Assembly (NCBI GenBank): GCA_035544215.1
Contig: DATKHY010000007.1
Coordinates: 1,240,001 to 1,304,000, forward strand
Source of the DNA: Candidatus Binatia bacterium
GTDB taxonomy: Bacteria > Vulcanimicrobiota > Vulcanimicrobiia > Vulcanimicrobiales > Vulcanimicrobiaceae
Direction: 5' to 3'
Length of the DNA: 64,000 nt
Shown: positions 1 through 64,000 of the stretch, piece by piece
How the letters are laid out: each line of letters starts with the position of its first letter
Numbering within the stretch: the stretch's first letter is position 1
The notes under the pieces: model-generated
Seen by the model: the letters and a program-made list of their open reading frames with translations, nothing else
The model's database searches: none
Told to the model about the DNA's origin: nothing
Position numbers and translations under genes: made by a program

Positions 1-766
1 ACGCGGCGGCCTCGGTCGGAAGATAGAGCGGGAACGCCCAATCGCCGCCGCCGATCGCCGTCGGCGAGAAGTTGATGTCCCAGTCGAGGCTGAAGTCCAA
101 AATCGACGAGAGCAGCACGACGCCGTTGATGCCGATGCCCTCGCGCTGCAAGTCGCGGACGAGCATCGCAGATCTCGGCGTTCCGTACGACTCTCCAAAC
201 AAGAACTTCGGCGAGTTCCAACGCCCGAACGTCGTGATGTAGCGCGACACGAACTGGCCGAACGCCTTCACGTCCGGGTCCGCGCCGAAGAAGTCGCTCG
301 GCTTACCCGGCGGCACGATGCGGCTGAATCCGGTGTCGGGCGCGTCGACGAAGACGAGGTCCGTGCGGTCGAGCAACGAGTATTGATTCTCGACGAGATT
401 GAACGGCGCGTCGGGCGTGGGGCGGGCGTCGCCCACCTGCACGCGCATCGGCCCAAACGAGCCCATGCGCAGCCAGATCGTCGAGCTTCCGGGGCCGCCG
501 TTGTAAAGGAACGTCACGGGACGCGTCCGCAGGTCGGCGCCGTCCACGGTGAAGGCCGTATAGAACATCCGGCACGTCGTGTGACCCTTGTCGTCGTCGA
601 GCGCGATCGTCCCGGCACGCGCGGTATACGGATACGTCTTGCCGCCGAGCGCGATCGTGTGCTGCGTCACCGCGTCGGCGTTCGGCGCCGCCTCGGGAGC
701 CGGCGTAGGCCGGGGAGCCGCCGCCAGCAGCATGCCCGCCAAGAGTATGAGCGCGCCGCTACGCAT
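1..766 (-). CDS. Serine carboxypeptidase (peptidase S10), 3' end beyond window
   Basis: Secreted S10-family serine carboxypeptidase, the second of two tandem paralogues. It runs off the left edge, so only about the first 255 residues are present. The start ATG (764-766) lies inside the last codons of the upstream paralogue, an 8-base overlap that suggests translational coupling. The N-terminus is a short hydrophobic signal sequence rich in Leu and Ala. The visible core carries the family's FLYNGGPGSS oxyanion segment and the nucleophile motif FGESYGT. The catalytic Asp and His would lie in the missing part. It is clearly similar to its neighbour along its whole visible length. The substrate is unknown; by family it removes C-terminal residues from peptides at acidic pH. 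Confidence 0.85.
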   Translation of the reverse strand, partial: MRSGALILLAGMLLAAAPRPTPAPEAAPNADAVTQHTIALGGKTYPYTARAGTIALDDDKGHTTCRMFYTAFTVDGADLRTRPVTFLYNGGPGSSTIWLRMGSFGPMRVQVGDARPTPDAPFNLVENQYSLLDRTDLVFVDAPDTGFSRIVPPGKPSDFFGADPDVKAFGQFVSRYITTFGRWNSPKFLFGESYGTPRSAMLVRDLQREGIGINGVVLLSSILDFSLDWDINFSPTAIGGGDWAFPLYLPTEAAA

Positions 767-2336
767 GGCCAAGCACCCGCGCGTACCACCGCTCGAGATC
801 GGCGTGGAAGCGTGCCAGGGCCTCCGGATGGAGATAGACCATATGGCCGGAGTCGTAAAACCCGTACGTGATGTTGCGCTGCAGCGCCGGCGCCAGATAC
901 AAGTGATTGAGTGCGTACGCGGTCGCGAAGAAGGGCGTGGCAAAATCGAAATACCCGTTCGCCGAGAAGATCTTCAGCCGCGGGTCGTAGGTCATCGCCT
1001 GCGCGAGATCCGGCGTCACGTTGAGCGACTGAACGTTGTCCCCATGCTTGAAGTCCCACGTCTCGCCGTCGGCGTAGATGAGCCCGTAGATGTCGGAGCG
1101 ATAGAGCACCGGTGGGTTGTATCGCAGGACCTGGCGCAAATACTGGTTGCTCGTCGTCACGAACGCCGAGTCGATCGCCGCGTCGAGCGCATCCCAATCC
1201 GGCGAGACCTCCGGTTTGTCGAGTACGTACGTCTCGAAGCGCGAGTCGATCCTCCCCACGGTGACGCCGCGATCGCGCAGCAGCTCGTTTTGAAAGCGAT
1301 CGTACGGAATGCGCAGATTGGAGCGGCGGATGTACTGCTGTGAGAGCCCCGTGTACTCGTGCAGCTTTGCAACCACGTCGTCGAAGCGGCTCGGAGCGAC
1401 CTGCGCGCCTTCGGCCAGCGCGTCGATGTACTCCGTAAGCGCAAAGTTTTCAACCTGAGAAAGGAAGGCGTCGAGCCCGGTGCGCCGCGGCACGGCGTGA
1501 TGGTACCACGCTGTCGCGGCCTCGGTCGGAAGATACAAAGCGTACGCCCAGTCGCCGCCACCGACCGGCGCGCCGTCGTTATAGTCGATGTTCGCGTTCA
1601 AAAACGACGAGAGCAAGACGATGCCGTTGAGCCCGACGCCTCGGTTCTGCAGGTCCGCAGCCAGCACGCACGAGCGCATCGTCCCATACGATTCACCGAA
1701 CAGAAAGCGCGGTGAGTTCCAGCGGCCAAACGCGCTCAGATACCGCTGGATGAACTGCGAGAATGCGGAGGCATCCTGGTCGACGCCCCACAAGTCCTTG
1801 CGCGTGCCCGCGCCGATGATGCGCCCGAAGCCGCTGCCCGGCATGTCGATAAACACGAGATCGGTCGCATCCAGCAAGCTGTACTGATTGTCCACGAACC
1901 GGTAGGGCGGCGGTCCGGTGATGCGTCCGTCGCCCGTGACGACGCGGACCGGCCCGAACGACCCCATCCGCAGCCACATCGTCGAGCTCCCAGGGCCGCC
2001 GTTGTACAGGAACGTCAGCGGACGCTTCGCGGGAGCGGCGCCGTCGAGCGTGTACGCCGTGTAGAAGACGCGCGCGATCGGCTGGTCGCTGCCGTTGCGC
2101 AGCGTAATCGTTCCGGCGCGCGCCGTATACGCCAGGGAGCGACCGCCGAGCGTGAGGCGATGGTGCGTCACCGCGTCCGGCGTAGACGGCGGGATTGGCG
2201 GCGCCTTCGACAAGCCGCGGGCGGGCATGCCGATGGCAAGCGCCAGCAGCGCGAGCAGTACGATCCTCAATGCGAACGCCAAGTATCGGCGACACGCAGC
2301 GGTGCTCCTGCCGGAGCCTCGCGGAGCCGCAATCAA
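759..2336 (-). CDS. Serine carboxypeptidase (peptidase S10)
   Basis: A 525-residue secreted serine carboxypeptidase. Residues about 18-40 form a hydrophobic signal segment ending near AxA/G-type residues. The family landmarks are in order: NGGPGSS around residue 112, the nucleophile in GESYG (Ser about 216), the Asp region GYFDFATPF near 460 and the His in GHMVY near 497, so the catalytic triad looks complete. The start ATG overlaps the stop of the PadR gene by four bases (ATGA), and the end overlaps the start of a second S10 gene, giving the order ligase-padR-S10-S10. The pair probably arose by tandem duplication. Expression is plausibly controlled by the PadR protein (inference). Confidence 0.93.
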   Translation of the reverse strand: MIAAPRGSGRSTAACRRYLAFALRIVLLALLALAIGMPARGLSKAPPIPPSTPDAVTHHRLTLGGRSLAYTARAGTITLRNGSDQPIARVFYTAYTLDGAAPAKRPLTFLYNGGPGSSTMWLRMGSFGPVRVVTGDGRITGPPPYRFVDNQYSLLDATDLVFIDMPGSGFGRIIGAGTRKDLWGVDQDASAFSQFIQRYLSAFGRWNSPRFLFGESYGTMRSCVLAADLQNRGVGLNGIVLLSSFLNANIDYNDGAPVGGGDWAYALYLPTEAATAWYHHAVPRRTGLDAFLSQVENFALTEYIDALAEGAQVAPSRFDDVVAKLHEYTGLSQQYIRRSNLRIPYDRFQNELLRDRGVTVGRIDSRFETYVLDKPEVSPDWDALDAAIDSAFVTTSNQYLRQVLRYNPPVLYRSDIYGLIYADGETWDFKHGDNVQSLNVTPDLAQAMTYDPRLKIFSANGYFDFATPFFATAYALNHLYLAPALQRNITYGFYDSGHMVYLHPEALARFHADLERWYARVLGHA

Positions 2337-2746
2337 AGTTCGGTCAAAGGCCGCGAGGCGGAGCCGTATAGCTCGGACTTGAGCCGCCCGATCGCGGCAG
2401 AGACGGAGTCGAGATAAGGAAGCATCAGACTCTTGATGCGCGCCAGACGCTCCGCGCCCTGCGGCGTGATCGCGTAGACGCGTCGCGAGCGCTTCGTGGG
2501 ATGCTCCCAGGCTGCGGTGACGAAGCCGCGCTCCTCGAGCCGGCGCAGCAGCGGGTAGATCTTGTTGGTGTTGACGGCCACGAGGTCCCCGCAGACCGCG
2601 TCGATCCGCTGCATCAGCCCGTACCCGTGGTCCGGGCGCTCCGCGATGAAGTGCAGTATCAACGCCGGGAAGATGGTCTTGCTCTTGATTGGACCGCGGA
2701 GGACCTCGTCGACGCGATGCGACGACGCGGGCGCGGCCGTCGTCAC
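2333..2746 (-). CDS. PadR-family transcriptional regulator
   Basis: A 137-residue PadR-type winged-helix repressor. The N-terminal half shows the typical pattern: a leading helix, the segment HGYGLMQRI, then the recognition region NTNKIYPLLRRLEERGFV and the wing with SRRVYAIT. The C-terminal helix is the usual dimerisation arm. It overlaps the acyl-CoA ligase stop and the S10 start by four bases each, so it is co-transcribed with both. PadR proteins often repress their own operon in response to small phenolic or hydrophobic ligands; autoregulation here is inference. Confidence 0.92.
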   Translation of the reverse strand: MTTAAPASSHRVDEVLRGPIKSKTIFPALILHFIAERPDHGYGLMQRIDAVCGDLVAVNTNKIYPLLRRLEERGFVTAAWEHPTKRSRRVYAITPQGAERLARIKSLMLPYLDSVSAAIGRLKSELYGSASRPLTEL

Positions 2747-4626
2747 GCGAGCACCGGAGACTCGGCGCGGTACACGCGCTCGATCTCGCCGGCGTAGCGT
2801 GCCTCGACCGCGCGGCGCTTGATCTTCATCGAGGGCGAAAGCTCGCCCCCCTCGACGCTAAATTCGTGGGGAACGACGACGACGTGCCGGACCTGCTCGT
2901 ACGTTGCCAGGCCGAGCGTCTGCCTTCGCACCTCGCGGTTCAGAAATGTCTGTACGTCGTCTCGCTCGGCGAGCTGCTCCGGTGTGAGCTCCTTCGGAAG
3001 CGCCGGGAGCTCGAGGCGCAGCAGCGGCCAGTTCGGGCAGATCAATGCGATGGGGTGAGCCTGCCCCCGTCCGGTGACCATCGCCTGCGCCACGAAGATC
3101 GACCGCTTAATGCTCGCCTCGATGCGCGCGGGCGAGATCCACTTGCCGGTGCTGGTCTTGAAGATCTCGCCCTTGCGGTCGGTGATGCGTAAGAAACCGT
3201 GCGTGTCGATTTCACCGACGTCGCCCGTGTGCAGCCAGCCATCCTCGATCGCCTCGGCCGTCGCCTGTGGGTCGCGATAATAACCCTGCATCACGTTGCG
3301 ACCGCGGACCATGACTTCGCCGTCGTCGTTGATGCGCACGTCCACACCGGTGATAGGTCGCCCGACGGCGCCGTACTCGTTTTCGGTGAGCCGGCTGACG
3401 GAGACGACAGGCGACGTCTCGGTGAGCCCGTAGCCTTGCATGACCGGTACGCCGAGCCCGAGCAGCGTCATCGCCGTATCGATGTGCAACGGCGCGCTTC
3501 CGCTGGTAAGGAACTTGACTCGGTCCAGCCCGAGCGCGGAGCGCAGCTTGCGCAGCACGAGCCGTTCCGCCAGCGCGTAGCGCAGCGCGAGCGACGCACC
3601 CGGTCCAGCGCCGAACGTCTTCGCCTTCATGTAGTCGCGCCCGGCTTCGAGCGCCCAAGGAATCAGTTTTCGGCGCAGTCCTCCGGCGCGGAGCGCCTGA
3701 CCCGCGATGCCGGCCATCACCCGATCGAAGATGCGCGGGACGGCGGTCATCTCAGCCGGCCGAACGTCACGCAGGTCGCTCAACAGCTCGCCCGGATCGT
3801 GACAGATGAAGTAACGCACCTGCGCGAGCAGGTAGATGTAGATCAGCGTGTGTTCGTAGATGTGTGAGTAGGGAAGCACCGATATCACGTCGCGTCCGCC
3901 CTCGATGCCCTCGAATCCGCACGCGAGCGAGACGGCGGCGTCGAAGGCGAGGTTGTCGTGCGAGAGCATGACGCCCTTCGGCGTGCCGGTCGTGCCTGAC
4001 GTATAGATCAGAACCGCGAGGTCGTCGGGCACGAGCGTCGCCTCGTAGGCGCCGGGTAGCTCGGGATGGGCCGCGCGAATCTCCTGGCCGCGCGCTTCGA
4101 ATGCCCGAAGCGCATCGGCATCGCCGGAATCGAACCGCACGACGCGCGGCAGCGCCGCGCCGCTGGCGCTCAGGCGTTCGAAGGTAGCGCGCGTGTCGGC
4201 GAAGATCAGCCGCGCCCCGGAATGTTCGAGAATGTAGCTCAGGTGATCCAGAGCCTGCGTCGGGTAGATCGGGACGACGACGCAGCCCGCGAACAACGCG
4301 CCGAAATCGGCAACGATCCAGTCCACGCAGTTGTGCGAAACGAGCGCGACCCGGTCGCCCGCGCTCAACCCGGCGTCGCGAATCGCGCAGGCAACGCGTT
4401 CCACGCGCTCGAGCAGCTGCGCGCCGGACGTGGGAGTCCATGCTCCGTCAACGCGCTCGACCAGCACCTCGGCGCGTGGTTGGGCGAGCGCGTTCCGAAC
4501 GAGACTCGGAAGCGTTACCTTCTCGGGTAGCTGCGTACCCACGACGCGATTCAATGCGCGTCCACCGCCGCGTACCCCTTGCGCGTCGGGGATTGCGTCA
4601 GGGATTGCGAAGGTAGGGGCGCGCAC
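2743..4626 (-). CDS. fadD: Long-chain fatty acyl-CoA ligase (AMP-forming)
   Basis: ANL-superfamily adenylating enzyme that activates a fatty acid with ATP and CoA. The P-loop-like A3 motif TSGTTGTPKG lies near residue 208, the YGLTETSPV motif in the middle, and the hinge with GWLHTGDVG and RKGEIFKTSTGKW near the end, as in FadD15-type bacterial long-chain ligases. The length of 627 residues is normal. The first about 24 codons are low-complexity and overlap comEA, so translation may begin at TTG 4554 or GTG 4542. The gene is followed without a gap by padR and the carboxypeptidases. A carboxylic acid other than a fatty acid cannot be excluded. Confidence 0.92.
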   Translation of the reverse strand: MRAPTFAIPDAIPDAQGVRGGGRALNRVVGTQLPEKVTLPSLVRNALAQPRAEVLVERVDGAWTPTSGAQLLERVERVACAIRDAGLSAGDRVALVSHNCVDWIVADFGALFAGCVVVPIYPTQALDHLSYILEHSGARLIFADTRATFERLSASGAALPRVVRFDSGDADALRAFEARGQEIRAAHPELPGAYEATLVPDDLAVLIYTSGTTGTPKGVMLSHDNLAFDAAVSLACGFEGIEGGRDVISVLPYSHIYEHTLIYIYLLAQVRYFICHDPGELLSDLRDVRPAEMTAVPRIFDRVMAGIAGQALRAGGLRRKLIPWALEAGRDYMKAKTFGAGPGASLALRYALAERLVLRKLRSALGLDRVKFLTSGSAPLHIDTAMTLLGLGVPVMQGYGLTETSPVVSVSRLTENEYGAVGRPITGVDVRINDDGEVMVRGRNVMQGYYRDPQATAEAIEDGWLHTGDVGEIDTHGFLRITDRKGEIFKTSTGKWISPARIEASIKRSIFVAQAMVTGRGQAHPIALICPNWPLLRLELPALPKELTPEQLAERDDVQTFLNREVRRQTLGLATYEQVRHVVVVPHEFSVEGGELSPSMKIKRRAVEARYAGEIERVYRAESPVLA

Positions 4627-5218
4627 GCTCCAGCCGCGTCTGGGTCATTCCGGCGACGTCGAGCAGCTCGTCGAGCGACGCGAAGGCGCCCTCGCGCTGG
4701 CGCAGCTCCACGATGCGCGCGGCGACCGCGCGCCCGATTCCCGGCACGGCCGCCAGCTCGGCGGCGCGGGCGCGATTGACGTCGACGCTCCCGCCGGGCG
4801 GCGGCGAGGAGCGGCGCCGTCCGCGCGGCCGGCTCGAGCGCGCGTGTCGCTGCTTCTCGCCCTGGACGGGAACGTAGACCTCGTCCCCGTCGTCCGGGCG
4901 CTGCGCTAGGTTCACGGCCGCGGCGTCGGCTGAGGCGCGCATCCCGCCCGCCAACGCGACGGCACGCGCGACGCGGTCGCCGGCGCGCAAGTGGTAGAGG
5001 CCCGGCGTTCGCACGGCGCCGGCGACGTAGACGACCAGGTCGTCGCCGCGGTCCGCGCGCGCGGCGAGACGGGACCATCGCTGTGCAGGGGTCGCGGATG
5101 GGCCGGCCAGAGCGCTCGCGCTTTCGACCGGCGGCCGCGGCGCCGGGTGCCATAGCAGGAGGACACCGAGCCCGACGAGCGCGGCAACGACGGCAATGCG
5201 TACGATCATGCGGGCCAA
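4598..5218 (-). CDS. comEA: ComEA-like DNA-binding protein (SLBB + helix-hairpin-helix)
   Basis: A 206-residue membrane-anchored competence protein. Residues 4-24 form one transmembrane helix. An SLBB domain follows (VYVAGAVRTPGLYHLRAGDRV). After an Arg/Pro/Gly linker comes a C-terminal pair of helix-hairpin-helix motifs (VDVNRARAAELAAVPGIG and LDELLDVAGMT). This is the classic ComEA arrangement, which binds incoming double-stranded DNA at the cell surface. comEC, normally next door, lies about 5 kb away on the other strand. The gene precedes the acyl-CoA ligase with a small overlap. Confidence 0.93.
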   Translation of the reverse strand: MARMIVRIAVVAALVGLGVLLLWHPAPRPPVESASALAGPSATPAQRWSRLAARADRGDDLVVYVAGAVRTPGLYHLRAGDRVARAVALAGGMRASADAAAVNLAQRPDDGDEVYVPVQGEKQRHARSSRPRGRRRSSPPPGGSVDVNRARAAELAAVPGIGRAVAARIVELRQREGAFASLDELLDVAGMTQTRLERARPYLRNP

Positions 5219-5273
5219 TCACGCGTCTCGCTTGCGCCGGCAAGGCTAGCGCCGCCATCCTGGAGCGTGTACG

Positions 5274-7727
5274 ATGCTGCACATGGCCGACGGCTTCGAC
5301 TTTGCGGCGATCGAGGGCAAGTGGCAATCGCGCTGGGAACGCGAGGGTCTCTATCGCACGCCCGACTCCAGCGACAGGCCCAAGTACTACGCGATGGAGA
5401 TGCTGCCGTATCCCTCCGGCGACCTTCACGTAGGTCATGCGAAAAACTACGCGCTGGGCGACGCCGTCGCGCGCATGCTGCGGATGCTCGGCCACAACGT
5501 GCTGCACCCGATGGGCTGGGACGCCTTCGGCCTGCCCGCCGAAAACGCCGCGATCGCGCGCGGCGTCGATCCCGCCGCATGGACGGCCGAGAACATCCTC
5601 AATATGCGCCGCCAGATCAAGCTGATGGGCACCGGCTACGACTGGTCGCGCGAGATCGCGACCAACGAGCCTGAGTACTATCGCTGGAACCAGTGGCTAT
5701 TTCTGCGCCTGTACGAACACGGTCTCGCCTACAAGCGCGAGGCGCCGGTAAACTGGTGCCCCTTCGATCAAACGGTTCTCGCCAACGAGCAGGTCATCGA
5801 CGGCCGCTGCTGGCGCTGCGACAACCTCGTCGAGCGCCGGCTCCTCTCGCAGTGGTTCCTGCGGATCACCGCGTACGCCGATCGCCTCCTGGACGATCTC
5901 GACAAGCTGACGGGCTGGCCCGAGCGCACGCGGACGATGCAGCGGAACTGGATCGGCCGCAGCGAGGGCGTGCACTTCGCCTTCCCGATCGACGGGCTCG
6001 ACGAGCAGATCGAGGTCTTCACGACGCGCCTCGACACGCTCTTCGGCGCCACTTTCTTGGCGGTGGCGCCCGAGCATCCCGTGGTCGAATCTCTCCTGCA
6101 AATCGTTCCGCGCAATCGGGGAGCCGATATCGAGTCGTTCGCGGAGAGTCTGAAGTCGAAGTCGGAGCTCGAGCGCACGAGCCTGATGGAAAAAGAGGGC
6201 GTCTTCGCGGGCGCTTACGCGATCAATCCAATCTCGCACGAGCGCATTCCGATCTGGCTCACCAACTATGTACTCGCGGAGTACGGCGGCGGCGCCGTGA
6301 TGGGCGTGCCCGCGCACGACGAACGTGACTTCGATTTCGCGCGCAAGCACGGGCTGCCGATCGTGCAGGTCGTCGTGCCGAGCGACGAGCCGTCGCCCGG
6401 GCCGCTCGAAGAAGCGTTCGTACAGGACGGGCGGCTGATCGCCAGCGAGGACTTCAGCGGAATGTCGAGCGAGCGCGCGCGAGAAGCGCTCGCGCACCGG
6501 CTCGCCGCGATGGGCGCCGGCGCTAAGAGCGTCAACTACAAGCTGCGCGACTGGCTGATCTCGCGCCAGCGCTACTGGGGCACGCCGATCCCGATCGTGT
6601 ACTGCGACGGCTGCGGCGAAGTGCCGGTTCCCGACGACCAGCTGCCGGTCTTGCTCCCGCCGCGTTCGGGGATCGAGGAGTTCTTGCAGACCACGTGTCC
6701 CAAGTGCGGCGGCCCGGCGCGGCGCGAGAGCGACACGATGGACACGTTCTTCGAGTCGTCGTGGTACTACTTACGCTACCTCGACCCGCACAACGACCGG
6801 GCTCCATGGGCCATCGAGCGCGCGCGGCGGTGGATGAACGTCGACCAGTACATCGGCGGCGCCGAACACACCGTGCTGCACCTGCTGTACTCGCGTTTCT
6901 TCTATAAATTCTTTCACGACCGCGGCTGGGTGAGCGGCCCGGACGAACCCTTCCAGCACCTCTTCCACCAGGGCATGGTGCTGCGCGACGGCGACAAGAT
7001 GTCGAAATCCCGCGGGAACGTCGTCGGCATCGACGAGACCGCCGAGCGCAACGGCATCGACGCGATGCGCCTCTTCCTGCTCTACGTGACGCCGCCCGAG
7101 GAGACCAGCAACTGGACGGACGACGGCATCACCGGGCGCGTGCGGCTGCTTAACCGCATCTGGCGCGCCTGCGAGTCATACTTCGGGACAGGCTCTGTCG
7201 AAGCACGACGCGTGCCGCCGACCGAGAGTCCCGCGGAGAAGGCGCTGGTCCGCGCCGTGCACGTCGTCGCGAAGTCGGCCATCGACGAGACGCTCTCGCG
7301 CCGCTTTCACTACAACACGACGATCGCGAAGCTCGACGAGCTGGTCAACGCGATGACGGTGGGCGCCGCCGCGATGCCGGATTCGCCCGCAATGCGCTAC
7401 GCGGTGGAGAAATTGCCCGTCCTCATCGCGCCGTTCGCACCGCACATCGCCGAGGAGCTCTGGGAACGGTTTGGGCACGCGACGTCGGTGCATCTCGAGC
7501 GCTACGTCGAGCCCGACGAGTCCGCGCTGGCGACGGAGGAGATCACGCTCGTCGTGCAGGTCAACGGCAAGGTGCGCGCGCGCATCTCCGCGCCCGCAGG
7601 CGTGACCGAGAACCAGGCACTGGCCCTCGCGCTGGACGACTCGAACGTGAGGATCCATCTCGGCGGCAAGGAGATCCGCAAACACATCTACGTGCAGGAC
7701 AAGCTGCTCAACCTCGTCGCGGCGTAA
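5274..7727 (+). CDS. leuS: Leucyl-tRNA synthetase
   Basis: An 817-residue class I synthetase charging tRNA-Leu. The HIGH-type signature appears as HVGH at residues 52-55 and the KMSKS motif as KMSKSRGN near 576. Between them lies the CP1 editing domain, with the Thr-rich TTRLDTLFGATF segment and the HDERDFDFA motif that hydrolyses mischarged tRNA. A Cys pair region (CDGCG and CPKCGG) suggests the zinc-binding ZN1 insertion. The C-terminal anticodon and LeuRS-specific domains are intact. The chosen ATG has a GGAG about eight bases upstream; a second ATG three codons in is possible. Confidence 0.97.
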   Translation: MLHMADGFDFAAIEGKWQSRWEREGLYRTPDSSDRPKYYAMEMLPYPSGDLHVGHAKNYALGDAVARMLRMLGHNVLHPMGWDAFGLPAENAAIARGVDPAAWTAENILNMRRQIKLMGTGYDWSREIATNEPEYYRWNQWLFLRLYEHGLAYKREAPVNWCPFDQTVLANEQVIDGRCWRCDNLVERRLLSQWFLRITAYADRLLDDLDKLTGWPERTRTMQRNWIGRSEGVHFAFPIDGLDEQIEVFTTRLDTLFGATFLAVAPEHPVVESLLQIVPRNRGADIESFAESLKSKSELERTSLMEKEGVFAGAYAINPISHERIPIWLTNYVLAEYGGGAVMGVPAHDERDFDFARKHGLPIVQVVVPSDEPSPGPLEEAFVQDGRLIASEDFSGMSSERAREALAHRLAAMGAGAKSVNYKLRDWLISRQRYWGTPIPIVYCDGCGEVPVPDDQLPVLLPPRSGIEEFLQTTCPKCGGPARRESDTMDTFFESSWYYLRYLDPHNDRAPWAIERARRWMNVDQYIGGAEHTVLHLLYSRFFYKFFHDRGWVSGPDEPFQHLFHQGMVLRDGDKMSKSRGNVVGIDETAERNGIDAMRLFLLYVTPPEETSNWTDDGITGRVRLLNRIWRACESYFGTGSVEARRVPPTESPAEKALVRAVHVVAKSAIDETLSRRFHYNTTIAKLDELVNAMTVGAAAMPDSPAMRYAVEKLPVLIAPFAPHIAEELWERFGHATSVHLERYVEPDESALATEEITLVVQVNGKVRARISAPAGVTENQALALALDDSNVRIHLGGKEIRKHIYVQDKLLNLVAA

Positions 7728-7752
7728 GTCTCAGCACCGAGCCGGGGTGGAT

Positions 7753-9435
7753 TCAGTAAAGGCCTTCGCGTTTGAGCATCTCATCGTAGATCTCGCGAAC
7801 GCGTTCCAGCGTGTCGATCTCTTCGGGCGGCTTGTCGTCGCGGATTCGCACGATGCGCGGAAAGCGCAGCGCGAACCCGCTCTCGTGTAAGTCGCTCCTT
7901 TGGATGACGTCGAACGCCACTTCGATGACGACTTTCGGTTCGACGGGAATCTCGTGCGCGCGTGCCTTTTCTCGCTGGCGCGAAGCCGGCAGCCGGTGCT
8001 CGAGAAACCAGGGCGTCAGTTCCGCGATCTCCGCGTCGTTCAGGCCCGAATACGCCTTGCCGATCGCCTGCAGTTCGCCGTCGTCGCCGCGCACCGCAAA
8101 GGTGTAGTCGGAGAGTACGTTGACGCGCCTGCCGTGGCCCCACTCCACGGCGACGACCGCCACGTCGAGCGTCGAGAGCTCGCGCTTGAGCTTCAGCCAC
8201 CACTTTCCGCGCCGGCCCGGAAGATACGGCGCGTCGAGGCGCTTGAGCATCACGCCCTCGTTGCCGCGCGCTCGCGCCGCATCGAATCGCCGGTTGACCG
8301 TTTCGGCTGCCTCCGCGCCGACGGAATCGAACGGCGCGAGCTCGAGGCCGGGACGCGGCGCGAGCAGCGAGCGCAGCCGTTCGCGCCGCAGCTCCAGCGG
8401 CTCGTCGACGAGCAGCTCATCCCCGATCGCTAAGACGTCGAACACGACGTAGGTCAGCGGAACGTCGCGAAGCAGCTCGGCATCGACGCTCTTGCGCTGC
8501 AGCCGCGCCTGTAGCATGCGAAACGGCAGCACGCGGCCATCGCGCATGGCTACGATCTCCCCGTCGAAGATCGCGTCGGCGGAGATCCCGGCGAGGGCAG
8601 AGGCGACTTCCGGATACGATTCGGTGACGTCGTTGAGCCGGCGCGAGAAAAGGCGGGCGACGCCGCCGCGCACGTGCGCCTGCGCGCGGATGCCGTCGTA
8701 CTTGTCCTCGGCGATCCACGCGCCGCGCGCCAGCTCCGCGTAGGCCTCGCCGTACGGCACGGGCGTCGCGAGCATGAAGCCGATGGGACTGCCGTAGTCG
8801 ACGCGCAGCTCGTGCAGCGTCCCGCGCTTTGCCGCGAGCGCAACGGCGCCGGCGTCGCCAAACGCCATCGTCGCGCGCCGCACCGCGGCCGGATCCGCGC
8901 CGAAGGCCTGCGCGATCGCATCTAACACGAGACCCTCGCGCAACCCGACGCGCAGATCGCCCGTGACGATCTTGACGACGTACGTAGCGGCCGGTGGGTC
9001 CTCGCAGGCGCGCAGAATTCGCTCGAGCACTGCGGCTCGGCGCTTGTTGGCGTTCTTTCCCGACGCCGCCGCGATCTCTCCGAAGAACGTCTCGAGCGCC
9101 GCCGGCGTCAGCCGATCGCGAAAGAGCATGGCGTCGGACAGCGGGCGCACGAGCGCGCCGATCGCCGCTCCCAGATCGCCCGTCGACCTGTAGTTTTGCA
9201 GCAGGGCCTTGTCGTCGAAGCCGTAGACGCGCCGCGCGACCTCGACGATCGTGCGTCCCCCGAGCGCGAGCGTGCGCCTATCGCGCGCCGCGAACGGTCC
9301 GCCGCTGAAGAAGCGCGCCGCGGCAACGAGATCGTCGTCGCCGAGCTCGCGAAGGTAGTCCGCCAGCAGTGCGATCTTCGCGAGCTTGGCGGGCTCGCGC
9401 GCGATCCGTTCCGCCGTGCTCGCGAAACACTCCAT
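7753..9435 (-). CDS. lig: ATP-dependent DNA ligase
   Basis: A 560-residue ATP-dependent DNA ligase of the archaeal/actinobacterial LigB type with three domains. An N-terminal DNA-binding domain occupies about residues 1-210. The adenylation domain follows, with motif I EDKYDGIRAQ (the Lys forms the AMP adduct), motif III VFDVLAIGDELL and motif IV EGVMLKRLD. The C-terminal OB fold contains motif V/VI-like WWLKLKREL. Bacteria replicate with an NAD-dependent ligase, so this one probably acts in repair. No Ku or LigD partner is adjacent. It converges on leuS, and the epimerase lies 12 bases upstream on the same strand. Confidence 0.94.
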   Translation of the reverse strand: MECFASTAERIAREPAKLAKIALLADYLRELGDDDLVAAARFFSGGPFAARDRRTLALGGRTIVEVARRVYGFDDKALLQNYRSTGDLGAAIGALVRPLSDAMLFRDRLTPAALETFFGEIAAASGKNANKRRAAVLERILRACEDPPAATYVVKIVTGDLRVGLREGLVLDAIAQAFGADPAAVRRATMAFGDAGAVALAAKRGTLHELRVDYGSPIGFMLATPVPYGEAYAELARGAWIAEDKYDGIRAQAHVRGGVARLFSRRLNDVTESYPEVASALAGISADAIFDGEIVAMRDGRVLPFRMLQARLQRKSVDAELLRDVPLTYVVFDVLAIGDELLVDEPLELRRERLRSLLAPRPGLELAPFDSVGAEAAETVNRRFDAARARGNEGVMLKRLDAPYLPGRRGKWWLKLKRELSTLDVAVVAVEWGHGRRVNVLSDYTFAVRGDDGELQAIGKAYSGLNDAEIAELTPWFLEHRLPASRQREKARAHEIPVEPKVVIEVAFDVIQRSDLHESGFALRFPRIVRIRDDKPPEEIDTLERVREIYDEMLKREGLY

Positions 9436-9447
9436 CGTTGTCGTTCG

Positions 9448-10377
9448 TTAACGCGCCAATTTTTGGAAGTAAGCGTAGGTGGCCGCGATACCGTCGCCCA
9501 GTGGGGTCGTAGCCGACCATCCGAGCTCGGCGGCCGCGCGAGACGCATCGAACTGCGCGTCCCGCGCGTCGCCCGGGCGCCGCGGGGCACGCTCGATCGG
9601 CGCCGCGAATCCGCTGACGGAGACGAGCGCGCGATAGATCGCATTCACGCTGGTCGGAACTCCGGTCCCGATCACGTAGCACTCGCCCGAGCCGCGCTCC
9701 AGCGCCAAGACGTTGGCGCGAGCAACGTCCGCGACGTACACGTAGTCGCGCGTCTGCTCGCCGTCCCAGTCGATGCGGACCGGCTGGCGCGCGATGAAAC
9801 GCCCGCTGAAGATCGCGATGACGCCGGCCTCGCCGCTCGAATCCTGGCGCGGGCCGTAGACGTTGCCGTAGCGTAGCGCCGTGAAGTCCAACTCCTTGTT
9901 GGCGCGATAGAAGCGCAGATAGTATTCGCCGACCATCTTCGTGATGCCGTAGGGCGAGGTTGGGTGCTGCGGCGTCGCCTCGCTGATCGGCAGCAGCTCG
10001 GGGGTTCCGTACGTCGCACCGCTAGAAGCGAAGATCACCTTGCGCGCGCCGCTGCGCACGCTCTGCTCGAGCACGTTGAGCAGCCCGACGACGTTGACCT
10101 GAGCGTCGTAGATCGGGTCGCGCGACGAGATCGCGACGGAGTGCTGCGCGGCATGATGGCTCACGACATCGGGCTTGAAGTCCGCGAAGACGCGCGCGAT
10201 CGGCTCGTCGCGAATGTCCATGTGAACGAGCGACACACCGTTGCGCACGTTGATACGTCGCCCGCCGCCGTGCTCCCAGAGCGAGTCGATCACGAGCACT
10301 TCGTGGCCCGCGTCGACGTAGGCGTCGACGACGTGCGAACCGATGAACCCGGCCCCGCCGGTCACGATGATGCGCAA
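9448..10377 (-). CDS. NAD-dependent sugar-nucleotide epimerase/dehydratase
   Basis: A 309-residue extended-SDR protein, closest in style to UDP-glucose 4-epimerase. The NAD-binding TGGAGFIGSHVV lies at residues 6-17. The catalytic region has the Ser in SSGATYGTP and the Tyr/Lys pair in SPYGITK. The C-terminal substrate domain ends with the usual GDGIAATYAYF helix. It would act on a nucleotide sugar for envelope polysaccharide. The exact substrate (UDP-Glc, GDP- or dTDP-sugar) cannot be read from these motifs. It is likely co-transcribed with the DNA ligase that follows it. Confidence 0.9.
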   Translation of the reverse strand: MRIIVTGGAGFIGSHVVDAYVDAGHEVLVIDSLWEHGGGRRINVRNGVSLVHMDIRDEPIARVFADFKPDVVSHHAAQHSVAISSRDPIYDAQVNVVGLLNVLEQSVRSGARKVIFASSGATYGTPELLPISEATPQHPTSPYGITKMVGEYYLRFYRANKELDFTALRYGNVYGPRQDSSGEAGVIAIFSGRFIARQPVRIDWDGEQTRDYVYVADVARANVLALERGSGECYVIGTGVPTSVNAIYRALVSVSGFAAPIERAPRRPGDARDAQFDASRAAAELGWSATTPLGDGIAATYAYFQKLAR

Positions 10378-10425
10378 ATCTTTTCCTCTCTAGCTGCGCC
10401 ATGCGGCCGTCGCAGGAGAAGGACG

Positions 10426-12729
10426 ATGCCGTCGTTCGCGATCCTCCTGTGCGCGGTCGCCGCGGTGCTCGGCGCGCTCGCCGCGACGCCACTTCCGCCC
10501 GACGTGCGCGCCGTCAGCGACGCCGGCCTCCTCGCGTTCGCCGCGTACGCCGTCTTCGGCTCGTGCGGAACGCCGCGACTTCGCGTGCTTCTCGCGGCCG
10601 CTCTCGTCGCCTCCGCGGCCAACGCCGAGCTGCGCAATCACTCCGGCTCCATCGCGGAGCGGCGCACGGCGCGCTACGGCGCCACGATCTTGGATCGGTC
10701 AAGCGCAGGCGACGGCTCGGCCGAGGTCACGCTCGCGATCGACGACGGCCCGCGTGTGCTCGCGCGGCTACGCGGGGAGGCGCCGCCGGCCGGAACGCAC
10801 GTGCTCGTTCGCGGGCGGCTCGACCCGTTCGACGAGGCGCGCAATCCGGGCGAGCCCAGCGAACGCGCGCTGATGGTCGAGCGCGGGCTGGACGGCAGCT
10901 TGGAAAGCGCAACCGTGCTGCACGCCGGCGCCGTGCCGTCGTGGAGCTTCGCGGCCGTACTGGCGCGCGCGCACGAGTGGGCGCACGACCGGCTGCGCGA
11001 ACGCCTCGGCGAACCGGGTGCGTCGCTCGTAGCCGGCGAGCTGTGGGGCGAGCGCGCGGCGCTGCCGCCGGAGCTGCGCACCGAGTTCCAAGAGACCGGG
11101 ACGGTCCACGTGCTGGTCACCGCCGGACTGCATTTGGGAGTGGTCGCGGCGCTCGCCGTCACGTTGTTCACGCTGCTTTCCCTGCCGCGCTGGGCCGCAT
11201 GCGGCGCGGCCATAGCGCTGCTCTGGGCGTTCGTGTGGTGGAGCGGTGCCCAGCTGCCGGCCATCCGCGCCGCGACGATGGCGAGCGTCGCGCTCTTTGC
11301 GCGCGCCTGCGGACGCGCCACGTTGTCGTGGAACGCGCTCGCGATCGCCGCGCTCGTCGTCGCCTTCGCGCGGCCACAGAGCGTCGCTACGGCATCGTTC
11401 GCGCTCTCGTTTTCATGCGTCGCGGCGATCTTCGCGTGCGCCGGGGCGCTGGAGCGTTGGATCGAAGCGCGCGTGGCGCTGCCGGCGCACGCACGCGAGG
11501 CGATCGTGCTGACGCTAGCGACGCAGCTCGGAATCTGGCCGCTGAGCGCGGCGATCTTCTTGCAGTTCGCTCCATACGCCGTCGTCGCCAATCTCGCCGT
11601 GGTGCCGTGCGTCGCGGCGACGATGGCGCTGGGCGCCGCGCAGCTCGCGCTCGCGTGGTGCGCGCCGCTCGCGCAGGCATGCGCCAACCTCGACTCGTGG
11701 CTGATCGCATGGACGCTCGGCGCGGTGCGCGTGCTGAGCTCTCTGCCGGGCGCAAGCCTGCCGATGACGCCGCCGCCGGCGTGGTGTATCGCCGCCTACG
11801 ACGCGGCGGTCCTCGCCGCACCGCTGCTCGTGCGGCGCGGCGCGCAGACGCTTGCAGTCGCCGCGCTTATCGTCGCGAGCGGGTTGGTGCTGTGGCCTCC
11901 GCGCGGCACACAGGCGCGTCTGATCGTGACGGTCCTCGACGTCGGACAGGCCGATGCGATCGTCGTGCAGACGCCGCGCGGACACACGATCCTCGTGGAC
12001 GCCGGCGGACGGCTCGAGCGCGCGATACAGGTCGACGGATCCGCGGCGGAGCGCGTCGGCGAGCGCACCGTCGTGCCGTTTCTGCTGCGTCACGGCATTC
12101 ACGTGGTCGACGCCGTCGTCATCTCGCATCCGCACGGCGATCACGCAGGCGGAGTCGCTCCCGTCCTGCGCCGCCTGCGCGTCGCCGAGCTCGCGGACGG
12201 CGGGCAGCGCTATGGCGGGCACGCGTATCTCGACGCGATCGCCACGGCGCGAGCGCAGCGCGTGCCGGTGATCTATCCCCGGGCGTCGGCGGAGTGGCGC
12301 ACCGACGACGGGGTGACGCTGCACTTCATCGGCCCCTCGTTGCCGTTCATCGGCGGGCGCAACGCGATCAACAGCAACTCGATCGCCTTCGTACTGCAGT
12401 ATCGCCGCTTTCGCATGCTCTTCACGGGCGACGCCGGGAGCGAATCGGAGCAGAGATTCCTCGACGAGCGCGTCGATCTTCACGCCGACGTGCTCAAGGT
12501 GGGTCACCACGGCTCGGCCTACGGATCGTCGCCGGCGTTCGTCGCGGCCGTCGCGCCCAAGTACGCGATCATCTCGGTGGGGCGCCACAACCTCTTCGGC
12601 CACCCCGCGCCCTCGACGCTCGCGACGCTGCGCCGCTTCGGCGCACGCGTCTACCGCACCGACGAGGACGGTGCCGTGACGATCACGAGCGACGGGAATT
12701 CGGAAAATGTAACCAGCGTGCTCCCGTAG
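10426..12729 (+). CDS. comEC: ComEC/Rec2-type DNA uptake channel with metallo-beta-lactamase domain
   Basis: A 767-residue polytopic membrane protein that forms the channel for single-stranded DNA during transformation. The start at ATG 10426 follows a clear AGGAGAAGG Shine-Dalgarno; the same frame is open further upstream but has no coding character there. In order: a leader with two membrane segments, a soluble OB-like domain (about 60-180), a competence domain with about eight membrane helices (about 200-470), and a C-terminal metallo-beta-lactamase domain with SHPHGDHAGG near residue 568 and a late GHHGSAYGSS. The third domain is thought to degrade the non-transported strand. Confidence 0.95.
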   Translation: MPSFAILLCAVAAVLGALAATPLPPDVRAVSDAGLLAFAAYAVFGSCGTPRLRVLLAAALVASAANAELRNHSGSIAERRTARYGATILDRSSAGDGSAEVTLAIDDGPRVLARLRGEAPPAGTHVLVRGRLDPFDEARNPGEPSERALMVERGLDGSLESATVLHAGAVPSWSFAAVLARAHEWAHDRLRERLGEPGASLVAGELWGERAALPPELRTEFQETGTVHVLVTAGLHLGVVAALAVTLFTLLSLPRWAACGAAIALLWAFVWWSGAQLPAIRAATMASVALFARACGRATLSWNALAIAALVVAFARPQSVATASFALSFSCVAAIFACAGALERWIEARVALPAHAREAIVLTLATQLGIWPLSAAIFLQFAPYAVVANLAVVPCVAATMALGAAQLALAWCAPLAQACANLDSWLIAWTLGAVRVLSSLPGASLPMTPPPAWCIAAYDAAVLAAPLLVRRGAQTLAVAALIVASGLVLWPPRGTQARLIVTVLDVGQADAIVVQTPRGHTILVDAGGRLERAIQVDGSAAERVGERTVVPFLLRHGIHVVDAVVISHPHGDHAGGVAPVLRRLRVAELADGGQRYGGHAYLDAIATARAQRVPVIYPRASAEWRTDDGVTLHFIGPSLPFIGGRNAINSNSIAFVLQYRRFRMLFTGDAGSESEQRFLDERVDLHADVLKVGHHGSAYGSSPAFVAAVAPKYAIISVGRHNLFGHPAPSTLATLRRFGARVYRTDEDGAVTITSDGNSENVTSVLP

Positions 12730-12731
12730 AG

Positions 12732-14672
12732 CTATCGCGCGAGACGGCTCGAGAGGCGAAACAGCGCCGCGATCGCGAGCGCGAACGCGACCGCGCCGAT
12801 GACGTTGGCCGCCGGCGCGAACGCATCGCCGACGAGTCCGAGCGGTGAGGGATTTCCGCTGAAGACGATGAGCCCCGCGAGCAGCACGCCGAAGACGCTC
12901 TCCCCGACGATCAGCCCGGATGCAACGAGCACCCCGAGCTGCTTCGCGCGATCCGGCTGCGGACGGCCCGCGGCCCAGCGATTGTAAGCCCATCCGAGGA
13001 CCGCACCGAGCACCACCGGCGCGGTCGTCGAAGCCGGCAGATAAATGCCGAGACCCACCGCCAGCGGCGGCAGCGCGAGGCGCCTGGTGCGCAGAGCCTC
13101 GTCCGCGGCAACGACCAGGGCGCCGACGACCGCGCCGATGCCGATGAGATGCCAGTCGATCTGACCGTTGATGACGCCCTTTGCAAGCGCCGAGATGAGC
13201 GTGGCCTGCGGCGCGGGCAGCGGCTGCGCGATGACGTTGCCGAGATGCGGAGCGCCGGCAAACCCGTAGGCGTGATTGAGCAGCTCGAGGATCGGAGGAA
13301 TGACGATCGCCCCCATCACGACGCCCACGACGAGCGCGACCTGTTGGCGCCACGGGGTCGCGTCGACGAGCTGTCCCGTCTTGAGATCTTGCAGGTTGTC
13401 GTTCGAGATCGTGGCGACGCACAGCAGCACTGCCGTGACGACGAGCGCGTAGGCGACGAGCTGCAGGTTCAGCGGGGCGCCGGCGCCCTTCGCGATGGCC
13501 AGCACGATCAACGCCGCGCCGATCACGGAGAGAATCGCGAGGCCCGATACCGGGCTGTTGGACGAGCCAATCAGGCCCGCCATATAGCCGCACGCCGCGG
13601 CGACGAAAAAACCCGCGATCACGACGTAGACGATCGCGGCAGCCGTCATGGGCGCGGCCAGCGGCGCGAGCGGTCCGCCGGAAAGAAAGGTCCACAGCAA
13701 AACGCTGAGCGGAATCAGGCACAAGAGGCTGATCAGGCCGACGAGCGCGATCGGAAGATCCTGCTCGGTCCTGGGTAAATCCGCGGCCGCGCCGCGCCGG
13801 CGCAGCCGCGCGGCGAGCATGGCCGAGGTAATGCCGGCCGCAACCGGCCGCATCAGGCGCCCCAATGACCACAGCGCAGCAATGGCGATAGCGCCCGCTC
13901 CGATGAAGCGCACCTGATGTGACCACACCGCGTTGGCGACGTCGGCGGCGGCACCAGCCGCGGGCTGCGCCGCCGTCAGCAGCGGCGTGGCGATGCCCCA
14001 TGCGATCACGAGGCCCGTGAGGATCGCCAAACCGACGGTGAGGCCGATGAGCTGGCCCGCGCCGACGAGTGCCAGCGACAGCGAGAAGCCCAGCCCCGTC
14101 GCCGCGCTGCCGACGCGGAAAAACGACCCGATCTGTGCGGCAAAGACCCGCGTCGCGACGATCGCGGCGAAAAGCGCCGACGCGACCGTCCCGCCGGCGA
14201 GAGCCGCCAGCCCGGCGCGGTCGCCTTCAGCCGCTCCCGCCGCCGTGCCGACCTTGAGCACCTCGGCCGCAGCGACGCCCTCGGGATACGGCAGGCTCGA
14301 CGTCGTTACGAGGGCGCGCCGCAGAGGCACGCTGTACATCACGCCGAGGATCCCCCCGATCGCGCAGATGGCGAACGAGACGCCGAACGGAAAGCCGCTC
14401 CACCAGCCGATCATCACGAGCCCGGGCAGCACGAAGATGATCGCGGACAGCGTTCCGGCCGCGGAGGCGACCGTTTGGACGATGTTGTTCTCGTAGATCG
14501 TGGCGTTGCGCAGCGCGCGCAGCACCGCCATCGAGATCACCGCGGCCGGAATCGTCGAGGCGAACGTCAGGCCGACCTTGAGCCCGAGATAAACGTTCGC
14601 CGCCGTGAAGACGAGCGTGATGGCGCAGCCGAGGATAAGCCCGCGAAGCGTGAGCTCTGATCGACGCTCCAT
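12732..14672 (-). CDS. OPT-family oligopeptide/metal-chelate transporter
   Basis: A 646-residue integral membrane protein of the oligopeptide transporter (OPT) family, with about 14-16 hydrophobic helices. The N-terminal ERRSELTLRGLILGC followed by NVYLGLKVGLTFASTIPAA is characteristic of the bacterial/archaeal OPT branch. It probably imports short peptides or metal-peptide chelates by proton symport. The start ATG at 14670-14672 is preceded by a structured region with a terminator-like hairpin (14718-14747), so the gene may be regulated by attenuation. It converges on comEC with a two-base gap. Confidence 0.93.
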   Translation of the reverse strand: MERRSELTLRGLILGCAITLVFTAANVYLGLKVGLTFASTIPAAVISMAVLRALRNATIYENNIVQTVASAAGTLSAIIFVLPGLVMIGWWSGFPFGVSFAICAIGGILGVMYSVPLRRALVTTSSLPYPEGVAAAEVLKVGTAAGAAEGDRAGLAALAGGTVASALFAAIVATRVFAAQIGSFFRVGSAATGLGFSLSLALVGAGQLIGLTVGLAILTGLVIAWGIATPLLTAAQPAAGAAADVANAVWSHQVRFIGAGAIAIAALWSLGRLMRPVAAGITSAMLAARLRRRGAAADLPRTEQDLPIALVGLISLLCLIPLSVLLWTFLSGGPLAPLAAPMTAAAIVYVVIAGFFVAAACGYMAGLIGSSNSPVSGLAILSVIGAALIVLAIAKGAGAPLNLQLVAYALVVTAVLLCVATISNDNLQDLKTGQLVDATPWRQQVALVVGVVMGAIVIPPILELLNHAYGFAGAPHLGNVIAQPLPAPQATLISALAKGVINGQIDWHLIGIGAVVGALVVAADEALRTRRLALPPLAVGLGIYLPASTTAPVVLGAVLGWAYNRWAAGRPQPDRAKQLGVLVASGLIVGESVFGVLLAGLIVFSGNPSPLGLVGDAFAPAANVIGAVAFALAIAALFRLSSRLAR

Positions 14673-14717
14673 GGATCTCTGTTGCGCCCAAACAACGAGC
14701 GAGGCCTTTTGAAGTAC

Positions 14718-14747
14718 AAAGCCCGCGGCGGTAACGCTGCGGGCTTT
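14718..14747 (-). terminator. Terminator-like hairpin in the OPT leader
   Basis: A 12-base-pair inverted repeat with one or two mismatches (AAAGCCCGC on one arm, GCGGGCTTT on the other) around a short loop. On the minus strand it lies about 45 bases before the OPT start codon. The U-run after the stem is weak, so it could be an attenuator, a Rho-independent terminator of limited strength, or a simple stabilising hairpin. Confidence 0.55.
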
Positions 14748-14917
14748 GCTGTATCCCGGTCATTCTCGCCTGTTTGAAGCCGTTTCCGGCTTCCCACCGA
14801 CGTGTCGCACCGGTTTTCGATCGGCCTCACTCGGATTTGTCGCGTTAGACGCGGCGGGTCGTCTACGTGCTGTCGATCGCGGTTCGATACGGTCCGCACT
14901 TCGTCATTGGGCGAAGT
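14718..14917 (-). ncRNA. Candidate structured leader RNA upstream of the OPT transporter
   Basis: The minus-strand region from about 14917 to the terminator hairpin has several perfect short stems: CACTTCG with CGAAGTG at its 5' end, AGACG with CGTCT, and GAAGCCG-GAAA-CGGCTTC with a GNRA-like loop. It is preceded by a promoter-like TTGCGC-17-TAGCAT pair and followed by the 14718-14747 hairpin. That is the layout of a transcription-attenuating leader or a roughly 200-nt small RNA. I cannot match it to a known riboswitch class. The 10-base GGGAAGCCGG recalls cobalamin riboswitches, but the other conserved boxes are absent. Confidence 0.35.
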
Positions 14918-14923
14918 GTTTGC

Positions 14924-14952
14924 ATGCTACCAAAGCGACATACGACGCGCAA
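14924..14952 (-). promoter_or_regulatory. Candidate sigma-70-type promoter for the OPT leader
   Basis: On the minus strand TTGCGC (14952-14947) is separated by exactly 17 bases from TAGCAT (14929-14924). Initiation would fall near 14917, just before the first hairpin of the leader. The -35 half is a poor match (TTG only) but the same hexamer and spacing recur upstream of rpsO. Confidence 0.35.
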
Positions 14953-14965
14953 TACGCTGACGCGC

Positions 14966-15005
14966 TAGTCCACAACTGCTCCACAAGAAATTTTGGTTAC
15001 CCACA
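14966..15005 (+). other. Cluster of three DnaA-box-like 9-mers
   Basis: Three same-orientation sites, TAGTCCACA (14966), TGCTCCACA (14977) and TTACCCACA (14997), resemble the DnaA box TTATCCACA/TTGTCCACA with one or two mismatches. Their starts are spaced 11 and 20 bases apart, about one and two helical turns. An A/T-richer patch (AAGAAATTTTGG) lies between the last two. No dnaA or dnaN is nearby. It could be an origin fragment, a DnaA-titrating or DnaA-regulated site, or chance. Confidence 0.3.
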
Positions 15006-15039
15006 GTTTATGGACACGATCGCGGCGCACGACCGTACG

Positions 15040-15180
15040 TTAGGGCTGCATCGTCGACGTCGGCGATGCGGACGCCATCGGCGACGCGCTTGGCGCGGGT
15101 TGTGCGGTGGCGGCTGCAAACGACGTCGCACCGGCTACGAGCGCTCCAACGAATATGATGCCGACAAACCAGCGATTCAT
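15040..15180 (-). CDS. Small secreted or membrane-anchored peptide, 46 aa
   Basis: A short gene with an excellent Shine-Dalgarno (AGGAGGA, complement of 15191-15197) ten bases before its ATG. The product starts with MNRWFVGIIFVGALVAGATS, a textbook signal peptide or membrane anchor, and continues with a Pro/Ser/Ala/Met-rich tail (QPAPSASPMASASPTST). The mature part would be only about 22 residues. I recognise no family. It is transcribed away from nadA across a hairpin-rich spacer. Signal-like N-terminus plus strong ribosome site make it a real gene rather than a chance frame. Confidence 0.65.
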   Translation of the reverse strand: MNRWFVGIIFVGALVAGATSFAAATAQPAPSASPMASASPTSTMQP

Positions 15181-15385
15181 GGAATTCGGTTCCTCCTTAC
15201 TGGGACTGCCAAAAGAGTGGTCTCAACCCGGCTGGTACCCAGGCGAGCTTCGCCTCTAACGGAGCTCTCAGGACCTGGCTAGCTTGCTTATAAGGCGAGC
15301 TAGCACGGCGCAAACCGCGCCGGCTCGCGCGGGTACAAGTTCAGGGGAGAAGCGGCGACCCAGGCCGCAACCTCCTCGAACGAAC
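15181..15385. other. Hairpin-rich divergent spacer between small peptide gene and nadA
   Basis: This 205-base spacer holds three consecutive strong inverted repeats: AGGCGA/TCGCCT (15241-15255) inside an outer CCAGG/CCTGG pair, GCTAGCT/AGCTAGC (15278-15304), and CGGCGC-AAACC-GCGCCG (15306-15322). They could fold in the leader of either flanking gene. On the minus strand the last part (AGCCGGGTTG) recalls the closing strand of c-di-GMP-I riboswitches, but the rest does not fit. I assign no class. It must also contain the promoters for both genes. Confidence 0.35.
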
Positions 15386-16429
15386 ATGGGCGTCATCGAT
15401 CTACCCTACACGCGCAGCGTCGCCGAGGAAACAGACCCGGTTTTCGAGCGCGTGGAGCACGTCATCCCGCGCGTCGAGTGGCCGCTGCACGCGCCCTACG
15501 TGGCCGAGATCAATCGCCTCAAGCGGGAACGCAACGCGGTCATCCTCGCCCACAACTACCAGGTCCCCGAGATCTTCTACACGGTCGCCGACATCGTAGG
15601 CGACTCCCTGGCGCTCGCCATGAACGCGGCGGAGACGCAGGCGGAGGTGATCGTCCTGTGCGGCGTCCACTTCATGGCTGAAACGGCGAAGCTCGTCAAT
15701 CCCCACAAGACGGTGCTCGTCCCCGACCTGAAAGCGGGATGCTCGCTCGCCGAATCGATCACGGGCGCCGACGTGCGCCTGTTGCGCGAGAGGTATCCGG
15801 ACACGCCGATCGTCACCTACGTGAACACGTCGGCGGAGGTCAAGGCCGAGTCGGACGTCTGCGTGACGAGCGGCAACGCCGTCCAGATCGTCGAGGCGCT
15901 GGGCGTGCCGCGCGTTATCTTCTTGCCGGACGAATATCTCGCTAAATGGGTCGCTTCCAAGACCGGCGTCGAGATCATCGCGTGGAAGGGACACTGCGAA
16001 GTGCACGAACGCTTTACCGGCGCCGACGTGCGGCGCTTCCGCGAGGGAGATCCGTCGCTCATCGTCCTGGCGCACCCCGAGTGCCCGCCGGACGTGTTGG
16101 CCGAGGCCGACTACGTCGGCTCGACCCAAGGCATGACCGAATACGTCGGAAAATTAGCAAATGGGGACCCATCCAGCGAAGTCCGCGCGCCGCGCGTTCT
16201 CATGATGACCGAATGTTCGATGGCTGATAACGTTTCCGGGCGTTATCCGAGCATCGAGTTCGTACGCCCGTGCAATCTCTGCCCGCACATGAAGCGCAAC
16301 ACGTTGCCGAAGGTGCTCCATAGCCTGCAGGCGATGGAGTACGAAGTCACGATCGAACCGTCGATCGCACAGAGAGCGCGCCGCGCGGTAGAACGGATGC
16401 TCGAGTTTAGCCGCCAGCCCCGCGACTGA
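15386..16429 (+). CDS. nadA: Quinolinate synthase A
   Basis: A 347-residue [4Fe-4S] enzyme that condenses iminoaspartate with dihydroxyacetone phosphate to quinolinate in NAD biosynthesis. Diagnostic segments are AHNYQVPEI near the start, [21 protein letters not shown] in the middle (read as two adjoining motifs) and the late [10 protein letters not shown]. Cys residues in [14 protein letters not shown] and CNLCPH are the expected cluster ligands. The ATG at 15386 gives the usual family length; the open frame upstream is Arg/Pro-rich and looks non-coding. First gene of a nadA-nadB-nadC operon; nadB starts 8 bases after its stop. Confidence 0.96.
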
Positions 16430-16437
16430 AGCCGCTG

Positions 16438-17979
16438 ATGGAAACTCGGCGCGCGGACGCGCTCGTCGTCGGCGCGGGAATCGCCGGTTTGATCGCGGCG
16501 CTGAAGCTGCAGCCGGCACACGTGACGGTGCTGTCCAAGACTCGGCTGGGTAAGGGTGCGGCGACGGATTGGGCGCAGGGCGGCATCGCGGCGGCCGTTG
16601 GTAAGGACGATTCGCCCCGTCTGCACGCGATCGACACGCAGCGCGCCGGCGCCGGCATCAGCGACACGAAGATCGTCGAGATCCTCACGCGCGACGCGCC
16701 GGCGCGCATCGAGGAGCTGCTCGAGCTCGGAGCGGCGTTCGATCGCACGGACGCGGGCGAGCTCGCGCTGGGGCGCGAGGCCGCGCATCAGCGGCGCCGC
16801 ATCGTCAAGGCGGGCGGGGACGCTACGGGCCACGAGATCCTCAATACGCTGATCGAAGCCATCGCCGAGCATCCTCACATCCGCGTCGTCGAGGACGTGA
16901 TGGCCGACGATTTGATCCTCGATGCGGGCGCGATCGGCGGCATCTACGCGCACCGCCTCGGAAGCACGGAGCGGATCGAGTTTCGAGCCGGGGCGGTCGT
17001 GCTGGCGACCGGGGGCGTGGGCCGCCTCTACCGCTACACGACGAATCCGGTGGAGGCCACCGGCGACGGCATCGCGATGGCGGCGCGCGCCGGGGCGACG
17101 CTGGCCGACATGGAGTTCGTCCAGTTCCATCCGACCGCGCTCGCGATCGGACGCGACCCGATGCCGCTGGTCACGGAGGCGGTGCGCGGAGAGGGCGCCA
17201 CACTCGTCAACGATCTGGGCGAACGCTTCATGCTCGCAGTTCATCCCGACGCGGAGCTCGCGCCGCGCGACGTAGTCGCGCGCGCCATATTCGAGCAGCA
17301 GCAGCGTGGACGCACCGTAGGGCTCGACGCGCGTTCCGCGATCGGCGCGCGCTTTCCAAACGCATTTCCGACGGTGTTTCGCTTCTGTGTGGAGGCGGGC
17401 ATCGATCCGCGCGTGCAAAACATTCCCGTGACTCCGGCCGCTCACTACCACATGGGCGGAATCGCCGTCGACGAATGGGGACGCACGTCGCTGCCTCGAC
17501 TGTGGGCGTGCGGCGAAGCGAGTGCGACCGGCGTACACGGCGCGAACCGGCTCGCCAGCAACTCGCTGCTCGAGGCCCTCGTCTACGGATCGCGCGTGGC
17601 CATCGACATCGAGGGCGGGCGTCCGCACGCCATCGCCTCCGCTGAGCGGCCCGCGCGGAGCGAGCGCCGTGCAGCCGCAAGCGCCGACACGACGGCCGCC
17701 CAAGCGCTCAGCGATCTACGCAACCTCATGTACGCCAACGTCGGGCTGGTACGCCACGAATCCGGGTTGCGCGAGGCGGTCGCGCGCATCGGCGAGCTCG
17801 AGGCGTCGCCCGCGTCGGTGCAAGGCGAGCTGCGCAACCTCCTCGTGGTCGGGCAGCTGATCGCCGACGCCGCCCTGGCACGGCGCGAGAGCCGGGGCAG
17901 CCACTACCGCAGCGACTATCCGCAAAGCGATGAAGCCTTCGCCAAGCGTTCCTTCACGCGACTTCGCAGCGTCGCTTGA
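16438..17979 (+). CDS. nadB: L-aspartate oxidase
   Basis: A 513-residue flavoenzyme oxidising L-aspartate to iminoaspartate, the substrate of NadA. The FAD-binding VVGAGIAGLIAAL lies at residues 10-22. The family motifs TDWAQGGIAAA, EFVQFHPTAL and the C-terminal GEASATGVHGANRLASNSLLE are all present. The length is typical. It sits between nadA and nadC and overlaps nadC by up to 50 bases. With NadA and NadC it completes de novo quinolinate synthesis from aspartate, an oxygen- or fumarate-linked route. Confidence 0.97.
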   Translation: METRRADALVVGAGIAGLIAALKLQPAHVTVLSKTRLGKGAATDWAQGGIAAAVGKDDSPRLHAIDTQRAGAGISDTKIVEILTRDAPARIEELLELGAAFDRTDAGELALGREAAHQRRRIVKAGGDATGHEILNTLIEAIAEHPHIRVVEDVMADDLILDAGAIGGIYAHRLGSTERIEFRAGAVVLATGGVGRLYRYTTNPVEATGDGIAMAARAGATLADMEFVQFHPTALAIGRDPMPLVTEAVRGEGATLVNDLGERFMLAVHPDAELAPRDVVARAIFEQQQRGRTVGLDARSAIGARFPNAFPTVFRFCVEAGIDPRVQNIPVTPAAHYHMGGIAVDEWGRTSLPRLWACGEASATGVHGANRLASNSLLEALVYGSRVAIDIEGGRPHAIASAERPARSERRAAASADTTAAQALSDLRNLMYANVGLVRHESGLREAVARIGELEASPASVQGELRNLLVVGQLIADAALARRESRGSHYRSDYPQSDEAFAKRSFTRLRSVA

Positions 17980-18808
17980 GATCGTGACCGAGCCGATCGT
18001 TCGAGCAGCCTTGCTCGAAGACATCGGCCGCGGCGGAGATCTCACCACGGAGGCCCTCGTCGAACCGAGCCGTGAGGCGACGGCGCAGATCGTCGCGCGG
18101 TCGAGCGGCGTCATCGCCGGCGTGAGCGTCGCGGTGCTCGCGTTTCGCCTGCTCGAAGAGCGCATCAACGCCGCAATCCTGATCGGTGACGGCGAGCGCG
18201 TCGAAGCCGGCGGCGTCGTCGCGGAGATCGCTGGGAGCGCGCGCGCGATTCTCACCGCGGAGCGGAGCGCGCTGAACTTCCTTTCGCACCTGTCCGGAAT
18301 CGCGACGGCGACGCGTGCGCTCGTGGATCTCGTCGCCGGCACGCGTGCGAAAATTGCCGACACGCGCAAGACCACGCCCGGGCTACGCGCGCTCGAGCGC
18401 TACGCCGTGGCGTGCGGCGGCGGAACGAATCACCGCTTCGGCCTCGACGACGGCGTGCTGATCAAAGACAACCATCTGGCGCTGGCCGGATCGATTCGCG
18501 CGGCCGTCGCCGCCGCGCGCGCCCGCGCCGGTCACATGGTGAAGGTGGAGGTCGAAGTCGACACGCTCGAGCAGCTGGAGGAAGCGTTGGCCGAACCGGT
18601 CGACGCGGTGCTGCTCGACAACATGGACCCCGCGATGCTGGCGGAGGCCGTGCGCGTGGTCGACGGGCGCGTGCTGGTCGAGGCGAGCGGCGGCGTCAAC
18701 GAATCCAACGTCCTCGCGATCGCCCGCGCCGGAGTCGACGTGATCAGCGTCGGGCGTCTGACGCACAGCGCGCCCTCGCTGGATCTCTCCTTAGAAGTTT
18801 CTTCCTGA
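17930..18808 (+). CDS. nadC: Nicotinate-nucleotide pyrophosphorylase (carboxylating)
   Basis: Quinolinate phosphoribosyltransferase, which makes nicotinate mononucleotide from quinolinate and PRPP. Visible motifs: EDIGRGGDLTTEA near the start, NFLSHLSGIATAT, the DTRKTTPGLRALERYAV core, LIKDNHLA, and EVEVDTLEQ. The ATG used here overlaps nadB by 50 bases. GTG 17984, five bases after the nadB stop, is an equally good start and would give about 274 residues. Last gene of the NAD operon. Confidence 0.95.
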   Translation: MKPSPSVPSRDFAASLEIVTEPIVRAALLEDIGRGGDLTTEALVEPSREATAQIVARSSGVIAGVSVAVLAFRLLEERINAAILIGDGERVEAGGVVAEIAGSARAILTAERSALNFLSHLSGIATATRALVDLVAGTRAKIADTRKTTPGLRALERYAVACGGGTNHRFGLDDGVLIKDNHLALAGSIRAAVAAARARAGHMVKVEVEVDTLEQLEEALAEPVDAVLLDNMDPAMLAEAVRVVDGRVLVEASGGVNESNVLAIARAGVDVISVGRLTHSAPSLDLSLEVSS

Positions 18809-18810
18809 GT

Positions 18811-18833
18811 CTGTCCTGAGCGGAGTCGAAGGG
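18811..18833 (+). repeat. Dispersed short repeat (TCCTGAGCGGAGTCGAAGG type)
   Basis: A copy of a 20-base intergenic repeat lying between the convergent nadC and DUF202 genes. Related copies occur at 45102, 45808 (inverted, extended) and twice at 53275-53324. It has no coding role here. Confidence 0.7.
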
Positions 18834-19190
18834 TTATCGCTGGGATAGCAGTGCGGCCGCGACGATCGCTCCTGCGACCAAAACGAACAGCGAGATCGCG
18901 TAGCCCGTCGCGCTCGACATCGTCATGATGCGGCCCTCGCGAAGCCCGCGATCGGTCACGGAGTAGCGCCAGGCGCCCAGCAGCGCCATGTAGACGCCGA
19001 ACATTGCCATCGCGATACCGAAGCCGGTCGATACTCCCGGCGGGGGGACCGCGCCGTGGACAATCAGCGCGTACTCGCGCGCGAACAGTGAGAATCGCGC
19101 GACCACGAAGCCGAACGCGATGAACGCGAGGGCGGTTCGGACGTAGGCCAAATAGGTCCGCTCGTTGGCGAGGGTGTCGTTAGCCTGCAT
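18834..19190 (-). CDS. DUF202 family inner-membrane protein
   Basis: A 118-residue protein with three predicted membrane helices. The N-terminal ANERTYLAYVRTALAFIAFG is the signature of the DUF202 (YidH-like) family. A central helix (around 55-75) and a C-terminal helix (around 98-116) follow. The function of the family is unknown; in yeast and plants related domains sit on vacuolar transporter chaperones. It is divergent from the Xaa-Pro peptidase and convergent with nadC. Confidence 0.88.
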   Translation of the reverse strand: MQANDTLANERTYLAYVRTALAFIAFGFVVARFSLFAREYALIVHGAVPPPGVSTGFGIAMAMFGVYMALLGAWRYSVTDRGLREGRIMTMSSATGYAISLFVLVAGAIVAAALLSQR

Positions 19191-19225
19191 GACCCATCGA
19201 GCCTTAGGCGAATCTCCATCGAACC

Positions 19226-20665
19226 ATGTCTACAGATCGTACCGCCGAGAAACCGACCGATGCCGGCCGGGCCAGCCACGACTTCGTGCCCCCCAAGGCG
19301 CTAGTCGACTTCATGGCCGGCGGGTGGATCGACCGGCCGGTCGCGATCGGCGCCCATCCGCAGGCGGAGCGCTTTCGCGCGCGTCGCGAGCAGCTCGGCG
19401 CATCGTATCCAGGCGTGTATCTGATCGTGCCGGCGGGCCGCGAGCGCGTGCGCGCCAACGACACGGCGTATCAGTTTCGGCCGTCGAGCGACTTCGCGTA
19501 TTTAGCCGGACCGGGTGAGGCGGGCGCGGCCATGATCCTCGAGCCCGCCGGCGCCGAGCACCGCAGTATCATGTTCGTGCCGGCACACAACCGCGGCGAA
19601 GCGGAGTTCTTCACCGACCGCGTCTACGGCGAGCTCTGGGTCGGCCGGCACCGCGGCGTCGAAGAGAGCAAGACCTTTTACGGGGTCGACGAGAGCCGTC
19701 CGCTCGCATCGCTGCCGCGCTACCTCGAGGAGCTGCGCGACGCCAAACATGCGGTGCGCGTCCTGCGCTCGCACGACGAGGAGATCGACCGGTGTTTCGA
19801 GCCGGGCGACGACGACGCCGAGCTGGCCGAGCATCTCTCGGAGATGCGACTGGTCAAGGACGAGTACGAACTCGCGGAGCTGCGCCGGGCATGCGAACTC
19901 TCCAAGCTCGGCTTCGAGGACGCGATCCGCGCCATGCGGCACGCCGCGTCGGAGCGGGAGATCGAGGCGGCGTTTTGGAGCCGCGCACGCATCGCAGCTA
20001 ACGATACGGGTTACCTCACGATCGCGGCGGCGGGCGAACACGCGTGCACGCTCCACTGGACAAAGAACGACGGCGCGCTTCGCCCCGGCACGTTGCTGCT
20101 GCTCGATGCCGGCATCGAGTGCGAGTCGCTCTACACCGCCGACATCACGCGCACGCTGCCGATCTCCGGCCGCTTCTCACCGGAACAGGTGACGATCTAC
20201 GATCTCGTCTTGCGCGCGCAACGCTCCGGCATCGAGGGCGTCGCGCCGGGCAACGATTTTCTGGAACCGCACCGGCGCGCGACGCGCACGCTCGCGCAGG
20301 GGCTGATCGACCTCGGAATCCTGAAGATGTCGCTCGACGAGGCGACCGATCCCGAGAACCTCTTTCACCGGCGCTACACGCTGCACGGCGTCAGCCACAT
20401 GCTCGGGCTAGACGTCCACGACTGCGCCAACGCGCGCAGTTCAGAGTACCGTTACGGCAAGCTGCGCGAGGGCATGGTTCTCACCGTCGAGCCGGGGTGT
20501 TACTTCCAGCCCGACGACGCGACGGTGCCTGAACGTTTCCGCGGGATCGGCGTGCGCATCGAAGACGACGTCGCCGTCACGGCGACCGGCGCGGAGAACT
20601 TGTCGGCTGTCGTGCCGTCGCGTCGCGACGATGTCGAGACCTGGATTGCGGAACTCTGGTCCTAG
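19226..20665 (+). CDS. pepP: Xaa-Pro aminopeptidase (M24B)
   Basis: A 479-residue dimetal aminopeptidase that cleaves N-terminal residues preceding proline. An N-terminal aminopeptidase-P domain (about 30-190, with FRPSSDFAYLAGPGE) precedes the pita-bread catalytic domain. Metal ligands are visible in order: DAGIECESLYTADITRT (two Asp), HGVSHMLGLDVHD (His), VEPGCYF (Glu) and GVRIEDDVAVT (Glu). The length is slightly above E. coli PepP. The first 30 residues are poorly conserved, so the start could be later. Monocistronic. Confidence 0.95.
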   Translation: MSTDRTAEKPTDAGRASHDFVPPKALVDFMAGGWIDRPVAIGAHPQAERFRARREQLGASYPGVYLIVPAGRERVRANDTAYQFRPSSDFAYLAGPGEAGAAMILEPAGAEHRSIMFVPAHNRGEAEFFTDRVYGELWVGRHRGVEESKTFYGVDESRPLASLPRYLEELRDAKHAVRVLRSHDEEIDRCFEPGDDDAELAEHLSEMRLVKDEYELAELRRACELSKLGFEDAIRAMRHAASEREIEAAFWSRARIAANDTGYLTIAAAGEHACTLHWTKNDGALRPGTLLLLDAGIECESLYTADITRTLPISGRFSPEQVTIYDLVLRAQRSGIEGVAPGNDFLEPHRRATRTLAQGLIDLGILKMSLDEATDPENLFHRRYTLHGVSHMLGLDVHDCANARSSEYRYGKLREGMVLTVEPGCYFQPDDATVPERFRGIGVRIEDDVAVTATGAENLSAVVPSRRDDVETWIAELWS

Positions 20666-20678
20666 GGAACCTAGTTCA

Positions 20679-20984
20679 TCAAGTCGGCATGACCGACGTG
20701 CCGGGAGGAGCCGGCGGCGGAGACGTGGGGCCGGAGCCCCGCGCCTGAAGCGCCGCGAGCTGATCCTCGATCGGCCAACGGCCGAACGCGAGGATGATCA
20801 TGCAGATCAGCTGGCCGACGCCGGGCACGAAGTTGAGCAGTGACAACGCGCCGCTGAATCCCGCCCTGGCGAATATTCGCCAGTAGACCCAGATCGTGAA
20901 CGCGATCGCCAAAATCAGCACGATCGCGTAGACGAGGATCACCGTCGCGAGAACTCCGGCGGTGGCTGCCGAGCTATGGTCCAT
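20679..20984 (-). CDS. Small hypothetical membrane protein
   Basis: 101 residues with a strong Shine-Dalgarno-like GGAAAGGAAAG before the ATG. Two hydrophobic helices (about 12-36 and 48-66) are separated by the motif WRIFARAGFSG, a pattern common in small bacterial membrane proteins of unknown function where an aromatic-RAG(F/Y)SG loop links the helices. The tail (about 75-101) is Pro/Ser/Gly-rich and presumably soluble. No function can be assigned. Confidence 0.75.
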   Translation of the reverse strand: MDHSSAATAGVLATVILVYAIVLILAIAFTIWVYWRIFARAGFSGALSLLNFVPGVGQLICMIILAFGRWPIEDQLAALQARGSGPTSPPPAPPGTSVMPT

Positions 20985-21051
20985 GTCCGAGCTTTCCTTT
21001 CCGTAGCAACGTTAACGCCTGTACCCGCCGACCGGCGGGTTAGTGGACGGT

Positions 21052-21312
21052 TCAACCCTGCGGCGGCGATCCCCAACCGGACTGAATGTATTTTCCGTTG
21101 ACGACGATGGCCGGCACCGTCGGATCTCCGTCGCTATACGAAAACATCCGATCGCGTGCGGCGCGATCGTTCTGGGCGTCGTAGGTCGTATAGGGCGTTC
21201 CCACCGACTCGTAATATGCGATGGCACGCCGGCAATACGGACAAGTCGGCGAGATGTAGAGCTCCAGCTTTGCGCCCGGAGGTATATGCTCGACGTCGAA
21301 GCCCCGTGGCAT
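21052..21312 (-). CDS. Glutaredoxin-like thiol-disulfide protein
   Basis: An 86-residue thioredoxin-fold protein. The active site is CPYC in YISPTCPYCRRAI, and the cis-Pro region is PTVPAIVVNGKYI, as in glutaredoxins and the UXX-star/NrdH group. It would reduce disulfides with glutathione or another low-molecular-weight thiol. The ATG chosen (21310-21312) overlaps the ATG of rsmI on the other strand in a shared CATG. A longer frame upstream would run through rsmI and looks non-coding. Confidence 0.85.
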   Translation of the reverse strand: MPRGFDVEHIPPGAKLELYISPTCPYCRRAIAYYESVGTPYTTYDAQNDRAARDRMFSYSDGDPTVPAIVVNGKYIQSGWGSPPQG

Positions 21313-22159
21313 GCCGCTCATCTTCGTACCGACGCCGCTCGGAAACCTGCGCGACGTCACGCTCCGCGCGCTCGACGTCCTGCGCGACGCCGCGCTGATC
21401 GTCGCCGAAGACACGCGTGTGGCGCGCAAGCTGCTGCACGCGCTGGAGCTGAGCGGCCGCGAAATTTGGAGCTACCGCGAGCAGAACGCCGCCGCGGCGA
21501 CCCCGCCGATCCTCGAACGCGCGCGCGCCGAAGTCGTCGCAGTGACGAGCGACGCGGGCATGCCCGGGATCTCCGATCCCGGAAGCGCTTTGATCGCCGC
21601 GGCGCGCGACGCGGGGATCCCGGTCGAGGTGCTGCCCGGCCCGAGCGCCGCGCTGGGGGTCGCGGTACTCTCGGGATTCGATCTGCGCCGTTTTGCGTTC
21701 GAGGGATTCCCGCCGCGCGGCGCCACGGCACGCCGCGAGCGTTTCGCCGAAACGCTACGGAGCGGAATGACGACGATCTGGTACGAGTCGCCTCGACGCC
21801 TAGCGGCCGCCCTCGCCGACCTCGCGCTGGTAGCCCCTCGGGCTCGGGTTTTCGTCGTTCGCGAATATACGAAGCTCCACGAACAACAGCTCTGGGGCAC
21901 GCCGCGGGAGGTCCTGGGCGCTCTGGCCGACCCGGTGCGCGGCGAGGTCGCGTTCGCGATCGCGCCCTACGCAATCGAGCCTGAAGCGCCCGCGGCCGAG
22001 GAGGCCGGCGCCGCGATCGACGCCCTCCTCGCGAGCGGGCGGCGCGTGGGCGAGGTCGCGAAGCTACTGGCCAGCCGCGGATTCGGCGAGCGCCGCCAGC
22101 TCTATGCTCGCGCCGCCGCCCGCAAGGCGCACCGCGAACGTTCGATTAACCAAAGCTAA
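21311..22159 (+). CDS. rsmI: 16S rRNA (cytidine-1402-2'-O)-methyltransferase
   Basis: A 282-residue tetrapyrrole-methylase-fold enzyme that 2'-O-methylates C1402 in the decoding centre of 16S rRNA. Characteristic motifs: FVPTPLGNLRDVTLRAL at the N-terminus, AEDTRVARKLL, TSDAGMPGISDPG (SAM site) and VFVVREYTKLHEQ. The C-terminal RsmI-specific helical domain is present. It is six bases upstream of metG and probably co-transcribed with metG and tatD, a common cluster order. Confidence 0.95.
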   Translation: MPLIFVPTPLGNLRDVTLRALDVLRDAALIVAEDTRVARKLLHALELSGREIWSYREQNAAAATPPILERARAEVVAVTSDAGMPGISDPGSALIAAARDAGIPVEVLPGPSAALGVAVLSGFDLRRFAFEGFPPRGATARRERFAETLRSGMTTIWYESPRRLAAALADLALVAPRARVFVVREYTKLHEQQLWGTPREVLGALADPVRGEVAFAIAPYAIEPEAPAAEEAGAAIDALLASGRRVGEVAKLLASRGFGERRQLYARAAARKAHRERSINQS

Positions 22160-22165
22160 CTCGCC

Positions 22166-23683
22166 ATGCAACGTGCCTACTACGTCACGACGCCGATCTA
22201 TTACATCAGCGGGGAGCCGCACATCGGCCACGCCTACACGACGATCGTCGCCGACGTGCTCGCGCGGACGGCGCGCACGTTCCGGCCGACCTTCTTCCTT
22301 ACCGGGACCGACGAACACGGACAGAAGGTCGCAAACGCCGCGGCAGCCGCCGGCAAGACGCCGCAGGAATGGTGCGACGAGCTGGTGCCGCGCTGGAAGG
22401 CGCTCTTCGCGGAGTACGAGATCGCCTACGACGACTTCATCCGGACCACCGAAGCGCGACACGTCGAGAAGGTCCAGCGCGTGTTCGAACTGTTGCGCGA
22501 GCGCGGCGACGTCTATCTCGGTAAGTACGAGGGCTGGTACTGCGTCTACGACGAGACCTTCTGGCTCGAGTCGAAACTGGTCGACGGGCGCTGCCCGACG
22601 TGCGGGCGCGAGGTGCAGTGGATATCGGAGGACGACTGGTTCTTCCGGCTGTCGGCGTATCGCGACCGTCTGCTTGAACACTTCGAGCGCCATCCGGAGT
22701 GGGTTCGGCCGCGCAGCATCTACAACGAGATGATGTCAATCCTGGCCGAAGGGCTCGACGATCTGTCCATCTCGAGGACGAACGTGCAGTGGGGCATACC
22801 GATCGCGGGCGGCGGCGTCATCTACGTCTGGCTCGATGCATTGCTCAACTACATCACGGCGATCGGGTGGAGCCAGGACGACGCGCGTTTCCACGCGCTG
22901 TGGCCGGCGCAGACGCAGCTCGTCGGAAAGGAGATCGCGCGTTTCCATACGATCATCTGGCCCGCGCTCCTCTGGGCGATTGGCGAGGCGGCTCCGGAGC
23001 TCGTCTTCGCCCACGGCTGGATCACCATCGACGGAGCAAAGATGAGCAAGAGCCTCGGCAATGCGGCCGATCCGTTCGCGCTCGCACGGCGCTTTGGACC
23101 GGGCTCGATTCGCTACTTCCTGCTGCGGGAGGCTCCGTTCGGCAGCGACTTCTCGTACTCCGAGGAGAAGATCGCGCAGCGCCACAACAGCGATCTCGCC
23201 AACGACCTGGGAAATCTGCTGCGGCGCACGCTCTCGATGCTGTCTCGCTATCGCGACGGCTGCGTTCCTCAGTCGATGGTCGAGAGCGAGGTCGGCGCGC
23301 GCTTCGCGCAGCTCCCTGCAAGCGTCCGGGCGCAGATCCTCGATCTGCGCTTCCGCGAGGCGCTCGAGTCCGTCTGGGAACTCGTCACGGCGCTCAACCG
23401 CGCCATCGACGAACGCAAGCCTTGGGTCCTGTACAAGGAAGGGCGAACCGATGAGCTGGACGCGACGCTGTACGACTTGTGCGAGGGGCTTCGCTGGCTC
23501 GCGATCCTGCTCCATCCGGTAATGCCGGAGCGGATGAGCGAGATGTGGCGGCAGCTCGGCAGCCCGGGCCGCATCGACGAGGATTGGACTTCATCGCTCG
23601 TGTGGGGCAAGCTCGCGCCGAACACGCAAACGTCGCCCGGCGCGTCGCTCTTTCCGAAGATCGACCTCGCAGCGCAGTCGTGA
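22166..23683 (+). CDS. metG: Methionyl-tRNA synthetase
   Basis: A 505-residue class I synthetase charging tRNA-Met. It has HIGHAYTTIVADV near residue 18 and KMSKSLGN near 296. The zinc-knuckle region is the short one-knuckle type (CPTCGREVQW). The anticodon-binding helical domain fills the C-terminal third, and there is no C-terminal tRNA-binding EMAP-like extension. It is sandwiched between rsmI and tatD; its TGA stop overlaps the tatD GTG start. Confidence 0.97.
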   Translation: MQRAYYVTTPIYYISGEPHIGHAYTTIVADVLARTARTFRPTFFLTGTDEHGQKVANAAAAAGKTPQEWCDELVPRWKALFAEYEIAYDDFIRTTEARHVEKVQRVFELLRERGDVYLGKYEGWYCVYDETFWLESKLVDGRCPTCGREVQWISEDDWFFRLSAYRDRLLEHFERHPEWVRPRSIYNEMMSILAEGLDDLSISRTNVQWGIPIAGGGVIYVWLDALLNYITAIGWSQDDARFHALWPAQTQLVGKEIARFHTIIWPALLWAIGEAAPELVFAHGWITIDGAKMSKSLGNAADPFALARRFGPGSIRYFLLREAPFGSDFSYSEEKIAQRHNSDLANDLGNLLRRTLSMLSRYRDGCVPQSMVESEVGARFAQLPASVRAQILDLRFREALESVWELVTALNRAIDERKPWVLYKEGRTDELDATLYDLCEGLRWLAILLHPVMPERMSEMWRQLGSPGRIDEDWTSSLVWGKLAPNTQTSPGASLFPKIDLAAQS

Positions 23684-24453
23684 TCGACACGCACTGCCAC
23701 ATCCACGATCGCCAGTTCGATGCCGATCGTGACACGGTCGTCGAGCGCGCGCGCGAGGCGGGCGTCTCGGCGATGCTCACGATCGGCGAGGATCTCGCGG
23801 ACAGCGCCCGCGCGATCGCCGTCGCCACGCAGTACGGCATCGCCGCGGCCGCCGGCATCCATCCACACGAGGCGCGTAACGCTCCGGCGGAGCTGGCCGG
23901 CCCGCTGCGCGCGCTGCTGGAAGACCCGCGCGTCGTCGCCGTCGGCGAGACGGGGCTGGATTATTACTACGACCACAGCCCACGCGATGCGCAGGCGCGC
24001 GTGCTCCGCGCGCAACTCGCCGTCGCCAGGGAAGCCGCGCTTCCGGTCGTGTTTCACCAGCGCGACGCCTTCGACGACTTCACCGCGGTACTGCGCGACG
24101 AGTGGACGAGCGGAATGCGCGGCGTCGTTCACTGTTTCACGGGTTCGGCGGCTCAGGCGTTGACGTACGCCGGCGAGTTCGGCCTGCTACTGGGAATCGG
24201 CGGCGTCGTGACTTTCCCCAACGCCGAGCCGCTGCGCGAGGCCGTGCGCGCCGTCGGCCTCGGCAACGTCGTGCTCGAGACCGACTGCCCGTATCTCGCG
24301 CCGGCACCCATGCGCGGCCAGCGCAACGAACCCGCGTTCGTCACCCACACCGCCGCGCGGGTCGCCGCGCTGCTGCGCGTGCCTCCGGCCGAAGTGGGCG
24401 CGCGCACCGACGACAATGCGCGCAGGTTATTCGGCCCTCGCTTAGACCGCTAG
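23680..24453 (+). CDS. tatD: TatD-family metal-dependent DNase/hydrolase
   Basis: A 257-residue TIM-barrel hydrolase. Metal ligands are visible in DTHCHIHD at the start, GETGLDYYY, HQRDAFDDF, HCFTGS and ETDCPYLAP. The GTG start overlaps the metG stop (GTGA), so the pair is translationally coupled. A longer frame reading back into metG has no coding signal. Members act as 3'-5' exonucleases or D-aminoacyl-tRNA deacylase-like enzymes. The rsmI-metG-tatD order is typical of bacteria. Confidence 0.94.
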   Translation: MIDTHCHIHDRQFDADRDTVVERAREAGVSAMLTIGEDLADSARAIAVATQYGIAAAAGIHPHEARNAPAELAGPLRALLEDPRVVAVGETGLDYYYDHSPRDAQARVLRAQLAVAREAALPVVFHQRDAFDDFTAVLRDEWTSGMRGVVHCFTGSAAQALTYAGEFGLLLGIGGVVTFPNAEPLREAVRAVGLGNVVLETDCPYLAPAPMRGQRNEPAFVTHTAARVAALLRVPPAEVGARTDDNARRLFGPRLDR

Positions 24454-25922
24454 ACTGCGCTGCGGATCGCTGCGCCGGCGAACTCACCGAGAAAATTCTT
24501 CCACACGCGATACTGGTTGTAGTTTCCGGCGGTGATCATTACGAGCATGTCGAGCTGCGGCAGGATCACGAGCTGCTGGCCGCCGTTGCCTCCGGCGAGG
24601 ATGAAACGGTAGGCGCGCCCGTTGACGGTCAGCGTGCCGAGGTGCCAGCCGTAGCCGTAGCGATCGCCTTCCCCGAAGGCATCCTCGTTCATGATCGTGC
24701 GCTGCGCGGCTGAGGCGCGCAGCCACGCGTTGTCCATGACGCGGCGCCCGTCCCAGAGGCCGTGGCTCAGGAAGAGCTGACCGAACTTCATGAAGTCGCG
24801 CGGCCGAAAATAGTCGCCGCCGCCCATGTACGCGGCGTTCGTCGGCGGAGGCATCAGCCACATCCCGTACTGCTGGAACTGCATTGGCAAGGCGAAGCGC
24901 TCGTAGAAATACTGCTCGATTGGTACGCTGGTCGCGCGTGAGACGATTGCGCCGAGCAAGTTGATGCCGGCGCTGCAGTATACCGCACGCGTGCCGGGCT
25001 CGGACTGCATCGGTAGGTCGAGCGTGTACTTGTACCAGTCCGGCTCCGTGCTCTGGCTCTGCATCGTGTCCTCGTTGCCCGGCGACGCGTCGTCATTGTC
25101 GTCGCACGCCAGACCCGAGGACATCGTCATGAGGTTCTCGACGGTCATCCGTTTCTTGCGCGCGTCGGCGTTGACAAGCGGAGCATACTGTGGAAGAAAC
25201 GAGAGCACGGGCGTCTGCGGCGTAAAGCGCGCGGTGTCGGCGATCGCACGGCCGACCAGCAGCGTCGTCACGCTCTTGCCCGCGGAACGCACGTCGTGTG
25301 GGCGATCCGCGTCGAATCCGTAGAAGTATTCGTCCAGGACGAGCCGGCCGTGGCGAACGATCGCGAGGCTCTGAACGTAGGGCGACGCGAGCTCCGGGCT
25401 GCGCAGCGAGACGATGCTCTGGACCGCGGCCGCGATCGGCTGCAGGCGCAGCCCGACTTGCGCCGGCGTACCGACCGTCCAGCCGTCGGCGCCCGCGAGT
25501 GGCTTTCGATAGACCCACGTCGCCGTGTCGCGCGGGAAAAACCATCGCAGCTCGTCGGCCGTCGGGCGGTGGAACACGACGCCGCTCCCCGTACCCTGAA
25601 GGTCGAGCGTTAGCGTCCCGTCAGCGTTGACACGGCCGGCGACGTCGCGCTTGCCGGTCGCCTGAAGACGCAGAGCTGCGCCGTCCGCGAGCAGCGTCCG
25701 CGTTCCGATGAACGCCCCCACGTTGGCCTCGGGATTACGAACGAACGCTCTGAGCGTCCCGTCGGCGGAGGCGCTGACCACGAGGAAGTAGTGCATCGTC
25801 TCGTCGATGGGCCGCAGGGCGATCGCGTAGCGCGGCCACGGATCGTTCGCGGGCTGAATCCACTGGTTGACGACGGCCGGCGGCGCCTGCGTGGCCGCCC
25901 AGACTCCGGCGAGCGCGAGCAT
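24450..25922 (-). CDS. Serine hydrolase, beta-lactamase/class C fold
   Basis: A 490-residue probably secreted protein with a short hydrophobic start (MLALAGVWAATQAPPA). A roughly 130-residue N-terminal domain of beta character precedes a class C beta-lactamase-like domain with the SxxK motif SAGKS (about residue 210), the YxS element YCSAGIN (about 335), and a late HxG-region around NGGQQLV. Such proteins are esterases, D-aminopeptidases or carboxypeptidases more often than true beta-lactamases. It converges on tatD with a four-base overlap and is preceded, four bases apart, by the PLD-like gene. Confidence 0.88.
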   Translation of the reverse strand: MLALAGVWAATQAPPAVVNQWIQPANDPWPRYAIALRPIDETMHYFLVVSASADGTLRAFVRNPEANVGAFIGTRTLLADGAALRLQATGKRDVAGRVNADGTLTLDLQGTGSGVVFHRPTADELRWFFPRDTATWVYRKPLAGADGWTVGTPAQVGLRLQPIAAAVQSIVSLRSPELASPYVQSLAIVRHGRLVLDEYFYGFDADRPHDVRSAGKSVTTLLVGRAIADTARFTPQTPVLSFLPQYAPLVNADARKKRMTVENLMTMSSGLACDDNDDASPGNEDTMQSQSTEPDWYKYTLDLPMQSEPGTRAVYCSAGINLLGAIVSRATSVPIEQYFYERFALPMQFQQYGMWLMPPPTNAAYMGGGDYFRPRDFMKFGQLFLSHGLWDGRRVMDNAWLRASAAQRTIMNEDAFGEGDRYGYGWHLGTLTVNGRAYRFILAGGNGGQQLVILPQLDMLVMITAGNYNQYRVWKNFLGEFAGAAIRSAV

Positions 25923-25926
25923 GGTC

Positions 25927-26739
25927 CTACAGTACGAGCGGCTTGGCGCGGGTCCATTCCGACTCGACGCGATCGCGCACTGCGCCGACGATCGCCGAGT
26001 CCTCGCTGCACAGGCCCCAGTCCGGCAGATCGGCGCGATCGAACGCGACGGTGGCGTTCGCGGAACCGATCCAGACGCGATCGCCGCTGGCAGCGACCTT
26101 ATCCGTGTCGCGGCCGGCGCGCACTCGCACGCCGTCGCGTACCAGCGCGCGAAGCACCTCGCGCTCGCGCGCGTTTCCGCGCAGCTCCCGCTCGCAGACC
26201 ACCAGGCGCGGCGCTCCGCCGCGCCTCGCGAGCGCGTCGAGTGCGCCGTAGACGCTGTTGCAGCACCCGAACGACTCGCTCGCGACGATGACGCCGTCGT
26301 CTCGCCGTGCCGCACGCAGCAGCCCCGCCTCCGCGGCGAGCGCCGCGTGCTTGAGCATGGGGATCGTCGCGGCGTCGGCTGGATCGTCGTCGCGCAGCAC
26401 GATGTCGGACGTGTTGAAGTTGCGGTCGTCGAGGAAGAGCGTGCCGTCGGCGACGATCGACTTCGCGTGCACCCCATCGCCGAGTGTCGCGTCGACGCCG
26501 GCCGCCCGAAGCTCCGCGGCGATCCGCCGGTTCTCGCGCGCCAGCGCGCCGCCCGGATCGTCGTGCGGACTGCCCTCCAGCTCGGCGCTGACACGCGCGC
26601 CACGGCTCGCCGCGGCCTCGAGCGCTCCCAGGACGGGCCCATGCAGCGTGTACGCGTGCAAGTCGATCGTCTCGGCGCGCGCGAGCGCGGCAAACAGCTC
26701 CGGGGCCGAGCTCAGCTCCACCATCGCGCCGCCCATCAC
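25927..26739 (-). CDS. Phospholipase D-like protein with degenerate second HKD motif
   Basis: A 270-residue cytosolic protein with two PLD-like repeats. The first motif is intact in form (HAKSIVADGTLFLDDRNFN: His, Lys and the DRNFN replacing GSxN). The second, near residue 225, reads TDKVAASG...GSANAT, with Thr where the catalytic His is expected. It lacks a signal peptide. It forms a two-gene unit with the serine hydrolase. It may be a single-active-site dimer, a nuclease-like protein or an inactive binder. Confidence 0.75.
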   Translation of the reverse strand: MMGGAMVELSSAPELFAALARAETIDLHAYTLHGPVLGALEAAASRGARVSAELEGSPHDDPGGALARENRRIAAELRAAGVDATLGDGVHAKSIVADGTLFLDDRNFNTSDIVLRDDDPADAATIPMLKHAALAAEAGLLRAARRDDGVIVASESFGCCNSVYGALDALARRGGAPRLVVCERELRGNAREREVLRALVRDGVRVRAGRDTDKVAASGDRVWIGSANATVAFDRADLPDWGLCSEDSAIVGAVRDRVESEWTRAKPLVL

Positions 26740-26812
26740 GACAAAAGGCGGAAGCGGCTACCCACCGCTTAGGGGGAGCCTGGGACGGCGTTTGGAAGCA
26801 GGCCAAAGAGCG

Positions 26813-27541
26813 ATGACTGCGGCGCCGATACACGATAGATCCGAAACGTCGAGCAAGGGTGGGTTCGTCCGCGAGATGTTCGCATCCATCGCGCCGCGCT
26901 ACGACCTGGCCAACCGCGTGCTGACCGCTGGCCTGGACGAGCGCTGGCGGCGGCACGCGATCGCGTTGCTCGCGCCGCAGCCGGATGCGCGAATCCTCGA
27001 CTGCTGCTGCGGCACGGGCGACCTGGTCTTTCATCTCCTGCGGGTCCAGCCGTCGCTCGACGTGACGGGGATCGACTTCTGCGCGCCGATGCTCGAGCGG
27101 GCACAGCGGCGCGCGCAATCCGCTCGGCGCGTCGGCAAGTTCGTCCAGGGCGACGTGATGGCGATGCCCTTCGCCGATGGCGCGTTCGATGGCGCCACGA
27201 TGGGATTCTCGTTGCGCAACGTCGTCGACGTCGACGACACACTGCGCGAGATCTTGCGCGTGCTACGTCCCGGAGGCCGCTTCGTCAACCTCGACGTGAG
27301 CAAGGCCCCGAACCGTGCGTTCAAGCGCGCCTTCGATCTCTATTTTTATCGCATCGTTCCGCTCATCGGCGGAATCGTCGGCGGCTCGCGGATGGCCTAC
27401 TCTTATCTGCCGAACTCGCTCACGCATCATCCAAACGCCCCCGAGCTGCGAGAGCGCTTCGCCCGCGCCGGCTTCGCCGACGCGGGCTTCCTGCCGCTCA
27501 TGGGCGGCACGATCGCCGTTCACTACGGAACGAAACCGTGA
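26813..27541 (+). CDS. ubiE: Demethylmenaquinone (ubiquinone) C-methyltransferase
   Basis: A 242-residue SAM-dependent methylase catalysing the last step of menaquinone synthesis (MenG/UbiE). Diagnostic segments: FASIAPRYDLANRVLTAGLDERWR, the SAM site LDCCCGTGDLVF, GFSLRNVVD, and SYLPNSLTHHP near the end. ATG 26813 gives the usual length. First gene of a run of overlapping genes with a polyprenyl synthase, Tat and cytochrome c maturation, so it supplies the quinone for the nearby Rieske/cytochrome b. Confidence 0.95.
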   Translation: MTAAPIHDRSETSSKGGFVREMFASIAPRYDLANRVLTAGLDERWRRHAIALLAPQPDARILDCCCGTGDLVFHLLRVQPSLDVTGIDFCAPMLERAQRRAQSARRVGKFVQGDVMAMPFADGAFDGATMGFSLRNVVDVDDTLREILRVLRPGGRFVNLDVSKAPNRAFKRAFDLYFYRIVPLIGGIVGGSRMAYSYLPNSLTHHPNAPELRERFARAGFADAGFLPLMGGTIAVHYGTKP

Positions 27542-28500
27542 GCCTGGTGGATTCGGCGCGTGCGACCTACGACGACCTGCACTCGGCGGTCGAACGGTTT
27601 TTCAGCGCGACGTTTTCCACGGACAACCCGGTCATCACCGAGGCGATCAAACGCATGCTGGCGGCGGGCGGAAAGCGGTTGCGGCCGCGCATCACACTGC
27701 TGGCCGCCGAAGCGTGCGGCGGCAACTACGCGGATCACCTGCATCTCGCGGCCTACATGGAGCTCATTCACGTAGCGACCCTGATTCACGACGACGTCGT
27801 CGACAACGCACGGACGCGACGCGGCGTCAACGCCACGGCGGTTGACTACGGAAACCGCGTGAGCGTGCTCGCGGGCGACTATCTCTTCGCCTGGATCTTC
27901 AAGAACGTCACGTTGAACTACCCGCACCCGATCCCCAACTTGCTCTCGGCGACGCTGGCGGACATCTGCGACGGCGAGGTGCTGCAGTTGCAGGCGCTGG
28001 GAAATCTCGACCTTCCGATCGAGACGTACGTCGAGATCGCGCGCAAGAAGACGGCGTCGCTCTTCGCCGCTTCCGCGGCGTGCGGGGCCATCATGGGTGG
28101 CGGCGGACCGCGCGAAACGGCGGCGCTGCGCGAGTTCGGCGAAGCCTTCGGCATCGCGTTCCAGATGCGCGACGACCTGCTGGACGTCATCGCCGACGAA
28201 CGCTCGCTCGGCAAACCGGCGGCGAACGATCTGACCGAACGCAAGACGACCCTGCCCCTGATCGCCGCGCTCGCCTCGGGCAACGGGAACTTTCGCTCGC
28301 AGGTTCGGCGTTTCTACGACACCGGCGCCAACGACGCGATTCCCGCGATCGTCGAAGCAATCGGGCGAGAGGGCGGCCTGGCATCGACGCGCGCGCAGAT
28401 CGGTCGCTTCGTCGACCGCGCCAAGACGGCCTTAGAGCCGATTGACGCGAGCGCGGCGAAGATGGAGCTTGTGAAACTCACGGAGGCCCTTGCATCATGA
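27538..28500 (+). CDS. ispB: Trans-polyprenyl diphosphate synthase
   Basis: A 320-residue all-alpha isoprenoid synthase that makes the long side chain of menaquinone. The two aspartate-rich motifs are LIHDDVVDNARTRRG (about 80-95) and QMRDDLLDV (about 210), with GGKRLRP upstream. The chain length cannot be fixed from sequence alone, though the residues before the first motif (MELIHVATL) are small, consistent with long-chain products. Starts with GTG overlapping the ubiE stop (GTGA). Confidence 0.94.
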   Translation: MSLVDSARATYDDLHSAVERFFSATFSTDNPVITEAIKRMLAAGGKRLRPRITLLAAEACGGNYADHLHLAAYMELIHVATLIHDDVVDNARTRRGVNATAVDYGNRVSVLAGDYLFAWIFKNVTLNYPHPIPNLLSATLADICDGEVLQLQALGNLDLPIETYVEIARKKTASLFAASAACGAIMGGGGPRETAALREFGEAFGIAFQMRDDLLDVIADERSLGKPAANDLTERKTTLPLIAALASGNGNFRSQVRRFYDTGANDAIPAIVEAIGREGGLASTRAQIGRFVDRAKTALEPIDASAAKMELVKLTEALAS

Positions 28501-28799
28501 CCGTACACCCGCTTCTCGCAATCATCGACGCGCCGATCATCATCGGCATCCTGATCGTCGGTGCGCTGCTTTTCGGAGCGGAAAAACTTCCGAAGCTCGC
28601 GCGCAGCGCCGGGCAGGCCAAGAAAGAGTTCCTGGCCGGACAGGCCGAGGCCGACGAGGCCGCGGCCAAGGCGCGCGAACAGGCGCGTCAGCGAGCCGAG
28701 ACGTCAAACGCCGACGTGATGAATAACGTCCAGGTCGGCTCGATCTCGGGCGAAGCCGTTCCGCCCCCTACCCCAGACCGGGGCACGCCGAGCTCGTAG
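28497..28799 (+). CDS. tatA: Sec-independent translocase subunit TatA/TatB
   Basis: 100 residues: a short periplasmic start, one membrane helix (about 11-26), the hinge FGAEKLPKLARSAGQAKKEF, an amphipathic helix with Ala/Glu/Lys repeats, and a disordered tail. That is the TatA-family layout, in which TatA multimers form the pore for folded proteins. It overlaps the polyprenyl synthase by four bases and precedes tatC by 19. The Rieske protein in this window is a likely client. No separate tatB is present. Confidence 0.93.
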   Translation: MTVHPLLAIIDAPIIIGILIVGALLFGAEKLPKLARSAGQAKKEFLAGQAEADEAAAKAREQARQRAETSNADVMNNVQVGSISGEAVPPPTPDRGTPSS

Positions 28800-28818
28800 C
28801 GACTGACAGTATCGCAGG

Positions 28819-29598
28819 ATGTTGGCGCAACGCCCGCCGCGCGGAACCGGCGAGGCGCCCTGGGATCAGAAGGAGATGCCGTTCACGGAGCACCTGCGGG
28901 AGCTCCGTAACCGTCTGCTTATCGCCATCGCGACCGTCGGCATCATCGCCGTGCTGCTGTTCTGGCCGTCGCAGTTCGTGATCCGCTGGATGATGCGGGA
29001 ATATTTCGGCGGCATCCAGCTGCACGCGTTCGGCCCCGCCGACGTCATCTTCACGGAGTTCAAATTCTCCGTCGTCGGCGGGATCATCATCGGCCTGCCG
29101 GTGCTGATGCAGCAGTTGTGGCTCTTCGTCGTGCCGGCGATCCATCCGCGCACGCGCCGCATGGTCTACGCGTTCATCCTTCCGTCTTTCGCGTTGGCCC
29201 TGCTCGGCATCGCGTTCGCGCACTTCGTCGTGATCCCGCGAGTGATCGCCGCGCTCATCCACATCACAGACGCCGTCGCGACACCCACCTTCGGTGTCGC
29301 TTCGACGCTGAATTTCGTCATCGTGCTGTTCGCGCTCTTCGCGATCGCCTTTCAGACCCCAATCGTGCTGGTGGGGCTCGCGCGGCTCGGCATCGTCAGC
29401 TCGAGCTCGCTGATGCGGTACCGGCGTCACGCGCTCTTCGGCTTCTTCGTGGCGGGCGGCATCGCTGCGCCCGACGGCAATCCGCTCACGATGGCGCTCC
29501 TCGCGATTCCGATGTACGCGCTCTACGAGCTCTCGATCTGGCTGATTCTGCCGCTCGAGCGGCGCTGGTCTTTCGATAGGCTAGAGCCGAGTTCGTGA
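28819..29598 (+). CDS. tatC: Twin-arginine translocase subunit TatC
   Basis: A 259-residue, six-helix membrane receptor for twin-arginine signal peptides. The conserved start PFTEHLRELRNRLL is at residues 22-35. The later F-x-TP-x-x-V segment is seen as IAFQTPIVLVGLARLG, and the C-terminal helix carries ALYELSIW. It partners TatA just upstream. Its end overlaps the resB GTG start by four bases, linking Tat export to cytochrome c maturation. Confidence 0.96.
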   Translation: MLAQRPPRGTGEAPWDQKEMPFTEHLRELRNRLLIAIATVGIIAVLLFWPSQFVIRWMMREYFGGIQLHAFGPADVIFTEFKFSVVGGIIIGLPVLMQQLWLFVVPAIHPRTRRMVYAFILPSFALALLGIAFAHFVVIPRVIAALIHITDAVATPTFGVASTLNFVIVLFALFAIAFQTPIVLVGLARLGIVSSSSLMRYRRHALFGFFVAGGIAAPDGNPLTMALLAIPMYALYELSIWLILPLERRWSFDRLEPSS

Positions 29599-30953
29599 CC
29601 GCAGCACTGCGCAACGCGTACGCCGACTTCGTGCGCACCTTCGGCAACGTGCTGTTCGCCGTTTCGCTGTTCGTCGTCTGGGGCGTTCTCACGCTGATCG
29701 GCGTCGTCGTGGATCAGGGCCAAGACCCAGGTTCGTACCTACAAGCCTACGCGGCACCGATCGCGCGGGCGATCGTTCGTCTCAACTTCGACAACATCTA
29801 TCACTCGCCGTGGTACGTAGGCGTCATCGGCCTGATCTTGCTCTCGCTCGCGGTCTGCACTTTCAAACGCGTCATCCCCGCGCGGCTCCCGCCTCTGCGG
29901 CCCGTCAGCGTGGAGAAGATCCCATTGCACGCGACGTTCGATGTGGACGGCGCCGCCGGCGACGTTCGGCGCCGCCTCGAGGATTTCTTCGCATCGCGCG
30001 GCTGGCGGATTCGCGAGCGCACGTTCGGCGGCGTCGAATGGAGCTTCGCCGACAAGCACGATTGGGCGCGCCGCGGTGTCTTGGTCGCGCACGCCGGTTT
30101 CGTCATCATCGCCGCCGGCACGACGCTGTACTGGGCACGCGGCTTTTCGGGTGAGATGGCGATCCTGAAGGGCGAAACGGCGCAGGTCGCGCAGACGCAC
30201 GCACTGATTCGGCTGGACGACTTCCAATATCGGATCGCGCCGATTATGACGAAGAGCGGGATGGTGTATCAGCCGGTCGACTACGTGTCGCGCGTCACGG
30301 TCACCGGCAACGACGGCGTCCCGAAGGCAATGATGGTTCGCGTGAACCACCCGATCGACGTCGACGGGACGCTCTACTACCAGGCCAGTTACGGCTTTGG
30401 CATGCGCTTTCTCGTCACGAGAAACGGGAGGCGCGACGCCACGCTGTCGGGCCGCACGTACGCCGAGGGGGAATCGTTCGACGTGCCGGGGTCGCAGCGC
30501 ACGGTGCTCTACGACCGGTTCGCGCCGACGGTCGACAAGCAGAGCGGGATGCCCACTGCAGACCCGCGCGTGAACGACCCCGCCGTGGTACTCGGCGTCT
30601 CGCAGGCGGGCACCGCGCTCGGCCAGGCGCTGGTGCCGTTGCGCACGTGGATCGATCTCGGCGACGGCTGGCGCGTCGTCCCCGAGCGCTACGTGCTGTA
30701 CAGCGGGTTTCAATATCGCAACGACCCCGGCGTTCCGCTCGTGGGGATCGGCGCGTTCGTGCTGCTCGCGGGCCTTATGATCTCGTTTTACCTCTTGCCC
30801 GCTCGGATCTATCTGCGGGTGGACGAGGCCGGCCCGCACCGCTCGCGCGTCGGCGCGGCCGCGACGACCGTCAAAGGATACGACGTTTTCCAGGGCGAGT
30901 TTTCACGGTTGATGCTATCGTTGAAGGCGTCATGCCCGCCGACGAAGCCCTAA
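29595..30953 (+). CDS. resB: ResB-like cytochrome c biogenesis protein
   Basis: A 452-residue membrane protein of the System II (Ccs) cytochrome c maturation pathway. Hydrophobic helices lie at about 17-38, 73-92 and 155-175, with a large extracytoplasmic domain (about 180-385) and a final helix near 400. The ALRNAYADFVRTFGNVLFAVSLFVV start resembles ResB/Ccs1. Together with CcsA it holds and delivers heme to apocytochromes. GTG start coupled to tatC; overlaps ccsA by 22 bases. Confidence 0.93.
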   Translation: MTAALRNAYADFVRTFGNVLFAVSLFVVWGVLTLIGVVVDQGQDPGSYLQAYAAPIARAIVRLNFDNIYHSPWYVGVIGLILLSLAVCTFKRVIPARLPPLRPVSVEKIPLHATFDVDGAAGDVRRRLEDFFASRGWRIRERTFGGVEWSFADKHDWARRGVLVAHAGFVIIAAGTTLYWARGFSGEMAILKGETAQVAQTHALIRLDDFQYRIAPIMTKSGMVYQPVDYVSRVTVTGNDGVPKAMMVRVNHPIDVDGTLYYQASYGFGMRFLVTRNGRRDATLSGRTYAEGESFDVPGSQRTVLYDRFAPTVDKQSGMPTADPRVNDPAVVLGVSQAGTALGQALVPLRTWIDLGDGWRVVPERYVLYSGFQYRNDPGVPLVGIGAFVLLAGLMISFYLLPARIYLRVDEAGPHRSRVGAAATTVKGYDVFQGEFSRLMLSLKASCPPTKP

Positions 30954-31765
30954 TCGCGGTTGCGCTCGGAGCGTACACGCTCGGCGCGCTCGCGTTGCTG
31001 ATCTACTTCTTCTCGCGCGTGACCTGGCTGCGCGACGTCGGAATTCCCCTCGCGATCCTCGGCTGCGCCGCGCAGTTCGTCCAGCTGGCCGTCCGTTTCG
31101 AGCTGACGCACGTGTGGCCGCTGCTGAACCTGTATGGTTCGCTCTCGCTGTTTTCGGCGATGTCCGTCGCGATCTACATCGGATTCGCGTTTCGCTATCG
31201 CCTCTGGTTCGCGGGCGGATTCGTACTGGCTCTGGCCGCGATCTTCCTCGCCTACGGTGTCACCTGGTACGAGGGGACTATGCCGCCGGTGCCCTCGCTG
31301 CAGTCGTACTGGGCGAAGATCCACGTGCCGATCGTCGTGTCGTCGTACGCCGCGTTTCTCGTAGCGTTCGTCTTCTCGTGCATCTATCTGCTCAAGTATT
31401 ACGCCGCGCCGGCCCGCCCGGGCAGCCCCGTCGCCGCATGGCTCGCCGCGCTTCCGAGCCTGCCGCAGCTCGACGTCATCGTGTATCGCGCGGTCGCGAT
31501 CGGCCTGCCGCTGATCTCCATCGGCATCATCACGGGCGCGATGTGGGCGAAGGAGGCATGGGGCGCCTATTGGCAGTGGGATCCGAAGGAAACGGCGGCG
31601 CTGTTCTCGTGGATCATCTACCTCGCGTATATGCACCTGCACACGCGACACGCCTGGCGCGGCCTGCGCACGAGCTGGGTTAGCGTCATCGGCTTTGTCT
31701 CCATCATTTTCTGCTATCTCGGCGTCAACATCTGGATTTCGGGCCTGCACAGCTACAAGGTCTGA
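30932..31765 (+). CDS. ccsA: CcsA/ResC cytochrome c heme-lyase subunit
   Basis: A 277-residue membrane protein with about eight helices. The heme-handling WWD-type segment is WGAYWQWDPKETAALFSW (about 210-228), and flanking His residues occur in HVPIVVSSYA and YMHLHTRHAW. This is the second subunit of System II cytochrome c synthesis, pairing with ResB. The ATG at 30932 lies within the 3' end of resB. Last gene of the operon begun by ubiE; a 130-base gap separates it from the Rieske gene. Confidence 0.94.
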   Translation: MPADEALIAVALGAYTLGALALLIYFFSRVTWLRDVGIPLAILGCAAQFVQLAVRFELTHVWPLLNLYGSLSLFSAMSVAIYIGFAFRYRLWFAGGFVLALAAIFLAYGVTWYEGTMPPVPSLQSYWAKIHVPIVVSSYAAFLVAFVFSCIYLLKYYAAPARPGSPVAAWLAALPSLPQLDVIVYRAVAIGLPLISIGIITGAMWAKEAWGAYWQWDPKETAALFSWIIYLAYMHLHTRHAWRGLRTSWVSVIGFVSIIFCYLGVNIWISGLHSYKV

Positions 31766-31895
31766 CGCGGCGGCCGGAGGGCCCGCCCGTGCGGCCCCGC
31801 TCAGAGTTTCGTCCTGGCGGCCTCCTGGAGGGCGGGTTTACAATTGTGCCAAATGAGGCTGCGACCCATCGCCTGGCTCTTGCAGGAGAACGAAT

Positions 31896-32576
31896 TTGTC
31901 TGATTTGAACGCGGGCGCCACCCATGGCACTGCCGGTACGCCGTTGACTGCGCACGACGCCCCGGCCGATCCACTGGAGGTCAGCCGGCGCACCTTCATG
32001 GCGAACGCCACGATCGCGATCGGCGGCATCGTCGGCGTGGTGCTGGCCATACCGATCATCGGTTCGCTGCTCCCGCCGAAAAGCTCCTCGGCGGGCAGCT
32101 GGTCGCCGCTCTCCAAGCAAGAGTTGGACGCGCTGCAAAAGGCGACCGACAAGCCCGTCAAGCTCACGTTCACGCTGAAATACACCGACGCGTACCTTCC
32201 CGAGCAATCCGCGCCCGAGTACTGTTGGGGCATCAAGGTGGATCCAGCGAAATTCCAGGCGGCGCGTCCCGACATCTTCAACCAGCCCGGCGGCAAAGCC
32301 AACGTGGACTATCCGGTCGTCAACATGGGTTTCGTGGTGTTCAGCCCGATCTGCCCGCACCTCGGCTGCTACTACAACTGGAGCGACGCGCAAAACAAGT
32401 TCATGTGCCCGTGCCACGGCTCGCAGTACACATTCGACGGCACGCACGTCGCCGGACCGGCGCCGCGCGGCCTCGATCCGCTGCCGCTGCGCGAGCAGAA
32501 CGGCGCCGCGGAGGTAACGTGGATCATCTACCAGTCGAACACGCCTCAGCGCATCGTCGTCTCCTATCAGGCATAG
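31896..32576 (+). CDS. qcrA: Rieske iron-sulfur protein of a cytochrome bc complex
   Basis: 226 residues: a cytosolic head with a paired-Arg-like SRRTFMANA, one membrane helix (about 38-60) acting as uncleaved Tat anchor, and a Rieske domain whose [2Fe-2S] ligands lie in CPHLGC and CPCHGSQ. It transfers an electron from menaquinol to a c-type heme. The start is TTG 31896, supported by AGGAGA nine bases upstream. A TACAAT -10-like hexamer at 31839 may mark its promoter. Cytochrome b follows ten bases later. Confidence 0.94.
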
Positions 32577-32586
32577 GTTTGCGATC

Positions 32587-34098
32587 ATGTTGAATTGGAT
32601 CGAAAAACGCACCGGTTTCGTCTCGATGACCAAGGATTTCCTCACGGAAGACGTGCCGGGCGGAGCGAGCTATTGGTACGTCTTCGGCAGCGCGACGCTC
32701 TTCGCGATGATCGTGCAGATCGTCACGGGAATTTTCCTGACGTTCTTCTACGCGCCATCCGCAGCGACCGCGTGGGAATCGACGCGCGCGATGTATCTCA
32801 ACCCGTACACGCACTTCCTGCTCGCCGTGCACTACTGGGGCGCCTCCGCGATGATCGCCCTCGTGTTCCTGCACCTGCTGCAAGTGCTGATCTTCGGTGC
32901 CTACAAGTCGCCGCGCGAGCTCCAATGGGTCGTCGGCGTACTGCTCTTGCTGGTGACGCTCGTGCTCGGGCTAACTGGCTACCTGCTGCCGTGGGACATG
33001 GATGCGTATTTTGCGTCGCAGGTTTCGTTGAACATCACCGGATTGGCGCCGGTGCTCGGCCCCGTGTTGCAACACATCGCGCAGGGCGGCGGCTCCATGG
33101 GAACGGCGACGATCAATCGCTTCTTCGGCCTGCACGTCTGGCTGATGCCGGCGGTCTTGGTGCTGCTCGTCGGTGCGCACCTGGCGATCTTCCGCCATAA
33201 CGGCTCGGCCGGACCGGTCGTCGAGGACCGCCGCACGCTGAAGCCAGGCCGATTCTGGCCGGATCAGTTCTTCATGGACGGAGCGTTCTCGCTCATCGTC
33301 TTCGTCATCATCTGCTTCCTCGCGTTTGCGTTTCCGCCGTATCTCGACGAGAAGGCCGACCCGACGAAATTCTTCGTGCCGTACCCCGCGTGGTATTTCT
33401 TGTCGCTGTTCGGCCTGCTCGCGCTCGTGCCGCCCGAGATTCACCTCGGCCCGCTCACGATCAGTCTGGAGCTGATCGCGACGATCATCGTCCCGACGCT
33501 CTTCTTGGTGATCGTCCTGCTCCTTCCGTGGCTCGATCGGAGCCGCACCCGGAGCTTTGCCGCGCGAGCCAGGCTGCTGTGGGCCACGACGATCATCGTC
33601 GCCGGCATCGCCGGCCTGAGCATCTACGCCCAGGTCACGACGATGATCAAACAGGCCGCCGCACCGCCGTCGCCGCCGGAATCGGTGGTGCTCAGCGCCT
33701 CTGCGGCGACTCTGCCTCCGGGCGGCGCGCCGGCGGCGGGTTCTGCAACGACGGCATCGCAAGGCTCGGCAACGAGCGGCGCCGGAGCTAAGGTGTTCGC
33801 GGCAAACTGCGCGAGCTGCCACGGCGCGCAGGGCCTGGGATTACCCGGCACGTTTCCGCCGCTCGCAAACAACCCCGTCGTAACCGGCGACGCCAACAAG
33901 GTGATTGGGATCGTCCTCGGCGGCCTGCACGGATCCATCTCCGTCAACGGCCAGGCGTACAACGGGCAGATGCCAGCGTGGAAGGGTACCCTCTCGAACA
34001 AAGACGTATCCGACGTCATCACGTACATCCGCGGATCGCTCGGCAACAACCACGCCTCCGCGGTGACCGAGGCGCAGGTCGCGGGCTACAAGCCTTAG
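32587..34098 (+). CDS. Cytochrome b fused to a C-terminal cytochrome c domain
   Basis: A 503-residue fusion. The N-terminal part is cytochrome b: heme ligands are His pairs spaced H-x13-H (HYWGASAMIALVFLH) and H-x14-H (HVWLMPAVLVLLVGAH). The extra residue in the second pair is the b6-type pattern. A subunit-IV-like part follows, with PYPAWYF at the quinol site where PEWY or PDWY is usual. After a Pro/Ala/Ser-rich linker (about 355-395) a cytochrome c domain carries CASCH and a distal Met (GQMPAW). It thus combines the b, subunit IV and c1/f roles of a quinol:cytochrome c oxidoreductase with QcrA. Confidence 0.92.
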   Translation: MLNWIEKRTGFVSMTKDFLTEDVPGGASYWYVFGSATLFAMIVQIVTGIFLTFFYAPSAATAWESTRAMYLNPYTHFLLAVHYWGASAMIALVFLHLLQVLIFGAYKSPRELQWVVGVLLLLVTLVLGLTGYLLPWDMDAYFASQVSLNITGLAPVLGPVLQHIAQGGGSMGTATINRFFGLHVWLMPAVLVLLVGAHLAIFRHNGSAGPVVEDRRTLKPGRFWPDQFFMDGAFSLIVFVIICFLAFAFPPYLDEKADPTKFFVPYPAWYFLSLFGLLALVPPEIHLGPLTISLELIATIIVPTLFLVIVLLLPWLDRSRTRSFAARARLLWATTIIVAGIAGLSIYAQVTTMIKQAAAPPSPPESVVLSASAATLPPGGAPAAGSATTASQGSATSGAGAKVFAANCASCHGAQGLGLPGTFPPLANNPVVTGDANKVIGIVLGGLHGSISVNGQAYNGQMPAWKGTLSNKDVSDVITYIRGSLGNNHASAVTEAQVAGYKP

Positions 34099-35768
34099 CG
34101 GCAGCGAGGGCCGTCGTAGAGTAACAGCGCGGCCTTGCGATCGACGGCCACGACGCGCCGGTCGCGTCCGTACGTCGGATCCTGCGCGGCACGAGCCGCC
34201 GGCACGACGACCCACGCGCGCGGCGCGTGGCAGATGACGGCACGCGGATCCATGCCGTCGTTCTGCGGATCGCTCCCGCCGGGCGGCGCCAGCACTCGCA
34301 CGACCGGCTGCGTGTAAAAGAGCAGCGCGTTGCCGCCCGACACGCCCGAGATGGCGACGACGTCTCCCGCCCCTCGGCCGCGCTCGATCACGGCGGCCAG
34401 CCGGGGGACGGGTTTGAACGCCTCGGCGTGCGGCAGCACCGTAACGGCGAGCACGTCGGCCCCGATGGTCGCGGCGAACGCGAGCGCGTAGGGCGCCGCG
34501 CGCGCGCTCCTCGGCCGCGCGACGAGCAGCGCCGTCAGCAGCGAACCCGCGAAGATCGCGGCCGCCATCCCGAGCAGCGGCGGCACCGCGAGCGCGACCT
34601 CGCCGGCCAACCGGTTATTGCGCGTGAACAGCCAGATGGCAAACGCCAGCGCGCCGATCGTTACGGGGACGGTGACGGCGGAGATCACCGCCGAACGCGT
34701 CCACGTTCTGCGTACGACCGCCTCGAAATATAGCGCGGTGATCACGGCCAGCGCGGGAAACTCCAGCGCGACGTAGTTCGGCAGCTTCGTTCGTGCGAAG
34801 CTAAAGAACAGCAGCGGCATGACGATCCACATGACTGACAGGCGCACGAGCCGCGCGATCTGCCGATCCTGCCCGATGCCCGGGCGCAGCTGCGCGACAG
34901 CGTTGACGACGGCCATCGGCAGAAACGCGATCCACGGAAAGAACCCGAGGATGATGACGGGCACGTAATACCAGACAGGTCCGGACTGATTCTCGACGAT
35001 GCCCAAGTAGCGGCCGATCGTGTACTCACCGATCAGCTTCTCGATCGGAAACAGCCGGTAGTGTAAGATCAGCGCAAGCGGCCAGGGCGCGGCGATCACT
35101 ACGAACGCGAGCAGCCCCACGATCCACGCGCGCGGCGATGGCGCGTGCGTCGGCTCGCAGCGGCGGTTCCAGACAAAGTACGGGATGATGACGAGCAGCG
35201 CGACGGCCGGCGCGACGAGACCCTTGGCGAGAAAGCCTCCTCCGGCCGCGATCCAGCCGTACACGTGGTAGCGGTCGCGCCCCGTCTCGAGGCCGCGAAA
35301 CCACCAAAAGATCGTCATCGCTACCGCGAGGTCGAGCAGAGCGTCCATGATCGCGAGCCGGCCGATGACGGTCTGCATGAGACACGTCGACAGGATGACG
35401 GCGGCGAACGCGCCGACGCGGGTTCCCGCTTGCCGCGCGACGGCATAGCCGGTCAGCGCTGAGAGCGCGATCGTCGCGAGCGCCGACGGAAGTCGCAGCG
35501 CAAACGCGGTCGGATGACTGAACAGCAGCGAAAACGCCGCGCCGGCCCAAAAATACAGCGGGGGCTGCACGAAGTAGGGCACGCCATTGAGATGCAGGAC
35601 GATCCAGTTGTGCGAGAGCAGGATCTCGCGAGCGACTTCGCCGTACGCCGTCTCGCTGTTGTCCCACAGCGTGCCGACCCCCAATCCGGGTAAAGTCGCA
35701 AGGGCCGCGACGACAGCGCCGACGATTGCGGCGCGGGTGGGGCCTTGCGAAGCTTGCGAGCGCAGCAC
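34095..35768 (-). CDS. ArnT/PMT-like membrane glycosyltransferase (GT-C)
   Basis: About 557 residues with roughly 12 membrane helices. The first loop carries DNSETAYGEVAREIL, matching the acidic DxE site of ArnT/PMT enzymes that take sugars from polyprenyl phosphate, followed by GVPYFVQPPLYFW. The acceptor (lipid A, protein or other) is unknown. The frame is open further upstream to 35921, but that part overlaps the hemC fusion gene and is Arg-rich. GTG 35768 is the most plausible start, though others cannot be ruled out. Converges on cytochrome b with a four-base overlap. Confidence 0.85.
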   Translation of the reverse strand: MLRSQASQGPTRAAIVGAVVAALATLPGLGVGTLWDNSETAYGEVAREILLSHNWIVLHLNGVPYFVQPPLYFWAGAAFSLLFSHPTAFALRLPSALATIALSALTGYAVARQAGTRVGAFAAVILSTCLMQTVIGRLAIMDALLDLAVAMTIFWWFRGLETGRDRYHVYGWIAAGGGFLAKGLVAPAVALLVIIPYFVWNRRCEPTHAPSPRAWIVGLLAFVVIAAPWPLALILHYRLFPIEKLIGEYTIGRYLGIVENQSGPVWYYVPVIILGFFPWIAFLPMAVVNAVAQLRPGIGQDRQIARLVRLSVMWIVMPLLFFSFARTKLPNYVALEFPALAVITALYFEAVVRRTWTRSAVISAVTVPVTIGALAFAIWLFTRNNRLAGEVALAVPPLLGMAAAIFAGSLLTALLVARPRSARAAPYALAFAATIGADVLAVTVLPHAEAFKPVPRLAAVIERGRGAGDVVAISGVSGGNALLFYTQPVVRVLAPPGGSDPQNDGMDPRAVICHAPRAWVVVPAARAAQDPTYGRDRRVVAVDRKAALLLYDGPRCR

Positions 35769-35815
35769 GGAAGGCGGTTTTTGACCGCCGGGCGCGGAAC
35801 TCTTTTTGTCTTCGT

Positions 35816-37309
35816 ATGCTGCCCATCTCTCTGCGGCCGAACGGTCGTCGCGCGGTGATCGTCGGCGGAGGTGCCGTCGCCGCGCGGAAGGCCGAATTCC
35901 TTGTCGCCGCGGGGTTTCCAATCTTCGTCGTCGCGCCGCACATCGACGAGCGTTTGCTTAGCGTGCTCGCCCAAAATGGCGGCGAGTTCGCGCAACGCCG
36001 CTATTCGCGCGGCGACCTCGACGGAGCGCAGCTCGCGATAGCGGCGACGGACGACGCAGATCTTAATGCTCGCGTTCTCGCGGACGCGCGCGCGACGCGC
36101 GTGCTCGCGTGCGACGCGACGAGCCTCGACGCAGGTGACTTCACGATGGCGGCGACGACGCGCATCGGCGACCTTACGATCAGCGTCGACTCCGGCGGCA
36201 ACGCGCCGGCGTTCTCAGCTCGCGTCGTGCGCGAGCTGTCCGCGCTGCTCGGTCCGCGCTACGGCGACGCGGTGCGCACGCTCGCGCGCGTGCGCGAATA
36301 CGTCAAGGAAACGTTCCCCGCGGTCGAACGTGCGCCGATCTTGCGCGCTCTGGCGGAGCGCTCCGTCGACGAGCTCGCGGCGATGCCGGCGACGACACTC
36401 GTGTGCGCGTCGCGGCGCAGCGAGCTGGCCACGATTCAGAGCCGCACGGTCGCGGCGCGCCTCGCCGAGCGCGGCATCGCGACGAGCATCCTCGGCGTCA
36501 CGACGCACGGAGACCGCGACCGCGAGCGCCCGATCGACGAGCTCGGCGGCGTCAACGTCTTCGTCAAGGAACTCGAAGAGGCGCTGCGCAAGCGCCGCGC
36601 CGATTATGCAGTGCACTCATGCAAGGATCTGGCCGGCGCGCTCCCGCTGGACATGCGCATCGCCGCGATCACCCGGCGCGAGGATCCGCGTGATGCCTTC
36701 TGCAGCGAACGATTTGCCGACTTCGAATCGCTTCCGCCGGGCTCCGTCGTCGGCACGTCGAGCCCGCGCCGGCGCGCGTTGCTCGCTGCGCTGCGGCCCG
36801 ATCTGCGCTACGAGAACCTGCGCGGAAACGTCGACACGCGTCTGCGCAAGCTCGCGGGCGGCGCGTACGATGCGATCGTGCTCGCGATGGCGGGGCTGAA
36901 CCGCCTCGGTCTGCGCGCGGCGCACGTGGTGCCGTTCGGCATCGAGCAGCTCGTGCCGGCTGTCGGACAGGGCGCGCTCGCCGTCGAGACGCGGGCCGAG
37001 GACGATCGCCTCGCCGAGACCCTGCGCTCCGCCGTGAACGATCCCCTGAGCGAGCTCTGCGTCGAGTGCGAGCGCGCCGCGCTGCGCGAGTTGCGAGCCG
37101 GATGCAGCGCGCCGCTCGGCATCCATGCCCGTCTCGCGGGGTCGACCATGGTCGTCGAAGGCGCCTACGCGCCCGCTAGCGGCACGATCTACCGCAAGCG
37201 GCTCGAGCGCCGCGTCTCGACCCCGGAAGAGGCGCGAGCGCTCGGCATCGAACTCTGCGCGCACTTGAAACCGTCCGAGACGACTTCCGCGCTGGGAGCC
37301 CAACCTTGA
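35816..37309 (+). CDS. hemC: Siroheme-synthase dehydrogenase domain fused to porphobilinogen deaminase
   Basis: A 497-residue bifunctional protein. Residues 1-180 form a precorrin-2 dehydrogenase/ferrochelatase-type domain (CysG-N/Met8 fold) with RRAVIVGGGAVAARKAEFL and TRIGDLTISVDSGGNAPAFS. Residues about 190-497 are porphobilinogen deaminase: CASRRSELATIQS, HSCKDLAGALP, GTSSPRRRA and the dipyrromethane-cofactor Cys in RAGCSAPLG. HemC makes hydroxymethylbilane, and the N-terminal domain would oxidise precorrin-2 on the siroheme branch. First gene of a seven-gene tetrapyrrole operon; overlaps hemB by four bases (TTGA). Confidence 0.93.
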   Translation: MLPISLRPNGRRAVIVGGGAVAARKAEFLVAAGFPIFVVAPHIDERLLSVLAQNGGEFAQRRYSRGDLDGAQLAIAATDDADLNARVLADARATRVLACDATSLDAGDFTMAATTRIGDLTISVDSGGNAPAFSARVVRELSALLGPRYGDAVRTLARVREYVKETFPAVERAPILRALAERSVDELAAMPATTLVCASRRSELATIQSRTVAARLAERGIATSILGVTTHGDRDRERPIDELGGVNVFVKELEEALRKRRADYAVHSCKDLAGALPLDMRIAAITRREDPRDAFCSERFADFESLPPGSVVGTSSPRRRALLAALRPDLRYENLRGNVDTRLRKLAGGAYDAIVLAMAGLNRLGLRAAHVVPFGIEQLVPAVGQGALAVETRAEDDRLAETLRSAVNDPLSELCVECERAALRELRAGCSAPLGIHARLAGSTMVVEGAYAPASGTIYRKRLERRVSTPEEARALGIELCAHLKPSETTSALGAQP

Positions 37310-38274
37310 TCGCCCTGCGCCCGCGACGTTTGCGCCGCGGCGAGGTCGTGCGCTCCCTCGTGCGCGAGAACCGCGTTCACGTCGAACAGCTCGTACAGCC
37401 GCTCTTCGTCGTGGAGCGCGCCGGCGATGCCGGACCAATTGAGTCGATGCCCGGCATCGCGCGACTTCGCCTCGGCGAGGCCGCCGCGGAGGCTCGCGAG
37501 CTCTTCTCGCTGGGCATCAGGAGCGTGCTGCTCTTCGGCGTTCCCGCGCACAAGGATGCGATCGCGTCGGGCAGCTACGACGCCGACGGCATCGTGCAGC
37601 AGGCGATCCGCGAGATCAAGGCAAGCCTGCCCGAGATGCTCGTGATCGCGGACCTGTGCGCGTGCGAGTACACCGATCACGGACACTGCGGGGTCCTCGC
37701 GGCCGGCGGCGACGTGGACAACGACGCGACCGTCGAGCTGCTGGCGCGCGTCGCCGTGACGTACGCGCGCGCCGGCGCCGACGTCGTCGCACCGTCGGAC
37801 ATGATGGACGGCCGTGTGGAGGCGATCCGCTCTGCGCTCGACGCGGAGGGCGGGCGCGACGTCGCGATCATGGCGTACAGCGCGAAATACGCGTCAGCGT
37901 TCTACGGCCCGTTTCGCGAGGCGGCCGGCTCGACGCCGCGCTTCGGCGACCGGCGCGGCTACCAAATGGATCCGCCCAACGCGCGCGAGGCGCTGCGCGA
38001 GATCGCGCTGGACGTCGACGAGGGCGCCGACATCGTGATGATCAAACCCGGCCTGCCGTATCTCGACGTCGTGCGCGCAGCGCGCGACCGCTTCGACGCG
38101 CCGATCGCCGTCTACAACGTCAGCGGCGAATACGCGATGCTCCACGCCGCGATCGCAAACGGCTGGCTCGACGGCGAGCGCGCGGTCGACGAGATCCTGA
38201 CCTCGTTCGTTCGCGCCGGTGCCGACATCGTCATCACGTACCACGCCAAGGAGTACGCGCAACGCCATGGATGA
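37306..38274 (+). CDS. hemB: Delta-aminolevulinic acid dehydratase
   Basis: A 322-residue porphobilinogen synthase joining two aminolevulinates. Catalytic lysines are in MAYSAKYASAF and VMIKPGLPYLD. The metal site LCACEYTDHGHCGVL has three Cys and so predicts a zinc enzyme rather than the Mg-only form. YNVSGEYAMLHAA is the family signature near the C-terminus. Start TTG overlaps the hemC stop. The operon then runs through a MobA-like gene to hemL. Confidence 0.96.
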   Translation: MIALRPRRLRRGEVVRSLVRENRVHVEQLVQPLFVVERAGDAGPIESMPGIARLRLGEAAAEARELFSLGIRSVLLFGVPAHKDAIASGSYDADGIVQQAIREIKASLPEMLVIADLCACEYTDHGHCGVLAAGGDVDNDATVELLARVAVTYARAGADVVAPSDMMDGRVEAIRSALDAEGGRDVAIMAYSAKYASAFYGPFREAAGSTPRFGDRRGYQMDPPNAREALREIALDVDEGADIVMIKPGLPYLDVVRAARDRFDAPIAVYNVSGEYAMLHAAIANGWLDGERAVDEILTSFVRAGADIVITYHAKEYAQRHG

Positions 38275-38842
38275 AAGCCGCACGGCCATCGTCATGCTGG
38301 CGGGCGGCGCGGCGCGCCGCTTCCCTGGAAAGCTCGAGCGAGAGATCGATGGCGAGCCGATGATCCTGCGTTGCTACCGCAACCTGCGCGCGACGGCGCT
38401 GCCGATCTATGTCGCAGCGAACCGGCCGTTCGCGCCGCTGATCGACGCCCAGCTCGATGCTCCGCGCCTCATCGATCGGGATCCCGGCGGCGGTCCGTTG
38501 CGCGCGTTCGCGTCGGCCTGCGGGGCGATCGATGCCGAGCGCTGCTTCGCCGTCGCGGCGGATCAGCCGAACCTCGACGCGTCGGTGCTGCGGCGGCTGC
38601 TGGCGGCGTGGCAGCCCGGCGACGACGCGGTCGTGCCGCTTCACGAGGGACTGATCGAGCCGCTCGCCGCGCTCTACGATCGCGCTGCGGTCGTGCGCGA
38701 AGATGCCGCTCTGCGCAAAGCCGGTAAGGCCGCGATGCACGACCTCGTCGCCTGCATTGCGGCGCGTCTCGTCCCGATCGAGCCAGAGTATTTCTGCAAC
38801 GTTAATCGCCCGAGCGATCTCGCGGGCGCGACGGGCAAATGA
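38267..38842 (+). CDS. MobA-like nucleotidyltransferase
   Basis: A 191-residue Rossmann-type NTP transferase. The N-terminal LAGGAARRFPGKLEREIDGEP resembles the LAGGxSxRMGxDK loop of MobA, and DQPNLDASVL matches the metal-binding Asp segment (DxP). MobA joins GMP to molybdopterin to form the guanine-dinucleotide cofactor, as used by formate dehydrogenase. The loop deviates from the MobA consensus, so another nucleotide-sugar or cofactor guanylyltransferase is possible. It lies inside the heme operon, overlapping hemB by 8 and hemL by 4 bases. Confidence 0.75.
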   Translation: MDESRTAIVMLAGGAARRFPGKLEREIDGEPMILRCYRNLRATALPIYVAANRPFAPLIDAQLDAPRLIDRDPGGGPLRAFASACGAIDAERCFAVAADQPNLDASVLRRLLAAWQPGDDAVVPLHEGLIEPLAALYDRAAVVREDAALRKAGKAAMHDLVACIAARLVPIEPEYFCNVNRPSDLAGATGK

Positions 38843-40143
38843 AACTAGAGCGATCGATCGCGGCATTCGCCCGCGCGCGCAAGGTCATCGCGGGCGGCGT
38901 GAACTCGCCCGTGCGCGCGCTCGGCGCGGTCGGGCTCTCGCCGGTATTCATGAAGAGCGGCGCGGGCGCGATGCTGTACGACCTCGACGGTCACGAGTAT
39001 CTCGACTACATGATGTCGTGGGGCGCACTGCTGCTCGGCCACGCGCATCCCGCCGTCACGCGCGCGATCGCCAACGCGGCCATGCGCGGGACCTCCTTCG
39101 GGACGCCGACCGAGCTCGAGAGCGAGCTCGCGGAGCTCATCGCGTCGATGATGCCGTCGATCGAGCGGCTCCGTTTCGTGTCGAGCGGCACGGAAGCGAC
39201 GATGAGCGCCGCGCGCCTGGCGCGCGGATTCACCGGACGCTCGAAGATCGTCAAGTTCGCCGGCTGCTATCACGGGCACGCCGACGCGTTCCTCATCGCG
39301 GCCGGGTCGGGAGCCCTGACGCACGGAACGCCCGACTCTCCCGGGGTCACCCCCGCAACCGCACGCGACACGATCGTCCTGCCGTTCAACGACGCACGGG
39401 CCATCGAGCGCGCGTTCGAAACCAATCGCGACGAGATCGCGGCGGTGATCGTCGAGCCGTATCCCGCGAACATGGGACTCGTGCTTCCTGCGCCCGGTTA
39501 CCTCCATCGGCTGCGCGAGTTGTGCAACGAGAACGGCGCGCTGCTGATCTTCGACGAGGTAATCACCGGCTTTCGCGTCGGTCGCGGCGGCGCGCAAGCG
39601 CGGGAAGGCGTCACGCCGGATCTGACTACGCTCGGCAAGATCATCGGTGGCGGGCTGCCGGTCGGCGCCTTCGGCGGCCGTGCGGACGTGATGGCGCAGC
39701 TCTCGCCAGACGGTCCGGTCTATCAGGCCGGAACGCTCTCCGGGAATCCGCTGGCGATGGCGGCCGGGCTCGCGACGCTCGGAATGATCGCGGCCGATGC
39801 GACGTTGTACGGTCGCTTGGAAGAGCTGACGGAGCGCCTGACCGGCGGGCTGGACGACGTAATGACCCGGCACGGGGTGGAACACCGCTGCAACTCGGCG
39901 GGTTCGATGTTTACGATGTATTTCACGAGCGAGCCCGTCACCGATTTGCAGAGCGCTCGGCAGTCGGATCGAACGCTGTACGCTAGGTATTTCGGCGCCA
40001 TGCTGGACCGCGGCGTCTATTTCGCGCCCTCGCCGTTCGAGGCGAACTTCTTGTCCACCGCGCACACCACAGCCGAGATCAACCGGACTATCGCGGCGGC
40101 CGACGGATCGTTCTCACAGCTCGTGGCGGCAACGGCGCGCTGA
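38839..40143 (+). CDS. hemL: Glutamate-1-semialdehyde 2,1-aminomutase
   Basis: A 434-residue PLP enzyme converting glutamate-1-semialdehyde to aminolevulinate. Motifs: GGVNSPVRA at the start, FVSSGTEATMSA, YHGHADAFL, and the PLP lysine in TLGKIIGGGLPVGAFGG. The length is normal. ATG overlaps the upstream stop (ATGA) and its own stop overlaps hemA by one base. Together with hemA it shows the C5 route from glutamyl-tRNA, not the Shemin route. Confidence 0.97.
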   Translation: MKLERSIAAFARARKVIAGGVNSPVRALGAVGLSPVFMKSGAGAMLYDLDGHEYLDYMMSWGALLLGHAHPAVTRAIANAAMRGTSFGTPTELESELAELIASMMPSIERLRFVSSGTEATMSAARLARGFTGRSKIVKFAGCYHGHADAFLIAAGSGALTHGTPDSPGVTPATARDTIVLPFNDARAIERAFETNRDEIAAVIVEPYPANMGLVLPAPGYLHRLRELCNENGALLIFDEVITGFRVGRGGAQAREGVTPDLTTLGKIIGGGLPVGAFGGRADVMAQLSPDGPVYQAGTLSGNPLAMAAGLATLGMIAADATLYGRLEELTERLTGGLDDVMTRHGVEHRCNSAGSMFTMYFTSEPVTDLQSARQSDRTLYARYFGAMLDRGVYFAPSPFEANFLSTAHTTAEINRTIAAADGSFSQLVAATAR

Positions 40144-41450
40144 TGCCGATCACCTGCATCGGGCTCTCCCACCACACGGCGCCGGTCGAGGTGCGCGAGC
40201 GCCACGCGTTCCCCACGTCCCGAATGGCGGAGGCGCTGATCGCGCTGCGCGACTACGAGGCCGTGCAAGAGGCCGTAATGCTGCAGACGTGCGGCCGCCT
40301 CGAGATCTACGCCGAGCTGCACGACTACGAGCGCGGCGTCGCTCAGCTGAAATCATTCCTCGCAAACTTTCGCCACGGCGCCACCGGCTACGACCTCGAG
40401 TCGTATCTGTACACGCACCTCGGCCACCAGGCGGTCGAACATCTCTTCCGCGTCTGCACGGGCCTCGATTCGATGCTGATCGGCGAGGCCGAAATTCTCG
40501 GGCAGGTCAAGGACGCGTACGTCGCGGCGACGCAGGCCAAGTCGCTCGGACGCTCGCTGCATCGGCTCTTCCGCGACGCGCTGGCCGCCGGCAAGACCGC
40601 GCGCGCACAGACTCAAATCGGCGGCGCGTCGGCGTCCATCGCGACGGCCGCGGTCGTCGCGGCGCAATGCCGTCTGGGCACGCTGGAAGACAAATCGGTC
40701 CTCGTCGTGGGCGCCGGTAAGATGGGACGCACGGCAGTGAAGCGCTTGCGCCAAGAGGGCGCGGCGCGCGTCGTCGTCGCGAATCGAACGATCTCGCGCT
40801 CGCGTGACCTCGTCGCCGAGGCGGGATTCGGAGAGGCAGTCGAGATGCCGGGCCTCGTCGACGCGTTGGCGCTGGCCGACGTCGTCGTTGCGTCGACCGG
40901 CGCGTCGCACTTTGTGCTGAGCGAGCCGCGCGTGCGCGCAGCAATGGAACGGCGCCCGGACCGTCCGCTCTTCATCGTGGACATCGCGGTGCCGCGCGAT
41001 GCGGATCCGGCCGTGGCGAACGTGCCCAACGTCGCGCTCGTCGACATCGACGGGCTAAAGGCGCTCGTCAACGAACGCCTCGAGCTCCGCCGCGAAGCAA
41101 TTCCCGCGGTGGAAGAGATCATCGACGAGCACGTCGAGCGCTTCGAGAATTGGTATCGCTCGCGCGTCGCGGTTCCTGTCATCGCGCGGCTGACGGCCAA
41201 GGCCGAATCTATCCGCACCGCGGAGTTGGAACGGTTGCTCGCTCGCTGCCCCGACCTGGACGAGCGCGAGCGCATGCTGATCACCGGTACCACGATGACC
41301 ATCGTCTCGAAGCTGCTGCACTCCGCAATTCTTCGCATCCGTGAGAAGGCCACGCTCGACAAGGAGCAGGCGCTCTCGACTGCGCGCGTCCTCGACGAAC
41401 TCTTCGAGCTCGACTCGGTGAAAGACGAGTCGTCATCACGAGCGGAGTAA
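40143..41450 (+). CDS. hemA: Glutamyl-tRNA reductase
   Basis: A 435-residue NADPH-dependent enzyme reducing Glu-tRNA-Glu to glutamate-1-semialdehyde. Visible: GLSHHTAPVEVRERHAF at the N-terminus, the nucleophilic Cys in LQTCGRLEIYA (Gly in place of the commoner Asn after Cys), IGEAEILGQVKDAY, and the nucleotide site VVGAGKMGRTA. The C-terminal dimerisation helices are intact. It lies between hemL and the cobA-hemD fusion, whose coding frame appears to begin inside the last 16 bases of hemA. Confidence 0.97.
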   Translation: MPITCIGLSHHTAPVEVRERHAFPTSRMAEALIALRDYEAVQEAVMLQTCGRLEIYAELHDYERGVAQLKSFLANFRHGATGYDLESYLYTHLGHQAVEHLFRVCTGLDSMLIGEAEILGQVKDAYVAATQAKSLGRSLHRLFRDALAAGKTARAQTQIGGASASIATAAVVAAQCRLGTLEDKSVLVVGAGKMGRTAVKRLRQEGAARVVVANRTISRSRDLVAEAGFGEAVEMPGLVDALALADVVVASTGASHFVLSEPRVRAAMERRPDRPLFIVDIAVPRDADPAVANVPNVALVDIDGLKALVNERLELRREAIPAVEEIIDEHVERFENWYRSRVAVPVIARLTAKAESIRTAELERLLARCPDLDERERMLITGTTMTIVSKLLHSAILRIREKATLDKEQALSTARVLDELFELDSVKDESSSRAE

Positions 41451-42961
41451 AGGGCAGGGTTCATCTGGTCGGCGCAGGCCCGGGCGATCCGGGCCTGCTG
41501 ACGTTACGGGCCGCGGAGCTGCTGCGCGCCGCGGACGTACTGCTCTACGACGCGCTCGTCGCCGACGCGATCGTCGGCCTCGCGCCGCCGAGCTGCGAGC
41601 GCATCTTCGTCGGCAAGCGCCGCGGCGCGCACGCCATGCCGCAGGCCGACATCGAGCGGCTGATGATCGAAAAGGCGCGCGCCGGCAAGAGCGTCGTGCG
41701 CTTAAAGGGCGGCGATCCGTTCGTCTTTGGACGCGGGGGCGAGGAAGCTCAGGCGCTGCACGCCGCCGGCATCGCGTTCGACGTAGTTCCCGGGATCAGC
41801 TCGGTGGTGGCGGCGCCCGCTTACGCCGGCATACCGGTGACGCATCGCGAGCACGCTGCGTCGTTCACGGTGATTACCGGACACGAGGATCCAGCGAAGC
41901 CCGCAACCGCGCTGGACTGGGCCAAGCTCGCCGATCCGCAGCGAACGCTCGTGCTCCTGATGGCGACGGCGACGCTGAGCGAGATCGCAAACCAACTGAT
42001 CGGGCACGGGCTCGATCCCGGCACGCCCGTCGCGGTGGTGCAAGACGGCACCCGCCCCAGCCAGCAGACGGTCTCCGCCACGCTGGCAACGATCGGCGCG
42101 GAGGCCGCGCGCGCAAACGTCGGCTCACCCGCGGTCGTCGTTATCGGCAGCGTCGTGAGCCTGCGCGAGGCGCTGCGTTGGTTCGATACTGGCCCGCTCT
42201 TCGGCAAGCGGGTGCTGATCACGCGCGCGGGTCATCAGTCGGATGCGTTCGCGCGGGCCCTGCTGGAGCGCGGCGCCGAGCCGATCCCGGCGCCCACGAT
42301 CGCCATCCAGCCGCCCGGCGATGCGCGTCCGGCGGAAGAGGTGCTCGGCGAGCTCGCGTCCTTTGCCTGGATCGTGTTCACGTCGCGCAACGGCGTCGAC
42401 GCGTTCTTCGAGCGGCTCGCAGCTCGCGGCAGCGACGCGCGCGCGATCGCCGGCGCCAACGTGGCCGCGATCGGTGAGCGCACCGCCGAGCGATTGGAGC
42501 GCCGTGGCATCCGCGCCGACTTGGTTCCCGCGATGTACGTGAGCGAGAAGCTCGCCGGCGCCATCGTCGAGCGCTCGCGCCCCGGCGACCGCATCTTGCT
42601 CTACCGCGCGAGTGAAGCGCGCGACGCGCTGCCCCGCGCACTCGAGGCGGCCGGACGGCGCGTCACGGACGTCGCCGCGTACGAGACGGTCGTCGCGAGC
42701 GATCCGGATTTCGCGGAGAAAGTGGGTCGCGCGAACGTGCTGACGTTTACGAGCGCGAGCACCGTACGCGCCTTCGTCGCGCTGCTCGGCTCGATCGAGG
42801 CGGCCGTTGAGGCAGCGCGCGACAAGTGCGTCGCGTGCATCGGACCTATCACCGCCGAGGCTGCGAGCGGCGCAGGCCTGCGCGTGGACGTCGTCGCGAG
42901 CGTTTACACGACTGTGGGGATCCTCGAAGCGCTTGAAGCGTACTTCGCGCGAACGGGATGA
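41435..42961 (+). CDS. cobA-hemD: Uroporphyrinogen-III methyltransferase fused to uroporphyrinogen-III synthase
   Basis: A fusion of SUMT (about residues 1-250) and HemD (about 255-508). The SUMT domain has the SAM loop VGAGPGDPGLLTLRA, then VRLKGGDPFVFGRGGEE, and PGISSVVAAPAYAGIPVTHR. The HemD half starts with KRVLITRAGHQ and contains WIVFTSRNGVDAF. The first ATG (41636) would delete the SAM loop. Upstream in the same frame there is no ATG, GTG or TTG back to the preceding stop, so the true start is non-standard. ATC 41435 (ITSGVKGRVHLVGAG) is my best guess. Confidence 0.9.
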   Translation: MTSGVKGRVHLVGAGPGDPGLLTLRAAELLRAADVLLYDALVADAIVGLAPPSCERIFVGKRRGAHAMPQADIERLMIEKARAGKSVVRLKGGDPFVFGRGGEEAQALHAAGIAFDVVPGISSVVAAPAYAGIPVTHREHAASFTVITGHEDPAKPATALDWAKLADPQRTLVLLMATATLSEIANQLIGHGLDPGTPVAVVQDGTRPSQQTVSATLATIGAEAARANVGSPAVVVIGSVVSLREALRWFDTGPLFGKRVLITRAGHQSDAFARALLERGAEPIPAPTIAIQPPGDARPAEEVLGELASFAWIVFTSRNGVDAFFERLAARGSDARAIAGANVAAIGERTAERLERRGIRADLVPAMYVSEKLAGAIVERSRPGDRILLYRASEARDALPRALEAAGRRVTDVAAYETVVASDPDFAEKVGRANVLTFTSASTVRAFVALLGSIEAAVEAARDKCVACIGPITAEAASGAGLRVDVVASVYTTVGILEALEAYFARTG

Positions 42962-43695
42962 TGCAGGTCGCGCTCGGCGCCGCGCTGGCCGCCGTGATTG
43001 CGCTGATCGCGCATCGCGCGCGGTCGCTCTCGACGAGCGGCGCCGTCGCGGCGTTCGTAGTCGGGACGATCGTGTTCGCGTCCGCGGGATGGCGCGGCGC
43101 GGCGGTGCTCTTCGCGTTTTTCATTCCGTCGGCGCTGCTTTCGCGCCGCGGCTCGGGCGGCGCGCCGCGCAGCGGTTGGCAGGTACTCGCCAACGGCGGC
43201 ATCGCCGCCTGCTGCGCGTTGCTGGCGGCGCGCTATGACGGGCCGTTCGCGGCCGCGTTCGCCGGCGCGTTCGCGGCGGCGTCGGCCGACACGTGGGGAA
43301 CCGAGATCGGCACGCGCGTCGCGCAGACTCCCGTTTCGATCCTCACGTTTCGTACCGTGCCGGTGGGTCGCTCCGGCGGCATCACGCTATGGGGATCGCT
43401 CGCCATGATCGGTGGCGCGCTGTGCGTCGGAGTCGCCGCCGCCGCCGTCGGTGTCGCGCCGTTGCTGGGCGTCGCGGCCGGCGGTGTCGCGGGCGCACTG
43501 CTCGATTCGATGCTCGGCGCGAGCCTCCAGGCGCTGCGGTTCTGTCCCGCATGCGCACGCGAATGCGAGACGCGGCGCCACTCATGCGGCGGCGCCACGC
43601 AGCTTCGGCGCGGCCTGAGCTGGATCGAGAACGACACGGTCAACTTCGCGGCGACGCTGTGCGGCGCGGTCCTCGCGGCATCGATCGTCAGGTAA
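42958..43695 (+). CDS. DUF92 family membrane protein
   Basis: A 245-residue protein with about six membrane helices, matching the DUF92/TIGR00297 family related to plant phytyl-phosphate kinase VTE6. Conserved segments include TSGAVAAFVVGT, ASADTWGTEIGTRV and GGITLWGSLA. A C-terminal loop has several Cys (CPACARECETRRHSCGG), which suggests a metal or redox site. In bacteria the substrate is unknown. ATG overlaps the cobA-hemD stop (ATGA), so it is the last gene of the tetrapyrrole operon. Confidence 0.9.
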   Translation: MMQVALGAALAAVIALIAHRARSLSTSGAVAAFVVGTIVFASAGWRGAAVLFAFFIPSALLSRRGSGGAPRSGWQVLANGGIAACCALLAARYDGPFAAAFAGAFAAASADTWGTEIGTRVAQTPVSILTFRTVPVGRSGGITLWGSLAMIGGALCVGVAAAAVGVAPLLGVAAGGVAGALLDSMLGASLQALRFCPACARECETRRHSCGGATQLRRGLSWIENDTVNFAATLCGAVLAASIVR

Positions 43696-44320
43696 TCGGC
43701 GCTCCCCACGACGCCCAGCCCGGCGCCGCCTCGCGCGCGAACAGCTCGATGCGCGAGCGCTTGCCGCAGAGTTGCTCGATCATGGCGCGAAAAACCGCGG
43801 GCTTGCGGCTATGCTCCGCACGTTGATGCAGCACGACTTGACCCTGCGCGAGGTCGTGCAGCTTAAACGGGCGCCCCGTCGGCATCGTCGTCGCGGCGAG
43901 AACGAACTCGGTCGTCGGCTTGGTAAACGTCGGCGCGACGCCTTGCCCGTGAATGATCTCGCCGCGCCGATTCGTTTTGACCCAGACGTAGAGCACGCCG
44001 CGAAAATGCAGTCCCCAATGCTGCACGAGCTCGAGCGCGAGATGCAGCCGCGGCCCGGTCGCCCAAAGGAAAAGCGCCGCGCGCTTGGCCATAACGTCGC
44101 GCACGGGCAGCCGCGCGAGCGCCTCCTGCGACATCAGCGAGTAGTGCTTCCCCGCGGCGGCGTCCTTGATCGGACTGCCGTAATACGACCACGGCGGGTC
44201 GGCGTAAACGATCTCGAAGGGCCCCTTCGGGAGGGGCGGCACGTCGACGGGCTCGCGCGCCGGGGACCGCCGAGCCAAGCGCGCCAGATGCTCGAGATTC
44301 TTCTTTGAATACGGGCTCAC
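43688..44320 (-). CDS. MT-A70 family adenine methyltransferase
   Basis: A 210-residue SAM-dependent N6-adenine methylase. The catalytic motif is DPPW in EIVYADPPWSYYG, and the fold features ALFLWATGPRLHLALELVQ and VWVKTNRRGEI follow as in prokaryotic MT-A70 DNA methylases. No restriction enzyme is near, so it is a solitary enzyme, perhaps regulatory or phage-derived. It starts with GTG 44320, directly below a perfect 6-bp inverted repeat (GACCCC/GGGGTC, 44321-44337). Its end overlaps the DUF92 gene by eight bases in convergent orientation. Confidence 0.88.
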   Translation of the reverse strand: MSPYSKKNLEHLARLARRSPAREPVDVPPLPKGPFEIVYADPPWSYYGSPIKDAAAGKHYSLMSQEALARLPVRDVMAKRAALFLWATGPRLHLALELVQHWGLHFRGVLYVWVKTNRRGEIIHGQGVAPTFTKPTTEFVLAATTMPTGRPFKLHDLAQGQVVLHQRAEHSRKPAVFRAMIEQLCGKRSRIELFAREAAPGWASWGAPIT

Positions 44321-44337
44321 GACCCCAAAGAGGGGTC
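44321..44337. promoter_or_regulatory. Inverted repeat GACCCC-N5-GGGGTC in a divergent promoter region
   Basis: A perfect 6-bp palindrome with a five-base loop lies immediately upstream of the MT-A70 GTG start and 48 bases before the TonB-like ATG. It could be an operator or a small mRNA hairpin. Nothing else supports a choice. Confidence 0.3.
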
Positions 44338-44384
44338 ACGGACCGGGGCAGTTGCACGTTGAAGCCGAAGGGAGCTTTTCGGTT

Positions 44385-45092
44385 ATGACGGCAGCGCTCG
44401 GTGCTCGGACTCGCATGGGTCGGGCGACGCTCGCGTCGGTGGGGATACACCTGCTCGCGGCGCTCGCGATTCCGGCGTTGGTCTGGACGAGCGCGGGCAA
44501 CGTGCCGGTCGAAACGATCAGCTTCACGCACATATTGCGGATCCAGATCGTGCGGCCGCGCGTGGTCCAGCCTCCTCCGCGAGCGGCCGCACCGCGGCAC
44601 AACGTCACCCCCAGGCTGTCGTTTACGAAGAAAGTCCATCTCGTCGCGCGCTCGCCGAGCCGCCACGCGTCACCGCATCGTCCCATCGCGACCGACGCCC
44701 CCGCCGCCGCCCCGGCGGTCGCTTCCGTGGCGCAGGCGGGCGGGGTGAGCGCCGGCGGCGCCGCGGCGCCCAACGTCACGCCCTCACCGCTGCAGCGCAC
44801 GGTCGCGAGCGAAGGCGCACGCCAAATCGGCGGCTACCTTCCGTTCGGCGCGGAACAGCCGGTGCCGGTGCTCGATCCGAACGTCCGCAAGCAGCTCGAC
44901 GGATTGAACGTCCACGTCACGCTGCTCGTCAGCGTCGGCGACGACGGCCGTACGCAGAACATCGAGTTCCAACCGCCCGTCGACCCGCAGACCGAAACGA
45001 AGATTCGCTCGATGCTGGCCGACGCGAGTTGGGATCCCGCAGTATGCGGCGGCGGCGTTTCCTGCCAAGGCGTCGCAACCATCAAACTATAA
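44385..45092 (+). CDS. TonB-like energy-transducing protein
   Basis: 235 residues with the TonB layout: an N-terminal membrane helix (about 15-37, ATLASVGIHLLAALAIPALVW), a long Pro/Ala/Arg-rich periplasmic spacer (about 55-150), and a C-terminal domain with VHVTLLVSVGDDGRTQNIEF resembling the TonB beta-sheet core. The TonB role (carrying proton-motive force to outer-membrane receptors) is inferred from architecture. The C-terminus lacks the classical YP motif. The ATG at 44385 follows an AAGGGAGC ribosome site. No ExbB/ExbD is adjacent. Confidence 0.7.
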   Translation: MTAALGARTRMGRATLASVGIHLLAALAIPALVWTSAGNVPVETISFTHILRIQIVRPRVVQPPPRAAAPRHNVTPRLSFTKKVHLVARSPSRHASPHRPIATDAPAAAPAVASVAQAGGVSAGGAAAPNVTPSPLQRTVASEGARQIGGYLPFGAEQPVPVLDPNVRKQLDGLNVHVTLLVSVGDDGRTQNIEFQPPVDPQTETKIRSMLADASWDPAVCGGGVSCQGVATIKL

Positions 45093-45101
45093 TCTCCCCG
45101 C

Positions 45102-45120
45102 TCATCCTGAGCGAAGGCGC
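45102..45120 (+). repeat. Dispersed short repeat (TCATCCTGAGCGAAGG type)
   Basis: A shortened copy of the dispersed repeat lying just after the TonB-like gene. It faces the inverted copy at 45808-45853, and together they bracket the hypothetical gene at 45184-45762. Confidence 0.6.
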
Positions 45121-45183
45121 GCAGCGATGCGGCAACACTCGGGAAAAAACTCGTTGCCTTCATTATTCGGCGGCATCCGCTCG

Positions 45184-45762
45184 CTAATCGGCGGGCTCTA
45201 CACCTTTAAGACAGGGTTCCAGCCACGCGAAATTGCCCGTATCGTCAAGTGTGTAAACGACGTCTCCTCCGTGGTAGTACTCTACCGACGCGATCCGGGT
45301 GACCATGTCGGCGTATCGCAACTGCTCGGGAACAAGCGCGTGATGGTAGTGCCAGGTCTTCATGAACTCGCGCAACGCTTCCAAAGGCGCGATTCTCACG
45401 CGCGAGCCAAAGCGGTATTTTTCCGGACCGGGACGGCGCTGACTCATCATCGTCTTCGCAGCAGCAGAGCGCTCACGGTCAAGATCGGTCTCTGGAAGCC
45501 GGAGAACCTCATCTGCAAAGTTGCCTACAACGTCGAGGGCGGCTTGCGTCTCCGGTTGAACGCGAGGGTCCCTTCTAAGCTCGCTAACGCGGGCCGATAC
45601 GTAACGAGCCGTATATTTGGCCTCGTTGTGCATTCCGGCGGCTTTGAAGCTCGCCGCAATTTCGATTTCACCGATCAGGCGCCCAAGTAAGAACTGGAGA
45701 CTTCGATCCTCGGTCGATGCCGCAGATAGACGCAGATGCTCCTTCGCTTCGGTCAAGGTCAT
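45184..45762 (-). CDS. Hypothetical protein, 192 aa
   Basis: I do not recognise the family. The product looks natural: an Ala/Glu/Leu-rich helical N-terminal half (about 1-105, with LQFLLGRLIGEIEIAASFKAAG) and a mixed, aromatic-rich C-terminal half (RIAPLEALREFMKTWHYHH and VEYYHGGDVVYTLDD). No signal peptide or membrane helix. The base composition is visibly less GC-rich than the neighbours and two inverted copies of the dispersed repeat flank it, which suggests acquisition. An opposite-strand frame over 45127-45690 has poorer amino-acid composition and is judged a shadow. Confidence 0.65.
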   Translation of the reverse strand: MTLTEAKEHLRLSAASTEDRSLQFLLGRLIGEIEIAASFKAAGMHNEAKYTARYVSARVSELRRDPRVQPETQAALDVVGNFADEVLRLPETDLDRERSAAAKTMMSQRRPGPEKYRFGSRVRIAPLEALREFMKTWHYHHALVPEQLRYADMVTRIASVEYYHGGDVVYTLDDTGNFAWLEPCLKGVEPAD

Positions 45763-45807
45763 CAGACGCGCTTCCCTTTGCCTTCCCGGAGTAACGCAAT
45801 CGCAACG

Positions 45808-45853
45808 TCGTCCTTCGACTTCGCTCGGCTACGCCTCGCTCCGCTCAGGATGA
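45808..45853 (-). repeat. Dispersed repeat, inverted extended copy
   Basis: The minus strand reads GTCATCCTGAGCGGAG, then a short hairpin-forming insert (GCGAGGC...GCCGAGC-like), then GAAGTCGAAGGACGA. It is the same family as the copies at 18811, 45102 and 53275, here in opposite orientation to the copy at 45102. It sits in the 128-base gap between the hypothetical gene and arginase. Confidence 0.65.
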
Positions 45854-45890
45854 CAACCCTGCGCCGGTTCGCTCGCGATGGCACGGCGAG

Positions 45891-46778
45891 CTACAAAATC
45901 GATTTGCCGAGGCCCGAGCAGATTAGGCCGACCGCTAGCGACGCCGTCTGATTGCGCGTGTCGAAGATCGGGTTGATCTCGACCATCTCGATCGAGCCGA
46001 GCTGTCCGCTGTCGGCGAGCATCTCCATGACGAGGTGCGCTTCGCGATAGCTGAGGCCGCCTTTGACGGGCGTGCCGGTGCCGGGAGCCTCGCTCGGATC
46101 GATGGCGTCCATGTCGAACGAGACGTGGATCGGGTGCTGGTCCGCGCCCGCGATCGCTCGCGCGTCGTCCATTACGTGCATCATGCCGCGCTTGTCCACA
46201 TCGGTCATGGTGAACGTCTTCACGCCGAACTCTCGGAGGATGCGCTTCTCGTCCGCGTCGACGTCGCGTAGCCCAATCTGCACGGTGCGCTCCGGCAGGG
46301 CGAAGCCGTTTTTCAAGGCGAAATACAGCGGCATCCCGTGGACGTTGCCGGTCGTTGAGCTCGCGGGAGTGTTGATGTCGGCGTGTGCGTCCACCCAGAT
46401 GAGCCCGGGCGGCGAGCCGTACGCGCGGGTGAGGCCGGTCAGCGTTCCCATCGCGATCGAGTGGTCGCCGCCGAGTACGATCGGCATTCCCCCGGCGCTC
46501 ACCGCCTGCTCGACCAGCAGAGCGAGGTCGTGACACACCGACGAGATCACGGTGAAGAATTTTGCGGACGCGTCCTCCGAGTTGGCCGACTCGCGGATCG
46601 GCACGGCAAGGTCGCCGCGATCCACGATCGTCTCGATGCCGAGGCCACGCAATTTTTCGTGGAGTTTGGCATAGCGCACGGCAGAGGGGCCCATGTCAAC
46701 GCCGCGCCGGCTCGCGCCCAGGTCCATGGGGACGCCAACGATGTCGACGCGCCGGACGGGAGAAAGCGTCGTACTCAC
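45891..46778 (-). CDS. rocF: Arginase (arginase/agmatinase family)
   Basis: About 295 residues. The binuclear manganese site is complete: GGDHSIAMG, WVDAHADINTP and SFDMDAIDPSEAPGTGTP. The order and the segment NVHGMPLYFAL fit arginase (arginine to ornithine plus urea) better than agmatinase. The start is uncertain. GTG 46778 gives a typical N-terminus (TTLSPVRRVDIVGVPMDLG) and leaves 67 bases before the divergent gene; ATGs at 46823 and upstream would overlap that promoter space or the gene itself. Confidence 0.92.
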   Translation of the reverse strand: MSTTLSPVRRVDIVGVPMDLGASRRGVDMGPSAVRYAKLHEKLRGLGIETIVDRGDLAVPIRESANSEDASAKFFTVISSVCHDLALLVEQAVSAGGMPIVLGGDHSIAMGTLTGLTRAYGSPPGLIWVDAHADINTPASSTTGNVHGMPLYFALKNGFALPERTVQIGLRDVDADEKRILREFGVKTFTMTDVDKRGMMHVMDDARAIAGADQHPIHVSFDMDAIDPSEAPGTGTPVKGGLSYREAHLVMEMLADSGQLGSIEMVEINPIFDTRNQTASLAVGLICSGLGKSIL

Positions 46779-46845
46779 GACGGCGGGGGTTTCGTTGCTC
46801 GGCGCGGCAGGACCCGCGCGCATCGGAAACCGAAAATCCAAGCCC

Positions 46846-47829
46846 ATGTTGCCGCGTGCGACGCGCATTCCGGCGTTTGCCCTTTGCGCCGCCATCACGT
46901 GCACGACGTCCGCCCTCGCATACTTTCCGCCGCCGTTTGAGGCCTTGAGTCACGACGTTCGAATCGCAGCTCGCCACATTCCGGCCGCCATCGGGCTCGA
47001 CGTTCTCGATTTGAACACCGGCTATCACACCGGCTTCAACGCCGCGAAGAGCATGCCGGCCGCGTCGACGATCAAGGTTCCAGTGATGGTCGAGGTCTTC
47101 GAGGATCTCGAGGCGGGCCAATTCGACCTCAATCGGCGCGTGACGCTGGAGCCCGGCGACCGGGACGACGGATCGGGCGACCTGGCGTACGCAGGGGTCG
47201 GCGCGACGTTCTCCGTCTCCGAGCTGCTCGCTAAGATGATCGACATCAGCGACAACACCGCGACGAACATGCTGATCCGGCTCGTCGGCCGCCGCAACAT
47301 CAACCGACGCATGGCCGACCTCGGCCTCGAGCACACGCACCTGACCGGTGACGTGCGCACCGACGCGTGGTCGATCCGCCAGGCGCTGCGCACCTCTCCG
47401 GCCGACCTCGTTCACCTGCTGACGATGATGGCGCGCGGCGAGCTGGTGGACGAGTGGTCGTCCAACGAAATGATCGCGCTGCTCAAGGCCGATCAGATCA
47501 ACACGCTGCTGCCGGAGCCGCTGCCCGAAGACGTCGCGATCGCCCACAAGACCGGATCGCTCTTCGACACGCTCAACGACGCGGGGATCGTCTACGCCGC
47601 CGATGCGCCCTACGTGATCGCGGTCATGACCACGGCGCTGCCGTCGCAGGGTCTTGGGCGCGCGTTCATCCGCCGCATCTCGCGGGTGGCTTACGCCGAC
47701 GAGCTGCGCTTCGCGCGCTGGCGCGAGGACATGGGCATCACGCCGGCGTTCGCACCGCACGCCGCGAGTGACGGCCCTGGTACATCACCCGACGTGCCGT
47801 ATTGGAACGACGCCCCGCCTAAGCGTTGA
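46846..47829 (+). CDS. Class A beta-lactamase-like serine hydrolase, secreted
   Basis: 327 residues with a clear signal peptide (ATRIPAFALCAAITCTTSALA). Motifs of the penicillin-interacting serine fold are all present: SxxK as STIK (about residue 78), SDN as SDNTATNML (about 143), and KTG as HKTGS (about 245). The omega-loop Glu typical of active class A beta-lactamases is not evident; the region reads GLEHTHLTGD. It may be a beta-lactamase-related peptidase rather than a resistance enzyme. Divergent from arginase; its end overlaps ilvE by 11 bases. Confidence 0.88.
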   Translation: MLPRATRIPAFALCAAITCTTSALAYFPPPFEALSHDVRIAARHIPAAIGLDVLDLNTGYHTGFNAAKSMPAASTIKVPVMVEVFEDLEAGQFDLNRRVTLEPGDRDDGSGDLAYAGVGATFSVSELLAKMIDISDNTATNMLIRLVGRRNINRRMADLGLEHTHLTGDVRTDAWSIRQALRTSPADLVHLLTMMARGELVDEWSSNEMIALLKADQINTLLPEPLPEDVAIAHKTGSLFDTLNDAGIVYAADAPYVIAVMTTALPSQGLGRAFIRRISRVAYADELRFARWREDMGITPAFAPHAASDGPGTSPDVPYWNDAPPKR

Positions 47830-48763
47830 CGCGGGCCGACGCGTACACGCGCGTCAGCCACGCTTCGTACCGCGGATCGCGCCCCGTCACGATTCGTTCG
47901 TAGAGATCGCGTAGGCGCGCCGTGATCGGGCCGATCGAGCCGTCTCCCACCATGCGGCGGTCGATCGACGCGACGTACGCGATGCCGGCCGCCGTCCCCG
48001 TAAAGAAGACCTCCTCGGCCGAGTAGAGCTCGCCGCGGTCGATCGAGCGCTCGACGACATCCAAGCCGAGCTCGTCCCGCGCGATCTCCTTGATCGCTCT
48101 CCACGTGACGCCCTCGAGCACGTTTTGCGACGGGTCCGGCGTGTACAGAACGTTGCGGCGCACGAGGAAGATGTTCTCCGCTGAGCCTTCGGCGACGTGC
48201 CCGTCGTGCGAGAGCAAAATCGCCTCGTCATACCCGTTGAGTACCGCCTCGCTCTTTGCGAGCGCCGAGTTGACGTACAGCCCGGTGATCTTCGCGCGCG
48301 GTGGAGCCATCGTATCGTCCGAACGCCGCCACGAGCTGACGCAGACGTGCAGGCCGTTGCTGGTATCGAGATAGCGTGTGAACGGAATCGGCACGATCGC
48401 AAATGCGTCGGGCACCCCGTGCAGCCTTACGCCGACGTCTTCTGCAGACTTGTACGCGAAGGGCCGGATGTAAATGTCGGTCTCGTACTTGTTGCGCAGG
48501 CAGAGCTCGACCGTGATCTCGACGAGCTCGTCGACGTTGCGGGGAAGCGACATCGTCAGGATCTTCGAGGACGTCGTGAGCCGCTCGTAATGATCCCGCA
48601 CGAGAACGAGCAAGAGCTCGCGCTCTTCCGGCAGCCAGTACCCGCGGATTCCTTCGAAGCAGCCCGTGCCGTATTGCAGCCCGTGCGTGAGCAGTCCGAC
48701 CTTGGCGTCCTCGTAGCGGCAGAATCGCCCATCGGCAAAGACGGTAACCGACGAAAGCTCCAT
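47819..48763 (-). CDS. ilvE: Branched-chain amino acid aminotransferase
   Basis: A 314-residue fold-type IV PLP enzyme interconverting Leu, Ile and Val with their keto acids. Key segments: HGLQYGTGCFEGIRGYW near residue 27, RPFAYKSAEDVGV, the PLP lysine in NSALAKSEAVLNGYDEAILL, and the late FFTGTAAGIAYV. The ATG at 48763 is fixed by a GGGAGG Shine-Dalgarno nine bases upstream; the longer frame reads into the divergent promoter. Divergent from the formate dehydrogenase operon. Confidence 0.95.
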   Translation of the reverse strand: MELSSVTVFADGRFCRYEDAKVGLLTHGLQYGTGCFEGIRGYWLPEERELLLVLVRDHYERLTTSSKILTMSLPRNVDELVEITVELCLRNKYETDIYIRPFAYKSAEDVGVRLHGVPDAFAIVPIPFTRYLDTSNGLHVCVSSWRRSDDTMAPPRAKITGLYVNSALAKSEAVLNGYDEAILLSHDGHVAEGSAENIFLVRRNVLYTPDPSQNVLEGVTWRAIKEIARDELGLDVVERSIDRGELYSAEEVFFTGTAAGIAYVASIDRRMVGDGSIGPITARLRDLYERIVTGRDPRYEAWLTRVYASARVNA

Positions 48764-48864
48764 GCGGATCGCCTCCCTTCCTGTCCGCCGGTTGTTGCCT
48801 TCGGCAGTCGGAACTCCTTTGGCCAGGGGTGGGAGCCTATCGACCGCGAGCGAATTACCGGCAC

Positions 48865-50757
48865 ATGAGCAAACCCTACGTACGATTGACGCATCCGATG
48901 GTGCGTGACGGTGAGAGCCTGCGCCGTGCAACGTGGAACGAGGCGCTCGATCGCGCCGCGTCCTGCCTGCGCGACGCGCGCGACCGCGGAGCAACGCGGA
49001 CCTACGGCATGTTCAGCTGCTCGAAGGCGACCAACGAGATGAACTACGTCGCGCAAAAGTTCGCGCGCGCGGTCATGGGCAGCAACAACATCGACAGCTG
49101 CAATCGAACTTGACACGCCCCGAGCGTCGTCGGTCTGACGGCGGTCTTCGGAGCAGGCGGCGGCACAAGCTCTTACGAGGAGGTCGCGCAGTCAGACCTA
49201 ATCGTCCTGTGGGGCTCGAATGCGCGTGAGACACATCCGATCTTCTTTCATCACGTGCTACGCGCGCTGCGCCGCGGCGCCAAGCTGTACGTTGTGGATC
49301 CGCGCCGCACGACGAGCGCGCGCTGGGCCGACGGCTGGCTGGGGCTCGACGTCGGATCGGACATCGCGCTCGCCAACGCGATCGGCCGCGAGATCCTTGC
49401 CGCGGGCCTCGAGAACCGCGCGTTCATCGAACGCGCGACGACGGGCTTCGAGGAGTATCGCGCTTCGGTCGAACCGTACACGCTCGAACGCACCGAAGAA
49501 ATCACCGGCGTCGCGGCATCGCTCATCCGCGAGTTGGCGCACGCGTATGCGCGCGGGGAGCGCGCGGAGTTGTGCTGGACGCTCGGCATCACCGAGCATC
49601 ACAACGCGGTCGACAACGTTCGCGCGCTCATCAACCTCGCACTGCTGTGCGGGCACGTCGGCCGTTACGGCTCGGGCGTCAACCCGCTGCGCGGACAGAA
49701 CAACGTGCAGGGTGGCGGCGACATGGGCGCGATTCCGAACAAGTTTCCCGGCGGCCAAGACGTCGAAGACGATGCGAGCGTACGTAAGTTCGAAACGGCC
49801 TGGAACGTCACGTTACCGCATAAGGCGGGCTGGAACCTCACCGACATGTTCGCGGCCATAGAGCGTGGTGATCTCGACACGCTCTACGTCATCGGCGAGA
49901 ACCCCGCGCAGTCCGAAGCCGATCAACAGCACGCGATGGCGCTGTTGCGCAGCCTGAAGCACCTGATCGTGCAAGACATCTTCTTGACGAAGACGGGCGA
50001 GCTCGCCGACGTCGTCTTTCCGGCCTCGGCGAGCTGGTGCGAGACCGAGGGCACCGTGACGAGCAGCGAGCGGCGCGTGCAGCGCTGCCGCAAGGCGCTG
50101 GATCCGCCCGGCGAAGCGCGCGACGACATCGCGATCCTGTCGGTGCTCGCTCGGCGGTTGGGTCGAGATTGGCCGGAGTACACGCCGCGTCAGGCCTGGG
50201 ACGAGTGCCGCTCCCTCTCGGATTGGCACGCCGGCATGAGCTACGAGCGTCTCGATGCGCTCCACGGAATACCCTGGCCGTGCTACGACGAGGCGCACCC
50301 CGGCGAGCAGTTCCTGCACGCGCGCCTGTGGGAGGAGCCGGTGCGCGGCCCGCGCGCTCCGTTTGCGGCCGTCGAGCACGACCCGCCCGTCGAGGCACTC
50401 GACGCAGAGTACCCCGTGCGCCTCACGACCGGGCGGCGGCTCGACTCATTCAACACCGGCGTGCAGAGCAGCGGCTATCGTTCGCCGCTGCGTCGCGAGG
50501 AGACGCTCGACATCTCGCCGGATGACGCGCGGCGCTACGGGGTCGCCGACGGCGATAACGTGCGCGTCACGTCGCGACGCGGATCGATAATCGTGCCCGT
50601 GCGCATCGACCCTGGCCTGCGCGAGGGGCTCGCGTTCACGACTTTCCACTTCAACGACGCGGTCGCCACGAATCTGCTCACGATCGACGCGACCGATCCG
50701 AAATCCGGCACCGCCGAGTTCAAAGCATGCGCGGTGCGGATAGAAACGACGGCGTAG
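48865..50757 (+). CDS. fdhA: Selenocysteine-containing formate dehydrogenase catalytic subunit (split form)
   Basis: Molybdenum/tungsten bis-MGD oxidoreductase catalytic chain, 630 residues with selenocysteine at residue 83, encoded by UGA 49111-49113. The reading frame continues unbroken to 50757. The site reads DSCNRT-Sec-HAPSVVGL, matching the Sec-His active site of formate dehydrogenase H. Downstream motifs GSNARETHPIFFHH, VDPRRTTSARWAD, LCGHVGRYGSGVNPLRGQNNVQGGGDMG (split here into known stretches) and the C-terminal MGD-binding barrel (FNTGVQSSGYRSPL) are complete. The usual N-terminal [4Fe-4S] domain is absent: the protein begins at the point that normally follows it, and that domain is encoded by the gene at 52436. 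Confidence 0.93.
49111..49151 (+). promoter_or_regulatory. Selenocysteine UGA and bacterial SECIS hairpin
   Basis: UGA at 49111-49113 is followed by a two-part stem: CCGA (49120-49123) with TCGG (49148-49151), an internal loop, then GTCGTC (49126-49131) with GACGGC (49137-49142). The apical loop is GGTCT (49132-49136), the SelB-recognised sequence of E. coli fdhF. The loop begins 21 bases after the U of UGA, the same spacing as in E. coli fdhF. Confidence 0.9.
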
Positions 50758-52448
50758 TGCCGGACCTGCACTTTACGTCGGCGACGGCCACGCCGCAGGA
50801 GCGCGCCGCGGTCGATGCCGTGCTGGAGGACGCACCCGGTGACGGAAGGCGCGACGAATGCCGCCATATGCTGCTACCCGTGCTGCACTCGATCAACGAT
50901 CGCATCGGCTGGATCAGCCCCGGCGCACTGAATTACGCCGGCGAGCGGCTCGACGTCGCGCCCGCCGAGGCGTATGGCGTCGCGACGTTCTACGCGCTTT
51001 TTTCGACGACGCCGCGCGCGCCGCGGGTCGTTCACGTGTGTGACGACATCGCGTGTATGGTGGCAGGCACGCCGTCCCAGATCGACGCGAAAGACGCTGA
51101 GATCGCGCGCAGTCCGTGCCTCGGCTTGTGCGATCGGGCGCCGGCGGCGCTCCTCATCGAGGCGGGCGATTCGCCGAAAGCGCGTCAGATCGCGCCAGTC
51201 GACGCGGCACTCGCGAACGGGGTGCCCGCGCAACCACACGTCGGCGGCGCACCGTTGGGGTTGCTGCGACGCGTCGGGCGCGTCGATCCCGAAAGCCTCG
51301 ACGCCTATCGTGCGAGCGGCGGGTACGCCGCGCTCGCGCGAGCGCTCGACATGGGCGCGGAGCGAGTCATCGCCGAGGTCACCGCGTCGAAGCTCTTCGG
51401 GCGCGGCGGCGCGGCCTTTCCCACCGGACGCAAGATGGAAGCGGTCGCGCGCGCTCCGGCGCGCCCGCATTACGTCATTTGCAACGCGGACGAGTCGGAG
51501 CCCGGGACGTTCAAGGATCGCGTGTTGATGGAACACGATCCGTTCGCGCTCGTCGAGGCGATCACGATCGCCGCCTACGCCGCCGGCTGCGAGCGCGGCT
51601 TCATCTACGTCCGCGGCGAGTACCCGCTGGCGGCTGCGCGCCTAGAAAACGCAATAGCGCAGGCGCGCGAGCACGGCCAGCTCGGCGACGACGTGATGGG
51701 GCGCGGCATGCGGTTCGACGTCGAGCTGCGCCGCGGGGCGGGCGCGTACATTTGCGGCGAGGAGACGGCGCTCTTTAACTCGATCGAAGGCAAGCGCGGC
51801 GAGCCGCGCAACAAGCCGCCGTTTCCCGTGGAAGCCGGGCTCTTCGGCAAACCGACGCTGATCAACAACGTCGAGACGCTCGCCAACCTGCCGTCGATCG
51901 TGCTCGACGGCGCCGCGGAATATGCGAAAATCGGAACGCCGGAGTCGACCGGCACGCGTCTCTTCTGCGTCTCCGGCGCGATCTCTCGAGCCGGAGTCTA
52001 CGAGGTAGCGCACGGGACGACGCTCGGCGAGCTCGTCGAAATGGCCGGCGGCGTTCCCGCGCCGCATTGCCTGCGGGCGATCCTGCTCGGCGGCGCGGCC
52101 GGATGCATGCTCGGTCCGGACGCGCTGTCGCTGCCCCTTAGCCAAGAGGCCGCGCGTGCAGCAAGCGCGACGCTGGGCTCGGGCGTTGCGATGCTCTTCG
52201 ACGAACGCGTCGACATCGCCGCGATCCTGCGGCGCATTGCGCGTTTCTTCCGCGACGAGTCGTGCGGACAGTGCGTGCCGTGCCGAGTCGGCACCGTGCG
52301 CCAGGAGGAGGCACTGGAGCGCGGAGACCTGATTCTGCTCGATGAAATTGGCCGCGTCATGCGCGACGCCTCGATCTGCGGCCTCGGCCAGACCGCCGCC
52401 AACGTGATTGCTTCCGCTCGGTCGAATCTCGAGATATGGTCGAGCTGA
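50757..52448 (+). CDS. Fused NuoE-NuoF-type diaphorase subunit of formate dehydrogenase
   Basis: About 563 residues joining two normally separate subunits. The N-terminal 150 residues are NuoE/FdsG-like, with a thioredoxin-type [2Fe-2S] site (HVCDDIAC and SPCLGLC). The remainder is NuoF/FdsB: GRGGAAFPTGRKM and NADESEPGTFKDR bind NADH and FMN, and CGQCVPCRVG plus a later Cys in SICGLG hold a [4Fe-4S] cluster. It passes electrons between formate oxidation and NAD. GTG 50757 shares a base with the upstream stop; ATG 50727 in the same frame is an alternative. It lies between the two halves of the catalytic subunit. Confidence 0.92.
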   Translation: MPDLHFTSATATPQERAAVDAVLEDAPGDGRRDECRHMLLPVLHSINDRIGWISPGALNYAGERLDVAPAEAYGVATFYALFSTTPRAPRVVHVCDDIACMVAGTPSQIDAKDAEIARSPCLGLCDRAPAALLIEAGDSPKARQIAPVDAALANGVPAQPHVGGAPLGLLRRVGRVDPESLDAYRASGGYAALARALDMGAERVIAEVTASKLFGRGGAAFPTGRKMEAVARAPARPHYVICNADESEPGTFKDRVLMEHDPFALVEAITIAAYAAGCERGFIYVRGEYPLAAARLENAIAQAREHGQLGDDVMGRGMRFDVELRRGAGAYICGEETALFNSIEGKRGEPRNKPPFPVEAGLFGKPTLINNVETLANLPSIVLDGAAEYAKIGTPESTGTRLFCVSGAISRAGVYEVAHGTTLGELVEMAGGVPAPHCLRAILLGGAAGCMLGPDALSLPLSQEAARAASATLGSGVAMLFDERVDIAAILRRIARFFRDESCGQCVPCRVGTVRQEEALERGDLILLDEIGRVMRDASICGLGQTAANVIASARSNLEIWSS

Positions 52449-53275
52449 CGATCGACGGCGCACCCGTGCGCGTGTCCGACGGAGCGACGATCCTCGACGC
52501 CTGCGGCGCTGCCGGGATCGAGACGCCTACGCTCTGCTTTCTCGAGTCGCTGACGCCGGTGAACGCCTGTCGCGTCTGCGTGGTCGAGCTCGAGGGATCG
52601 CGCGCGCTCGTGCCCGCCTGCGCGCGCCGCGCCGAGGCCGGCATGGCCATCCAGACCGATTCGCCGCGGGTACGCCACAGCCGCAAAATGGTGCTCGAGT
52701 TTCTCGCCTCGTCCGTCGACCTTTCGACCGCGCCGGATGCGCGGCGTTATTGCGAGCGCTACGGCGCCGAACCGCAACGCTACGGCACATCGCCGGCGAC
52801 GGTCGCGCAACCGGTCAAGGTCGACAACGAGCTCTACGTCCGCGATTACGCGAAGTGCATTCTCTGTTACAAGTGCGTCGAGGCGTGCGGGGTCGACGCC
52901 CAGAACACGTTCGCGATCGCCGTCGCGGGGCGCGGCTTCGACGCGCGCATCTCGACGGAATATGACGTTGCGCTTCCGGACTCGGCCTGCGTATACTGCG
53001 GAAACTGCATCGGCGTCTGCCCCACCGGCGCGCTGATGTTCTCGTCGGAGCACGAGCTGCGCGCCCGCGGTCAGTGGGACGAGCCCGCACAGACCCAAAC
53101 CGAGACGATCTGCTCGTACTGCGGCGTCGGATGCACGCTCACGCTGCACGTGCAGGACAACGACATCGTGAAGGTCACGTCGCCCGTCGAGAACGGCGTT
53201 ACGCACGGACACCTCTGCGTCAAGGGACGCTTCGGCTACCAGTACGTCCAGAACCGACCGGAAGACGACGTGTAA
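52436..53275 (+). CDS. Iron-sulfur module of formate dehydrogenase (detached N-terminal half of FdhA)
   Basis: 279 residues corresponding to the N-terminus of FdsA/FdhA. Residues 1-80 are a NuoG-like [2Fe-2S] ferredoxin (CFLE, NACRVC and VPAC). The next part, where the His-Cys3 [4Fe-4S] cluster usually sits, is degenerate (single Cys). Two [4Fe-4S] ferredoxin motifs follow (CILCYKCVEAC and CVYCGNCIGVCP). The C-terminus is the molybdopterin-oxidoreductase Fe4S4 domain (ICSYCGVGC ... LCVKGRFGY). It stops exactly where the catalytic chain at 48865 would begin, so the two proteins probably reassemble one subunit. Confidence 0.9.
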   Translation: MVELTIDGAPVRVSDGATILDACGAAGIETPTLCFLESLTPVNACRVCVVELEGSRALVPACARRAEAGMAIQTDSPRVRHSRKMVLEFLASSVDLSTAPDARRYCERYGAEPQRYGTSPATVAQPVKVDNELYVRDYAKCILCYKCVEACGVDAQNTFAIAVAGRGFDARISTEYDVALPDSACVYCGNCIGVCPTGALMFSSEHELRARGQWDEPAQTQTETICSYCGVGCTLTLHVQDNDIVKVTSPVENGVTHGHLCVKGRFGYQYVQNRPEDDV

Positions 53276-53324
53276 TCCTGAGCGGAGCCGAAGGAGATGT
53301 CATCCTGAGCGGAGTCGAAGGACG
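53275..53324 (+). repeat. Two direct copies of the dispersed repeat at the fdhD start
   Basis: ATCCTGAGCGGAGCCGAAGG (53275) and ATCCTGAGCGGAGTCGAAGG (53302) are two direct copies 27 bases apart, differing by one base within the core. They begin within the stop codon region of the iron-sulfur module gene and occupy the position expected for the start of fdhD. Confidence 0.75.
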
Positions 53325-54162
53325 AGTCGGGCGCACCGCGGAGACCGACGTCGTAACGCTCGATCACGGAACGCGGACGGCGAGGCGGGATGACGTCGTC
53401 GCCGAAGAGCCGCTCGAGCTGCGCGTCGTCGCGCGCGGCGCGTCTCAGACGATCGCGGTGACGATGCGCACGCCCGGCAACGACTTCGAGCTGGTGGCGG
53501 GCTTCCTATTCGACGAATCCATCGTGCACTCGCGCGAAGAGATCGCGAGCGTGACGTATTGTCTCGATCCCGGGACGGATCCCGAGCAGCGCTACAACGT
53601 AGTGAGCGTCGAGCTGCGCGGCGCGCCGCGCGACCTCACGCGGTTCGAGCGGCACTTCACGATGAGCAGCGCGTGCGGAGTGTGCGGCCGAGCGCAGCTC
53701 GACGCGCTGCGCGAGCTCGGGGTGAGGCCGCTGGACGACGGCGTCCGCGTCAGCGCCGAACTGCTCTTTCGGCTACCGCAGCGCATGCGCGACGCGCAGC
53801 GCGTCTTCGCCTCGACCGGCGGCCTGCACGCCGCGGCGCTCTTCGACGAGCGCGGCGACGTCGTCGCAGTGCGCGAAGACGTTGGCCGCCACAACGCCGT
53901 CGACAAGCTGGTCGGCTGGGGGTTCCTCGACGGCCGGCTTCCGTTCGCGCGCTCGGTTATGCTCGTCAGCGGGCGCGCCGGCTATGAGATCTTGCAGAAG
54001 AGCGTGATGGCGCGCATCCCGGTCGTATGCTCGGTCTCCGCTCCGAGCAGTCTCGCGGTGCAGCTCGCGAAGGAGTTCAACGTCACGCTCGTCGGATTCT
54101 TGCGCGGCGAGCGCGCCAACGTCTACGCCGCTAGCGAACGAATTCTCTCAGAAGCCGGTTGA
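53305..54162 (+). CDS. fdhD: Formate dehydrogenase accessory sulfurtransferase FdhD
   Basis: FdhD transfers sulfur from a desulfurase to the Mo-bisMGD cofactor to activate formate dehydrogenase. Seen here: VAEEPLELRVV, MRTPGNDFELVAGFLF, the redox pair SSACGVCGRAQL (CxxC), the cofactor-binding GGLHAAALF, REDVGRHNAVDKL and SGRAGYEILQK. The conserved body begins near 53400 but no ATG, GTG or TTG is in frame between 53077 and 53461. The start given is a CTG within the second repeat copy; initiation at ATG 53074, overlapping the upstream gene in another frame, is the alternative. Confidence 0.9.
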   Translation: MSGVEGRVGRTAETDVVTLDHGTRTARRDDVVAEEPLELRVVARGASQTIAVTMRTPGNDFELVAGFLFDESIVHSREEIASVTYCLDPGTDPEQRYNVVSVELRGAPRDLTRFERHFTMSSACGVCGRAQLDALRELGVRPLDDGVRVSAELLFRLPQRMRDAQRVFASTGGLHAAALFDERGDVVAVREDVGRHNAVDKLVGWGFLDGRLPFARSVMLVSGRAGYEILQKSVMARIPVVCSVSAPSSLAVQLAKEFNVTLVGFLRGERANVYAASERILSEAG

Positions 54163-54892
54163 AGGCGGCGGGATTGTCCGCGTTGGCGACGTGGCCCGCG
54201 TCTTCGATCGCAACGAGCCGCGAACCGCGGATCCCGTCCGCGATCTGCTGCGCCAGCGCGCGCGGAGCGACCGGGTCGTGCTCGCCATACGCGACCAGCG
54301 TAGGAACGTCGATCTTCGGCAGCGCGTCGACGTAATCGCCAGTCCACGTCGCATTGGTCGCAGCCAGAAAACAGTCGACCGACTTGCAGGCATACTGCTC
54401 GACGGTTTCACGCAAGCGCCCCGGCGGCAGCCCGAGCTTCGCCGCCCGCAGTTCTCCGAACGCGCGCATGTCGTTGATCTCGCGCGCCTGCGCGCAAATT
54501 TGCTCGGCGTAACGCTCGCCGTCCGGGTAGCGCGCGAAGCTCCCGAGGATCACCATCGCGTCGAGCCGCCGCGGCGCGCGGCGCCATAACTCGAATGCGA
54601 CGACGCCGCCGAGGCTGCAGCCGACCAGCGTGAAGCGCTGGGCGCCCAACGCGCCGGCGATCGCGAGCACGTCGTCGGCGTAGCCAGCGCGGGTAATCGA
54701 CGACGGGTCGGGATCGGGCTTTTGCGTGCCGTTGCCGCGTAGCTCGATCGCTGCGCACAGACGATCGTTCGCGAACTCCGTTAGCTGATAGTCCCAGATG
54801 GCTGCCGTCGATCCGACGCCGTGCACGAACAGCAGAGGCGAGAGCCGGCGATCGCCGCCGGTCGGACCGGCCAACCGCGCGCCGGCGATCAC
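54131..54892 (-). CDS. Alpha/beta hydrolase
   Basis: A 253-residue alpha/beta-hydrolase-fold protein. The oxyanion-hole loop FVHGVGSTAAIWDYQ is at residues 22-36, the nucleophile in LVGCSLGGVVAFE (Ser about 92), the Asp in YGEHDPVAP (about 204) and the His in EDAGHVANADNP (about 232), so the triad is complete. Resemblance is to 3-oxoadipate enol-lactonase/MhpC-like enzymes, but the substrate cannot be told. Its 3' end overlaps fdhD by 32 bases convergently, and its ATG overlaps the polX stop. Confidence 0.88.
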   Translation of the reverse strand: MIAGARLAGPTGGDRRLSPLLFVHGVGSTAAIWDYQLTEFANDRLCAAIELRGNGTQKPDPDPSSITRAGYADDVLAIAGALGAQRFTLVGCSLGGVVAFELWRRAPRRLDAMVILGSFARYPDGERYAEQICAQAREINDMRAFGELRAAKLGLPPGRLRETVEQYACKSVDCFLAATNATWTGDYVDALPKIDVPTLVAYGEHDPVAPRALAQQIADGIRGSRLVAIEDAGHVANADNPAAFNRLLREFVR

Positions 54893-56616
54893 GCCGCGCT
54901 TCGCTTGCGTGTGACGAACGCGCGCACGTCGTTCAACGGACGCGCGTTCAACACGTCCGCCGCGCCGAGGCCGGCGCGCCGCGCCTGTCCCACCGCAAAC
55001 TCGACGGCCGCAAGATCTTTAGTGCGGTGCGCATCGCTATCGAGTGCGAACGTCACGCCGTACGATTTCGCCATCCGCGCCAGCGGAGCCGGAAGGTCGA
55101 GGCGAGCGGCCTGCCCGTCGATCTCCAGCGCCGTGCCCGTGCGCGCCGCGGCCGCGAAAACGGCGTCGTAATCGAATTCATAGCCCTTGGATGCATCAAA
55201 ACGGCGGCCCGTCGGATGGCCGATGATCGTCACGTAAGGATTCTCGCACGCGCGAATGAGGCGCTGCGTCATCTGCTCGCGGGTTTGATGCGTCGCCGTG
55301 TGCGCCGAGGCGATTACGACGTCGAGCTCGGCCAGCACCTCGTCGTCTAAATCCAATGACCCATCGGGTAGAATGTCCACCTCGCTCGCGAGCAACGTGC
55401 GGATCTTATGGCGTTCACCCAATAATGCGATCTCCTCCCACTGCCGGCGAAGCTCTTCGGCGCCCATTCCGAAGCGGCGCGCGCGGCCGCGCGAGTGATC
55501 GCTGATCGCGTGATACTCGTAGCCGCGTGCCGCCGCTGCCGCTATCATCGCCTCCAGCGTGTCGTCGCCGTCGCTCCACGTCGTATGCATGTGGAAATCG
55601 CCGCGCAGGTCGGCCGTCTCGACGAGCGCCGGGATCGTGCCGGCGCGGGCCAACTCGATCTCGTCCAGCCCGTTGCGCAGCTCGGGCGGGATGTACTGCA
55701 TGCCCAACGCGGCGTAGACGCCGTGCTCGTCGGTGCACGTAACAACCTCGCCGTTCTCCAGATTCAAGATGCCGTTTTCGCTCACGCGCAGGCTGCGGCG
55801 AACGGCGTACTCGCGCAGCTTGATATTGTGTTCGCGCGAGCCGGTGAAGTGCTGCAGAAGATTCCCGTACAGGTGGTCGGGAAGCACTCGCAGATCGATC
55901 TGCAGGCCGCCCGGGAGCCAAATGCTCGCCTTGGTCGGCCCCTCCGCGAGCACCGCCTCCGCGCGAGGCCATGCGGCGAAGTGCGCGACGACGTCGGCGG
56001 CGTGCTGCGACGTGCAGACGACGTCGACGTCGCCGACGGTGACCTCTTGCCGGCGCAGGCTGCCGGCGAACGCGAGGCGCGCGAGCGGCGGACCCTGCTC
56101 GAGATGTGCCACGACTTCGTGCGCAATCGCCAGTGCCTGCGGCAGCGGCGTGCGCCGCTGCCGCCCCTTGTACGCGAGTATGCCGCGCTTCCAGTTTTCG
56201 ATCGTCTTGCTTCCAAGACGCGGCACGCCGGCCAGCGTGCCGGATCCGATCGCGCTCTCGAGGTCCGCGAGCGACGCGATGCCGTAATCCGTGAAGAGCA
56301 TCGCGGCCGTCTTCGTCCCGATACCGGTCACGCCGAGCACCTCCATGAGCGAGGGCGGAAAGCGCTGGTAGAGCACGTCCAGCTGCTCCGCCCTTCCCGA
56401 GGCCAAGAGCTGCTCGATCGCCGCGCCGATCGATTTCCCGACGCCCGGGAGCTTGAGGTGCTCGCCCGATACGACGAGGTCGCCCAGCGGCGGCGCGTTT
56501 TCGACCGATGCGGCTGCCTTTTCGTACGCCATGTATTTGTAAAAGGACTCACCCGCCATCTCCATCAGCGTGCGGATTTCGAGCAGCTTCCGGGCGATTT
56601 CGGCATTGGAAAGCAC
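54889..56616 (-). CDS. polX: DNA polymerase/3'-5' exonuclease PolX
   Basis: About 575 residues of the bacterial family-X polymerase with C-terminal PHP domain, acting in base-excision repair gap filling. The N-terminal 8-kDa and helix-hairpin-helix regions (LKLPGVGKSIGAAIEQLL, VLGVTGIGTKTA) lead to the palm with GSLRRQEVTVGDVDVV (two catalytic Asp) and the third Asp in IDLRVLPD. The PHP exonuclease domain has DFHMHTTWSDG, SDHSRG, ASEVDIL, GHPTGR and DSDAHRTKDL. GTG 56616 gives the normal family start (SNAEIARKLLEI); an ATG at 56673 in frame would collide with the divergent gene. Confidence 0.94.
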   Translation of the reverse strand: MLSNAEIARKLLEIRTLMEMAGESFYKYMAYEKAAASVENAPPLGDLVVSGEHLKLPGVGKSIGAAIEQLLASGRAEQLDVLYQRFPPSLMEVLGVTGIGTKTAAMLFTDYGIASLADLESAIGSGTLAGVPRLGSKTIENWKRGILAYKGRQRRTPLPQALAIAHEVVAHLEQGPPLARLAFAGSLRRQEVTVGDVDVVCTSQHAADVVAHFAAWPRAEAVLAEGPTKASIWLPGGLQIDLRVLPDHLYGNLLQHFTGSREHNIKLREYAVRRSLRVSENGILNLENGEVVTCTDEHGVYAALGMQYIPPELRNGLDEIELARAGTIPALVETADLRGDFHMHTTWSDGDDTLEAMIAAAAARGYEYHAISDHSRGRARRFGMGAEELRRQWEEIALLGERHKIRTLLASEVDILPDGSLDLDDEVLAELDVVIASAHTATHQTREQMTQRLIRACENPYVTIIGHPTGRRFDASKGYEFDYDAVFAAAARTGTALEIDGQAARLDLPAPLARMAKSYGVTFALDSDAHRTKDLAAVEFAVGQARRAGLGAADVLNARPLNDVRAFVTRKRSAA

Positions 56617-56656
56617 TCGGGGGAGTTGGGCAAGTGCGCCGAACGATACTGCTACG

Positions 56657-57226
56657 ATGCCGCTCTTGCGCATGCGGAAGGCTTCGTTCCGCCTCGGCAG
56701 TTGGTCGGTCGCTCCCGTGACGCTCGACGTGTTCCCCGGCGAGCTCGCCGCGCGGACGTTCGCGTCGCCGCGTGAAGCGGCCGTCGTCGCGCTGATGGCC
56801 GCCGGAATCGCGAAGCCGTCGAGCGGGTCCGTCCTGATCGGGGACTACGACCCCCGCCTGCAGTCGGTTGCGTGCAAGCGCATCGCCGGATTCGTTCCGC
56901 ACGAGCCGGTCTCTCTGGAGGAGGGCGACTTCGGAGCCTACGTCGCTTACCGCGCTGCGTTGTGGAACGTAGACGCGCGCCTCGCGTTCGCGCGTGCGGC
57001 GGAGCTGCGCGCGGCTCTCGGCGACATGCACGAGGCCTTCGCGTTTCCGCTCATAGGGGCGCTGGTGGCGAGCCCCGAGCTGATCGTGCTGGACCGCCCC
57101 GTGCTTGCGTACGCGGAACGCATCTTGCGCGTTGTCGTGGGACGCGCCGTGTTCTCGACGCACACGAGCATCGGGGCCGCGCGCGCGTTCCGGCGCGGCG
57201 AAGTGCTGCGGACGACGCGAGCGTGA
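56657..57226 (+). CDS. Degenerate ABC-transporter ATPase-like protein
   Basis: 189 residues that follow the outline of an ABC nucleotide-binding domain but lack its catalytic parts. The region where Walker A (GxxGxGKST) should be reads ASPREAAVVAL. The following GSVLIGDYDP...KRIAGFVPHEP matches the segment between Walker A and the Q-loop. The Walker B equivalent is ELIVLDRP, with Arg replacing the catalytic Glu. The ABC signature is absent. It is coupled by GTGA to a membrane gene, so a degenerate ABC pair is the best guess. Confidence 0.6.
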   Translation: MPLLRMRKASFRLGSWSVAPVTLDVFPGELAARTFASPREAAVVALMAAGIAKPSSGSVLIGDYDPRLQSVACKRIAGFVPHEPVSLEEGDFGAYVAYRAALWNVDARLAFARAAELRAALGDMHEAFAFPLIGALVASPELIVLDRPVLAYAERILRVVVGRAVFSTHTSIGAARAFRRGEVLRTTRA

Positions 57227-57798
57227 CGTTACGCGCGCTGACCGCGCTCGTCGCGGCGCGGTTGTACGAGCAGCGGCGCATCGTCCTATATGCCTGCGCC
57301 GCGGCGTTCGTCGTCGGGTTGCTGCAGCCGCGCGAAGCGGCCGGCCCGGTCATGTTCTGCTCGTTCTTGGGGATCCTGATGGCGCTCGCGCAGAGCCCGG
57401 GGCGATACCCGCACTTGGACCGCTGCGAGGAGAGCGCACCGCTCTTCGGCCGCGAGCTCGCGCGGGCGAAGGCGCTCGTTCCGTGCATCGCAGCCACGCT
57501 GGCGACGATGGCCTACGCCGCGGCGGCGTTCGTGGGCGGGGCGCCGAATGCGCCGCACACCTTCGCGATCGCGCTCATCGCGGTGATCGCTACGACGCTT
57601 ATCGCGCTTTCTGCGACGCTACGCGTGGGGAGTTCCCGCGCGCTGTACGTGCTGCTCGCCGCGCTCGCCGGCGCGGTCGCATACGCGCTGGCGGTCGCAG
57701 CGCAGTCGCTGCTTGCGGAGCTAGGGTTCTGCGCGGTCGCATCGTTCTTGGCGCTTCGCCAATATGGCGAAGCGCTCGCGCGCTACGACCCGGTCTAG
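57223..57798 (+). CDS. Hypothetical six-helix membrane protein (ABC-2 permease-like)
   Basis: 191 residues, hydrophobic almost throughout, with about six predicted helices (near 15-35, 38-58, 80-105, 110-130, 135-160 and 162-180). The size and topology resemble a small ABC-2 type permease. No family motif stands out. GTG start overlaps the stop of the degenerate ATPase gene, so the two are translationally coupled and likely form one complex. Convergent with the DJ-1-like gene. Confidence 0.65.
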   Translation: MTLRALTALVAARLYEQRRIVLYACAAAFVVGLLQPREAAGPVMFCSFLGILMALAQSPGRYPHLDRCEESAPLFGRELARAKALVPCIAATLATMAYAAAAFVGGAPNAPHTFAIALIAVIATTLIALSATLRVGSSRALYVLLAALAGAVAYALAVAAQSLLAELGFCAVASFLALRQYGEALARYDPV

Positions 57799-57811
57799 GA
57801 ACCCTGAATTC

Positions 57812-58378
57812 TTACGGTACCGGCTGCACCGGCACGGCGGTCGCGAGCTTCTCCAGCATCGCGCGATTGAACTGCGCGAGATCCTCGCCCCCGCGCGTCG
57901 AGACCCAGTTGGAGTCCGTCACGGTCGGCTGGTCGCGGTAGAGGCCGCCGGCGTTACGGATATCGTCGGCGATCGAGTTCACGCCGGTGATCTGACGCCC
58001 GCGCGCGAGCTGCGCGGAGATAAGCACCTGGGCGCCGTGGCCGATTGAGAACATCGGCTTTTTGATCGTGTCGAATTCGCGCAGGAAACGATGGACCTCG
58101 CGATCCATGCGGATCCGGTCGGGGGACGTTCCTCCCGGGATCAGCACCGCGTCGAAATCCTCGGCCGTGCAGTCTGCGACGAGCTCTTCCGCCCGTGCGT
58201 TCTGGCCGTCGTCGAGACCGCGCTTGCCGCGGATGCGCTGGCGCGCGCGCTCGTCGACTCCGACGATCGTGACGACCGCGCCCGCCTCCTCCAGGGCGCG
58301 GCGAGGCTCGACGAGATCGACCTCCTCGAACCCGTCGCCGATCAGCGCGGCGACGCGCTTTCCTTCTACTGCCTGCAT
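57812..58378 (-). CDS. DJ-1/PfpI-family protein lacking the catalytic cysteine
   Basis: A 188-residue flavodoxin-like protein of the DJ-1/PfpI (YhbO) group. The conserved Glu region is GDGFEEVDL near the start, and LIPGGTSPDRIR leads into the nucleophile elbow. Where functional members have a Cys (AICHG) this one has FSIGHGAQ, Gly for Cys. A glyoxalase or peptidase activity relying on that Cys is therefore unlikely, and a binding or chaperone role is possible. ATG 58378 gives the standard length; the longer frame upstream looks non-coding. Confidence 0.85.
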   Translation of the reverse strand: MQAVEGKRVAALIGDGFEEVDLVEPRRALEEAGAVVTIVGVDERARQRIRGKRGLDDGQNARAEELVADCTAEDFDAVLIPGGTSPDRIRMDREVHRFLREFDTIKKPMFSIGHGAQVLISAQLARGRQITGVNSIADDIRNAGGLYRDQPTVTDSNWVSTRGGEDLAQFNRAMLEKLATAVPVQPVP

Positions 58379-58413
58379 ACCGGCCCGGTGATTCGCGCCG
58401 CCCCCTTGCGCTC

Positions 58414-59184
58414 CTACCCGTAGAGTCCGCGGGTCAGGCCGCCGTCGACCGAGATCGTTTGGCCCGTGATGTAGCTCGCGGGCTGGCCGCACAGAAAGAC
58501 CGCCAGCGGCGCGAACTCCTCGGGTGTAGCGACGCGACCGATCGGCACTTCACTTCCCGCCGCGCGCAGTTTCGACGCGTCGTTGCCGTAGAGCCCGCGC
58601 AGCCGCGCCGTATCGATGCGACCGGTGGCGATGCAGTTGACGGTGACGCCGTCGCGCGCGACCTCGACCGCGAGCGTCCGCAGCGCGGCGACGAGCGCGG
58701 TACGAAACGCGTTCGACAGCACGAGCGCATCGATCGGCTGCTTCACCGAGGTCGACGTCAGCGCGACGACGCGTCCCCAGCCCCTGCTCCGCATGCCCGG
58801 AACGAGCGCGCCCGTGAGCTGGAGCATGCTACGCAACAGCAGCCGATACGCGGAGTCCCAGTCGTTGAAATCGACGTCGCTGAATCGCCCCGACTTCGGT
58901 CCGCCGCCGTTGAGCACGAGGATGTCGGCGTCGCCGACAAAGCCGCGCGCGGCGTCGAGCATCGACGCGATCGAGTCCGGATCCTTGAGATCGAGCGAGA
59001 AGCCGCGAGCGCGTTCCGCGCCGAGCCGTTTCGCGTGTTGTGCGACGGCGTCGAGGCGCTCGGCGTCGCGGGCGCCGAGCGCCAGCGACACGCCCTCGCC
59101 CGCCAGTGCAAGCGCGACCGCCTCACCCAGCCCGGCGCTCGCTCCCGTGACGACGGCTGCCTTGCCGCGCAAGCCCAGGTCCAT
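58414..59184 (-). CDS. SDR-family oxidoreductase, atypical active site
   Basis: A 256-residue short-chain dehydrogenase. The cofactor-binding TGASAGLGEAVAL is at about residues 12-24, the NGGG motif in ILVLNGGGPKSG, and the active-site Ser in ALTSTSV. The Tyr-x3-Lys pair is replaced: the region reads LSNAFRTALV, aligning Ser and Arg with Tyr and Lys. A whole FabG-like subgroup shares this SNxxR pattern, so it is likely real and divergent in chemistry. ATG 59184 begins the conserved MDLGLRGK; ATGs at 59196 and 59217 are possible. Confidence 0.88.
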   Translation of the reverse strand: MDLGLRGKAAVVTGASAGLGEAVALALAGEGVSLALGARDAERLDAVAQHAKRLGAERARGFSLDLKDPDSIASMLDAARGFVGDADILVLNGGGPKSGRFSDVDFNDWDSAYRLLLRSMLQLTGALVPGMRSRGWGRVVALTSTSVKQPIDALVLSNAFRTALVAALRTLAVEVARDGVTVNCIATGRIDTARLRGLYGNDASKLRAAGSEVPIGRVATPEEFAPLAVFLCGQPASYITGQTISVDGGLTRGLYG

Positions 59185-59218
59185 GCGAGCGCTCATTGTG
59201 CGGCCGCGCGCGCTCACC

Positions 59219-59247
59219 TTGCGCCGGCCGTGCGCCTTTGGTATCCT
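59219..59247 (+). promoter_or_regulatory. Candidate promoter for rpsO
   Basis: TTGCGC (59219-59224) and TATCCT (59242-59247) are separated by 17 bases. Transcription would start near 59255 and give a leader of about 64 bases before the rpsO GTG, long enough for the S15-binding autoregulatory structure known in other bacteria (not demonstrated here). Confidence 0.45.
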
Positions 59248-59318
59248 AGGCCGGTCGCCTGGACGGTCGCGAGCAGTCTGTCCCGAGCGAGACCATCCTG
59301 TACAAGGAGCCCATCAAC

Positions 59319-59588
59319 GTGCCGCTCACGAAAGAACAGAAGTCCGGAATCAGCGCAAAGTACGGCCGCGCATCGAACGATACCGGTTCGGCCGAGGTGC
59401 AGATCGCGATGCTAACGGCGTCGATCAATCAGCTGACCGAGCATCTCAAGATCCACAAGAAGGATCATCACAGCCGCCGCGGCCTGCTGCTGCAGGTCGG
59501 GCAACGCCGCCGGCTGCTCAACTACCTGCACGACAAGAACCTCGAACGCTATCGCAGCCTGATCGGCGAACTCGGCCTGCGCCGCTAA
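59319..59588 (+). CDS. rpsO: 30S ribosomal protein S15
   Basis: An 89-residue primary 16S rRNA-binding protein of the small subunit. Conserved segments: [49 protein letters not shown] and the end [12 protein letters not shown], full length. It starts at GTG 59319 with AAGGAG about ten bases upstream. pnp, its usual neighbour, lies 2 kb downstream beyond an opposite-strand transketolase pair. Confidence 0.98.
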
Positions 59589-60589
59589 ACCGTCTTGCGG
59601 CGGTGGGCGCGGCGAACAGCCTGCTCGATCGCCCCGACGCCCATGCCGTAGTGCTCGATGAGCTCCGCGGGGTCGCCGGATTGCCCGAAACGGTCGTTCA
59701 CGCCAACGAACTCGATCGGCGTCGGGTGGTGCTGCGCTAGGATCTCCGCGACGCGTGACCCCATCCCGGCGTGCATCTGATGCTCCTCGACCGTCACGAT
59801 CGCGCCGCACGCGCGCGCAGCGTCCAAGATGGCGGGCTCGTCCATGGGCTTGACCGTGTGATTGTTAACGACACGGCATTCGATGCCGTCTTCACGCGCG
59901 AGCTTGTCGGCGGCGATGAGCGCGTTGTAGACGAGGATGCCGCAGGCTACGATGGCGACGTCGCGTCCCTCGCGGAACGTCTGCGCCTTGCCGATCTCGA
60001 ATGGCGTCTGCTCCGTCGTGATCACCGGCGACTTCTCGCGTCCGAAGCGCAGGTACGTCGGCCCCCACGCCTCCGAGAGCGCGAGCGCCGCCTTCTTCGT
60101 TTGCACCGAGTCGCACGGCACGACCACGAGCATGTGCGGGATGACGCGCATGATCGCGATGTCTTCGATCGCCTGATGCGTCGCGCCGTCGGGACCGACG
60201 GAGACGCCGGCGTGCGCGCCGGCGATCTTTACGTTGGTCTCGTTGAGCGCCATGATCGTGCGCACTTGCTCCCACGAGCGGCCGGGGTTGAACATGGCGT
60301 AGCTGGCGATCCACGGAATCTTGCCGACCGCGGCCAGCCCGCCGGCCATCGCGACGAGCATCTGCTCCGAGACGCCGATCTCGATGTATTGCTCCGGATG
60401 TGCCTTGCGGAAGCCTTCGAAGCGCGTCGATTCCGAAAGGTCGGCACAGATGCCCAGAACGTTGCGGTTGCGCGAGCCTGCCTCGATGAGGCCCTCGCCG
60501 AACCCGTTGCGCGTCGGCACTTGCTTGATGTCGCCGGCGCGATAGTCGACGAGGTGCATCGAAAAGGCCGCGGCGTCTAAGGTGCGCAT
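59585..60589 (-). CDS. Transketolase, C-terminal subunit
   Basis: 334 residues covering the pyrimidine-binding and C-terminal domains of a split transketolase. Motifs: [29 protein letters not shown] (glutamate that activates thiamine is in GVSEQ; read as adjoining stretches), [20 protein letters not shown], and [11 protein letters not shown]. The split form is typical of archaea and several bacterial phyla. It overlaps the N-terminal subunit gene by 13 bases and ends four bases into the rpsO 3' end. It transfers two-carbon ketol units in the pentose phosphate pathway. Confidence 0.94.
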
Positions 60590-61437
60590 GCCAGAATGCT
60601 TTCCCGCTCGGCGGCGAGCTCGCGCAGCGCTTCGTCGGCTTGTTGCGCGTTCGGCGGCTTCCCGTGCCACGTGTAGTCGCCTTCCATGAAGGATACGCCC
60701 TTACCGGGGACGGTGCGCGCGACGATCACCTGCGGCCGGCCCACGCATTGCGTCGCGCGCCGCGCGGTCTCGATGAACGCTGCAATGTCGTTGCCGTCGC
60801 ACTCGAGCACTTCCCAGTTGAAGGCGCGATATTTGTCGATCAGCGGTTCCAGCGGCATGACATCTTCCGTGCTGCCGTCGATCTGAATGAAATTGCGATC
60901 GACGATCGCCGTGAGATTGTCGAGCTTGAACTTTGCTCCGGTCAACACGGCTTCCCAATGCAGCCCGCATTGATGTTCGGCGTCGGAGGTGACCACCCAC
61001 ACGCGGAAGCCCTTGCCGTCCATCCTGGCGCCCAGCGCCATGCCGACGCCCTGCGCGAGGCCTTCGCCCAGCGGGCCGGACGTCGTCTCGACCGCGGGAA
61101 GACTGACGCGCTCGGGGTGCCCTTGAAGCCGGGAGCCAAACTTGCGCAGCGTGAGCAGTTCGTCGACTGGGAAGTATCCGAAGTTAGCCATCGCCGAGTA
61201 GCGAACGGGCGCGATGTGACCGCACGACAGCAACAGCCGATCGCGGTCGGGCCAGTCGGGGCGGGCCGGATCGTGGCGCATCAAGTAGCCGTAAAGCGCC
61301 GTGAACACGTCCGACATGTCCAACGGTCCGGCGGAGTGACCCGAGCCGGCGGCCAGCAGCGAACGAATGATGCCCTGCCGCACGTCGTTCGCCTTTAGTC
61401 GCAGCTCCTTAAGGGTCTCCGGGGTGAGCGTTTGCAT
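60577..61437 (-). CDS. Transketolase, N-terminal subunit
   Basis: 286 residues forming the thiamine-diphosphate-binding half. The PP domain has SGHSAGPLDMSDVFTALYG, SCGHIAPVRY, GPLGEGLAQGVGMALGA and, for the metal site, VVTSDAEHQCGLHWEA with DRNFIQIDG. The GDG metal motif appears in altered form (SDAEHQCG). It forms an alpha2-beta2 enzyme with the adjacent C-terminal subunit. The ATG at 61437 gives the normal length of split subunits. Divergent from pnp. Confidence 0.94.
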   Translation of the reverse strand: MQTLTPETLKELRLKANDVRQGIIRSLLAAGSGHSAGPLDMSDVFTALYGYLMRHDPARPDWPDRDRLLLSCGHIAPVRYSAMANFGYFPVDELLTLRKFGSRLQGHPERVSLPAVETTSGPLGEGLAQGVGMALGARMDGKGFRVWVVTSDAEHQCGLHWEAVLTGAKFKLDNLTAIVDRNFIQIDGSTEDVMPLEPLIDKYRAFNWEVLECDGNDIAAFIETARRATQCVGRPQVIVARTVPGKGVSFMEGDYTWHGKPPNAQQADEALRELAAERESILACAP

Positions 61438-61598
61438 GGAAGCCGATATTACCGCCGGATTGCTCGGGAACCTCGGAGCCTGCGGAGCCATGCGACGTTT
61501 GTAGCCGCGCGGGCGCGGGCAGCAGGTCGCGCCGCAAATTCTCCCGAAGCTCGAGCGCCTCAAATAAGAATAATAGAATTAAAAAATTAGGAGTTAAT

Positions 61599-63848
61599 GT
61601 GCCCGAATCCGTAAGTTTAACGGTCGGCGGGCGCACGATGGTCATCGAAACCGGCGAACTCGCGAAGCAAGCAAACGGCTCCGCTGTGGTTCGTTATGGC
61701 GATCAAAACGTCGTGCTGTGCGCCGTCACCGCATCCGAAAAGCCTCGCGAAGGCATCGACTTTTTCCCGCTGACCTGCGATTTCGAAGAGAAGATGTACG
61801 CCGCAGGCAAGATCCCCGGCGGTTACATCAAGCGCGAAGGCCGGCCTTCCGAGCACGCGGTGATCAGCTCGCGTCAAATCGATCGCCCGATTCGTCCGCT
61901 CTTTCCCGACGGGTTTCGCAACGACGTTCAGATCGTCGCGACGACGCTCTCGGTCGATCCCGAGCTCGACGCCGACGTGCTGGGCGTCTGCGCCGCCGGC
62001 GCCGCGCTCGCGCTGAGCGACATTCCTTTCGATCAGACCGTTGCGGCAGTACGCGTCGGCCGCGACGAGAGCGGACAATACCTCTGCAACCCGACGCTGC
62101 CGCAGTACGCAACCGGCGGCATGGACATCGTGATCGCGGGAACGGCCGACGCCGTGATGATGGTCGAGGGCGGCGGGAGCGAAATTGATGAGCAGGATTT
62201 TCTCGGCGCCGTCGAATTCGCGCACGCCGAGATCCGGAAGATCATCGCGGCGATTGACGAGTTGGCGAAAAAGGCCGGCAAGCCGAAGCGCGAGTATCCC
62301 GTTTTGAAGGTTGATAGCGATCTCGAGCGCTGGGTGCGCAAGAACTTCGCCAAAGACGTCGCCAAGGCGATGCGCGTCGTTGACAAACAAAAGCGCGAGG
62401 AGGCCTTCGCGGAGCTGAGCGTCGACACGGCGCTGGCGCGCTGCGGAAAGAAGGACGACGCCGTCAAGGTGCTGCTCGAGTCTCCCAGCACGGCCAAGGA
62501 GTTCTACAAGGTCATCAAGGCCATGGAGGAAGACGAGCTTCGCACGATGGTCGTGGATGAGAAGATCCGTCCCGACGGCCGCAAGCCGGACGAGGTTCGC
62601 CCGATCTGGTGCAAGGTGCACTTCGTACCGCGCGTGCACGGCTCGGGCATCTTCACCCGCGGTCAGACGCAGGTCTTCACTGCGGCGACCCTGGGTTCGA
62701 CCAGCGACGCGCAGCGGCTCGACGGAATCGTCGCGCTGGAAAACAAGCGCTACATGCACTTCTATAATTTTCCGCCGTACTCGGTCGGCGAGACGCGGCC
62801 CATGCGCGGTCCCGGGCGGCGCGAGATCGGCCACGGCCACCTCGCGGAGCGCGCCCTAGAGCCCGTGCTGCCTCCGAAGGACGAGTTTCCGTACACGCTG
62901 CGCCTGATCAGCGAGGTGCTCGAATCCAACGGCTCATCCTCGATGGCTTCGGTGTGTGGTTCGACGCTGGCGCTCATGGACGCCGGCGTGCCGATTCGCG
63001 AGCACGTCGCCGGCGTCGCGATGGGGCTCATCCTCAAGGGCGACAAGTATGCGATCCTGACCGACATTCAGGGGCTGGAGGACGCGCTCGGAGAGATGGA
63101 CTTCAAAGTCGCCGGCACCCGCAAGGGCATCACGGCGATCCAGATGGACATCAAGGTCCAGGGCGTCACGATCGAGATCATGCGCGAGGCGATGGAGCAG
63201 GCGCGCAAGTCGCGTTACGCCATCATCGACAAGCTCGCGGAGACCATCGCGAAGCCGCGCGCGGAGCTGTCGCAGTACGCGCCGCGGATGATCGTGATAA
63301 AGATCGACCCCGCCAAGATCAAGGATGTCATCGGCCCCGGTGGCAAGGTCATCAACAAGATCATCGCCGACACCGGCGTCGAGAAGATCGACATCGAGGA
63401 CGACGGGAGCGTGTTCATCACCTCGCTGGACGGCGCGTCGGGCGACAAGGCCAAGCAGATCGTAGAAAACCTCACGAAAGAGGTCCTCGTCGGCGAGACC
63501 TATCTCGGCACCGTCACGCGGATCATCACGATCGGCGCCTTCGTGCAGATCCTTCCCGGCAAGGAGGGGCTGGTGCACATCAGCCAGCTGGCGCCGACGC
63601 GCGTCGACAAGGTTGAAGACGTGGTCAAAGTCGGCGACGAGGTCATGGTCAAGGTCATGGAGATCGACGGTCAGGGACGCATCAACCTGTCGCGCAAGGC
63701 GCTGCTCGGCGGCGTCTCGGCCAACGGCGATTACGCGTCCCGCGGACCGCGCCCGTCGCGCGAGCCGCGTGACGCGAGCGCCGCTGCTGCACCCGGAGCA
63801 CCGCCCACGCGGCGACGCCGCCGCCCGCTCGGCCGCCACGACGACTAG
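61599..63848 (+). CDS. pnp: Polyribonucleotide nucleotidyltransferase
   Basis: A 749-residue phosphorolytic 3'-5' exoribonuclease of RNA decay. Two RNase PH domains are present (about 1-230 and 310-550, the second with FTRGQTQVFTAATLGS and MASVCGSTLALMDAG), separated by an alpha-helical domain. A KH domain (VIGPGGKVINKI, about 590) and an S1 domain (GTVTRIITIGAFVQILPGKEGLVHISQL, about 650, read as adjoining stretches) follow. The tail is Arg/Pro/Ala-rich. It starts at GTG 61599 with TTAGGAG eight bases upstream, in a markedly AT-rich patch (61561-61598) that should help initiation. Confidence 0.97.
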   Translation: MPESVSLTVGGRTMVIETGELAKQANGSAVVRYGDQNVVLCAVTASEKPREGIDFFPLTCDFEEKMYAAGKIPGGYIKREGRPSEHAVISSRQIDRPIRPLFPDGFRNDVQIVATTLSVDPELDADVLGVCAAGAALALSDIPFDQTVAAVRVGRDESGQYLCNPTLPQYATGGMDIVIAGTADAVMMVEGGGSEIDEQDFLGAVEFAHAEIRKIIAAIDELAKKAGKPKREYPVLKVDSDLERWVRKNFAKDVAKAMRVVDKQKREEAFAELSVDTALARCGKKDDAVKVLLESPSTAKEFYKVIKAMEEDELRTMVVDEKIRPDGRKPDEVRPIWCKVHFVPRVHGSGIFTRGQTQVFTAATLGSTSDAQRLDGIVALENKRYMHFYNFPPYSVGETRPMRGPGRREIGHGHLAERALEPVLPPKDEFPYTLRLISEVLESNGSSSMASVCGSTLALMDAGVPIREHVAGVAMGLILKGDKYAILTDIQGLEDALGEMDFKVAGTRKGITAIQMDIKVQGVTIEIMREAMEQARKSRYAIIDKLAETIAKPRAELSQYAPRMIVIKIDPAKIKDVIGPGGKVINKIIADTGVEKIDIEDDGSVFITSLDGASGDKAKQIVENLTKEVLVGETYLGTVTRIITIGAFVQILPGKEGLVHISQLAPTRVDKVEDVVKVGDEVMVKVMEIDGQGRINLSRKALLGGVSANGDYASRGPRPSREPRDASAAAAPGAPPTRRRRRPLGRHDD

Positions 63849-63857
63849 CGCGGCAAC

Positions 63858-64000
63858 TTAAAAACGTATTCCGGCGTCGACGAAGGTTCGATGCAGCCAA
63901 TCCTCGGCGCCGGCATACCAGCGCATCCGGCCCGCGATCGGCCCGGAGATGGAGCCGTCCGTGTGGTAGAACGGCGCACCTTCGAGCAGATCGCGCCGAT
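63858..64000 (-). CDS. C-terminal fragment of an unidentified, possibly outer-membrane protein
   Basis: Only the last 46 codons or so are inside the window. The visible end reads about AGAEDWLHRTFVDAGIRF and stops at 63858-63860. An aromatic-rich ending with a terminal Phe preceded by alternating hydrophobics (VDAGIRF) is typical of the last strand of outer-membrane beta-barrels (BamA recognition). That is a hint only. Convergent with pnp. Confidence 0.5.
   Translation of the reverse strand, partial: RRDLLEGAPFYHTDGSISGPIAGRMRWYAGAEDWLHRTFVDAGIRF

Follow-up and report, generated by a model that had tools for sequence, protein, structure and literature searches.

A Class-Wide, Apparently Fixed Cytochrome b–Cytochrome c Fusion with Alanine at the Acidic Position of the Qo Motif

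Introduction

How does a cytochrome bc complex oxidize quinol when the PEWY motif of its quinol-oxidation (Qo) site reads PAWY? It has long been debated whether the second proton in complex III goes to the Glu of this motif, and the locus described here bears on that debate. In a bacterial DNA stretch of 64,000 nucleotides (the window), cytochrome b6, subunit IV, and a cytochrome c domain are joined in one chain of 503 amino acids that carries PAWYF. An earlier note, made from the sequence of the window, read the missing acid and the fusion as signs of a compact two-gene complex with altered Qo chemistry. Here, we compare the fusion with its orthologues across the class to which the window's genome is assigned, with non-acidic cytochromes b from other lineages, and with known systems.

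Results

The fusion gene (32587..34098, + strand) starts with ATG and was characterized by Pfam, AlphaFold2, and fold matches. Along this single open reading frame, Pfam domains follow in order: PF00033 (residues 23-205) and PF13631 (88-252) for the N-terminal part of cytochrome b, PF00032 (266-350) for its C-terminal part, and PF00034 (399-482) for cytochrome c, the cytochrome b matches being above cut-off. Cytochrome b6 and subunit IV make up residues 1-358 (32587..33660, +; Pfam and predicted secondary structure) and share one frame, not the separate chains that b6f requires. A linker, partly disordered in the model (residues 359-397; 33661..33777, +; pLDDT <50 at 378-396), leads to the cytochrome c domain (33778..34095, +; PF00034/PF13442), where CASCH at 408-412 and Met462, the likely sixth ligand, point to an electron acceptor of cytochrome c type fused to cytochrome b. 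The cytochrome b part contains His82, His96, His183, and His198 (32830..33180, +), which we take to be the haem b ligands; Tyr132 (32980..32982, +), a proposed proton acceptor; Asp137 and Asp139 at the start of helix cd1 (32995..33003, +); and the Qo motif PAWY at residues 267-270 (33385..33396, +), extended to PAWYF by residue 271. A frameshift or misread motif is ruled out: the codons, ccc gcg tgg tat, were read directly from the DNA, and PAWYF is repeated in 97 loci.

In the AlphaFold2 model (55 sequences; mean pLDDT 89.3, pTM 0.73, disorder at 378-396), residues 1-358 adopt a cytochrome b fold, with a best Z of 35.1 in structure comparison and Z of 31-35 against bcc and bc1 cytochrome b chains among the 50 matches listed; Foldseek was also used for structural matches. 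Seven long helices of this part are predicted to be transmembrane and, if the N-terminus is cytoplasmic, the fused cytochrome c and the Qo loops would face the same side of the membrane.

Immediately upstream, ending 10 bases before the fusion start, is a gene for a Rieske [2Fe-2S] protein (31896..32576, +) with CPHLGC and CPCHGS boxes and an RR-containing, Tat-like N-terminus. Further upstream are ResB and CcsA of cytochrome c assembly system II (29595..31765, +; PF05140, PF01578), TatA/B and TatC (28497..29598, +; PF02416, PF00902), likely the exporter of the Rieske protein, and a polyprenyl synthetase gene. Given its CcsA, ResB, Tat, and Rieske neighbors, the fusion therefore sits in a block making and exporting cytochrome and Rieske parts. 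Downstream, a PMT_2-family gene lies on the opposite strand, and farther on come HemC, HemB, and a class-III aminotransferase, which we take to be HemL-like. The HemC chain (35816-37306, +) joins PF13241, presumably an NAD-binding domain of the siroheme-synthase kind, to the HemC domains PF01379 and PF03900, and HemB is directly next.

To what extent is this arrangement shared? Searched with the fusion protein, 129 of 149 genomes of the phylum matched at E ≤ 0.001. The window's class is represented by 117 genomes; 105 hold 106 matches at E ≤ 1.8e-147, and 12 hold none at that level. We read 97 of the 106 strong matches; they come from 96 genomes, one of which contributes two. All counts but that of CxxCH exclude L001 and L032, which are copies of the window itself. 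All 97 orthologues read PAWYF. Across residues 1-345, the orthologues share at least 50% identity with the window protein (median 70%), with 66 invariant columns, and Ala268 is encoded by GCG in 36 loci, GCC in 34, GCA in 15, and GCT in 12; with all four codons in use, the amino acid itself is conserved while its codon drifts. Taken together, the constancy of PAWYF, the four codons, and the range of identity exclude chance or assembly error. Also invariant in 97/97 are the four His residues, Tyr132, Asp137, Pro267, Trp269, and Tyr270 in the cytochrome b part, and Cys408, Cys411, His412, and Met462 in the cytochrome c domain, whereas residue 139 varies between Asp (42) and Asn (55). Each chain has a single CxxCH (99/99, the two copies of the window included). 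The Rieske gene is likewise persistent, preceding the fusion on its own strand in 90 of the 97 loci, with the remaining seven cut by contig ends (0-82 bases upstream); its box I reads CPHLxC in 90/90 and its box II CPCHGS in 88/90. Two positions after the Ser of CPCHGS, at a site presumed to tune the potential of the Rieske cluster, 46 of the 90 have Phe and 42 have Tyr (two unread). Thus, the single chain, the motif devoid of an acidic residue, and the compact pairing with a Rieske gene, all three put forward in the earlier note, hold across the class. On sequence comparison, the PAWYF b-c fusion belongs to a cytochrome bc complex variant that spans the class and appears to be fixed in it.

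A few class members may nonetheless lack the gene, as five of the 12 genomes with no strong match are at least 90% complete; three of these five contain fusion fragments. Some class members have a second cytochrome b. Two such proteins, L109 (genome G060) and L110 (G094), from genomes of one family, read PDWY; G060 also has a PAWYF fusion, and in G094 the one piece of it observed is a contig-edge fragment that does not include the motif. A third, L100, is a split cytochrome b6/subunit IV pair with PQWY from a genome of the same order, which also has a PAWYF fusion.

The genome of the window is 97.08% complete and comprises 3.23 Mb in 9 contigs. PF00033 and PF13631 each match it once, in both cases at the fusion, so that neither family reveals the second bc complex that the earlier note had considered as the possibly functional one; in control genomes each search was positive in 8/14. 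The fusion protein itself has three matches in this genome, the best being the fusion; the other two are probably cytochromes c, given that both cytochrome b families match only once. Two matches to VitK2_biosynth (PF02621), of the futalosine menaquinone family, are as expected of MqnA and MqnD, and one match is to a COX1-type oxidase subunit. With MqnA/D-type genes present, the substrate is probably menaquinol, an assignment based on the two PF02621 matches and on one cultivated relative. By its agreement with published accounts, the genome probably belongs to class Eremiobacteria of the phylum Eremiobacterota. The relative, V. alpinus, of the phylum assigned to the window, is described in excerpts of its report as aerobic, drawn with a bc1 complex, and equipped with MK-9 in the text and MK-7 in Table 1 (PMC9758169). 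For the class Eremiobacteria, Ward et al. describe, again in excerpt, a bc complex III that is largely vertically inherited and aerobic respiration genes in about 85% of genomes (PMC6664022).

Is the missing acid, or the fusion, peculiar to the class? A scan of the genome collection for PAWYF with its context, the class excluded, gave 63 loci, of which 39 resemble the window protein at E ≤ 1e-6 and the rest look like chance; since the pattern does not allow certain residues ahead of the motif, the scan undercounts PAWYF. A motif unique to the class is thereby ruled out. The 39 come from many Bacillota (Desulfosporosinus, Acididesulfobacillus, Neobacillus), Chloracidobacterium, Pyrinomonadaceae, Planctomycetota, Leptospirillum, Ignavibacteriales, Acetobacter, Tanticharoenia, Bartonella, and others. 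Four further groups were sampled through their best matches, at most 30 loci read in each; these carry mostly PEWY, but also PDWY, PPWY, PPWL, PEWF, and a few other motifs. After removal of duplicates the outside set holds 153 sequences, 96 with an acidic and 57 with a non-acidic motif, the latter including six K/RAWY rows with doubtful motif placement. Of the 153, 70 join cytochromes b and c in a single chain (32 with an acidic and 38 with a non-acidic motif), as called by a script that requires CxxCH 60 or more residues downstream of the motif. With 57 non-acidic motifs and 70 fusions among 153 outside sequences, neither feature is unique to the class. Given this recurrence in several lineages, a P. 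aeruginosa structure that reads PVWY by alignment, and the functional R. capsulatus mutant E295V (PMC10583091), the altered Qo chemistry suggested in the earlier note is, as a special case, not supported. Kao and Hunte, in 2014, reportedly listed PEWY, PDWY, PVWY, and PPWF. A text search, outside whose reach that survey lies, found no paper pairing PAWY with cytochrome b or printing PVWY, and a search of exact strings found none printing at least two of PEWY, PDWY, and PPWY. In a sample of the phylum Planctomycetota we also observed very large cytochrome b frames of about 520-950 aa; CxxCH occurs in several of them, and PDWY or PDF-type motifs occur in some.

Discussion

Can quinol be oxidized when the motif lacks its acid? 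Excerpts of the work on R. capsulatus describe E295 as replaceable with loss of rate but not of function, the single mutant E295V being functional; the double mutant H276F/E295V is inactive, and M154T or N279S rescues it by freeing Tyr147, M154T thereby restoring the proton exit (PMC10583091). In the menaquinol-oxidising C. glutamicum, according to excerpts of the structural study, stigmatellin forms its bond with Tyr153 instead of with the Asp of the motif, although one of the two proton exits put forward there includes that Asp (PMC8795186). A molecular dynamics study, likewise in excerpt, proposes Tyr147 and water wires as first proton acceptor and finds direct contact between Q and E295 to be rare; the conservation of E295 in 94.2% of the sequence set of that study speaks, however, against full dispensability of the acid in it (PMC12199298). 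By alignment, Tyr132 of the fusion would be the equivalent of R. capsulatus Tyr147 and of C. glutamicum QcrB Tyr153, and residue 139 that of Met154, a register supported by alignments of other cytochromes b. It places GYVLPWGQM of R. capsulatus against GYLLPWDMD of the fusion.

From these comparisons we infer the activity of the complex, the quinone it uses, its proton route, and the role of site 139. We think it quite probable that the fusion and the Rieske protein constitute a two-gene complex III, the only one found, in what is probably a menaquinone-using aerobe, and that this complex runs an ordinary Q cycle with the second proton leaving via Tyr132 and water. The binding site of menaquinol would lie between haem bL and the Rieske cluster. 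This cluster and its His ligand would receive one electron and one proton, and from there the electron would reach a haem-copper oxidase by way of the fused periplasmic cytochrome c; the other electron would travel via haems bL and bH. With Ala268 in the motif, Tyr132 is proposed to take the second proton and water to lead it out, with assistance from the polar residues at the start of helix cd1 (Asp137, Asp/Asn139) and perhaps from a haem propionate. The PAWYF complex appears to be a known enzyme in a functional, fixed version, not a novel type of machine.

Compatible with a working Q cycle is the view that the motif acid is simply dispensable in menaquinol enzymes, Ala having been fixed by descent with no compensation, a possibility to which we give somewhat less than even weight. 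The loss of the acid in more than one lineage on the tree agrees with it, as do, in the excerpts cited above, the functional E295V mutant (PMC10583091) and the rarity of direct Q-E295 contact (PMC12199298). Yet a neutral residue sits uneasily with 97 orthologues that retain Ala down to 50% identity and never drift to Pro, Val, Asp, or Glu, a constancy that suggests constraint.

The Tyr132 and water route also has a stronger form, compatible with it, in which the acid lost from the ef helix has moved across the pocket to residue 139 in cd1, there to serve as a replacement proton relay or a hydrating residue. We regard this as unlikely, although several observations speak for it. Residue 139 is Asp or Asn in 97/97 class members, and it aligns with Met154, whose change M154T rescues H276F/E295V in the excerpted study (PMC10583091). 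Outside the class, an acid occupies this site in 23/57 sequences with a non-acidic motif versus 3/96 with an acidic one, and a basic residue in 6/57 versus 32/96, identical rows and L109 and L110 (motif misaligned by the profile) having been dropped from these counts. On a 183-tip tree, a model in which acid at 139 depends on the motif outperforms an independent one (LRT 13.7, p = 0.008), and the corresponding test for Lys/Arg is marginal (p = 0.05); this tree is a quick one that uses no mixture model, with class rows thinned to 44 and outside sampling enriched for PAWY. The site does not stand out, however, since the same test ranks it fourth of 67 columns for an acidic residue with a non-acidic motif; eight rows in all, including L109, L110, and the K/RAWY rows, were dropped from the likelihood test and the ranking. 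The independent-pairs test, in whose trees L109 and L110 were kept, as they were for reading lineages, yields three pairs on supported branches (12 on all), too few for significance. At 139, Leu, Met, Lys, or Ala occurs in several non-acidic lineages, and Asn, which is no proton acceptor, in 55 of the 97 class members. Given the rank, the three supported pairs, and the other residues in non-acidic lineages, we keep site 139 as a candidate, hypothetical position for a compensating acid; the search suggested by the earlier note has therefore produced a candidate, though not one that the statistics prove. In sequence comparison, no Glu or Asp of another segment was seen at the motif position itself. 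It is equally doubtful that the class gave up the ef-helix carboxylate and rewired the exit on the haem bL side through Tyr132 and a polar residue (Asp or Asn) at 139, where suppressor mutations arise in the laboratory; the class would then hold, fixed in nature, an equivalent of the R. capsulatus E295/M154 rescue.

Finally, a slow, leaky, or non-bifurcating quinol oxidation in a complex with another role, argued in the earlier note from the absence of the acid alone, seems to us very improbable against a fusion that is the only cytochrome b found in its genome, that keeps its haem ligands and both tyrosines (Tyr132 and Tyr270), and whose non-acidic counterpart in R. capsulatus, E295V, functions according to the excerpts cited (PMC10583091).

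Overall, an Ala in every class copy read, with both tyrosines kept, is evidence from nature that physiological oxidation of quinol does not require the acid. It adds to the argument on the second proton acceptor and does not overturn it, because similar losses recur elsewhere. The two-gene complex offers a convenient object for testing the role of the PEWY Glu.

Comparison with Known Systems

The closest relatives that we read are fusions from Acidobacteriota, which share with the window protein the single b6-IV-c chain (35-41% identity, mostly over about 420 residues) and, in those read, a PWDxxAY-type cd1 motif. They differ in the pocket: some combine PEWY with Lys at 139 (Asn in two), others PPWY or PPWF with Ala, Glu, or Asp, and two have PAWY; moreover, some possess two haem c motifs or an adjoining extra cytochrome c frame. 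The PAWYF proteins of Bacillota (Desulfosporosinus, Neobacillus, and relatives) likewise carry a haem c motif in the cytochrome b chain, yet have Glu, Lys, Gln, or Thr at 139 and mostly Q-L/M-LK after the motif; one Bacillota genome encodes three of them, 35-38% identical to the window protein. Cytochrome bc1 of P. aeruginosa (8smr) has the same cytochrome b fold (Z 34.8) and a non-acidic motif, PVWY by alignment, but the matched chain is a 403-residue cytochrome b with no fused cytochrome c and has Met at the 139 position. With the cyanobacterial cytochrome b6f, the fusion shares a match of residues 3-211 to cytochrome b6 and the PWD of the cd loop, whereas b6 is there a separate chain of 215 residues and the Qo motif has an acid. 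The cysteine of YCLGG, which in b6f binds haem ci, is also absent from the fusion: position 32 is Val in the window protein and, over the 97 class loci, Val in 80, Ala in 11, Thr in four, and a gap in two. The actinobacterial bcc complexes of C. glutamicum and M. smegmatis have in common with the fusion menaquinol oxidation, probable for the latter, and the fold (Z 34-35), and C. glutamicum Tyr153 would be the equivalent of Tyr132; unlike the fusion, they are built of separate subunits, with an Asp in the motif (Pro-Asp-Val-Tyr in C. glutamicum) and a cytochrome c subunit that is diheme by its NCBIfam name.
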